Source of the DNA: Cyprinodon diabolis
Lineage: Eukaryota > Chordata > Actinopteri > Cyprinodontiformes > Cyprinodontidae
Reading direction: 5' to 3'
Length of the DNA: 64,000 bases
Assembly (NCBI GenBank): GCA_030533445.1
Contig: CM060075.1
Location: forward strand, 35,147,196 to 35,211,195
Shown here: positions 1-64,000 of the stretch, one piece after another
How positions within the stretch are numbered: the stretch's first letter is position 1
Layout: the number at the start of each line of letters is the position of its first letter
The notes under the pieces: model-generated
What the model was told of the DNA's origin: nothing
What the model saw: only the letters and a program-made list of their open reading frames with translations
The model's database searches: none
Program-made: the position numbers and the translations under genes

Positions 1-726
1 AGCCAAATTAGAGCCGTGGTTAAGTCCAGCTTTTATCATTTAAGTCGATTGGCGTCAGTGAAATCTTTTCTTTCCAGGCAGCATTTTGAAACACTGATCC
101 ACGCTTTTGTTTCAACTCGATTGGACTACTGTAATGCACTTTATCTGGGAGTCAGTCAGTCGCTGCTCTCACGTCTGCAGCTAGTACAAAATGCTGCTGC
201 ACGACTTTTGACAGGTACTCGAAAGAGAGAACATGTGACCCTTGTCCTGGCCTCACTTCACTGGCTGCCTGTATATTTTAGGATTCATTTTAAAATTCTT
301 ATGTTTGTTTTTAAATCATTGAATAATCTTGCCCCAGCTTACCTCACTGAGCTTCTTCATCCTTACGTACCCCATCGGTCTCTCAGGTCAGCAAATCAGC
401 TGCTCTTGGAGGAACCAAGAACAAAAAGGAAGCTCAGAGGGGACAGGGCTTTCTCTGTTATGGGCCCCAAATTATGGAATGACTTACCTTTGCAGGTCAG
501 AGAGGCCCCTTCTCTGCCCATTTTTTAAAGCTCGTCTTAAAACCCATCTATTTTACTTGGCTTTCAACACCAGTGGGATCTAGTTTTTAAATTGTATGTT
601 TTTGTTTTTTAAACTGTTTTTAAATTACTTTTATTATGTTGTGTTCTTAAATTGTACAGCACTTTGAATCAACTGTGGTTGTTTTAAAGTGCTTTATAAA
701 TAAAGTTGGTATGGTATGGTATGGTT
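1..726 (+). mobile_element. L2-clade LINE, 3' end with reverse transcriptase C-terminus
   Basis: Positions 16-528 read as the C-terminal part of a LINE reverse transcriptase, with the motifs RLDYCNALY, QNAAARLL and LHWLPV typical of the L2/Maui clade in fish. The frame breaks near 520 in a T-run; the next frame continues with FKARLKTHLFYLAFN. The end is an AT-rich 3' UTR and a tail of tandem ATGGT units at about 708-726. The 5' part lies outside the window. It sits in an intron of the downstream acetylcholine receptor gene and is a dead, truncated copy. Confidence 0.85.
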
Positions 727-2114
727 AAACCCAGACGCACGCATCACTGTAGTTTTGCATAGCTGGAACTCCACAAACTGTTGACACATCAAACTTTGAC
801 TGACATATGTTGTTAGCCAATAGGATAAGCTTTGCAGTGGAATATTAGAATTGAAGGGCTTATAAGATAGCATTTATTTATGTGCATAAGGAGTGAGAGG
901 AGAGATAAATTGATTGGATACGCACAAAAAGAGCATAGTGAAAATTCTGAAAGCTGAAAATTTTAAATATTATTAAAAAAAGGTGCTTGAATGAAAATGT
1001 TTGTAAAGCTACAAATAGAAATGTGTTTTAATGGTTGAAATATTCATAAAATTCGAATAATCCGATCTGACACTTTTAGTCCTAATTTGGATCATTTGTT
1101 CTAAATGGATCTTTTGGATACACAAACAGTTTCACAGTGTCACAGTTTCACAATGTTTATCACTGGAGATATAAAACTTTACACAAGTATTGTCTCCAAC
1201 ATGTACAACAACTGTAAAGAGTTGGAGATGTCAACTATGAACCATACCCAAAATATGGAAAATAAAAAAGTTTTTTTTTTTTCATGCAAGGGGAAAAAAA
1301 TGTTGTTAAATAGCTCAGGCTTTGTAAATTTTGTAGAATGTGTACATATATCACCTGGAACTAAAAGATTTCAGGTAGCAGCCATTCAAAATCTCCCATT
1401 CCAGTCAAATGAAAGCAGAATAGCAGCCCACTCCCCTGCGATTTCCAGCTAAATCCCCTCGAACTTCCAGCCACCTGCCTTCTCCTGGTTGTGAATTTTT
1501 TACTCTAGCGTCACCCTTTCACTGAATTGCAGGGTTTGATATGTACAACCTGAGTATTTACATTAGTACAAAGATTGATGTTTAAAAAGTAATTGTAGAG
1601 GACCAGCCAAGGATCAGCCAAGAACCAGCAAAGGGCCCATCAAGGAAAGTGGGGAAATTTGAATGGCTACTGCTAAAGCTTTCAAATGAGACAAATCAAA
1701 AGCAATTAGGATTGATTTTATTATTTCTCTGGCCAACGGCATTTCAGTCTGCAATTAGCATTTTTGTGCACAATCTATAAAAAGCTAAGGGGTTAAAGGC
1801 AGAGCGAATGTATGATTCAGTATAGCTTTTCATAGCATCTCATTCTCTAGCACACATTAGTTCATAGCTATCTACACAATAGCTTGAGTTTTTTTTGATC
1901 ATCAGACTTTCAGAACAAGGTGGTAAGACAATTTTTAGGTATGGATAAATAAAAAGGTTGTTTTGAAGTCAGACATTCTTTATATGTACACATTTTAAGG
2001 TCTAAATTATTATTTCTTTAGAAAACCAGTCTAGTGTACTGACGTAAGGTTTTTGTGCTTCGGTGTGAATCCTAAGTCTTTTCTGCTCTGTTCTTTCCAT
2101 TTTCCTTCTTTTAG
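727..2114. other. intron sequence of chrnb1, no gene seen
   Basis: AT-rich DNA between the LINE and the first visible receptor exon. I looked for the preceding receptor exon (M1 segment) and did not find it, so it must lie to the left of the window. The open frame at 1105-1452 has no recognisable motif. Confidence 0.6.
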
Positions 2115-5100
2115 GGGAGAAGATGACTCTCTCCATTTCTGTCCTCATCGCTCTGACGGTCTTTATGTTGCTACTGGCCGACAGAGTCCCAGAGACGTCA
2201 CTTGGCATCCCTATCATCGTCAACTACGTCATGTTCACCATGATCCTGGTCACTTTCTCTGTCATCCTGAGTGTGGTGGTCCTCAACCTTCACCACCGAA
2301 CGCCTAGTACCCACATCATGCCAAACTGGGTTAGAAAGGTATAAAGCATCTACCCATACTAATTCAAAATGTATGTGCAAATGCAACTTCAATTGATCCT
2401 TAAACCTAAATTTACAGGTCTTCATTCACATCCTGCCCAGATACATCGGTATGATGAGACCAAACCCAGAAGAACCTTTACTGGAGGAGGATTCAGAGAA
2501 GGATGACACAACGTTCCGAGGTCTAACTGTACGCCAGCCTGGAGGAGAGTACTTCTTTCGCAAGATCAACCCTGATCTTGTCTTACCTTGGAGAGGGAGG
2601 TACGGTTATGTTGTTTCATTTTTAGCTTGAAAGTTTTAACTGAGTGTATAGTTCCACCTACTATTAGATTCCTTAGACTCCATACATGTGGGAATTTGTT
2701 TGAAACTTTCTTATTCATTATTTCATTTTCACATTGTTTTAATGTACACATAAAATCACAAACTCCAGCTGTTATTTGAATCTTTACCAAATATACACGG
2801 ATTGAAGATGGAATAATAATCTGAATGCAAAATTTGTATGAGCTCAAAATCAAAAAATCTAATCATCACTTGCATTTACCTGGATCAGTCTATATTCAGA
2901 ATAGAGGTATTCTACCATGCAAAGATTCGTTATATTATCAAAACCAAAGAAGAAAAGTCTTGGTTCTGACTGTTTTTCCAGAACGGACCTAAGACAGGTT
3001 CTAACTGCAGTTAAAGCATCACAGTTTTCTCTAATGACTCAACAGAGTGAGAAGCTCATTGTTTTGCTCTTCCTGTTACAGAGTCAGAGGTAATTAACCA
3101 TACTTTAAAGTTCTGTGCTGCTCAGTACTACTGTCCCTGGTTTGATGGGACAGCAGACACTGCGTCCCCACTTGGACCGGCTGTACCAAAACTGAATTTC
3201 CATTTAGGGAATTATTTTTATTATATTTTAATTGAACTGTATTGAATTTACACAAATGCACTGTTGTCATGTCAGTGTACTCCAAATCTATTTCATTAGA
3301 ATTCTGCCTAAAGTCCACACGTGTAAAACATACTCATACTTTACAACTGCTTCCACTTGCTACTCTCCTTTGGCTTCAAGAACATCTCAGCTCTCCTATG
3401 AACCCAGCGTGGTTTCTAGGCATCTCTCGTCCCATTACAGCAGCATCAGATTCAGCCTCAGCTAAGCCTCACACTCCCATTCACAGTCGCCAGCCACTAA
3501 GCCTCTATTTAGGTTGGGCATTAGGGGGTAATCCCACAGAAAGGAGGTAGAGGATGGGGGAAGATCTGACAGGGAGAGATGATTGCCATTGCTGAGTGAT
3601 AGGGGCTTGATATTGGATAGAGAAGAAAGACACAGCTTTCATCGCCATATCTTGCAATACAGTTAGAGGAAAGTTATTTCAGTAGAAATTAATCGCTTTG
3701 GGTATACTTATTTCCTATAAGCGCTGGAAAATATTTCGCCCACTCAAAAATATCTCCTTGTTTTGAATAAGATTGTTCTTGATAGGGTCACAGCTTTTTT
3801 AATATTAGAGTCAAAACAGTTGGGTTAATGGTTTGGTTCAACCTAAAACTAGGTTGTCACAGTGTTGAATGTGGAGAGTATGTTGCATGCACTATTAACC
3901 GTTCCTTTTCGCTAACCTACAAGTACTCACACCTCCCTTCAATCAGCTGCTTCATTTATTTAGTCCATGGTTTGTCACACTGTCTCCCTTTGTCTGGCTC
4001 TTCTGACGCCTTCCTCCTGCTGGTGCCATGCTTATTGCCCAGTGTTACCAGCATGCATGCTATGTAACTGTACACTGCATACACGCACTGTATAATTGAT
4101 GGCTCCACTGTGACAGGTGTGCTTGCACACATGCAACTGGAATGCATTTAAAGAAATTCCAGTGTTTTAGGAATCGAGTGATGAAGAAGTGGAGTAAAAC
4201 CTGGAAAGCTTGTTGTGTTTCATGTAAACTGACCTAAATATCTGCTGTTTATTGGTGGGAGATTTGCACAAGTTCTTTAGCCTGACTTTTAATTTTAAAC
4301 ATTTGAAGTCATTAGTTTTATATACACCATGCAACTATAGTCTATGATGTAAAGTAGAGTCAATGACATGCACATAATGCTTAGTGGGGTGATTGGAATC
4401 AGCTGTTTCTTGAGATGAGTTTGCTTAACAAGAGACTGGGAGATTGGATTAGAGGGGAACATAGCAGATATAGAGTAAAATGGGTTTAATGGAGGAATAC
4501 CATCAAAACTCAAAAACAGATGGCTGTCTCCTGTTTTGAAAAGTCTTCAATTCTGCTACAAAAATGTAGCATGTTTAAATTTTAATAAATAATTTTTAGA
4601 AGAACAAAAGCAGGATAGTTTCTGATAATGTGAATTAAGATATTTTTAACCCCAAAAAAGCTATTTAAAATGATATCTATATATAGGTGTATATCATCTG
4701 TGACTGGAAGAATTGTTCAGAGGTCATTGCATCACATAGATGTTGCCCCATAGTCACCAACTGCATGTAATACTAAGTTTGTAATGTTTGTCTGTTGTGG
4801 GAAAGATAATGTCATTGGTGGCATGTGACTGTGGAGTGGAAAAACACTTTGCACTATTGAGTCATGACATAAATCACATCTTATAGAGCACCTGTGAAGG
4901 GGCCTGTCTCATGCGCATAATGTGGATATTGCAGATGTAAGAACAGTGCAGGCTGGCAGTTATACCTAAAAGGACTTTATTCAGCAGTCAGAAACTATGT
5001 AACATATAAATATAAATAAATATAAAACATATAGAAAATAAATATATAGAAAAGATATAAAAATAGGAATTATGCTTGTAATGTTAGGACTTGTGACGAA

Positions 5101-7051
5101 TCTTAGCTTTGCATTCAAACATTTTATTTTGAAAGTCCTTAATGGGCAAGTGGAAAAAAGACAATCTTATATATATTATATATTACATATATAATATATA
5201 TAAGACATATATACATACATATATTAATATATACATATATTACAATATGCAAATCCTATTATTTTGATGCACTATGCTTTCTAACATACTGTTCAAATCA
5301 AAAGTGAGTTTATTATATGTTGAATTGTATTTTAAGTAATCAGGTTTTATATAAGGTCAGCTTTTTTGTCTTGGTCAATTTTCAATTAAAAGATTTCAGT
5401 CAGCTGATAGAAGAACTCATCACATCACATGCTAACTATGACAGAATTATACTGCAGGTTCTAACCTGATATGCTCAATTCTGTTTTTGCATCACATTTT
5501 TTATAGTGCAACCTTCAGCCATGTTTCTATATATTTTTTATTTAGCTCATACAGCACAAATAACTAATTGTATTAACATAGTTAAAAAATGGAAGGCTAA
5601 GGTAGTTTTGTAAAGCTCTTATTTTCAGCTGTTTTTTTATGCCTTTTTTTATGTAATCTTAGAAATGAAAAGTAACATTTGTTACAAATTGTCTCCAAAA
5701 TATCTTTCTGCATGAAGTCCAGTAGAGCTGGATGGCTTATCTGTTGACAGTCTGTTAGATTATAGATGCACAAAGCAGCATGTCCACAGATCCTTCTTTC
5801 TAATTATTGTGAGACTTTCTAATCTTTGCTGCTCCCATCAGGCCAAATAGCCTTTTACAAACAAGGTTCCAGAAACACAAGTTATTTAACTGATCAATAC
5901 TTATTGCCACTGTTTCAAATCTGCTTAATATGCGTCTTATAAATGTTGACTAACACAGGTGTTATATATGGATGTGTTTTTTTTAAACGATATTTATTAC
6001 ATCATTGATTTCTCATTGTCCCATTATCTGGCTGTTGTTGTAGTTTTCTGCTGTGCAGCTTAACTTTTTTTTGTCTTCTGCGTATTATATGCAACACACA
6101 AATTTCCCTGTTGTGGAACAATTAAGACATTTCTTATCTTTTATGACCCAAATAGGTAACAATCAGTCTGATTAAACAATAAAAAAAAAACATGTATATT
6201 ACTTAGACTTATTTTTATGTCAGTTTGAATTTGTGTGGGTGTGTGTGGTAGTCCCTTTCAAATTTATCAAACAAGTGCCATCTAAACAAATGTAATTTAA
6301 TTTTTATACAGTGTATAGCTATATATAGAAGACATAATAGGATACAGCATTGTATGAGATATTCTTCTTTTCTATTATCCTAACGTCTCTTAGACACCAT
6401 TAATATAGTAGTAACAACAGATGACCAGACAGCCAACTGAATCCGAAAAACAGCCTTATTGTGGGACTAATTTTTACTTAACAAGATTAAGAAAATGTTA
6501 GATATAATTTAGATATCAGCTTTTAATTGTTGAATATAAAAGATATTATATATTTGAACTGATGTACAAAATTAACAAGTTTTATGTTTTAATTGTAAAG
6601 CAAGAAAAGTTTGGATAAAGACCTAAAAGTTCCACTTTGAAACCGTTCATTTCAGGTGTGAAAGCACAGTGCAGCTGCAGCGGCTCCCAGACTCTGACCG
6701 GTTCTGCCTAATCCTTCCTCCAAACCTAAAGTCAGCCATTGACGCTGTGACCTACATAGCCGAGCAGCTGAAGAAGCAGGACACAGACGACTCAGTGAGT
6801 GTTCGCTCGTGTGGCATCCAGGGCCAGAGCAACACTGATTTGCAGTCATGTGCCACTGAATAGAGCTGAGTCAGCGTTTACAGGAAGCATTTCTCTGATT
6901 TCTGTTCCAGATGACAGGAGACTGGCAGTACATCGCACTGGTGGTGGACCGCCTCTTCTTGTGGCTCTTTGTCATCATCACCACACTGGGAACCCTAGCA
7001 GTGTTCCTGGATGCTAGTTTTAATTACACCCCAGACAACCCCTTCCCATAG
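2115..7051 (+). CDS. chrnb1: muscle-type nicotinic acetylcholine receptor subunit beta, C-terminal four exons
   Basis: Ligand-gated cation channel subunit of the neuromuscular junction. Coding exons are 2115-2338, 2418-2599, 6656-6794 and 6911-7051, all with AG/GT borders and compatible phases; together they give about 227 residues ending at TAG 7049-7051. The first exon holds the pore-lining M2 ([17 protein letters not shown]) and M3 ([18 protein letters not shown]). The next two encode the cytoplasmic loop, with [11 protein letters not shown] just after M3. The last holds M4 ([17 protein letters not shown]) and the C-terminus PDNPFP, which resembles the PDPFP end of vertebrate beta-1 rather than neuronal betas. 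The ligand-binding domain and M1 are outside the window. The 4 kb intron 2600-6655 holds no other gene. No frame damage is visible. A fish-specific beta-1 duplicate cannot be excluded. Confidence 0.93.
5165..5245. repeat. AT-rich imperfect palindromic tract
   Basis: Alternating TATA/ATAT sequence with short mirror and inverted arms inside the long chrnb1 intron. It is low-complexity DNA with no flanking duplication that I can see. Confidence 0.6.
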
Positions 7052-7309
7052 GGGGCAGCATTCTGCACACAGGCAGACCCTTAAATCCGCTCTATGGCTG
7101 TCCCACCTCTGCTCCCCTGGTTGGACTTCCCTAGACCAAGTGCTCCGTTTGGTTAACATGTATTCTAAAGTTGCTCTTTGAAACAAAAAGAGGCCAAATT
7201 TAGATCCTAACTCTAATATTTCTTTTTATATATTTATTTATGTGATCAGTCTGGTTTTATGATTCTAAAAACTTGAACTTTGTGTTTATAGACGTTTGCA
7301 GTCATGTAG

Positions 7310-7315
7310 AATAAA
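7310..7315 (+). terminator. chrnb1 polyadenylation signal
   Basis: AATAAA about 260 bases after the chrnb1 stop codon, followed by a T-rich stretch. It is the first canonical signal after the stop and so the likely end of the message. Confidence 0.65.
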
Positions 7316-7430
7316 CCGAACCTTTCACAGAACACTGTGGATGTATTTTCTATTTTTAGCCAGTAGAGGGCAGTAAGAGGGTGTCCAGTGGAGACTGCAG
7401 CTGCAGAGGGAATCAGATTAGATGCATGTA

Positions 7431-9042
7431 CAGGTGCTGGTCATAAAATTAGAATATCATGAAAAAGTAGATTGATTTCAGTAATTCCATTTAAAAAGTG
7501 AAACTTGTATATTATATTCATACATTACATACAAACTCATATATTTCAGATGTTTATTTTGTTTAATTTTGATGATTACAAATGACAACAAATGAAAATC
7601 TCAAATTCATCATATCAGAAAATTAGAATATTGTGAAAAGGTTCAAAATTGATGGCCCCTGGTGCCACACTCTAATCAGCTAATTAACTCAAACCACCTG
7701 CAAAAGCCTTTAAATGGTCTTTCAGTCTAGTTCTATAGGCTACACAATCATGGGGAAGACTGCTGACTTGACAGTTGTCCAAAAGACGACCATCGACACC
7801 TTGCACAAGGAGGGCAAGACACAAAAGGTCATCGCTAAAGAGGCTGGCTGTTCACAGAGCTCAGTGTCCAAGCACATTAATAGAGAGGCGAAGGGAAGGA
7901 AAAGATGTGGTCGAAAAAAGTGTACAAGCAAGAGAGATAACCGCACCCTGGAGAGGATTGTGAAACAAAACCCATTCAAAAATGTGGGGGAGATTCACAA
8001 AGAGTGGACTGCAGCTGGAGTGAGTGCTTCAAGAACCACCACACACAGACGTATGAAAGACATGGGTTTCTGCTGTCGCATTCCTTGTGTCAAGCCACTC
8101 TTGAACCACAGACAGCGTCAGAAGCGTCTTGCCTGGGCTAAAGAGAAACAGGACTGGACTGCTGGTGAGTGGTCCAAAGTCATGTTCTCTGATGAAAGTA
8201 AATTTTGCATTTCCTTTGGAAATCAAGGTCCCAGAGTCTGGAGGAAAAGAAGAGAGGCACTTCATCCACGTTGCTTGAAGTCCAGTGTAAAGTTTCCACA
8301 GTCAGTGATGGTTTGGGGTGCCATGACATCTGCTGGTGTTGGTCCATTGTGTTTTCTGAGGTCCAGGGTCCACGCAGCCACATACCAGGAAGTTTTAGAG
8401 CACTTCATGCTTCCTGCAGCTGACCAACTTTTTGGAGATGCAGATTTCATTTTCCAACAGGACTTGGCACCTGCACACAGTGCCAAAGCTACCAGTACCT
8501 GGTTGAAGGACCATGGTATCCCTGTTCTTAATTGGCCAGCAAACTCTCCTGACCTTAACCCCATAGAAAATCTATGGGGTATTGTGAAGAAGAAGATGCA
8601 ATACACCAGACCCAACAATTCAGAAGAGCTAAAAGCCACTATTAGAGCAACCTGGGCTATCATAACACCTGAGCAGTGCCACAGACTGATCGACTCCATG
8701 CCACGCCGCATTGCTGCAGTAATACAGGCCAAAGGAGGCCCAACTAAATACTGAGTGCTGTACATGCTCATACTTTTCATGTTCATACTTTTCAGTTGGC
8801 CAACATTTCTATAAATCCTTTGTTTTTATTGGTCTTCAGTAATATTCTAATTTTCTGATATGATGAATTTGAGATTTTCATTTGTTGTCATTTGTAATCA
8901 TCAAAATTAAACAAAATAAACATCTGAAATATATGAGTTTGTATGTAATGTATGAATATAATATACAAGTTTCACTTTTTAAATGGAATTACTGAAATCA
9001 ATCTACTTTTTCATGATATTCTAATTTTATGACCAGCACCTG
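7431..9042 (+). mobile_element. complete Tc1-like transposon with long inverted repeats
   Basis: The ends are CAGGTGCTGGTCATAAAATT and its inverted copy, flanked by the target dinucleotide TA at 7429-7430 and 9043-9044. The terminal inverted repeats are about 200 bp and nearly perfect (7431 to about 7630; about 8840-9042). Total length is 1612 bp, the size of a full Tc1-like element. The long repeats and the open transposase frame suggest a young insertion, about 120 bases past the chrnb1 polyadenylation signal. It resembles flatfish Passport-type elements, but I am not certain of that name. Confidence 0.96.
7750..8754 (+). CDS. Tc1-like transposase, intact DD34E
   Basis: Cut-and-paste transposase of the surrounding element, 334 residues. 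An upstream in-frame ATG at 7714 exists, but MGKTADLTVVQKTTIDTLHK matches the usual Tc1 start. The N-terminal half has two helix-turn-helix regions (around EGKTQKVIAKEAGCSQSSVS and the later THRRMKDMGF). A GRKK basic stretch lies between them. The catalytic triad is visible as D in FSDESKF, D in QQDLAPAHS and E in NPIENLW, with the usual 34-residue D-E spacing. The C-terminus AKGGPTKY is typical. There is no stop or frameshift, so the copy could still be functional, although activity cannot be judged from sequence alone. Confidence 0.95.
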   Translation: MGKTADLTVVQKTTIDTLHKEGKTQKVIAKEAGCSQSSVSKHINREAKGRKRCGRKKCTSKRDNRTLERIVKQNPFKNVGEIHKEWTAAGVSASRTTTHRRMKDMGFCCRIPCVKPLLNHRQRQKRLAWAKEKQDWTAGEWSKVMFSDESKFCISFGNQGPRVWRKRREALHPRCLKSSVKFPQSVMVWGAMTSAGVGPLCFLRSRVHAATYQEVLEHFMLPAADQLFGDADFIFQQDLAPAHSAKATSTWLKDHGIPVLNWPANSPDLNPIENLWGIVKKKMQYTRPNNSEELKATIRATWAIITPEQCHRLIDSMPRRIAAVIQAKGGPTKY

Positions 9043-9044
9043 TA

Positions 9045-10422
9045 AATACTTTGTATAGCAGATTGGTTAAAATAAACTATGAAATATATACAATAAGCTA
9101 AACAAAAAAACTATATTTAAATAATTCATTTTAATTGCTTTCCCCATATAATGCTGTATTATTGAACTAAAAAAACAAAAGCATTTGATTGGTCTCTTGT
9201 CTGATTCTTGTTTTAGAAATTGGTTATATTTACATTCTGTCATTAATTTATTCTTGTCTTATTTTAGATATGTGCTTTGGCTCACTGTGAGACTGAAAAT
9301 AAATGGTTTGATATTTGTAAGTGTTCAATAAATCATTCGACTTGTCTGAAGTCTCCTCAGCTAAAAGAAAAACCACCACAGAGTGTATTGCATTATGTTT
9401 CAATGTGGGTAACAGTGCTATTTTTTTTTTTTTTGTAGATTATGTGTACCTTAAAATGCAACTTCAATTTTGTTCCAAACATTGAAATAATGAAACACCA
9501 TCTACCACTGAACATACACTGCAATAACAGCTTATTTACACACACATATATAAATAAATGATAAAGTCATAAAGAAAAAGCACGACAAAAACCAGAAACA
9601 TATTTCAAGGCACTAAAATAACTTAAAAGTAATGTATTCTAATCTTTTAGAGCATTTAAGTGTTTAAATGTTAATACATTTGCAGATCATGTAAAATTAA
9701 TCAACGTTCTGTCTCTAACCCAGTGGATATACTATTGCATGCTACAAGTGATGTTAATCCTCTTTACATGCCACGCTTTCATCAACTGCCATAAATGCCT
9801 AAAGATATGCAGCATATTGCTGCAAAAACTGAAGGTCCAAAGCTTCTTCAAAAAGTACAGCCTTCTCTGTCCCTTCTTTTAGATTACTTTAAGATTGTGT
9901 CTACAGTCAAGTCTGTTGTCCAAGTGAACATTAAAGTGTTTACACTCCTTCACCATCTCTATAATTATTTAAAACTGAATGGAAGTTTGTAGGACTGTGA
10001 CTGCTGTGGCATTTCTAATATAGATCAGCTTTTTAGAAGAGCATCTAATTTTTTTTTTTGCAGAAGGTTGCCCCCTCTGGCGACAAGTGGCAATGAGACC
10101 AGTGTTGTGCACCACATCTGAAATGTGGAAAAACATCTTCCGCAGTGATTTCGCATATTTTTGTGGGTTTAGAGCAGTAATGTCTTTTGAAGTAAGAAAG
10201 TTGGAGTAGAATGGCCCAAATATGACCTTAATCACTCTCATATGAATTGACTAATGGGGCTTATAAAGGCAACTCCAGTAAATGGAGAAAGTTCATTTTA
10301 CATGTCCGGCAATAATAAGGCCTGTATGGGAAAGAAATATTAATAATATTTCACCTTTAAACTTTTGCAGTTCTCTTATTTCAAATTTTACAACAATATT
10401 CAAAGGGCTATAGGTTTATTCA
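9045..10422. other. intergenic, no gene seen
   Basis: AT-rich DNA with short homopolymers. Open frames here are short and carry no recognisable motif. Confidence 0.6.
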
Positions 10423-10503
10423 TCTGTGGTGTAATGGTTTAAATATTTGACCTGGGGAACATGAATGGGTCTGAATCCTGGTTGAATCAGGAAAGGCATG
10501 TGA
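10423..10503 (+). mobile_element. tRNA-derived SINE fragment
   Basis: The stretch TGGTGTAATGG at about 10427 resembles a polymerase III A box. GGGTCTGAATCC at about 10467 resembles a B box at the expected distance. The text following it, GTTGAATCAGGAAAGGCAT, matches the end of common fish tRNA-related SINEs. The body is decayed and the tail is missing. Confidence 0.55.
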
Positions 10504-10832
10504 TATAACGTGATTCCTGAATAAGGAAATAGTTTAAAGGACATGTTATCAGGTTAATACTATACAACTTTCTTTTTGTCTACACAGTTTACTAAGTCTA
10601 TATGTTGCTCACAAAAAAAACAAACTTATCTGTACCTAACTTTACACACAAAAAAAATTCACGATCAAATGATTCATATTAGGGGGAAAAAAAAGGATTT
10701 TACCATTTACAAGGGAATAAATAATCCAATAAAAAATGTGTCATGACAACATGCCGATCAAGGTATTCTGATAACAGCTGGCCAGAGTGATCAGCCACTC
10801 AAGATGGAAAGAGTTGATGAGGGATGCATATG

Positions 10833-11121
10833 CACTGGATAAAAGCGAAATCTAGATAAGCCATTAATAATCAATAATCTTAAAATGTTCTTGATTGAGT
10901 CAGTAAAAGTGACATTTCGCCAATGGAACAAGATAATTTACTGTTAAAATAGGAAAACACAACTGCATTGTCTTATTTCAAGTGCATTTTATCGAATTAT
11001 CTTATTTTAAGAGTAAAAATACTAATTCCATTAGCAAACTACCTCATTTACCTACTCAAATTAAGGGTAAATAAACTTAATTTAAGAAAATTTTACTTAT
11101 TTCTAGATCGTTTTTCCAGTG
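10833..11121. mobile_element. MITE, older copy of the 17.8 kb family
   Basis: About 289 bp, starting CACTGGATAAAA and ending TTTTTCCAGTG. It shares about 200 bases with the copy at 17768-18045 (TTTACTGTTAAAATAGGAAA and what follows). The ends are less well preserved and the flanking dinucleotides read TG, perhaps a decayed TA. It is non-coding. Confidence 0.75.
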
Positions 11122-12656
11122 TGCACATTCAGGTCAGCTCGCATCATTCAGAATAACATAGAATAACTCAATCCCTTTACCACAAATATATGAGGATACT
11201 TAAGCCACTGCAGATGTGCTTGAGTAATTGCCAAAAGAAGTGTAATCCGAATAGTGCTGACAGTAAGGAAAAAGGTAAAACCAGGAATTAGTATGCTTCA
11301 TAGTGCTATTGCAGTTAGCATAGTGACCTCTAGATGTTCAGAGGTACAGGTAGATGCTATATGGGTTCCTGTATAAGAAAAAAGTTGGTTGTTGTTTGCA
11401 ATTTATTGTCTTTATGGTATCATATTTTACAAAATGTTATAAGTTTATACTAAGATGACCCAAATTTCCCATTGCAAAATAACCAACTAAAATGAGTAAG
11501 ATAGGAAGGCAGCTTAAAGTGCAAATTAAAAAGAAGAAAAAGAACAGAAGAGTATTGCGAAGCAGAGGTAGAAGTAAAGAAGATGAACAAGACAAGAATG
11601 TATCCATATGTACCTGCAAGTCCCCACAATATTGGATATTTTACAAAACACTGTCCCCACATTGTAGGTAAAATGTGCTCACACACAACTTGTTTCACTG
11701 TAGGGCCTTCCCATTTACTTCCATTAATTTCTACAACCTAACCGTGACCCTTACCCTAACCATTGCAGGTTTATACCTAACCCTAACCCCAACCTAAACT
11801 CAATTCATGCTTTAGTCCTAAACATGATCCTTGAACCAAAAATATTGGGCGTCCCCACAACGTGCTATTTTTCCAAACAATTGGACCTATTCAAAACAAG
11901 AACACACACTCACACACAAAACGTATTCCTGTATTACTGCTGCTTTTACTATTTCCATTATACACTTAATGATAACAGCAGTAAGAAGAAAAACACCCTT
12001 GTTTTTATTCTTGTCTTTGTGTAAAATAAACAAAACTGTAACAGCCCCATTTTCCTTATTTCATTTTGACATGTTTTATTATATTTAATATCCTAGCTGG
12101 AAATGTAACAGACTTAAAATCAGAAATCTGGTCTCCCTCAGTTGGAGGGACGTTCTGATGCATGACTGAGCATGTCAAAAATAATAATGCTGGTCAGAAC
12201 TGGAGCAGAAATTAAATTTCTCTGAATTCTGTCAGAATGTTTGTGAGAAATGTTAGATTTTATAAATTATATTTTGCCAGTTGAGTGTGTTATAGATATA
12301 AACTGCTCAGGATAAAGTACTTTGAAATCTCTCAGAGGAGCTTCGTTAGGCTGACTTTCTCCATCTGTACATAGAAATCGGCATTTGAATTTTTAAGTTA
12401 AAATGTTGTAAATTTATACTGTAATTTGCATCTAATTTTTGCAGCTTCCCACTGTGTTTGGCATGTTCTCACTTTTTTTCCTCAACCCAACTTAAAATGT
12501 GTCAAACAGGAATGAGATAAAAACATGAACCAAGTTAAAACTGTAAAAATTATTAATTTATCTATAGAAGCTTCATTAACTTTAATACGAAGAACAGAAA
12601 GTACTGGGAGGGTTGTTTTTGTTTTTTATACCCTGTTTTTCTGTACTGACGCCCAG
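11122..12656. other. intergenic, no gene; short CCCTAACC-rich stretch
   Basis: No coding region recognised. Around 11740-11800 there are several CCCTAACC-like units in a repeat-like context containing GTCCCCACA motifs, which recur at about 11620, 11650 and 11850. This looks like a decayed interspersed repeat rather than telomeric DNA. Confidence 0.45.
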
Positions 12657-12824
12657 GGAAGCGGTCACAGATGAGAAGAATAAAGCCACAAGACCAAGAA
12701 CAGAATTCCTCAGTGTTCTGGAGAAGACCGGGTACATGAAGAGGACAGGCGCCGTCCCCCTCATTTACACCCCTGTTGAGCCTTTTCAGGGAAAAACCAG
12801 TGTTTTATTGCTAATGCCTCAGTG
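12657..12824 (+). pseudogene. orphan exon-like island, unknown gene
   Basis: A pyrimidine tract and acceptor (CGCCCAG) precede an open frame that starts GAAGCGGTCACAGATGAG. It reads EAVTDEKNKATRPR, EFLSVLEKTGYM and PVEPFQGKTSVLLLMPQ before a stop. Base composition is richer in G+C than its surroundings, as expected for coding DNA in this AT-rich region. I do not recognise the protein. A possible internal donor (GGGTACAT) lies at about 12730. It may be a last exon or a remnant of a gene lost between chrnb1 and cldn7. The frame alone is weak evidence. Confidence 0.3.
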
Positions 12825-12964
12825 ACTTCCTTAAAAGACTTTAGTCATTGAATTGTACTGTACTTGCTTAGTTCAGACCCACAGGAGGCCACAGAGGGCG
12901 GCGGCGGGGCACCTGAAAGAATGCTAAGACTGATTTAGCTGTTTTCTTCTGTAGCCCCTTCCAG

Positions 12965-13029
12965 GCATTGTGCAATGGCGAAACCACCAAGACAAATGTG
13001 TGTTTATCCTTCAAAGAAGTGGGAAAAGG
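12965..13029 (+). pseudogene. second orphan exon-like island, unknown gene
   Basis: A 65-base stretch bounded by a good acceptor (CCCCTTCCAG) and a good donor (GGGTAAGG). One frame is open and reads ALCNGETTKTNVCLSFKEVG. The two cysteines near a VCLSF stretch faintly recall integrin alpha thigh segments, but it is too short to assign. It lies 140 bases after the first island, on the same strand. Confidence 0.28.
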
Positions 13030-13039
13030 GTAAGGAGAA

Positions 13040-13850
13040 CTAAAAGATAAGTAGAAAAGGGTGGTGTGGGGAGCCTTTCATTGGCCCCCAAGACTTGGAT
13101 TAGAATGTCATATAAATCAGGTTTCCAGTGGTAACAACACTGGAAAGCCTGGGATTTGCACATATTCTCCTACCCATCTTCCCAATCCGCTATTAAATGT
13201 TTATTTTTTACCTTTATATTTCTTTATTCAAGAGGTATCCTACTTTCCATTATTATTAATAGAATAAAGCTATTACAAAAAAAAAAAAATAAGGAACGTG
13301 ATTTTTATCATTTCTTTTAATGAGCAACAAATTCCTTGCACAGTCATTTCTCCCCAGCAACAATGGGGGTATTTGTTACCTTCAACAGCAAAAGCCTGGA
13401 TACAGCTGAAAGGAGCCGAGTTATAGTGACAGGAGGAGAGAATGAAAGGAGAAGAATGTGAGAAACTGAAGGATCAAAACAATGCAGAAGGGGGAGTGCG
13501 ATATGTGGAACTGAGCTGCGGGAGCTATTAGGCAAAAGAACATTGTTAGCTAAGTAGCCTACCACCTGTTTTCGGTTGCATTTTGAATCTTTTATTTACA
13601 CAGTGACGGTTGATTTAATGGTCAAACTTTGTTAAACTTGGAGCTAACCAAGGGGGGAAACCTTAGCATTGGTTTATTGTGCAGTCAAGGAAAATGTGCA
13701 GAGAATTTGGTCATTTGTTTCAAATAATATTTGCATTTTTTGCCCTTCAGCAAGGAGGGTAGCAGACCCATACCATGAAAAGTACTTATATTTCTTTTAC
13801 TCTTGCTCTTCTTTTTATCCAATTGTCTTTGATTACTTCAGCTTTCTGTC
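13040..13850. other. intergenic, no gene seen
   Basis: No recognisable coding region; includes a short A-run at 13276-13289. Confidence 0.55.
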
Positions 13851-13858
13851 ATATAGCT

Positions 13859-14364
13859 CAGCGGTCCCCAACCACCAGGCCGCGGACCGGTACCAGTCCG
13901 TCGGTCATTTGGTACCGGGACGCACAGAAAAAAGTATATGTATATATAATTTATCGACGATCAGAGTCTGAGCAATGTTTTTTTATTTTGAAAAATATGA
14001 AAAAATGTCAGTATTCTCTCCCAATTACATCAGTCGGTGCATCTGTGCCTCTTGACACAGTTTAATTCAGTTCAAGACTCATCCTATCTATAACATCCTA
14101 TCATTGTGTAGCGGGATTTTCTGCGGTTACAGCGACCAAAAAAAAGCTACGGAGCAGACTGGACATCAGGAGCACACTTCCTGTGTCATTGTCTCCGATT
14201 ACGCCTAGATGGGACCGGCTTGTTGTTTTATTTTTATGCTGTTTGTATTTGATTTTATGCCAGTCGTATGATCGTATCATCCCCCCCGCCGCCGCCCCGC
14301 CGGTCCATGAAAATAAAGTCTGACATATAGCGGTCTGTGGTGCAAAAAAGGTTGGGGACCGCTG
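13859..14364. mobile_element. hAT-type non-autonomous element (MITE)
   Basis: Ends CAGCGGTCCCCAACC and GGTTGGGGACCGCTG are inverted copies. The flanking 8 bp ATATAGCT is repeated exactly on both sides (13851-13858 and 14365-14372), which is the hAT signature. The interior is 506 bp, CG-rich near the ends, with no transposase. Confidence 0.95.
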
Positions 14365-14515
14365 ATATAGCTGATTCTCACCATCCTTTTCTCTTTTGCC
14401 CTCTCTGCAGAGGGGGCAAGGCTATCTCAGGAGGTCTACAGACTGCAAATGAATATCTTTATGAATCAGTTGTAATTAGATTATCTATATGTTAGATTAG
14501 ATTAAATATACTTAA

Positions 14516-14804
14516 AGGTATATTGGACGATGTTCTTTTCATCAAAATAATTTGTCCTCCTAATTGTCAATCATTCTGGTCATATGTTTACATAAAGCCG
14601 TCCTACGTGCTCGTCCCTATTTTAACTTACCGGCGGTGAGTCTGACATAGTGGAAAATTTGCAAATCTTCTTTTCGAACGTAAGCTTGTATGAGTTTAAT
14701 AGGCATTTCCTCTTGGGAGCGGGTACAGGGTTGTGCATGTGCATTTTCTTGAAAGTGGAGAGGGCGGGTTTCTTAAAAATTCACGAAAATCCTCCACTAT
14801 ACCT
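14516..14804. mobile_element. MITE with TTAA target duplication
   Basis: Inverted ends AGGTATATTGGA and TCCACTATACCT are flanked by TTAA on both sides (14512-14515, 14805-14808). A TTAA target is used by piggyBac and Kolobok-type elements. It is 289 bp and non-coding. Confidence 0.65.
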
Positions 14805-14809
14805 TTAAG

Positions 14810-16287
14810 CACAACGAAGATACGATTTCTGGACGCACTTAGCAGTTCATAAAAAAGAAAAAGTGCAATTAAATTTAAAACAACACTCGGTTTATGAAAG
14901 TGTCTATGAGTACGAGGAATGATTGACTGTAGGGTGAGGTGCTTTGGAGAAGAACAGAACATTTACCATTTTCTCAAATGTACTTAACACTTTCTTTCTT
15001 TAAATTGGCCTGTATTATGCTTTTTTGTGTTTTAAAAAAGGTTGAATTAAGTCCTTTACATCCAGATCTTAGTCTTTCCCCTTTTTCTGCTGTATTTTTA
15101 ATCCTTCAAACTGCCTTCCTTCTCTTTCACATATTCAGTTTTTTAACTGGTGATACTCGTTTTGTATGAATCACTTAAAAATCTATGAATTTTTTTGCTA
15201 GTTTGGTAATTTGCTGCCCTTTGTGTTACATTAAGACCACAAATGGAAAGTGACATTTAGTCGCATTGTGTTATTTTAGTGCAATTTCTCTGTACTTTTA
15301 AAGTACTTTACAAAAGCTGAACCTTTCAGTGGGTTTTGATTTGACTATTTTACTCAGTTACATTATAAATATATCAGTTGCTGAGTTAAAATAAAAACCA
15401 AAAGAAGTAAAATAAACAAACCCCAGTAGCAGCAGTGATCCATCGGCTGGTAATCAGTTAAAATTGACCTGTAGAGCATTTTACTAAGTCTAGAGAGACG
15501 AAGACTAACCCAGCTTTAGTGTAGGTATTGGTAACATTATTCCTGGTCCATTACTCTTACTGGTTACATTTTCTCTTACATGTTTGAAGGCTGCTGCTCT
15601 TTAGACAGCGTAATGTACCAAAGGATGAGCTTTATTTTGGCAAACCTGGGGACTCTTCTTTTATTTGCTGAAGGAGCAGGAAGTAGAAATGAGCTACATA
15701 CTGCAGCTGATTGATCAGTTCCTGACTTCACCTTTAGGTTATAAAGAAGAAAAAGCTGACTGAGACATTGTTGATAAAGAAATTTGATTGCCTTTCATTT
15801 TTTCCATGCATTGTGTTCTTCCTTCCTTATCCTTTAACCTATCTTTGGCATTTGTTTTTGTGTCGTTCCTTCCTTTCTAGTGTTTCACCTTTCTTCGTTT
15901 CTTTTCTCTCCTTCCTTCCTCCCATTTCCCTACCATATTTCTTTTCCTTGCATCATCCTGTCCACCTCTCTTCCATATGTTCTTCCTTTTTTTCCTCCTC
16001 ATGTTCCATCAGAGGTCAGTCCTTCCTCCTTCATGTCTCATTTATTCCTTGTTTCGTCCGTCCCTGTGCCCTTTTTGTTGTTTATTCTTACCTTACTTTA
16101 GTTCTTTATGGACACTGCGATGAAAGTAGAACAGGAAAGGAAAAAAAGGAGAAAAGATGAAAGTAAGAAAAGATAAGAGGGAGATAACATATAAGATAAC
16201 ATATAATAAAACATGTTTAGTCTCCTTAATCACCTGCAAATAGATATAAAAAAAACAGCGCGACTAAAGGATATAGTATAAGAGATA
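14810..16287. other. intergenic; pyrimidine-rich tract at 15785-16090
   Basis: No gene recognised. About 300 bases from 15785 are strongly biased to C and T on the plus strand, which creates an artificial open frame rich in Phe, Ser, Leu and Pro. Confidence 0.55.
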
Positions 16288-16289
16288 TA

Positions 16290-17510
16290 CACTCACCGGC
16301 CACTTTATTAGGTACCCCATGCTAGTAACGGGTTGGACCCCCTTTTGCCTTCAGAACTGTCTCAATTCTTCGTGGCATAGATTCAACAAGATACTGGAAG
16401 CATTCCTCAGGGAGTTTGGTCCATATTGACATGATGGCATCACACAGTTGCCGCAGATTTGTCGGCTGCGCATCCATGATGTGAATCTCCCGTTCCACCA
16501 CATCCCAAATATGCTCTATTGGATTGAGATCTGGTGACTGTGGAGGCATTTTGAGTACAGTGAACTCATTGTCATGTTCAAGAAACCAGTCTGAGATGAT
16601 TCCAGCTTTATGACATGGCGCATTATCCTGCTGAAAGTAGCCATCAGAAGTTGGGTACATTGTGGTCATAAAGGGATGGACATGGTCAGCAACAATACTC
16701 AGGTAGGCTGTGGCGTTGCAACGATGCTCAATTGGTACCAAGGGGCCCAAAGAGTGCCAAGAAAATATTCCCCACACCATGACACCACCACCACCAGCCT
16801 GAACCGTTGATACAAGGCAGGATGGATCCATGCTTTCATTTTGTAGACGCCAAATTCTGACCCTACCATCCGAATGTCGCAGCAGAAATCGAGACTCATC
16901 AGACCAGGCAACGTTTTTCCAATCTTCTATTGTCCAATTTCGATGAGCTTGTGCAAATTGTAGCCTCAGTTTCCTGTTCTTAGCTGAAAGGAGTGGCACC
17001 CGGTGTGGTCTTCTGCTGCTGTAGCCCATCTGCCTCAAAGTTCGACGTACTGTGCGTTCAGAGATACTCTTCTGCCCACCTTGGTTGTAACGGGTGGTTA
17101 TTTGAGTCACTGTTGCCCTTCTATCAGCTCGAACCAGTCTGGCCATTCTCCTCTGACCTCTGGCATCAACAAGGCATTTCCGCCCACAGAACTGCCGCTC
17201 ACTGGATGTTTTTTCTTTTTCGGACCATTCTCTGTAAACCCTAGAGATGGTTGTGCGTGAAAATCCCAGTAGATCAGCAGTTTCTGAAATACTCAGACCA
17301 GCCCTTCTGGCACCAACAATCATGCTACGTTCAAAGTCACTCAAATCACCTTTCTTCCCCATACTGATGCTCGGTTTGAACTGCAGGAGATTGTCTTGAC
17401 CATGTCTACATGCCTAAATGCAATGAGTTGCCGCCATGTGATTGGCTGCTTAGAAATTAAGTGTTAACAAGCAGTTGGACAGGTGTACCTAATAAAGTGG
17501 CCAGTGAGTG
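16290..17510 (-). mobile_element. complete Tc1/mariner-type transposon with short inverted repeats
   Basis: The ends CACTCACCGGCCACTTTATT and CACTCACTGGCCACTTTATT (on opposite strands) make an inverted repeat of about 26 bp. Target TA lies at 16288-16289 and 17511-17512. Length is 1221 bp. The same family is present, broken and in the opposite orientation, at 33545-34687. Confidence 0.95.
16322..17362 (-). CDS. Tc1/mariner-type transposase, intact DD34E
   Basis: A 346-residue cut-and-paste transposase starting [20 protein letters not shown]. The N-terminal helix-turn-helix ([20 protein letters not shown]) is followed by a second DNA-binding half with a GRK motif. The triad is D in WSDESRF, D in QQDNAPCH and E in NPIEHIW. 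It ends AKGGPTRY just inside the left terminal repeat, a very compact layout. No stops or shifts are present. The broken relative at 33693 lacks 20 residues of the helix-turn-helix and has several frame breaks, so this copy is the better preserved of the two. Confidence 0.95.
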
Positions 17511-17512
17511 TA

Positions 17513-17765
17513 ATAAAGTAACACCTTAATACTATCGTTGAAGTATAAGCGGTACTATTTAATCTGACATGTATACTGTGGTAGCTGAAGGTACGAATGT
17601 GGGCTTTCTGTATGGAAGTGAATCTCTAAGTACCTGGAAATAAGCACTTGTAGTTTTTCTTTTCTTTCTAAATTGTAATGACTGACAATAGCACTATGTT
17701 AACCTCAGGAAAGTTATTATTTTGTTAAATTAATATAATATATATATGATGGTTTATATTTTTTC
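17513..17765. other. short spacer, no gene seen
   Basis: AT-rich DNA between a Tc1-like element and a MITE. Confidence 0.5.
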
Positions 17766-17767
17766 TA

Positions 17768-18045
17768 CACTGGAAAAAATCCAAATCTAGATAAGTCTTT
17801 TTTTTTTTTTTATAAGTGCATTTGTTCTTGGATTGAGTGGGTACAAGTGGCATTTTGCCAGTGGCACAAGACAATTTACTGTTAAAATAGGAAAACACAA
17901 CTTCATTGTTTTATTTCAAGTGCATTTTATCTAATTATCTTATTTTAAGAGTAAAAATACTCATTCCATTGGCAAACTACCTCATTTACCTACTCAAATT
18001 AAGAGTAAATAATCTTAATTTAAGAAAATGTTTGTTTTTCCAGTG
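17768..18045. mobile_element. MITE with CACTGGAAAAA inverted ends
   Basis: A 278 bp element with ends CACTGGAAAAA and TTTTTCCAGTG, flanked by TA on both sides (17766-17767, 18046-18047). It is a relative of 10833-11121. It ends about 290 bases upstream of the claudin start codon, so it lies in or next to the claudin promoter or 5' UTR. Confidence 0.85.
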
Positions 18046-18338
18046 TAGAAGGAGTTGAACCAAACATTTATTATTAACACTTTTCAAGTAATTTGTGTGA
18101 TGCCAACAAAATTTTGGAAGAATCAGCCCAGTTTGGGAGCAGACAGGATTCCCACACCCACTTTCACACCATCACCCCCTCCGTGGAAGCCCACCCACCC
18201 TCAGGGATTCACCTCTCTCTGCACACTGACTCTGCATACAGCGCTGTTAAGCCCAAACGGTCCGAAGGAAGTTTTGGAAGTGAACTTTTTTAGGGGGTAA
18301 AATCTCGTCTCTTTGCGCCAGGAAAGTTTAATTACAGA

Positions 18339-30005
<11,667 letters not shown>

Positions 30006-30812
30006 GATCTCCCTCTGCTGGCTGGGACTGCTGGGTATCAAAAAGACAAGAAGAAGAAGAAAGAATGACCCCCTCAGTTTGTTATAGTGTCAGAGGAACA
30101 GAAGCGAAGATGACAGAGTAGCGAACAGAATCAAGGAGAACAAAAATGAGACATACTTTACTTTTATATGCACAGCCATGGCTTTAATGAGAATTTAATT
30201 ATCTGAATCGTCCCATCAAAGCCTTTTCTCACTCCATCCACACATTCTGCAGTTGTTTACAATTGGTCTTCTCAAATACATTATAATTGGATACCCCTAT
30301 TTAATACCCGAGGCGTTAGGGTGTGACCCCTTGGTTTGCAGCCTAATATTATGGATTAAAGCCAAGCTTTGCAGCAGTATGTCAGAGCTAGCAGTTATTA
30401 GCACCTGTCATGTAATTGAAAGTAATCAGTTCCAGCGTGGTGTGCAGGCTGCAGCTCTGTCCACGTGATGATAAGTCTGTGTTTTATTGTTTCAGTGTGT
30501 ACTAAAATAGATTTTACAGTGAGCATGGTGTGACTTCTCACACAGACCTCATTGTGTAGAGTTATTATACCAAACAACACTCAATGCTCTTTAGATTAGT
30601 CTCTTAGACACTGTTAGAAATATTTGTTTTTTTTACCCCTGTTGTAATCATATTTATTTCATTGAAGGTTAAGTTTAAGTTTGAAGGGTCTGTAGTTTGA
30701 TGGTTGTGTAGATTTTATTCTGTTATTCTCTGAGATGTAACTCCTGTTCTTTATAAACGTCTGGCTCTTTTTTCCAGAATAATGTTTTAAAAGAGTATTT
30801 TTAACATAGTGA

Positions 30813-30818
30813 AATAAA
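30813..30818 (+). terminator. claudin polyadenylation signal
   Basis: AATAAA about 810 bases after the claudin stop codon. It would give a 3' UTR of roughly 0.8 kb. Confidence 0.55.
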
Positions 30819-31149
30819 AACACTGCAGACATATTTAGTGTGTAATGGTTACAAATTGCTTTGTGTTGCGTTGTCGCCTCAGCAGATTTTTCTATTGCTT
30901 TTTTTGCCAGACTTACACGTTTGAGACAAAGAAATGTTCAAATAAGACAAATGAATCTAAATGCCCGTTCATCTTTTATTTTCTTATTTTGTGCCACCTA
31001 ATAAGTGAAAACTGGTGATGATTTTTTCATCACTGCTGAAGATTGTTTTTAACTGTTTTGCAGAATTTTTTTATTTTTCTACAATGAAGTTTTTATTTAA
31101 GGTCATTCCCAGCAGACTCAATGAGATTGGAATACAGACTTTGACTAGG

Positions 31150-31575
31150 CCACATACACTTAGACTTAGATTACTTAGACTTAGACAGATTTTATTTGTC
31201 ATGTTGTTTACACAAGTGTAAAAAAAAACCCAGAAATTTCGTTTGGAAACAGCTCTCTTGACAATTTCATATTTTTTTAAAGATGCAGCCTTGAAAAATA
31301 GTAAAAACGACTGTAAATTTACAGTTCTAACATTTTTTTTAATAATGATTAAATGTAATAAAATACGATACAATAACCCATTTTACAAAACATTTAGCAG
31401 TGTAATGGCAGTGGGGAAGAAACTGTTGTGGAATCTGCTTGACCTGCATCCAATGCTTCGAAGTCTCTTCCCCGAGGGCAGCAGGGAGAACAGTCTATGG
31501 TGGGGGTGAGAGGGGTAATTTATGACTTTACAGGCTCGGGACACACAGCGCTGGGATGAAATGTCTTTTATGGAG
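31150..31575 (+). mobile_element. decayed LINE/SINE 3' region with CTTAGA units
   Basis: Repeated CTTAGACTTAGA text leads into CAGATTTTATTTGTCATG and AAATTTCGTTT. Later come CTTCCCCGAGGGCAGCAGG and TGGGGGTGAGAGGGG. These are hallmarks of a widespread fish retroelement 3' region. A second short piece of it lies at 62295-62380. Confidence 0.6.
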
Positions 31576-33542
31576 GGACAATAGAGGTCAAATTCAGATA
31601 ATCATCCAACTGCATAACACAAAAGTCTAATATTTAAGACTAAGCTAACAGTCTGACATTCTACGTTAGGTTTTTCTACCAAAGCAGAACTTAAGGTTTC
31701 AACATTTTAGTAGGTCATCCAGGAGTGAAAGGACCCTTTAGGTCATCATTCTGTCTAAATCATCTTTGTATTTATCCCTCTGAAATGCTTTGTTACTTTT
31801 ACATCAGAAGTAATAGGATGGAAACCATACAAAGATATCAACCTTAATCTAATCACTCAAAAGATTATTGTCCCAAAAGTCTTGAAGATCATTTGAATGT
31901 TTCTTTGGCACCTGTAAACCTGGTCTTCGGCTTCTTTTTGGCCTACTTTTAAGTTAAGGTAACTAAGGTCTCAAATTATTAAGGTGTTATTTGTTAGCTG
32001 GAGAGCTGTGGAATCATTGTCTTTAGCTTCTATAAGATTTTGATAGATACAGATGAGCAAAATTTGCTTAATAAAAATGTGGGATGCTAAGGAACACCTT
32101 GCAAACAAAAATAATTGCTGAAACTGAGTCAAAGGGTGCTTCAGTTTTAGTTACTTTTATGAACCCAAGCTGTTGTAATTTAATATAGTCTTTCTAATCA
32201 AGTCTTTTTTTTTGTTAAATAAAGCATTATAAATACACCCCAAAACATGGAACTCAGCTTGTGAGACTAGAAAATAATCATGCTCTATACAGTATATAAG
32301 CTTATAAAGGGATCATAGTGGCAATTGTAATCCTCCTAAGAGGCTTAAAATGTAGCTCTGGGGCCCACTAGTGGCAGGGGAGGCCCCATGCTATGCATAG
32401 TCTGAATATAGGTGCTAAAAACTGCTTCCTAAAAAGATATTAAATAACATTAGAAAGATTTTATACTCTTTGCAGAAAGTTAAACCATAAATGGATTTTA
32501 TTACACATGGAATGAAACATTTAGGGGCCTTTTAAAATAATTCTGATGATTTTGGCTAGAAGAGACAATTCAGCCATTACATGAAACCAATGTATGGATG
32601 ATGTGTTGTTGCTATATTAGAGCCTTTATTATGAGGAAGGCTATTTTAATGTCCAGAAGAAGTCACACAAAGAGGGTAAGCAAATTATTTATTTCCTCAA
32701 GAATCTGTCAGTTCTGAATGTTGTTTTCAAGCATATTCATTGTAGGTAGAGTGGAAGGGAAAAGTGTGGCAGAAAAAGGACCCCAGGTGCTTTGACACAT
32801 TTCCACACTGTCTACGGTTTAATGATCACAGTGTTACTTTGACAGGAAAGCAAACCCTAACCTCAATTTAAAGGATAGTCTCTGGATTAATGTCAGATTA
32901 AAGAGACACTGGACCTAACAATGTAGATGATCCTTAAAATTACTTTCATAAGCCTGACATTTGCATAAAATACCCATTTTAATTAGATTTGATGTAATAT
33001 TACAATTTTCAGGGACAATAAATGTGAGGGTTTCATTATCTGTAAGCCATAATCATTTCAATTATAATCATCAAGGCATTTCTAGATGTTCGGTTATAGC
33101 GAAAAGCAGCCCTGGTTTCAGCAGAATAACACCTCTGCCTGCACAAGAAATTCTAGAACATAACAGTTCAGTTCCATGTAGTTTCAGATTTGTTTAGATC
33201 AGTAAAGAAATAAAATTCCTATTTGAAGCTTGGCTTTTTATTAACTCAGTTCATCTTTGTCAGATACTGAAACATGTTTATGATCATAAAATATAAGAGA
33301 TCTGTAAGGAGGCATGTTTAAGTAATAACGGGTATATTTAAAAGTATATGGAAGGGTCACTGATCATGGCTCTCTTGCTGTGCTGTGGAAATCATGTCTG
33401 GACTTGAAACTGGAAAATCCCCACGAGGCCATTTTGCATTTGTGTTTTTCCACATTACAGTCCTGGAAAGAGTGTGGAAAATCTGAAGGCAAGGAAAACT
33501 GGTTAATTGTAAAACTGCTCATAGGACTCAACAGCCAGCAAC
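31576..33542. other. intergenic between cldn7 and camk2n, no gene seen
   Basis: AT-rich DNA with only short, motif-free open frames. Confidence 0.55.
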
Positions 33543-33544
33543 TA

Positions 33545-34687
33545 CACTCACCGGCCACTTTATTAGGTACACCTGTCCAACTGCTCGTTAACACCTAATT
33601 TCTAAGCATCCAATCACATGGCGGCAACTCAGTGCATTTAGGCATGTAGACATGGTCAAGACAATCTCCTGCAGTTCAAACCGAGCATCACTATGGGGAA
33701 GAAAGGTGATTTGAGTGACTTTGAACGTGGCATGATTGTTGGTGCCATCTCTAGGGTTTACAGAGAATGGTCCGAAAAAGAAAAAACATCCAGTGAGCGG
33801 CAGTTCTGTGGGCTCAAATGCCTTGTTGATGCCAGAGGTCAGAGGAGAATGGCCAGACTGGTTCGAGCTGATAGAAGGGCAACAGTGACTCAAATAACCA
33901 CCCGTTACAACCAAGGTGGGCAGAAGAGCATCTCTGAACGCACAGTACGTCGAACTTTGAGGCAGATGAGCTACAGCAGCAGAAGACCACACCGGGTGCC
34001 ACTCCTTTCAGCTAAGAACAGGAAACTGAGGCTACAATTTGCACAAGCTCATCGAAATTGGACAATATAAGATTGGAAAAACGTTGCCTGGTCTGATGAG
34101 TCTCGATTTCTGCTGCAACATTCGGATGGTAGGGTCAGAATTTGGCGTCTACAACATGAAAGCATGGATCCATCCTGCCTTTTATCAACGGTTCAGGCTG
34201 GTGGTGGTGGTGTCATGGTGTGGGGAATATTTTCTTGGCACTCTTTGGGCCCCTTGGTACCAATTGAGCATCGTTGCAACGCCACAGCCTACCTGAGTAT
34301 TGTTGCTGACCATGTCCATCCCTTTATGACCACAATGTACCCAACTTCTGATGGCTACTTTCAGCAGGATAATGCGCCATGTCATAAAGCTGGAATCATC
34401 TCAGACTGGTTTCTTGAACATGACTGTACTCAAATGGCCTCCACAGTCACCAGATCTCAATCCAATAGAGCATCTTTGGGATGTGGTGGAACGGGAGATT
34501 CGTATCATGGATGTGCAGCCGACAAATCAACTGTATGATGCCATCATGTCAGTATGGACCAAACTCCCTGAGGAATGCTTCCAGCACCTTGTTGAATCTA
34601 TGCCACGAAGAATTGAGGCAGTTCTGAGGGCAAAAGGGGGTCCAACCGTTACTAGCATGGGGTACCTAATAAAGTGGCTGGTGAGTG
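33545..34687 (+). mobile_element. defective copy of the 16.3 kb Tc1/mariner-type element
   Basis: Same ends (CACTCACCGGCCACTTTATT and inverted partner), with TA at 33543-33544 and 34688-34689. Length is 1143 bp against 1221 bp for the intact copy, from several internal deletions. Orientation is opposite to that copy. Confidence 0.95.
33693..34655 (+). pseudogene. broken Tc1/mariner-type transposase
   Basis: Starts [18 protein letters not shown], then jumps to ISRVYREW. A 60-base in-frame deletion removed most of the first helix-turn-helix. A TAA stop interrupts at about 34069 (after AHRNWTI). An 11-base deletion near 34423 shifts the frame between the second and third catalytic residues. A further loss near 34530 and a one-base loss before the stop follow. 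Catalytic motifs QQDNAPCH and NPIEHLW remain readable in different frames. It cannot make a working enzyme but could still be mobilised through its intact ends. Confidence 0.92.
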
Positions 34688-34821
34688 TATGTCCAGCGTC
34701 TTGTGTTGCATCATTTAACATAAATTAAAAATAAGGTGGTCCAGTGTTACAGCAGGTGCACAATGCAACAGACTGGCGTCAGTCCCCCCTAGAAGGGTAG
34801 AGTGGATGTCACCCTCTTCTC

Positions 34822-35342
34822 TTATAGCTCATAATTAGAGTGGCTCAGGTTATCCTGAGCTATCTCTATAGTTATGCTGCTTTAGGCTTAGACCTCTGTT
34901 TGTTTATAGAGGTTTTCCAGTGTAGTCCTGTTTCTGACTGTGAATGGCTGGATTGCTCTACATCCTCTGACATGGTAGCTGGCTCAGAGGCTGTCTGCCT
35001 GGCTGCGTGTTTCCTGGACGGGGCTGCCTTTTACAGTTGCCTTTTGTATCTCTGCTTCTGTCTCCTTGAAACCCAGTCGGCCTCAGCAGATGGCCGCTCA
35101 CACTGAGCCTGGTTCTGCTGGAGGTTTCTTCCTGTTAAAGGGGAGTTTTTCCTCTCCACTGTCACTGCAAGCATGCTTAGTGTGAGGGATTGCATTCCAG
35201 TCAAATAGTTGATGCAATCAACTGGTTTCCTTAGAGAGAAAACTTTGAATCAATTTGACTGGATGATCTGGTGAACTGTAAAGTGCCTTAAGATGACATA
35301 TGTTGTGAATTGGTGCTTTATAAATAAACTGAATTGAATTCT
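34822..35342 (+). mobile_element. L2-clade LINE 3' UTR
   Basis: Matches the reverse complement of 53945-54670: CCTGGTTCTGCTGGAGGTTT, CAAGCATGCTTAGTGTGAGG and the end AAATAAACTGAATTGAATT. It is truncated before any coding sequence and starts about 135 bases after the broken Tc1 copy. Confidence 0.85.
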
Positions 35343-36130
35343 CCTATCCTTATGAGTAAAGCAAACTGGTTCCAAAACCAAAAGGATGCTACACAAATCA
35401 AACCTGAAGTGATATTTGAAAAAGATGAACTACCTTTATTGCAGACAAGATTTATTGACTTTGTGGTAAAGGTGACCAAAAAGTCCTAAGATAAACCTAA
35501 CACTCTCATATGTCAATATTTGAAATAACATATTTGTGTTTGATGATAAAAATCAATATTTATCGCCACCTCCAGCAGTTGCCCTGAAACAATCATTTTG
35601 TTTTTCAAATAATCAGAGCAAATGTAGGAACGTTTAATGGCATAGATGCTATTTTTTTTCCTCTGATGAGGTATAAATATAATGGAGACCCTTTCCTCCA
35701 AAATGAAAAACACAGAACATGAGATTCAAGCATAGCTGGCGTTTCATCAGCTTAAAGCCATCGTCAGTGCCACAGGATTCTAAACAGGCAAAGAAAATCA
35801 TTGAAATAAGGATGAAAAAATAGGGAATTTTCTGTCTAACCATCATGTATTGAGCTCTCTTGGGTGGTTTTTGTATGTAGTGAGAGATGACATTTAAGTG
35901 ATGCTTTGGGCTTATTTCAAATCTTGTCCTTTTTAGGTGAAGGCAACCTCTGCTCCTTTCACCTCCCTTCAATGATCCACAGAACTTCATTAAGTCTAGA
36001 TATTATTAATCAAATAGTTGCACCGTTTTCAAATCCTATGAACTAAATCTGTAATAAACAGCAAATATTTAACACAAATATTTTTGCTCATGGTAACGTT
36101 TGTGAAAATAAAAGAGACTTTGTAAGGATT
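35343..36130. other. intergenic, no gene seen
   Basis: AT-rich; nothing recognised. Confidence 0.5.
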
Positions 36131-37424
36131 CACACTTTTATTTCCAGAGAAGCATCATGAAAAGTTGATTACTTTCATGCAAAAGGCAACCTCAACACCA
36201 GTCTGTGAGTCCGAGACTGAGTTGTGAAATGCGGCGCTGCGTGAAACAGCCACCAACAGTGAACCGCAACCACGAGCCTTTAAAGCCCCATTACGTCTTA
36301 TTCCACTGGAAAATCCCCCCCAAAAAACATGCTAGATTGCCTTCGCTGTAACAGCCAATCAGAGCTGCCGCTTTTCAATGATCTCATTCGATAATTACAA
36401 GCTTTAAATAATGTGCCTGACTCTGAAAGAGGCTGTGACAAAAACAAAATACGACTCCATAAATAACACATAAGCTTCGAGCATGCGAATCAGAATTCCT
36501 TTAGCAATAAAATCTGATTTATTATTCGTGGCTATTTGTCCTTAAATGTAAGGATAGAGAGAAAAAATAAAGTGCAAAAAATTTGCTGATTGTGACAACT
36601 TTTCCTGCTGAGTCTGCAGCTGGGGAGACAAACAAGCTCTGCAAAAACAGTGTTTTGGTTTAGGAAAACTACTACGTAGCCCTTAAATCACAGGATAACA
36701 GGTTGGATGCTTGCACAGACCTCATGCATTGGTTTCTGCAATGTTACAGCACATGACAGGCATTCCCACAAAGTGCACCACTGAGAAACGTCATTAATCT
36801 CATCGTTGGATGACAATGTACAAAAAAAGAAAAAAAAAAAGAAAAAAAAGGAAGTAAGGACAACAAAATATATTTATATTTTTCTCTGAACAATAAATTA
36901 TTTGCAGTAGTCATCTCAGTTTAAGTAGCAAGCTTTCCTTCAGTGCAGAATAGCTACACTGTTCTGATCTGTCCCCGTGTTATGCAATCAAAGCTTATAC
37001 TTTCACCTGGGTGATACACATTAACAGGCTCGTGTTCCTTCACACGACAAACCTGCAGAGAATCAGTAACCGTCGTTGGACATATCCGGCTGATCATCCG
37101 CCATCTACGTCAGGTGTAACAGCAGCAATGAAGCCCTTTTTCAGAAAGTTGTTTGTTTTGTTTTTTTTAAAAACCTTCAAATCCTGACAGCCCATAACCT
37201 ACAGAGGTACAGAGAGAGACGCAGTACGATTCATTCACAGTCTGAGCGCAGTTAGATACATAATATGTACAATCAGGGCCCCCCTTGGGGGAGGGGGGGC
37301 TTCGGCCGGCACTAAATGAGCCGGCGTGGAGCCATCAGGAGCTCTAGGAGGACACTTGGGACCAAGAGCGCTGATGGGAAGAGGGTTTCTGTTCTGGGGT
37401 GTTTTTTGGCACTTCTCTGAGAAG
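36131..37424 (-). other. probable 3' UTR of the camk2n-like gene
   Basis: Sequence after the camk2n stop codon on the minus strand. A minus-strand AATAAA (TTTATT on plus) at about 36138 could end the transcript. The UTR length of about 1.3 kb is inferred, not shown. Confidence 0.4.
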
Positions 37425-40400
37425 TTAGGAGATTGGGGACAGAGAGACGGGGCACTGGCCGTTGTTGTTCATGAGGTCGTCCAGGTCTTCATCATCCAGG
37501 TCCACTGTAACAGAAGAAGGAAGACATTACACTTTTATATTGAAATGGGAATATTTATTCAATATCTTTTATTATTAAACTTGCTTCTTTGACATCTTGG
37601 ATGGATTTATTTTTTGAACTACTAGTTTTTTCAGTACACTTGATGATTAACATCCAAAAGTGGATTATTTTCCATCAGAAAACAGACTGGATGCACATTC
37701 CTCCTGGGTGGATCATTTGTGAATTTGGCTCAAATATTCACTCCACCACCTCTGCTTGCTCAAGAACAGAAACAGCTCTGGGCAGACTGCTGGCTCCATG
37801 ATGATTTGTTTTTTTTTGTTTTTTTTTTAAATCCATTTTCCTATAATGTGTTTTCTACTGAGCTGCTTTCTCTGCAGAAGCCTTTTGTTCATTTTATTTC
37901 CCCCCAGAACAAAACACCGGAGTTGATTCTGGCTTAAGACAAATGATGAATTTATGGGAAAGCCCCTCAGCTGTTGAGTACAGTGGAGGATCAGTAAGGC
38001 TGTGTGCCTGTTTCTCTACTAAGAGGCATTGGAAACATTTTATAAGGTTTATATATAAAACTCCCACCACTACGTCCTTTTATCAGCATAAACAAAACAG
38101 TAATCATATTTTCTCATTTTAGTTTAAAATCAAACTTTCATGTATTTAATTTTATCTGGCAGAGAAACACAGATTAACCAACCTTAAACAGAGGGGTGGG
38201 CTCAGGTTTTGGCTCTCAAAAACCTATAACAAAGCTTTAGAGTTGATTATTTCCCACTATCACCTTAATCCTCATCGCCATGCAAGTGGTCAAAATATCG
38301 CTCCTGCAAGGCAGGCCAATAACTACCCTAACGAGTCGCCATTACAGAGGCGTGGGCCAGTTTTGGGTTAATTTACAGGCCAACAATGATCTCCCAGTAC
38401 CTGTTTCCGTTCAATTTGCATATTTTCTAAGCCATAAATGCTTTGTTGGGCTACTCTATAAAAGCCTGGAGCTCCATGCTACTCCAGACATTTTAAATTG
38501 GAAAAGCTTCCTGGATGAGAAGCGAAACGTCTCCAAACTTGGGAAAAAAGTCCAGTTGGTTTTATTTTTAGTGTTCTATTTGTAAATGGACGTAAACATA
38601 TAGGGTTTTGGTTTGAAATGTGTCATGCATTTGTATTCTTTCATTTTATCTTTTTTAAACACAGGTGTACTCCTGGATAAAATTCAAGGGCACCCCTTGC
38701 CTTGAGAGGACCCGTTATTAATAGACAATATGTGTAAGTCTATAAGCATGAAGGTACCACCGTGGGTAAGGGAATCCACCTTAAATGACAGGCCAAAAAA
38801 TTAAAGCATTCATCAGAAGCAGGTATGGGGTAAATTTTAATCTATGAATGACCAGCAGAGATCCACAACTCAGGTTAGAGATTCTATCGACAGCATAAAT
38901 CCAGTATCAGCTGTCCAGTATGCAAATTTTTTTTTTTTGGAAGAAAGTTCACGTTTTTGAAATATACCATGCAGGCAACATAGCAAACAGAGCAAAACTG
39001 AGCTTAATGGCAAAAGATAACTAGAAATGTAGGTGGGAGGTATGGCTGGGTAATTATTTCCCTTTGCTATATAGTCGCAATTTAACAAAATATTTGGGTA
39101 GTTTATCCGCAGAGGCACTAAATTTTGGTCGAATTACATTTAACAAAACAAATACATTTTTTTTCTCCCCTCATTTCAGCCCTTTAGGTAGCGGTAATAT
39201 TTTCAAAGTTTCTGTGATGAAAAAGGTAAAAGTAACTTCCAGCTAGCACAAAGATCTATGCATGCAAGTAGACGCAAGCACATTTACAAACATTACAGTA
39301 AAAACCTGCAACAATGGATTTTGCAAAGGTTTTCAGATCATGAAACAACTGGAACCCTGGAGTGAATCATCTACATGCTGGTTAGTCTAAAGCAGGCATT
39401 CCCAAACTCAGTCCTCAAGGCCCCCTGTCCTGCAGGTTTTAGAGGTTTCTCTGCTTTAGCACAGCTGGTTATAATGATTGCAGTAGACCAAAAGCCTGTT
39501 AATCAGCTTTCAATTAAAATCAGCTGTGCTGGAGCAAGGAAACCTCTAAAACCTGCAGGACAGGGGGCCTTGAGGACCGGGTTTGAGGATGCCTGGTCTA
39601 AAGGAAACAGAGATTTAAAAAAAATAAAATAAATTTACCATCCTATTACTGGTTGAAAATAATTACGATTACAATTGTTGGTAAAATCGTTCGGCCCTAT
39701 TAGGAAGAGCAATTCATGCTGCAATTAAAACAGCTAAACACAGGGATGCCATCAATATGCTGTGGAGATCTCTTTTTCAAGCAGATGTGATGTAGAGATG
39801 GAGGTAAATAAAGAATATTTGCATACACTGAGGAAGATTCACCTCTTGTCCGGACATCTCCAACCTAATGGACAGAGCTAGTGTGGGATGGTAAATTAAA
39901 GCCCTGAAATGCCTCAGTTAATGTTTACAGTTAAATACAATAGATAATATCATGTAAACTTTATTATTACTAAAATAGATGATCACAATCCAATTAGACT
40001 GAACCACAGCAATTGAAGAACCATAAAGAAAAAAGATCATATGTGGTTTAAATATTCCTCATAAGACTGCATTTAATCTGGATTGATATTTTCAGCCATT
40101 TTTGATAAAAAAAAAATTCTTTCCACCTAATAATGGACTCTACCAGGCTCAGACTGGGAACGATTTTCGGCCCCGGCATTTTTTCATCTACCGGCCCACT
40201 TACGGACCCGAATCCCCCCATGGAAAAAAAAAAAAAATAGAATCACAGTCAAACGTGTGCATCTGAAATGTGAAACACATTGTGGATTAACCGATCTATA
40301 TTAAAGCATCTGCTTTTTGTCTTGAATCTTCTCCGCTCCCCCTTTCTTCTCTTCGCCAACCCTTTCCATGATTTTTAGCCCATCCACTGAAATGAAGCAA

Positions 40401-41474
40401 TAACCGAAGCAACATCCGCAGCAACCGTATTCCCATGGACCAGCGCCATCACTGTACAAACGCCAACTCATGTTTTCCAACCGAACTTTTTTTTATAATC
40501 GACCTGGATAAACAAAACCTCGCCTGATTTGAACCAAATTCTATTGAGCTCTTAGGCCATGAATCTAAACAAAAACATTTTTTACCCATAGACGGCCATC
40601 CTATTGGGAAACATCCCAACCTGGCAACAATGCTCGCAAGACAGGAAATGTTAAGGGCTGGTTATACTCCCCTCAGCAGTGTGTCGCAGTGAGCTTGACG
40701 TAGACATTTTTAATTTATGCCCAATATTGAAGCCTGGACTGTGGCGACGTTAGAGGGCCAATCAGGAACTAGCAGTGGGTCTAACTACGGCAGAGGAGGT
40801 GAAGTGGGGGCGTGTTTAGTCCAACAACAGAGGGACATGAGGGCGAAAAAGAGCGGTGATCCAGGGGCAAAAAAGGTTCCCAGTGTTCTCGCACACCTCG
40901 CTCTTCTAGCTGGTCCATCTTCACGAGTCGTTTTCAGCAATTGCAGTCATAAAAACAAAACAAGCCCGCAAGAAGATGTAGAATTGACCAATCAGAGGTC
41001 TCCTGTCTGCGGCACTCTCTGCGGTCACCTACAATTTGGGAGAGGTGCAGCAGAGTGTCTACAGAGGGGACGGGGACGTTTTTGCGTTCACTGAGACACA
41101 CGCAGGCGACCTAGTTTCGAAGTATAACCCAGCCTTTAGATGCAAAACGCCATCATGCACCCAAACATATTTTTGCAAAATATTTGAACATAAATTCGCC
41201 AAATACAAGAGGAACATCGTAGTTTGATTTAAAGAAAGGGTAAAATATTGAGGAAATAAATAAATAAAGCTATGTATTTAAGATTTAACTGACCTTTTTT
41301 GGAGCGACCAATCTGACCCAGTTTCGGTGCTCTCTGTCCCAGCCTCTGGGGATTCGGGCCGCCGCCGTGTGCGTCCCCCTGCGGGTGGCCCGGGTTGAAC
41401 TGCCCCGCGGTGCCGGGCTGCCGGGGAGGACCGCTGTGAGGGATCAGCTCCGGGATTCCTGACGCTCCGTACAT
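37425..41474 (-). CDS. camk2n: CaMKII inhibitor, divergent camk2n family member
   Basis: Small cytosolic inhibitor of calcium/calmodulin-dependent kinase II, 86 residues from two exons: 41294-41474 and 37425-37504. The donor GTCAGT and acceptor TTACAG give K60-V61 across the join. The diagnostic inhibitory segment is RAPKLGQIGRSKK (48-60) followed by VDLDDEDLDDLM. It corresponds to the family consensus RPPKLGQIGRSKR plus VVIEDDRIDDVL. The N-terminal half (MYGASGIPELIPHSGPPRQP onward) is Gly/Pro/His-rich and unlike the MSEVLPY start of CAMK2N1 and CAMK2N2. The tail NNNGQCPVSLSPIS also differs from theirs. This looks like a third family branch rather than an orthologue of human CAMK2N1 or 2. 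It is the only host gene on the minus strand here. Confidence 0.88.
37505..39392. other. camk2n intron, 3' part, with a repeat fragment
   Basis: No other gene is seen. At 38490-38560 the text GGATGAGAAGCGAAACGTCT matches the end of a common fish retroelement (possibly Penelope-like); the fragment may begin near 38280. Confidence 0.4.
39393..39595. mobile_element. hAT-type MITE in camk2n intron
   Basis: Inverted ends of about 70 bases start CAGGCATTCCCAAACTCAGT. There is an exact 8 bp duplication GTCTAAAG at 39385-39392 and 39596-39603. Length is 203 bp, almost a perfect palindrome. Confidence 0.95.
39604..41293. other. camk2n intron, 5' part, no gene seen
   Basis: Includes GC-richer text around 40640-41110 that looks repeat-like. 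The open frame at 40717-41094 has no recognisable motif. Confidence 0.45.
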
Positions 41475-42180
41475 GCTGCACTTCTCCTTCTCCGCCGCTA
41501 GGTGTCACCGCAGACCAGAGCGTAGACGTCGCCTCTCACACTTCCGCAATGCTTCTCAACGTGTAGAAACAACAATAAAAACACGCCGAAATGATGGAAA
41601 TAAGAGCAGGAAAAGTCCTCACAGCCTGTCGATCAAAGTAGAAACGGTGGTTAGAACTGAACTGAAGCGAATAAGCGGCCTGTTATTAACAAACGTGATG
41701 CGAACACAGAGAGAAGTGCTGCTTCTCCTGCTGTATAACAGGTGGAGAAATTGTTTCCCCCCTGCGTCACGAATCCGACTACTAGTAAAATAACCTGCCT
41801 TTATTTCCAACCTATGGGTTAAAACAGTAAAATTCTACTTGACTTTTTTTTTTTTTTTTAAACACGCTATCCCGCTCTAACTAAAGAGAAATTAGGCTCA
41901 CCGTGTCTTTCCAGATGCCGCAGTTTAAAGGCTGAATCCGTCAGATTGCTACTGAGAGCCGCCGGGTTGTTGTTGTTGTTTACCGCAGATCTCTGCTTCT
42001 GCTTCTCTGCTGTTCCTGGAACCTCACCAAGGAGGAGGAAACAAGCTGCGTGGATTTAAAGGGGCCTCTCTCTCTCTCTCTCTCTGTCTGTCTGTCTGCC
42101 GTGGGGATTTCCTCCTGTAGTGTCCTGACTCACGCAGCCGGGGACGTCAGAGTGCGGTGGATAAGATGCCGACAGTTGAT
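41475..42180 (-). promoter_or_regulatory. CpG-rich promoter and 5' UTR region of camk2n
   Basis: Upstream of the camk2n start codon the DNA becomes rich in CpG. It includes a (CT)n stretch and CTGT units at about 42068-42098. A good minus-strand donor (CACGGTGAGC) at about 41900 and an acceptor (CACCTAG) about 30 bases before the ATG suggest a spliced 5' UTR. The first exon would then lie near 41900-42100. Inference only. Confidence 0.45.
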
Positions 42181-42270
42181 CAGAGGAAACGCACAGGTTG
42201 GGAGGGGGAGGGTTCAGAGGGCTCCTTAATGGCGGAGTGACTCAGAAGGCAGCCAATGACAGCCTCTGCT

Positions 42271-42426
42271 CTATTATCAACCACGCATGAGGACCTAGTG
42301 AACTTTAACAACCCAGGCTCACAGAGATAACTAGTGACGCGTAAGTTTCTATTATCAACCACGCATGAGGACATAGTGAACTTTAACAACCCAGGCTCAC
42401 AGAGATAACTAGTGACGCGTAAGTTC
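42271..42426. repeat. 78 bp direct tandem duplication
   Basis: Copies 42271-42348 and 42349-42426 differ at one early position (GGACCTAGTG versus GGACATAGTG). Each contains TTTAACAACCCAGGCTCACA and ACTAGTGACGCGTAAG. It lies roughly 0.8 kb upstream of the camk2n start codon. Confidence 0.95.
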
Positions 42427-42581
42427 CTCAGTCATTTCTCATTTCTACTTCATAACTTTGTCAATAATCCTCCTGGTGTTTTGATGATTCTCTAAAAATT
42501 ATCTTCGGACACTGACTGTCTTATACCCACTAATTATTTAGATAATACCTTACTGATTTGAGAAAAAAAAAATAAAATAAA

Positions 42582-42584
<3 letters not shown>

Positions 42585-42674
<90 letters not shown>
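42585..42674. repeat. (TA)n microsatellite
   Basis: About 90 bases of TA, preceded by A-rich AAATA units. Confidence 0.97.
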
Positions 42675-43186
<512 letters not shown>

Positions 43187-43241
43187 CTGGTTCAAAAATC
43201 AACTCATCCAGGAAAAAATAATGACATTCATTTTTGTAGTG

Positions 43242-43333
43242 TAGTGGTGGAAGGTAGCAAAATAAATGTCCTTGATTACTGTACTTAAGTACTTTTTTGA
43301 GTATCTTTACTTTACTTGAGTATTTACTAGGGG

Positions 43334-43405
<72 letters not shown>

Positions 43406-44135
43406 CAAGAACTGGTTCAAACTGGTTCAAACTGGTTCAAAACTCAATTTCTATTCTTATTTTACATCATACAAGTTGCAGATGAGTAGACATCCATTGC
43501 TCCAGCCTTATCAAAATATTACACTTTTTCTTAGTTGAAGGACACCGCTCTCATTCCATTTCCAAATCTTTGGCACTTAATGAAGATTATAACTGTATAT
43601 CCGGACAGAGAAACTGTCCTAATTAGATAAACTATTGTGGAAAACATCAGTTCTGACATGCAACAGGCAGCTGATATTAATGTTTATTAAACTCACACAT
43701 CATCAATGATAATTATCCTGACAATTTCAAAGTGAAACATTGTACTTCCTACTCAATTTAATATCAAGGAAGCTGCTGGTTACTAGTTCTTTTCGGCTTG
43801 GCTTAATTTTGTGATCCACTGTAGCTATTTTCTTTTTTGAAATGCAATTTCAACATGGAAGATAGCAGCCCTAAGGACTGAATGTGGACACCACTGTTTT
43901 AGAGAAACAGAAACAGAAATTTACTGATATTATAAAATGTAATTTATATACTTTTTTGAATACTTTAAATCCCTGTACTTTTGAATACTCAAGTATTTTC
44001 AAAAGTGAGTACTTCAATATTTTAACTTGAGTAGATCTTTGAACCTGTAACTTTTACCTATAGTTGAGCAAGATTTGACTATGAGTATCAATACTTTTAC
44101 TCAAGTACTACTGTTGAGTACTTTGTCCACCACTG
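43242..44135. mobile_element. probable hAT-type non-autonomous element, split by a (TA)n tract
   Basis: The left end TAGTGGTGGAAGG is followed by TACTTAAGTACTTTTTTGAG. The right end ACTCAAGTACTACTGTTGAG is followed by CTTTGTCCACCACTG. These are the terminal blocks of a common fish hAT-like repeat (CAGTGGTGGA...). No matching 8 bp duplication is seen. A (TA)n tract interrupts it at 43333-43403. Confidence 0.6.
43333..43440. repeat. (TA)n microsatellite plus 10 bp tandem repeat
   Basis: TA tract to 43403, then the 10-mer ACTGGTTCAA repeated three times perfectly at 43411-43440. The same GAACTGGTTCAA word directly follows the previous TA tract at 43184. Confidence 0.9.
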
Positions 44136-44971
44136 CATGTCTGCAGTCCCTTGTCTATGTAGTCCTACCTTAATAAAGATTACGAAGGAGATTATGTTTT
44201 CGGTCGTGTTTCTGGGTTAGATTATTAACAGGATTAGTTAAAAAGTTATGGTCAAATTTTAATAAAATTGTTTTACCAGAGGTGCGCTTCATGCCATTGA
44301 CAAATTTATATCATTTTGGTGATGATCCAGATTATAATCAATTCTTAATTTTTAAAGGCTTCTTTAACATTGTGAGAAAGGGGTATTTGGCAGAACTTAC
44401 ATCTCCACTTAAACCAGAGGGAAGAGGCAGTATTGACAGCTTCAGTATCGGACTCAAAACATCTAGAAGTATTATACTGACTGACAAAATACAAATACAC
44501 AACAAAGGGAGTCATGCCTCGCTCTTCTGCAGATCAAAGAAGAAAGCAGAGCGAATGAAAGAAGGAGAGCAGAACAGACACCAGAGGCTGCAGACAGACC
44601 GTCTTTCATTACAGCCACGCAGACGCCTCATGCCACAGAACAAGTCATTAAAATTTGGTCATGATCCACATGACGTGGGAGTTCTAGCTGTCGGTCTAAG
44701 TCACATTATGGGGAAAAAATGTGCTGCTTAACGGAGGTCTACACTCTCTGAGTCCTTTTCTTGTTGCAAATGCCTCCTTTAACCTAAAAAATGTTTTGCT
44801 ATTGAAGAAAAAGAACAAACATCATACTAATTATATACCCCTGTTTATAATCAAACTTTCATTTGCTCACTTTCTTTTCTCTTGTCCAAAGCGTTTAAGT
44901 TTTCTTTCATTGCAACCTTAAAATGACCTTTCTCAGCTCAGTCTGCAGCTTACTGACTGCATAATCCCACT
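44136..44971. other. intergenic, no assigned gene
   Basis: A 149-codon open frame at 44282-44731 has no recognisable domain and is probably chance or repeat-derived. Confidence 0.4.
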
Positions 44972-45151
44972 CAGTGAACCGTTGTTCTGTCAGGTGAGCA
45001 TACCCGGTTAGACCAGTATAGTCAACACCCCTTTATCCTTTTAGTTTATCCCTTTAGTTTTGTTCGAAAAATAATCTTGCACATCTGTATTGACTATGGA
45101 TATGCTGGTCTGACCTGGTATGCTCATCTGACAGAGCACCGTCAGTCACTG
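44972..45151. mobile_element. short inverted-repeat element (MITE-like)
   Basis: Arms of about 60 bases: CTGTCAGGTGAGCATACC near 44987 pairs with GGTATGCTCATCTGACAG near 45117. The outermost words are CAGTGA and TCACTG. No clear target duplication. Confidence 0.6.
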
Positions 45152-46082
45152 GTTAGATTATATGAATCTAAATAGAAGGTGAAAGCTATTGCTGTGAAAA
45201 GCATAAAACTTTCTCTTGTGCAATAAATGTTCCAGTATATAATTTCTAAGTTAAAGGACCTCTGTCCAATTCTGTCCAAGATTTAAAAATCTGTCCCAAT
45301 TACAGTACTGTAGATTAAAAAAAATACTTCATGCTGATTCTGAAACATCCATGAACCACCAAAGCTGGAGTTTACCTTAAATGTGCTGGCACAGCTAGAA
45401 CAGCAGGGGCACTGTCTACTATCAGGTGCACTGATCAAGACAGACGGAAATCAACAGCAGCAGCTTACATCGACAAGTCAAATAACTCATATTGTGAAGT
45501 TGTATCTTGTTAAAATGACAGGAATAATGCTAAGAGTTACCAGGTTGAGGCCTTTATGCCTAAGAGCACTGCACCAACTGTCAAGCTTTAAATTGAGGGG
45601 CTTTTTCAATTCATTTTGCACCAAAATGTACAGAATTATAGACAACTTTGACAAAATGATTGCAAAAAAAGCTGAAAACTAATTTCAAAGTGGAGAGTTA
45701 TGGATATATGAAATAAAAGGCGGAGATAGAAACTCATGGCTGTGTGTTTTCAAAGATTTGATTACCTAGTAAGCTACCCTGACATCCGTCTGAGCTTGTG
45801 AGGTGAAATTCTTGTTTTGTTCAGGTAAGTAATGGGCTGTTCTGGTGATTTAGACATAATGCATGTTATTAGCGGTATCGTCTGTCATTAGATCCTATCT
45901 AAAAGACCCTCTTGTTGTGTTTTTTTTGTCTACCATCGTTGGTGAAAGTTCGTTGGGACTCAGGTAATTGAGTCATGTTTGTGCAGGAGCAGGCGCTATC
46001 TTCAGCTTCATCACATTTCACGAACAAATCTAAGCAGCAAACAAAGATAGGCTTTGTCCCCACAAAAAAAAAGAATTCATCA
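45152..46082. other. intergenic upstream of the secreted-peptide genes
   Basis: No gene recognised; the open frame at 45383-45682 lacks motifs. Confidence 0.45.
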
Positions 46083-46148
46083 GACATGTCATGACCTATC
46101 CAGGACTCTGCAGCCCTCATGAATGAGGAAGTTCTGGTGCTATAAAAG
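46083..46148 (+). promoter_or_regulatory. promoter of secreted cysteine-rich gene 1
   Basis: A TATA box (TATAAAAG, 46141-46148) lies 61 bases before the ATG. Just upstream, GACATGTCATGACC and TGCAGCCCTCATGAATGAGG recur in similar form before the second gene (49614-49668). This shared block suggests common regulation. Confidence 0.65.
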
Positions 46149-46208
46149 TGCCCATCTTGGTGCCGTTTCCCAGAAGCATTTGGAGCGAGAAGAGAAAATC
46201 TGGACACC

Positions 46209-47200
46209 ATGGCAAAGATTATAACAGCGACTCTGCTGCTCGTTATTCTGGTTGATTGCTTCTCCAACAGAACAGGTACGTGCACAAGAGAGATTTTTTT
46301 TTAAGTTGTTCTAGGGGCATGTGATGCTGTTTTTCCAAATCCGTTCTCCACTAAAATGATCTGATTCTTTCCCATCGATCCTTACAGCTCGTGGTGATAA
46401 ATCTGATTCTGTTGGATTTACGAGGGCTAATGTTCGTTCATGCCGATGCTCCAGTAAGTAATCAAATACACTTATTGTTTAACTCTTCTTGTTTAGATGA
46501 ATGCTTTATTATAGATTGGATATTTATGGGTTCACAGCAGGTGATACTTTTATTCCAGGGATTTCCTTTGGCAAGATGAAGTGTCCTTTTCCACTCATAC
46601 CCACATATGAAGGACAAAAGCATAAAGTTTGTCAAGAACATCAAAATGGTGAGTGAAATACCACAATCTTCTAAACAATTTAATAGCACTTTTAATAGTT
46701 TTATATTGCAATTATATCATTAATACTTTAATACCCAAAACGTATCTGTTCAGATCAAATTATTTTATTTCCAAAAACGAACATTAAGTTCTTACATTTT
46801 AGTATCAAGTTTTTCAAATATTGCTGTCGATATGGAAAAAGTACCACATGACAGAAAAATGCATTTCAAATGTGATGCATTTGGTGTTTTACGGTTAAAA
46901 TGTTATATGACCACCCCTTTTTTTCTTGTTTTCTTTTTCCAAAGTTGAGAGATGTCTCCCAGCACATACGGACTTATACATTCCAAAAGAAATGCGGAAA
47001 CTTATGCATTGCCTTTGCTGCAATTTAAACATAAAGAGTAAGTCTAACTTTGTCTTTTATTTCCTTGTTTTTTCTCGCAATGTTTTAAAAATTAATTTGT
47101 AAAAAAGTGATGCAACTACTGATTTTTCTCTTTCTTTCTAGGAACCCCAGCCATGAGAGAGTTCTGCAGATTCTCATGTCATCATCCAACACCTTTATAA
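46209..47200 (+). CDS. small secreted cysteine-rich protein 1, unknown family
   Basis: Five exons: 46209-46275, 46388-46453, 46559-46648, 46945-47037 and 47142-47200. All introns are GT-AG and phase 1, giving 124 residues. Exon 1 is a signal peptide (MAKIITATLLLVILVDCFSN). The mature protein has ten cysteines at 41, 43, 53, 69, 78, 97, 99, 100, 114 and 118. They include a CRC motif and a CLCC motif. An RGD tripeptide (24-26) sits at the probable mature N-terminus. The end is RTPAMREFC...TPL. The downstream paralogue has one exon fewer. The layout (signal exon, then a CxC exon) is chemokine-like, but cysteine spacing does not fit CXC or CC chemokines, and I do not recognise the family. A polyadenylation signal lies at 47424. 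Confidence 0.72.
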
Positions 47201-49613
47201 ACAAGGGGGAGTTAAAGGGGGATTTTGGTTGAATCACAAATTTGCATTGATGTTTCTCAGTGCCTTATTTCCTGCTCTACTCGTCGAAAAATATCAATTT
47301 ATTATTGATGTTAGGTGTTATCATTGACCTGTTATCATTTCCCCCTTGTTTCAACTGTTTTTTTTTTTTATTTGACTGTATTTTTTTTTTATCTCAGTGC
47401 ACATAAAATGCGTATTCCCCAGGAATAAAAAATAACATGTAAATAAAATCATAAGAATGTATATAGGGATTAAAATGGACCGCTGACCAAACAGCTTAGC
47501 TAGAGCTGAAGTCACAGATTAAAAATTTGTCACTATTAAAAGTTATAGGCTATACATACCAGGTAAATGTTAGTTTTTTGCTTTTAGAAGCCGTTTTTTT
47601 TTTTTAATAAAACAGCCAATGAAAATAAATCTTTTAGGAAAGAACAAAAGAGTTGTTCAACTAAAATGTCCTTCAAATGTCAGGCTGGGACCTTTTGATG
47701 GCAAATTTTCCACACAGGGATGTATTCATTAAACAAAAGTCGGTAACAAATACAGTAAAACTTTAACTTCTACAGTCACTTATTTAGCAGATAATTCTTC
47801 AAGCATTTCTTCTTCCTGTTCAAAAAGCCAGTAAAGATTCCCAGGCTTGCAAAGGTGTAACTACTGTAGAAACATATATTTAATGCCGTGAAGCAAATAG
47901 TATGAATTATAGTTTGGGAAGTTCATTTGGCTAAAAAGATTTTAAAACTCTGCACGCTTATTGGAAAATATGTTTTCATGCAAAAATAATGACAATATGA
48001 ATTAACAGCTATTATTTAAGCCAATTTTTTTCTATCGCATATTGAAGACAACATAGGTGACCAAAGTGCTACAAAAGTGTTACAAAATGTATTGATAATT
48101 GATTGCATTAAAACCATTAAAACAAATAAAAGTAGAATAAAAAAGGTAAAATACCCAGTGAAATAAATAGATCTAATAAGCATAATGGTAAGCTAAAATC
48201 TGCTCAGCTATAACTAAAATAAAGTGACAGTTGGTCTAAAAGTGATTTTGTGCATTTTAAACATCTTTTTCATTGTATAGTAATAACTTGTATAGCGATC
48301 TACTGTTTTTTGCTTTTTCTATCTTCTTTTGAATGTGTTTTTTTTTTTTGTAACTGTGTGTTTTTTTACGAACTGATTTTGAAGTTTCAATAAAGCTTTA
48401 TTTTATATAAAAACGAGAAAAACATGCCACAGATTGTCTTTAATTTAAGCAGTTTATTAAGTGAGGTTAAATAAAACCACTCATGCTTAGTGAAGTCTCT
48501 AAGTTTACACTTTTAATATATAACTGGGGCATTCTTTATGTGAATTTTTTTATTTTTAAATTAATCAGTGTTTTTAGGATCCCTTATCCTTTATTCTTTT
48601 AACCACTCTTCAAAATGGGAAAACAAGAAACAAGTAATTGGAGGAAATGGTTATATATCAAAAGATTAATAAAATCTGATTGCTGTTAGAAGACTTGATC
48701 AGGCGGTATCTTCATGTCCCAAATAGCATCTAAATAACATCTACATGGTGAATGTGAACAGGGAGCAAGCTTTGGGAGGTATTGGGAATCCTGTTTTGTT
48801 TTTTGTGTTTTTTTTTAACTGATTCTTAAAAAAAATGAAAAAAAACAGAAATGACAGGTGTCTTTGTCATGATGTGGTTAAAGAAATATCCAAGGTTGTA
48901 GTTGTACTAAAAACTGTAAAAAAAAAAAATAAAAAAAAAAGAAGCCAGTGAAATCAAAAGTAGAGAAAATGACAACAGTGAGCATAAATAAAGGGATGGA
49001 GGAGAAGATATAGCAAGTAAAACCAAAAGAGTTAAAAGAGGAGTTTTGCTGCATCTGGGGGAGAGTAAAGGCAGGAGAGCTGATGTGAGAATAATTAACC
49101 AAAGCAGAGGATCAAGAGAAAGTATCTGGCATAAATCTAGCAGAAAAATCTGTTAATGTAAGAAAAAAAATGATAAAAGCAAACATTGAACTATTATGAA
49201 CACAAATAAGGAAAATGGTAAGGCAAAAATATACCAAGTTTCCAACAAAATCTGTAGAAATGTTTTAGTTCATTTTAAACAACAAGGAAAACATAAAATA
49301 TAGAGATAAAAGAAAACCAGCAGACAAACTGGGATCACAATAATTTAAAAAGCATTTTTAATAAAGTATAACATAAAGAAGGAAATGCAAAACATTTTTT
49401 TAATATAAATTCTTCTATTATATGCATTCTTCCACAGCTTTGGCTTCATTAAATAAAAACATTTGGGGTCTAATCTGCTGATAAACAGGACTTGGCTCGA
49501 CTTGCTTCCTCTCTCAGATTTGAATAGGATTTTATTAATGATTTAATGCACAGATAAATGATTAACTCCCACCCACCACCACCTCCACCTACCACCAACC
49601 TCCTTCCTCTTTA
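47201..49613. other. spacer between the two paralogues, no gene seen
   Basis: Very AT-rich, with T and A homopolymers and several AATAAA words. No third paralogue exon was found here. Confidence 0.55.
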
Positions 49614-49680
49614 GACATGTCAGGACTCATCTCCATGACCAAACTTTGCAGCCCTGCATGAATAAGGATTAATAAAGGTA
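49614..49680 (+). promoter_or_regulatory. promoter of secreted cysteine-rich gene 2
   Basis: GACATGTCAGGACTC and TTGCAGCCCTGCATGAATAA mirror the block before gene 1. A weaker TATA-like AATAAAGG lies at about 49671, some 80 bases before the ATG. Confidence 0.55.
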
Positions 49681-49755
49681 CAAAGCAGTCTGTAGTTGCG
49701 CAGTTAGACAGATGCTTTTAGAGACCTCCGAGCGAAAACAGGAAACCCTAACACC

Positions 49756-51294
49756 ATGGCTAATCCAATGGGAGTCACTCTTCTGCTGATCATACTGGTC
49801 AACTGTTTTTCCGACAGGACAGGTACTTCGTCCAAAACACAGATTGAGATGAATAAATATTTCTCATCTAACAGGTTCTCTGATTGACAATCTATTAGAT
49901 TCATTATTTGGGTATGAATTGTGTATTTCTCCTTCTGTATTAATTTAGGATAATTTTTTGTTGTCTTTTTTTCCTTTTCAGCTCACTGTTATAAATCTAA
50001 TTCTGTTGGATTTACTAAAGCAGAAATACGCAGATGCACATGCTTAGGTAAGTGATAACTGGCTGGCTAAGCCTTTTAATATTTCCTTTAGAATTATCAG
50101 GGTTGCAAAAATGTTGCTGTCTGCAAGAGTAAACTGAACAAAGCAAAACTCCCTGAACTCCCTGTTAGGTTTCTCCTTAGGTGTGAGTGTGTGTGTAAAT
50201 TGTTGTTTGCCCTGTGATGGACTGGCGACCTGTCCAGGGTCTACCCTGCCTCTTGCCCGTAGACAGCTGGAGTTAGGCACCAGCAACCCTTGCAACCCCA
50301 CTTGGGATTAAGCGTGTCAGCAGATGGATGGATGTATTTCTACTGAAAGGCACACTAGGGAGTGTCTATTGGCCACAAGTGCTGCAGTACTGTTGCAACA
50401 GTCAACACTTTGCGGAGACACAGCTGCCATGTGTTTTGATTAGGGAACGCGCTAGGCATCTAGGTTCATCATCAGAAACGCTGCTGCTCTCTGGAGAGCA
50501 CCATCGGGACACATAACGGGGCATGGAGGACCAGCGGCAGAGCTCCAGTGAAGAGCCACTGGGTCGGACGGGGTGTTCTTCTAGTTCACATGACTTAGCC
50601 ACTGCGTTGCGTCTTCTCCCAACTTACATAGGGGGTATTTCAACCGGGGAGCCCCAATTGTAGCAATGATAGTGTCAAGTGCTGTATAGTGGCCTGAGGA
50701 ATCATTTAAAATAATGAATATGCATCCACTCATAAGTTCACAAAGTCCGCATTGTGCCTTTAAGGCAGGGGTTTCAAACTGGTTCCAGAAAGGGCCGTGC
50801 GGCTGCAGGCTTTCTTTCCAACCAAGCAAAAGCACACCAGACACCATTCATCTCATCAAGTCATCATGTTCAGATTGGACTCAAAACCACTTTGACACCC
50901 CTGCTTTAAGGTATTAAACTGTTGTTTTGTTGTTGTTTTTTTTTTTGGGGGGGGGGGGGGGGGGGTTGTTTTTTTCCTTTTGAGTTTTTTTTTGCAAACT
51001 TGGTATGAAACATCTATATAACCATCTTTGTCATTTCAGTTATTGGGCTCTGCAAAATGAATTGTCGCTATCCACTTCCAGTCTTAAGTGATACAGAGCA
51101 AGAGGCTGTGAAGAGATGCCTGTGCTGCAAAGTAAAGAACAAGAAAGACAGTAAGTGAAGCTTAAGCATATTTTGCCTTATTCTTTTTAGCTCACTATCT
51201 AATCATGTTTTCTTCTCTAATCTTTACAGGAACTCCAAAGAGAAAACAATTCTGTGATTCTGTTCGATGCTATACTCCAGCAGGGCCTTTATAA
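49756..51294 (+). CDS. small secreted cysteine-rich protein 2, tandem paralogue
   Basis: Four exons: 49756-49822, 49982-50047, 51040-51150 and 51230-51294, all GT-AG and phase 1, giving 102 residues. The signal peptide is MANPMGVTLLLIILVNCFSD. Ten mature cysteines lie at 25, 41, 43, 49, 53, 71, 73, 74, 90 and 95. SVGFTKAEIRRCTC aligns with SVGFTRANVRSCRC of gene 1, KRCLCC with MHCLCC, and RTPKRKQFC with RTPAMREFC. In place of the RGD of gene 1 it has HCY, which adds a cysteine. It is basic near the C-terminus (KVKNKKDRTPKRK). Intron 2 is swollen by a retroelement tail, a hAT MITE and a G19 run. Function unknown; a host-defence or signalling peptide is a guess. A polyadenylation signal lies at 51735. 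Confidence 0.75.
50195..50338 (+). mobile_element. retroelement 3' tail with GATG end, in intron 2 of gene 2
   Basis: CCCTGTGATGGACTGGCGAC, CCACTTGGGATTAAGCG and GATGGATGGATG form the same retroelement end seen in reverse at 22015-22180. Confidence 0.7.
50766..50903. mobile_element. 138 bp hAT-type MITE in intron 2 of gene 2
   Basis: Ends CAGGGGTTTCAAACTGGTT and AACCACTTTGACACCCCTG, with exact 8 bp duplication CTTTAAGG at 50758-50765 and 50904-50911. Confidence 0.95.
50947..50965 (+). repeat. G19 homopolymer flanked by T-runs
   Basis: Nineteen consecutive G between T-rich runs, 75 bases before the acceptor of exon 3 of the second secreted-peptide gene and on its sense strand. It could form a quadruplex in DNA or pre-mRNA. 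Run length may also be a sequencing artefact. Confidence 0.9.
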
Positions 51295-52440
51295 ACGAGG
51301 GGGATGATTGTACAAAATACCCACTAATGGCTGAAATGGGATAATGAATAATCTGTGCATTGTATAACTGCATGTTTTATTTTTGCATTTCTGAATCCTG
51401 CTACAATAACATCTGTATTGTATGACCAAATGATTGTATAAGCAAATCTTCTGTCCAATCTAACCATTTCCTGTTAAAAAAAATTACAATGTAAATTTAT
51501 AATAAGACAGTGCTGTAAACTATTTTAAAACTATTCTTACAAAATATTAATCTCTGTCTTTTTTCTTCACTCATTTTTGAAAATATTTTACTATACTTAC
51601 TTAAACTTTATCCGGTAATACATTTGGATTGACCTTTTCTACTAAATGTATTTTTGGGATTGACTACACTAAAATTATGATGTTTATGAATATATTTCCA
51701 TTCCTTATATTTGTGATATTGTTGTTGAAATGTTAATAAATATGATTGGTCTTCAAACATAAAATTTGTTCTTTTAATTTATTATTTGTATACAAACTTA
51801 ACTGTCATTAAAAACAGACATTTATACATATTCTCAGATAACAGAAGATGATATGATCTCTCTTTGGTTTGCAAATTAAATCTACATGTAATACTATTTA
51901 TAAAAATGTGAATATTGTTTCTACTCAAATTTCTTAAATAAACAAAATAAAATTTTGAAAAAAACCTGCAAGAAAATGTTTGTCATGCAAACCTTTAGAA
52001 ATGTCTTACAGTAAATCTGCAAAAAATCTATTTAAACTCTGATGTAATTCTAACCAGATATGACACACCATAACAAAGGCTGTAAAAAATAAAAATACTT
52101 TTGATTTAAGGTAGTTTGTTATGTAAATGTTTCCAACCAGTCACACAGGCTAAAGATGGTAACAGTGATAGCGCTATCTAACACTTTCTACCACAACTTT
52201 CATGATGAAGTTATTTCAAGCTTTTAGTAAACACTATGCAGAAATTACAGGGGAAACTAGTTTATTGCTTGAATGTTAGAGTATCAATGTATTGTATTCG
52301 GGAGGAAACTCATTCAGTAGGTGAAGATGAAGCATATAAACATTCAAACAGCTAGGACTTGTGCATATTCTCATTGGGTTCCTCCTCGTTTTGATTCTGT
52401 TCTCCATTGCACAGTAAATACTAAGTAACTATCTGAGTGT
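51295..52440. other. 3' UTR of gene 2 and intergenic DNA
   Basis: The UTR probably ends after AATAAA at 51735. The rest is AT-rich with nothing recognised. Confidence 0.5.
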
Positions 52441-53146
52441 CAGTGGTGTCAAAATTACACACATTTGTTACTTAAGTAGAGGTTCAGATACTGCAGTTTA
52501 AAAACACTCTGGTAAAAGTTGAAGTATCAACTTGACCTCTTTACTCAAGTAAAAGTGAAAAAGTATGTGCTCCAAAAACTACTTAAAGTATGAAACTATA
52601 AAGTAACCTTTAGAAGAAAAAAAAAAACAGCTAGATGCCACTATATGAATTGAAAGCTCAATTTTTTGACTATTTCAAAAAATTCTTGGAGATAGGGCCA
52701 AGGATGAGGGAGGTCTTGTTGGTCTCCGACTCCATCTCCCGATACGCTCTCGCCTGTGACGACCTTTCAGACATTTCAACATCTTTTTCTGCATCCAACA
52801 TTGTAGCATGGCATAGACAATTCATGTTTGCAGTTTGAAGAACACCTGCTTGCTTCTGATGATTTCCTTTAGCTAACCGATGAGTGTTTGCGTTACATGA
52901 CTCATCCAATTACATTAGTTTTCACTAGATGTGGATGGTACCAATGATCTGCATTGGATGGCGCACATGACGTGAAATAAATATTTAGAAACATTAAACA
53001 GAAGCCAAGAGTAATGAGTAACATCCTTTTTACAAATGTAAGGAATAGAAAGTACAGATACTTTTGTGAAAATGTAATGAGTAGAAGTCAGAAGTAGGAA
53101 GGAAAATAAGTAAGTCTAGTTAAGTCTTTGTTACTTGACACCTCTG
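52441..53146. mobile_element. probable hAT-type non-autonomous element (CAGTGGTGTC family)
   Basis: The left end CAGTGGTGTCAAAATTACAC and right end TTGTTACTTGACACCTCTG resemble a widespread fish repeat with these ends. It is about 706 bp, no matching target duplication is visible, and it lacks a transposase. Confidence 0.6.
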
Positions 53147-53940
53147 TTAATTAATATATTGTTAATCAAATGTGAAGCAAGGACATCATTGATTTAGACT
53201 GCTTTTTTTCCTATCAGCATTTATTTACAGTCAGGTCCATAAATATTGGGACATCAACACAATTCTAATCTTTTTGGCTCTATACACCACCACAATGGAT
53301 TTGAAATGATACAAACAAGATGTGCTTTATCTGCAGACTTTCAGCTTTAATTTGAGGGTATTTACATCCAAATCAGATGAACGGTGTAGGAATTACAACA
53401 GTGTGTATATGTGCCTGCCACTTTTTAAGGGACCAAAAGTGAAGGGACAATCTGCCAGTGTTGGGCAAGCTACTTGTCCAGTGTAGTGAGCTAAGCTATC
53501 AGTTACTCAACAATAAATTAAGCTTCACTACACCAAAGCTACCACCTAAAGAATTATAGCAAGCTAAGTTACACTAAGAGAAAACTTCTTCAGACCTCAA
53601 TTAAACAGTCGATTCAAGTAACAAATGAAACTGTTTACAAAAAAGGTGAAGAAAATAAAGAAGTTAATTAAGAGATATATATACACTTATGTCTCACTGT
53701 GTAATTTAATTTCTACCTACATATTTATTCATTGTATTTTGGGGGGTAATTAATTGAATGTTCATTTATTTATTGAGCATGTATTTAACTTATGTATTTA
53801 TTTTTATACATGGGAGAGCTGTTCCTCCATACCTAAAAAATCTTATCTGTGCAAATAAGCCTTAAAACATCTGAACACGTACTTTTTATCAGAGGATTCA
53901 ACAAGTTTCAAAATCTCTGAAGATAAGGCGCTCTGCTCCT

Positions 53941-55447
53941 GTCAATTCAATTCAATGCAGTTTATTTATATAGCGCCAAATTCACAACACATGTCATCTC
54001 AAGGCACTTTACAGTTCAACCAGATCATACAGTCAAATTGATACAAAGTTTTCTATCTAAGGAAAACCAGTTGATTGCATTGACTCATTGACTCAAATAC
54101 AATCCCTCACACTAAGCATGCTTGCAGCGACAGTGGAGAGGAAAAACTCCCTTTTAACAGGAAGAAACCTCCAGCAGAACCAGGCTCAGTGTGAGCGGCC
54201 ATCTGCCGAGGCCGACTGGGGTTCAAGGAGACAGAAGCAGAGATACAAAAATCAGCTGTAAAAGGCGGCCCCGTCCAGGAAACACACAGCCAGGCAGACG
54301 AGCTCCAAGGCAGCTCCCATGCCAGAGGATGAAGAGAGCACATCCACCCAGCCACGGCCAGAGAAACAGGACCACACTGAAAAACAGGCCAATCTCCAAC
54401 ATCTACAAACAAGGGTGTTGATGGAAGCAGCACAGCTGATGTTTCTTTCCTGGATGACGTCACAGCCAAACAGGAACAGACGAGGCAAAGCTACTCTGAG
54501 GAAAAGCAGAGAGAGCAGAACGTTAGAGATTGAACTAACAGATTCTGCAGAATAGGAGAACAGAGAGAAAATGAAGCAGAAAGATGAAATGGGGGTCCCT
54601 ATGTCCTCCAAAAGTCTAAGCCTATAGCAGCATAACTTTAAAGACAGCTCAGGATAACCTGAGCCACCCTAACTATAAGCTTTATCAAAAAGGAAAGTTT
54701 TAAGCCTAGTCTTAAAAGTAGACAGAGTGTCTGCCTCACGGACTAAAACTGGTAGTTGGTTCCACAGGAGAGGAGCCTGATAACTAAAAGATCTGCCTCC
54801 CATTCTACTTTTAGAAATTCTAGGAACCACTAGTAAACCTGCAGATTGAGAGCGAAGTGCTCTGTTAGGAACATAAGGAACAATCAGATCTCTGATATAA
54901 GATGGAGCTTGGCCATTTAAGGCTTTATATGTGAGAAGGAGGATTTTAAATTCAATTCTTGATTTAACAGGAAGCCAATGAAAAGAAGCCAGGATAGGAG
55001 AGATATGATCTCTCTTTTTAATTTTCATCAGAACTCTGGCTGCAGCATTTTGGATCAGCTGAAGGCTTTTAACTACAGTTTGTGGACTTCCTGATAGTAA
55101 AGAATTACAATAGTCCAGCCTTGAAGTAACAAATGCATGGACTAGTTTCTCAGCATCACCCCTGGACAGGAGATTTCTAATTTTTGCAATATTCCTCAGA
55201 TGAAAGAAGGAAATTCTAGAAACCTCTTTGATCTGGGATTTAAATGACAGGTCCTGATCAAAAATAACACCAAGATTTTTTACTTTATTATCTGAAATCA
55301 GTTTAATCCCATCCAAATGAAGTGACTGGCTAATCAGCTTCTTTTTCAGAGACTCTGGTCCAAAGACTATAACTTCTGTTTTGTCTGCATTCAGAAGCAG
55401 AAAGTTAAGAGTCATCCAGGTTTTTAAGTCTTCAAGACATGCCTGTA
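53941..55447 (-). mobile_element. L2-clade LINE inserted in the hAT element
   Basis: The 5'-truncated LINE runs from about 55447 down to an ATTGA-repeat tail near 53945. It has a long 3' UTR (53960-54668) shared with 34822-35342 and 27838-28240. Confidence 0.9.
54669..55415 (-). CDS. LINE reverse transcriptase, C-terminal 248 residues, frame intact
   Basis: Open from MTLNFLLLNADKTEVIVFGP to the natural end FKTRLKTFLFDKAYS. It lacks the catalytic YADD-containing half because the insert is 5'-truncated; homologous sequence continues upstream of this ATG to about 55447. Motifs TSRLDYCNSL, IQNAAARVL and FHWLPV are those of the L2 clade. The clean frame means this insertion is younger than the copies at 27838 and 34822. 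Confidence 0.9.
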   Translation of the reverse strand: MTLNFLLLNADKTEVIVFGPESLKKKLISQSLHLDGIKLISDNKVKNLGVIFDQDLSFKSQIKEVSRISFFHLRNIAKIRNLLSRGDAEKLVHAFVTSRLDYCNSLLSGSPQTVVKSLQLIQNAAARVLMKIKKRDHISPILASFHWLPVKSRIEFKILLLTYKALNGQAPSYIRDLIVPYVPNRALRSQSAGLLVVPRISKSRMGGRSFSYQAPLLWNQLPVLVREADTLSTFKTRLKTFLFDKAYS

Positions 55448-55970
55448 ATCTATGTTACTGTAATCTGTCTCCTCCTCCATCCTGTGTGTGTGGCTCTGTG
55501 TGTCTGCGGATGTCATTCTTTGAGTTCCACTGCAGTGCGCATGCACATGTTTCGTAGACACAGACAGGAGAGGCAGAATAGAGGCTCATGCGTGAATGTC
55601 CAGCAAATAACTCCGATTGTTGTTTCAAAAATAGAAAACCTGGTTTCATTACTTAGTTATGCCCTGGATTTTGAAGCGTTTGTGGACGCTACGTCGCAAC
55701 TTGATAAAAACAATAACGTCACTACTGGAAAGTTACTTGATAAATAAAGCAGCGACGCTACGGTCAAGCTACTGGAAAATGTAGTTAAACTAATAGCTTC
55801 GCTACATGTAGCGGCGCTACTGCCCATCACTGCAATCTGCTGCTCAGCTGTTCCATGGCCAGTCGTGTGTTATTCCCTCATTATCCCATTTACAAGGAGC
55901 AGATAAGAGGTCCAGAGTTCATTTCAAGTCTGCTATTTGCATTTGGAATCTGTTGCTGTCAACTCTCAAT

Positions 55971-56972
55971 ATGAGATCTAAAGAGCTGTTGCTATCAGTA
56001 AAGCAAGCCATCATTAGGCTGAAAAATCAAAACAAACCCATCAGAGAGATAGCTAAAACATTAGGTGTGACCAAATCAAGTGTTTGGAACATTCTTAAGA
56101 AGAAATAACGCACCGGTGAGCTCAGCAACACCAAACGACCCATGAAGATCACGGAAAACCACTGTGGTGGATGACCGAAGAATTCTTTCCCTGGTGAAGA
56201 AAACACCCTTCACAACAGTTGGCCAGATCAAGAACACTCTCCAGGAGGTAGGTGTATGTGTGTCAAAGTCAACAATCAAGAGAAGACTTCACCAGAGTGA
56301 ATACAGAGGGTTTACCACAAGATGTAAACCATTGGTGAGCCTCAAAAACCGGAAGGGCAGATTAGAGTTTGCCAAACAACATCTAAAAAAGCCTTCACAG
56401 TTCTGGAACAATATCCTTTGGACGGATGAGACCAAGATCAACTTGTACCAGAGTGATGGAAAGAGAAGAGTGTGGAGAAGGAAAGGAACTGCTCATGATC
56501 CAAAGCATACCACCTCATCAGTGAAGCATGGTGGTAGTGTCATGGCGTGGGCATGTATGGCTGCCAATGGAACTGGTTCTCTTGTATTTATTGATAATGT
56601 GACTGCTGACAAAAGCAGCAGGATGAATTCTGAAGTTTTTCGGGCAATATTATCCGCTCATATTCAGCCAAATGCTTCAGAACTCATTGGACGGCGCTTC
56701 ACAGGGCAGATGGACAATGACCCAAAGCATACTGCGAAAGCAACCAAAGAGTTTTGTAAGGGAAAGAAGTGGAATGTTATGCAATGGCCAAGTCAATCAC
56801 CTGACCTGAATCCGATTGAACATGCATTTCACTTGCTGAAGACAAAACTGAAGGGAAAATGCCCCAAGAACAAGCAGGAACTGAAGCCCGTTGCAGTAGA
56901 GGCCTGGTGATGTCTATGCCTTCCAGACTTCAGGCTGTAATTGACTGCAAAGGATTTGCAACCAAGTATTAA
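55971..56972 (+). pseudogene. broken Tc1-like transposase of the outer element
   Basis: Starts MRSKELLLSVKQAIIRLKNQ with a recognisable first helix-turn-helix (IREIAKTLGVTKSSVW). It stops at TAA 56106-56108. The frame resumes from about 56164 (VDDRRILSLVKK) through D in WTDETKI, D in QMDNDPKHT and E in NPIEHAF. It is broken again at 56908 (VEAW then TGA), with the normal ending DCKGFATKY readable up to 56972. At least two lesions; it is not functional. It lies entirely to the right of the hAT insertion. Confidence 0.92.
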
Positions 56973-57226
56973 AAAGTGAAAGTTTGATTTATGATTATTA
57001 ATCTGTCCCATTACTTTTGGTCTCTTAAAAAGTGGCAGGCACATATACACACTGTTGTAATTCCTACACCGTTCATCTGATTTGGATGTAAATACCCTCA
57101 AATTAAAGCTAAAAGTCTCCAGATAAAGCACTTCTTGTTTGTATCATTTCAAATCATTGTGGTGGTGTATAGAGCCAAAAATATTAAAATTGTGTCGATG
57201 TCCCAATATTTATGGACCTGACTGTA

Positions 57227-58775
57227 TTTACTGTCTCATTTCTGTATTTGACCAATCTGTTTCTGTAAGTAATCAGCACCTTTCTGTAAGTAATCAGCAC
57301 ATTTAGGAGCAGATGTGAACCATGCTTATCTTTGTTTTGCCATGGATGCTCATTCTAGTAATCTACAGCAAGATCCAGTGTGTCAGCTTGAAAGCCCTCA
57401 TGTTTTTAGTTTAGTTAAATAGGGGTGAGATTCCACTAGCTTTTGTCTCTTCTGACGGCTGTTATGCTTGCTTTTAAAAGTACAATAAACAATCAGATAA
57501 GTGAAAGTTGAGGTTTGTTATTTATGTGGAAATCCAACTGTGAAAGCTGTATGATTCAAAGTTGAACTGATAGAAAGTACAGAATTGTTATTCTAGTATT
57601 ATTCTTGCTACTTTGTTGAAGTTTTATGTTTAATAAAAAAAGGTTCAATTTTTAAGAAAAGGTTAAAAAATGTCAGCCAGACTTTATTTCGGCTTCTAAG
57701 GTAATCAGACATGTTTCGTTCATAATTACTTATGAAGAAAAAAACTACATATAGTTCTGACCAAAAAATATTGAGGGGAAGCCTTTAGTTCTAGGGATTC
57801 CCATCAATTTTAAAATGTATACTGTACAGTCTAGACTTTAATTGAGTCCTCCTTAAATCTATTATTCACTTAAGAATATTTCAAGTCTGAAGTTAACAGT
57901 TCCAAGAATATTTTACATAATTAGTCAACAGTCATGGGAATAGAGCTGCCATGTTTACCATCTGACCTTCTTGTATTTATACCAAAACACAGAAAAAAGA
58001 CAGCGTACAGAAAGAACGTAAGTCAGTTATAAGCAAGGACAAAACAGTTCACTGTGCTTGGACTTTCAGACTTTAAGGTTTTTAAATAGGTAAGTTATTT
58101 TAATTATCAAGACTGGTTGGCTATCTTTAGTTGCCAACACATTTTAGACTCTTTCTGTACTTTGAATTGGCTTGTGTTCATAAAGCAGGGCTAAAATAGG
58201 ACTTCAGAAGAAAAAAGAAAGTACAGGGTTTTTCCTTTAAAACATACATCAACATATGTTGGTTTTGACTATTTGTTTCTATGTCACTGGATCTAATATT
58301 AATAGATCTTATTGGAACACTTGAGGGAAAACCTGCAAGGACAAATATAGCAATAATGTTTTTTGCTTTGTGTTTGGTCTCTACTTTAGTTATCATACCA
58401 AACAATATAAACACATTTCTATTTTTTACAGAATCGCTTTAAACTAATTAATGAGGGCAACCATTGCAAGTTAAGGTGTTATGCCTATTTAAATTTATTT
58501 TTTTAAAGCGGTTATTTTTTGTCTTTATTTTATACACTCATGCCAATGCTTCACATGAGAGACATTCTCACTTAGATAACTTCTTTGGTTGCCCTGAGGA
58601 AAATCTGATTAGATGTTTCAGATGGAGCATCATCAGAGTAAAGCTATCTCACTTAACCAGATGATGTGAATTCATGACCATGCGATATGAGATTTTGTTG
58701 TGTTTTGATCTGATACTTTTGCTCTAACTTGTATGAATGTAACCTCTGATATGGCACTGGATGTACAGGTGAGCT
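57227..58775. other. intergenic and upstream region of the PLAC8-like gene
   Basis: AT-rich DNA. No clear TATA box is placed, and no other gene is seen. Confidence 0.45.
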
Positions 58776-59139
58776 ATGTCCAGACAAGTAATCAGTACGC
58801 AGCCAAAGACCAAGGCCAAACAGGTTGGAGAGTGGAGCACTGGACTGTGTGAGTGCTACAAAGACATCGGAGACTGTAAGTGAACCACATGATGTAAAAC
58901 AAGTGAAGTTATGATATTCAGGCCCAGCTGCCCTTTATGTATCAGCATATTGAGAACTTTGTGTGTGTCTGTGTGCGTTTGCAGGTTGTTTTGCTTGCTG
59001 CTGCCTCCCGTTGTTTACCTGTAAGGTTACCAGTGCAGTTGGTGCCTGCCCCTGCCTGCCTCTGCTGGACTGTATCAGCTGTGTCCCTCCAGCCTCTCTG
59101 GCCATGAGGGCTTCTGTCAGGGAACGATACGGCATTAAG
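58776..59139 (+). CDS. PLAC8/cornifelin-like protein, first two coding exons (partial)
   Basis: Exons 58776-58875 and 58985-59139, with GT-AG border and phases that fit, give 85 residues. The start MSRQVISTQPKTKAKQVGEW is followed by STGLCECYKDIGDCCFACCC, the classic PLAC8 cysteine-rich start. SLAMRASVRERYGIK closes exon 2. PLAC8 members (cornifelin, onzin, fish ponzr) are small cysteine-rich proteins. The family's last part (normally a DC...CC...CQ...RE segment) should follow in phase 0. I found no such exon in the 4.9 kb to the window edge, an interval that holds two MITEs and a hAT element. It may lie beyond 64000. The donor after K85 is GTGTAT, weaker than average. Confidence 0.88.
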
Positions 59140-59257
59140 GTGTATCCCATCTCACTTTCTCAGTTACTCAGAAATTAATCTGTTGGTGTTTCTGAACGTC
59201 CGCCCTAACCCCTAAATCCTTCAATCACTTCATAGAGGGGGGACAATATGCAGTGTA

Positions 59258-59652
59258 TTCTCAATATCAGTTCGTACGAAATTGTATGAAAAGTTATGCA
59301 CAGTAATTTCATACGTTTTTGACGTTTTTTTCGTCGTATTTCGTCGTATTTTTACGTCTTGCGATATCCTTGCGCATGCACATCTTACGCACCATTCATT
59401 AACCTAGAATTTAACATACGATTAACCCTAACCCTAACCCTAAGATACAAAACAGCAAGCAACGTAGTTCGAGACATCAAGAAGGAATTATTGCACTGTT
59501 TTTCCCAGTTTTACGTCTGTCCGCGGATCTGCTTTTTTCGTCTGTCTGCCTGCGCATGCGCACTGATCTGTATTTTCGGGGAAAAACGTCAAAAACGTAC
59601 GAAATACTGTGCATAATTTTTCGTACGATTTCATACGAACTGATAATGAGAA
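59258..59652. mobile_element. MITE with long inverted repeats and internal telomere-like units
   Basis: Inverted ends of about 70 bases (TTCTCAATATCAGTTCGTA and partner), with TA on both sides (59256-59257, 59653-59654). The interior has three to four tandem CCCTAA units at about 59424-59443. Confidence 0.85.
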
Positions 59653-59787
59653 TATGTTGCAATATGGGGTGGGGGACCTGTTGTCACATAACTCCACCTC
59701 CCCACACAATACCTGCACCATCTTTGTAATTTTTCACCGCTGTTGGGTAGCAACAGCTGTTGGCGAGCCATTGTGACAGCAAATCTA

Positions 59788-60227
59788 TGGGAGAATTATC
59801 CTGCCATAATGCAAGAGCACATAATTTCAATTTGAGAAAAGAATTTCATCTTCTTGCACTCTCAAGCGCACCCTTTCCGAGGCTGTCGTTCTATTGGCTG
59901 GAAAGGTTGCTAGGCGACGATTCGATCCAATCTGAGAGAGAGCAAAAAAAATCCACAAGCAGAGCCTAAGGGTTTGCGAGCATAACTGAGACTCGAGCAG
60001 AGCGCGGTTTGTACGCGAAGAGAAGGAGGCAAGCGAGAGGAGAAAATATCTGTGCAAGAAGCATTAAATCTGAGAGAAGAAACAACGATTTGAGAGAGAA
60101 GAGAAAATATTTGAGAGAGAGCACATGTTTTGAGTGTGAGCATTATAAGTTTTGAGTGCAAGAAGATGAAATTCTTTTCTAAAATTGAAATTATGTGCTC
60201 TTGCATTATGGCAGGATAATTCTCCCA
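59788..60227. mobile_element. MITE with about 85 bp inverted repeats
   Basis: Ends TGGGAGAATTATCCTGCCAT and inverted partner, with TA at 59786-59787 and 60228-60229. The interior is purine-rich on the plus strand with many GAGAGA words and no transposase. Confidence 0.85.
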
Positions 60228-60390
60228 TACAAATCCCATAATGCTTTGCAAAGAGAGCTCTCCGCACAAAGCATTCCGGGATGCATCTGCTCGTCTGGTG
60301 ACCATGGATGATCACTACTTTTCAAGGTGCATTGTGGGAAATTTCAAGTCTCCTACTTTTTCATCCACTAGACATTCGGACACTCATCTA

Positions 60391-60430
60391 AAATGGTGTA
60401 ACCACTATATAGTGCCCAATATAGTGGTTA
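60391..60430. repeat. short hairpin
   Basis: AACCACTATAT and ATATAGTGGTT are 11-base inverted arms separated by about 8 bases; nearby GACATTCGGACAC-type words occur twice (60371, 60436). Confidence 0.6.
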
Positions 60431-60562
60431 GGGCAGACATTCGGACACAGCCAGTGTCTTTTTATCAAAACACAGACATTTTTATAGGTTAACATCTGAA
60501 ACCTTGAGCAAGGATGATCGACTTGATGCCATATCACAATTGCTATGAAATAATTATGTAAT

Positions 60563-60616
60563 GGACGGACGGACGGACGGACGGACGGACAGACGGACAG
60601 ACAGACAGACAGACAC
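60563..60616. repeat. (GGAC)n/(AGAC)n microsatellite
   Basis: Seven tandem GGAC units grading into GACA units over about 54 bases. Confidence 0.95.
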
Positions 60617-60689
60617 ATCAGTTCAATGAAAGGTTAAGAAAGGTTGAATAAAAGGTTTTATATCCAAGGAACTCCATCAGATTGCAGCG

Positions 60690-60860
60690 AGTCATTTATT
60701 TTTGAGTAACCCCTCATAACATGAATGAGGAAAAAGTGGATAGGAAACTCCCATTTTATAGGAAGAAATCTCTAAAAGAACCCAGCTCAGTGTGAATGAC
60801 AATCTTCCACAATCAGCTGGGGATTTGAGCTTGTAGAGCTCCCAGAAGATGGGGAGTGTG
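60690..60860 (-). mobile_element. decayed L2-clade LINE 3' UTR
   Basis: TAGGAAGAAATCTCTAAAAG and AACCCAGCTCAGTGTGAATG correspond, with many changes, to the 54155-54200 part of the L2 element. Confidence 0.55.
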
Positions 60861-62290
60861 TGGAGGTTCCTCCAACTACATCAGTGTTGGTATCTTAATA
60901 GTTCTTCCATGTGTGAAGGGGGCCCTGAGGGGCCGGTTTGGGATCTATTTCTTTTGCCGACGTTCAAGGAACTAGTTCGGGGGACTAAATATGATGTAAC
61001 ACCAGAAAGTGGAGGAGTCTATCAGGCAGCTTTGAATTTGGAGAAGTTGTCAAACTCTTAAAGCTCCACTTTTTAAAAAGAGATTTTTGAAAAAATAAAA
61101 GAGATTAGGATGTCTTAGGTTCATATTTGTGCTGTAGTTATAATTTGTAGGTTTGAATTAGTTACACACTGAGCAAACAACAGGGTGCAGAGGAAAAAGA
61201 ATGATATAGCAAAACTCAAAATAGCAAATTAAACACATCTATTGAAATCCCATTAATATAGGATAAACAGACCAATTCACCTAGGAACTGAAAGGAACAA
61301 GTTCCAAGGTTAACTGGCCTTTCCGGTCCCCCCTTCCCCTTTACAGGGTTTATTTCTGGCCATGTAATAATATAACAGATTTTTTGTTTTTTATTGTGAT
61401 TGATCATTCTCCCATAGAGTTGGTTATTATTCCCTCTCTTACGTCTTTTTGAGATGTGATTAACACTAGCTGTAATAACCGAGCTGATTATACCTCTCTC
61501 TGTCCCCACCTTAATTACTCAGAACTCCAGGTGATTTGAATGGCTGTGATTACTGCCGAGCACATGGAGACGTCACTTCAATAGAAGACAATAAGTACCA
61601 TAGATGCAACAGTTGTCAGTATCCCCACTGGTGTCATGTACCACTTTAGAAACGCAAGCAGTGAGTTGGGATTATGTGATAAATACACAGTTGAAACAAA
61701 GATTTGTAAACTGCCTCACTGTGGGGATGTTTGCAAAAACTAGTTCCGTGACTAAAGATTGTGATAGACATCAGCTTTCTGTGCAGATGCTTGACATGCA
61801 AATAGCACATAGTTCATCAGCAATACTGGTTCCATGTGGCAGAAGTACAGCATCTTACTTTCTGGGACAGTGAAGAGAGGAGAAAAGATAAGGCACAATG
61901 TGGGAGTGGTTGAAGACCCGGCAGGCAGATGCTGGAGTGCTGCCATCATACAGAAGAAGGTGGCTGATAATGTTGGTTTCTCTGAAGGCGGCGTGGGCCG
62001 AGTATTGCTAGCAGGACTGCAGAAAGTGAAATAGGAAGATGCCAGGAATTCTTATGAAAATGAGTCCAAGCTTGTAGGTTGTTTGTTTTGTAAAGATATA
62101 TCTTCCCACAAAAAGAGAGATATAAAGCTGATGTGAGGCAATACATTTATATAACGTCTTTGTTGAAGGTATTTGTGTATATTTGTGAAGATACATGTCA
62201 TTAACAACAAACCATGGAGGTCAATGTATTCCACTTAACCACAATATTAGTTTAATGTAAGTCTGGGGATCTTGAATAATTCTTTTTACG
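60861..62290. other. intron or intergenic, possible short zinc-ribbon-like island at 61513-61650
   Basis: After an acceptor-like TTACTCAG, a short frame reads GDLNGCDYCRAHGDVTSIED then KYHRCNSCQYPHWCHVPL and stops. Its CxxC and CxxC...HxxCH spacing resembles a zinc-binding fold but it is only about 40 codons. No family recognised. The rest shows nothing. Confidence 0.25.
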
Positions 62291-62294
62291 CAGA

Positions 62295-62380
62295 CTCAGA
62301 CAACTTTTATTGTCATTTTTTATACACAGAGTGTATACAAAACGAAATTTCGTTTAGTGCAGCTTTCCAGACAAACATTT
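62295..62380 (+). mobile_element. short fragment of the 31.2 kb retroelement family
   Basis: GACTCAGACAACTTTTATTG and ACGAAATTTCGTTT match the start of the fragment at 31150-31260. Confidence 0.55.
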
Positions 62381-62742
62381 CCATTCCATAAAGCTCAGTA
62401 GTGATCAAATGTAAATAGTGTGGTGTTATCAGTGTGAAGGCCTAGTGCAGGGGTCGGCAACCCGCGGCTCCGGAGCTGAATGTGGCTCTTTAGCGTTCCC
62501 CTTGCGGCTCCCTGGAGCTTTTTCAAAACATTTCTGAAAATCGATTTTTTTTTTTCTTTTGTTTTAATATGGTGTGCAGGAGGTCAAAAAAAAAATTATT
62601 ATATTTTGCAATGCTGTAAACATTTGTATAATAAATCAATTTAAACAATAATTTGCATCATAGCCATAGAGATCAGTGGTCATAACTTGGAACCAGCGCA
62701 GCGGGGTGCCAGGTAAACAAAGCTGCTGGAGTGTCTCGGACC

Positions 62743-63095
62743 ATGGATCCCAAAGGGAAAAAAGAAAGATAGCCGATGAGAAAAGAGGATTCAAAGAATG
62801 GAGCAAATCATTTGCTTGTTATTATCAATGCGGAAGGATTGCCTGCATTTTTGCTTTGTAATGAGAGGTTGTCAAAAAATAAAAATAAAAATTTGGAAAG
62901 GCATTTCCAGGGAAGTCAAGTTAAATATGCAGCCGACCACCAAGTTGGGAGACAGAGAAAAAGTGTAATTGTGGAACTTCTGGATAAATTAGAGGAGAGC
63001 AAAGATAGATTTAAGAAGTTGATTGCATGTCCAAAATCCACTACTGCTGCTAGTTTTGTTGTAGGATGGAAAACCGTCCACAGATCAAACAGGTA
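62743..63095 (+). pseudogene. hAT transposase N-terminal remnant (BED-finger type)
   Basis: Reads MDPKGKKER-like start, then KIADEKRGFKEWSKSF and, after a frame change near 62850, CNERLSKNKNKNLERHF. It ends CPKSTTAASFVVGWKTVHRS. The order (FKEEW, CxxC-like BED finger, RHF, then ASFVVAWEIA) is that of ZBED/GTF2IRD2-related hAT transposases. The catalytic core is absent. Confidence 0.75.
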
Positions 63096-63245
63096 GCGCT
63101 TTGTTGCAGGTAATGGGAACTTTCTTCCATTTTTTTCCCCAAATCCTAAAAAATTAAATCACACCAAGGAACGCTGGTGACGGAGGATGTGAGACTTTGG
63201 GGTTAGAGAGCATTGCTCTGATGGAGAAAAAGTTAAACTTTAAAT

Positions 63246-63326
63246 ATGTCAGATGAGGGAAAGCTTTTCAGCGGAGGTCTGAGCTTTGAGACCAACGAAG
63301 GTTCTCTGGCTGCAGCTTTTGGCAAA
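63246..63326 (+). pseudogene. captured N-terminus of a cold-inducible RNA-binding protein
   Basis: The frame starts MSDEGKLFSGGLSFETNEGS and continues LAAAFGK, then diverges. Fish CIRBP proteins start MSDEGKLF(V/I)GGLSF and continue SL..AF.KYG, so the match covers beta-1, RNP2 and helix 1 of the RRM. RNP2 has S in place of V/I. The rest of the RRM is missing and the copy lies inside the hAT element. It is probably not functional as an RNA-binding protein. Confidence 0.75.
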
Positions 63327-63718
63327 AGCTTGGTTCCTCGTGGCTCAATCAACTCCTCCCAACAGAAACACGTCCACCATAGAAAGATTCCTTTGTGTTT
63401 CTATAATTTCATCAATGCACCAAAACCTAAACTGCTCGGTGAAGGGCGGTGAAGCGGAGCACGATGTGAGCGTTCACTGCTCCTACCTCACCTCATGCTG
63501 CTATGTGACATTTGCTCCATAATAAACATTTTATCATGAATGCCTATTATATATTTAAGCCCACATAGTCATTTTCTATAGTGGGATAATACACTTAGAG
63601 CCCGTGTTGCTATACGAGGCTCATAGAAGACTTGTAGATTTTTGTGGCTCCAGACAGATCTATTTTTTGTTTTTTGGTCCAATATGGCTCTTTGAGCAGT
63701 TTGGGTTGCCGACTCCTG

Positions 63719-64000
63719 GCCTCTAAAAATAAACATAATGGAAAAGCTAACCTTACACTGAGGTTTGAACAGAGTGCTAACCACACTTTTTGTTCCTACT
63801 TTATTTTCTTAGAAAGTGATTCATTTTTTTATTTTGTTTTCATAAAACTAATTATTTCACATAACAAATAGTTAAAGCTGCTTTGACGCTTCAACAGCGG
63901 CCATTGAGTTTAACGGACTGTTATTTATATCCCTTTTCCACCAAACTGTACTTCCTTCAGTACATTGCCATTTTTTTTTGTCTTATCTAATAATTCATGA
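63719..64000. other. window end, no gene seen
   Basis: AT-rich; presumably still inside the PLAC8-like gene or beyond it. Confidence 0.4.

Follow-up and report, generated by a model that had tools for sequence, protein, structure and literature searches.

Candidate tandem ten-cysteine variants of the fish CXCL17-like family in Cyprinodon diabolis

Two adjacent genes in a 64,000-nucleotide stretch of Cyprinodon diabolis DNA (the window) are quite probably two copies, in tandem, of the cxcl17-like gene of fish (si:dkey-112a7.5 in zebrafish), as judged by comparison with the features published for that family. Fish CXCL17-like was described in January 2026, in a study whose screen used six cysteines as a criterion and whose homologues are reported to have six (PMC12905490). 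The match presented here was drawn from the features printed in that source and not from a sequence search. Each of the two products contains ten cysteines past residue 17 instead of six, and for this reason they are regarded as probable variant members of the CXCL17-like family rather than typical ones.

The first gene (gene 1; 46209..47200, +) was modelled with five exons (46209-46275, 46388-46453, 46559-46648, 46945-47037, and 47142-47200, including the stop codon) and encodes a predicted product of 124 amino acids that ends in TPL. The second (gene 2; 49756..51294, +) was modelled with four exons (49756-49822, 49982-50047, 51040-51150, and 51230-51294, including the stop codon) and encodes 102 amino acids ending in GPL. 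These values, given in the initial annotation as mature lengths, are the full lengths of the products, and both lie below 200 amino acids. A scripted check of the models revealed GT-AG borders in all seven introns, phase 1 throughout, as had been annotated, and reading frames without stop or frameshift. Exon 1 has 67 bases and exon 2 has 66 bases in both genes, and the N termini of both products were judged by eye to be hydrophobic. In-frame stops are located 5' of both start codons, at 46143 for gene 1 and 49705 for gene 2, and AATAAA is present 3' of both genes. A TATAAA, recognized as a motif only, is a possible TATA box of gene 1 (46141..46146, +; 68 bases 5' of the ATG), while AATAAAGG sits 85 bases 5' of the gene 2 ATG. 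Local alignment further revealed an upstream block common to the two genes (46082..46129, +, for gene 1; 49613..49668, +, for gene 2), with a score of 43 compared to 31 for the top of 200 shuffles. The upstream similarity reported earlier is thus real.

The relatedness of the two genes was clear at the protein level. From residue 24 onward, the alignment of both products reached a score of 118, while shuffled sequences had a mean of 30.3 (sd 5.5), and this score was reached by none of 1000 shuffles, nor by any of another 1000 in which the cysteines were kept fixed. This result supports the tandem paralogous pair that had been proposed. Over 96 aligned codons, excluding the last aligned block of 2 codons, the Nei-Gojobori estimates between the paralogues were 0.40 for dN and 1.25 for dS, giving a dN/dS of about 0.32, which is a rough figure since dS is high. 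The pN/pS value was 0.51, with a bootstrap 2.5-97.5% interval of 0.37-0.69, and the differences numbered 31, 28, and 50 at codon positions 1, 2, and 3, respectively. The dN/dS value, a check that the initial annotation had suggested, indicates an old pair with purifying selection acting overall on both products. That the genes are not expressed, or that their frames are open by chance, is hardly credible considering the intact GT-AG phase-1 models, this dN/dS value, and the conserved upstream block. The earlier view of both as real genes is supported as plausible.

The cysteines of gene 1 are located at residue 17 and then at 41, 43, 53, 69, 78, 97, 99, 100, 114, and 118, and those of gene 2 at residue 17 and then at 25, 41, 43, 49, 53, 71, 73, 74, 90, and 95. 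The annotated count of ten in each product holds past residue 17; however, only eight of them occupy aligned columns common to both, leaving residues 69 and 78 private to gene 1 and residues 25 and 49 private to gene 2. As the private cysteines come in twos, one private disulfide may be formed in each copy. The ten of gene 2 include Cys25, and its mature count depends on the cleavage site: cleavage after S19 or A23 would leave ten, while cleavage at 25 would remove C25 and leave nine. For the zebrafish CXCL17-like protein, a signal peptide of 25 residues is predicted (PMC12905490).

Database searches returned no known family for the two products. No Pfam-A family was found above the cut-off for either of them (Imm49, at E 0.29 for gene 1, lies below the cut-off and was rejected), and the Pfam chemokine models gave no match to gene 2 up to E = 10 or to gene 1 up to E = 1. 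In the sequence search of the PDB, gene 1 had no match; gene 2 matched seven designed proteins with E values no better than 0.032, and as every one of these matches fell in the charged segment 58-78, they were rejected as compositional. The searches for homologous proteins detected no relative of either product in the collections searched; in one of them, two candidates had words in common with the query, but none reached E <= 10. The lack of a Pfam match fits a family that is still without a Pfam model. The initial label of the pair as unrecognised thus holds for Pfam, but not for the literature, since the pair matches the published features of fish CXCL17-like. The claim of an undescribed family was thus partly wrong, and the two genes most probably represent a tandem, disulfide-enriched variant of the family described in 2026, as far as this comparison allows. 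In the literature searched, CXCL17-like or si:dkey-112a7.5 was found in PMC12905490 alone; preprints and most subscription papers were outside the scope, and reports from other fish may exist.

The zebrafish CXCL17-like gene (Dr-CXCL17-like) has four exons and encodes 95 amino acids with a pI of 10.0 and cysteines at 36, 38, 48, 66, 68, and 86, that is, CxC-9-C-17-CxC-17-C (PMC12905490). Cysteines 41, 43, 53, 71, 73, and 90 of gene 2 are spaced as CxC-9-C-17-CxC-16-C, with steps of 2, 10, 18, 2, and 17 compared to 2, 10, 18, 2, and 18 in the zebrafish protein, so that gene 2 reproduces the CXC-C-CXC-C framework with its printed spacing within one residue. When ten cysteines were placed at random in 79 positions, a set of the gene 2 type was obtained in 26 of 400,000 trials, and in 99 of 400,000 when the CxC and CxCC units were kept, both counts being subject to a one-residue tolerance on the last step that was chosen after the match was seen. 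Gene 1 shows the order and the CxC-9-C of the same framework, whereas its next step is 44 instead of 18 and its last 15 instead of 18. Further criteria of the family are a signal peptide and a length below 200 amino acids, and its C terminus is Xaa-Pro-Yaa, where Xaa and Yaa are typically large aliphatic residues (PMC12905490). Both products of C. diabolis end in Pro-Leu, in which the Pro is preceded by Thr in gene 1 and by Gly in gene 2, and both have a computed pI of 9.4 from residue 24. The resemblance to the published family therefore comprises the spacing of six cysteines and the four exons of gene 2, a small basic protein with a hydrophobic N terminus, the penultimate Pro, the terminal Leu, and a claudin neighbour; the differences are the ten cysteines instead of six, the tandem arrangement, the five exons of gene 1, and the Thr or Gly before the Pro.

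An unrelated secreted cysteine-rich family, perhaps antimicrobial or acting on another receptor, could resemble CXCL17-like by convergence, and the ten cysteines, the atypical Xaa, and the lack of a detectable sequence relative in the collections searched are consistent with it. Such convergence is considered unlikely, since it would have to account jointly for the spacing, the exon number, the Pro-Leu end, the basic charge, and the claudin neighbour, all of which match the printed features of fish CXCL17-like.

The CxC and the Pro-Leu end of both genes also suggest CXCL17 proper. It shares with the two products a small, basic, presumably secreted protein, a CxC near the start, and a Pro-hydrophobic C-terminal end, and differs from them in cysteine spacing and locus. 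The order of the cysteines alone cannot separate the two families, because the CXC-CXC-C-C order, seen in CXCL17 of mammals and zebrafish, is likewise contained in the ten (in gene 2: 41, 43, 71, 73, 90, and 95), and so it does not rule against orthologues of CXCL17 proper (zebrafish zgc:158701). The steps of this set are, however, 2, 28, 2, 17, and 5, compared to 2, 11, 2, 18, and 11 in zebrafish CXCL17 as taken from its predicted disulfides. Canonical CXC chemokines are also small, secreted, and basic with a CxC near the start, but the products presented here have no Pfam chemokine match, ten cysteines, and a Pro-Leu tail; CXCL17 itself has been set apart from canonical chemokines (PMC10792014).

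Genomic context analyses revealed an open frame with a claudin exon at 18294..18602 (+; PMP22_Claudin, E 4.6e-13), whose best PDB match is claudin-19, and another with a further claudin exon at 24623..24856 (+; PMP22_Claudin, E 9.5e-11). An acetylcholine receptor subunit exon is contained in the open frame at 2069..2341 (+; Neur_chan_memb, E 3.2e-29; PDB 1oed_B, E 1.3e-32), for which a sequence search of the PDB gave the muscle-type beta subunit as the top match. In human, CLDN7 and CHRNB1 are close together, and this proximity would favour claudin-7 as the claudin of the window, despite the best PDB match to claudin-19. The neighbours of zebrafish cxcl17-like are ponzr genes, ugt5g1, and cldn7a, whereas zebrafish cxcl17 has pafah1b3 on one side and ceacam1 on the other (PMC12905490). 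The claudin at the present locus thus differs from the neighbours printed for zebrafish cxcl17; spacing and locus together favour CXCL17-like over CXCL17 proper, and the latter was rejected on these two grounds as very improbable. A motif scan, which is a weak test, showed no convincing ponzr or UGT genes, and scans for tRNA and Rfam families at gathering scores gave none. No credible third copy was found in the window among the best 60 tblastn matches, the best of which outside the two genes (E 0.031; 56226-56297) falls inside a transposase frame.

The extra exon of gene 1 was traced by exon alignments. The 5' part of exon 3 of gene 2 aligned with gene 1 exon 3 at 20/25 bases (score 25, against a maximum of 24 among 200 shuffles), and the 3' part of this exon aligned with gene 1 exon 4 at 22/28 bases (score 26, against a maximum of 21 among 200 shuffles). 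At the protein level, the 5' match holds with the cysteines fixed, being reached by 1 of 1000 shuffles, while the 3' match depends on the cysteines, since it was reached by 4 of 1000 full shuffles and by 162 of 1000 with the cysteines fixed. Intron 3 of gene 1 (46649..46944, +) has no counterpart in gene 2 and was probably gained. Zebrafish cxcl17-like combines four exons with the cysteine spacing seen in gene 2. The four-exon structure therefore probably came first, and gene 1 would have gained the intron together with some 26 residues in the stretch from C53 to the following CxC. An origin of gene 1 exon 4 by duplication of exon 3 was not supported, as shuffled sequences did equally well in 911 of 1000 protein and 54 of 200 DNA trials.

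In zebrafish, two paralogues act as ligands that bind GPR25, activate it, and cause chemotaxis, and these activities are almost lost when the last three residues are missing. AlphaFold3 models of the zebrafish CXCL17-like protein contain the disulfides C36-C66, C38-C48, and C68-C86 (PMC12905490). By analogy, both copies of C. diabolis are putative GPR25 agonists. Their products would be secreted and would form the three core disulfides modelled in zebrafish (C41-C71, C43-C53, and C73-C90 in gene 2), a fourth that the two copies would share (C74-C95 in gene 2), and a further one specific to each copy (C25-C49 in gene 2 and C69-C78 in gene 1), all of which would stabilize the body of the protein. 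Being basic, this body may bind glycosaminoglycans and so establish a gradient, and the free tail past the last cysteine (HHPTPL in gene 1 and YTPAGPL in gene 2) would enter the GPR25 pocket. The last three residues, as tested in zebrafish, would then switch GPR25 on and attract leukocytes bearing this receptor. With Thr or Gly before the Pro, the potency at GPR25 may be lower or changed.

It is conceivable, with limited probability, that the two genes are CXCL17-like members with a changed function, one or both acting as antagonist, weak agonist, or ligand of another receptor through the extra disulfides and the altered tail. The Thr and Gly at Xaa and the extra exon of gene 1, with its additional residues between C53 and the CxC, are in line with such a change, while the terminal Pro-Leu is retained in both products and selection has been purifying overall, which speaks against it. 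A related proposal, advanced here only tentatively, is that of a ten-cysteine CXCL17-like branch in which each copy acquired a separate fifth disulfide, an exon was added to gene 1, and the two tails came to differ at the residue before the Pro, so that GPR25 signalling became divided or changed in potency, antagonism, or choice of receptor.

Regarding the family as a whole, CXCL17 was still called mammal-specific in 2024 (PMC10792014), with relatives from fish following in 2026 (PMC12905490), and members with ten cysteines would be missed by the screen of the latter study, because six cysteines were required. Both the CXCL17-like and the CXCL17 order can be found within the eight shared cysteines, and for this reason the ten-cysteine proteins could even form a bridge between these two families. 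If the CXCL17-like assignment is true, the family would be widened, and its disulfide set would be able to expand while the Pro-Leu end stays; the two copies of C. diabolis would also serve as a natural experiment on the residue that GPR25 accepts ahead of the Pro.

Two Tc1-type transposase open frames were identified in the window, with the Pfam domains HTH_Tnp_Tc3_2 and DDE_3: one of 346 amino acids, stop to stop, on the forward strand (7714-8751), and one of 363 amino acids, stop to stop, on the reverse strand (16325-17413). A third open frame of this kind, of 254 amino acids, lies at 56146-56907 (+). Inspection by eye also revealed fragments at 33642-34725 (+) that resemble a disrupted copy of the 16325-17413 element; the fragment tested from this region (34071-34535) gave no Pfam match at E ≤ 0.001. 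Two further long open frames, at 1-525 (+) and 54672-55454 (-), had no Pfam match at the same threshold, and we take them to resemble the ends of LINE reverse transcriptases.

Simple repeats comprise five AT dinucleotide arrays of approximately 35 to 75 copies each (18800-18949, 21537-21629, 42582-42674, 43074-43183 and 43334-43403), and a 78-base unit is repeated twice in tandem at 42270-42425, with 98% matches. In addition, a 30-base motif occurs twice in the window, at 50216-50245 (+) and 22144-22173 (-), with 0 and 3 mismatches, respectively; none of 100 shuffles contained a match. The forward-strand copy sits within intron 2 of gene 2, the second cxcl17-like candidate, and the motif resembles an interspersed repeat, for example a SINE.
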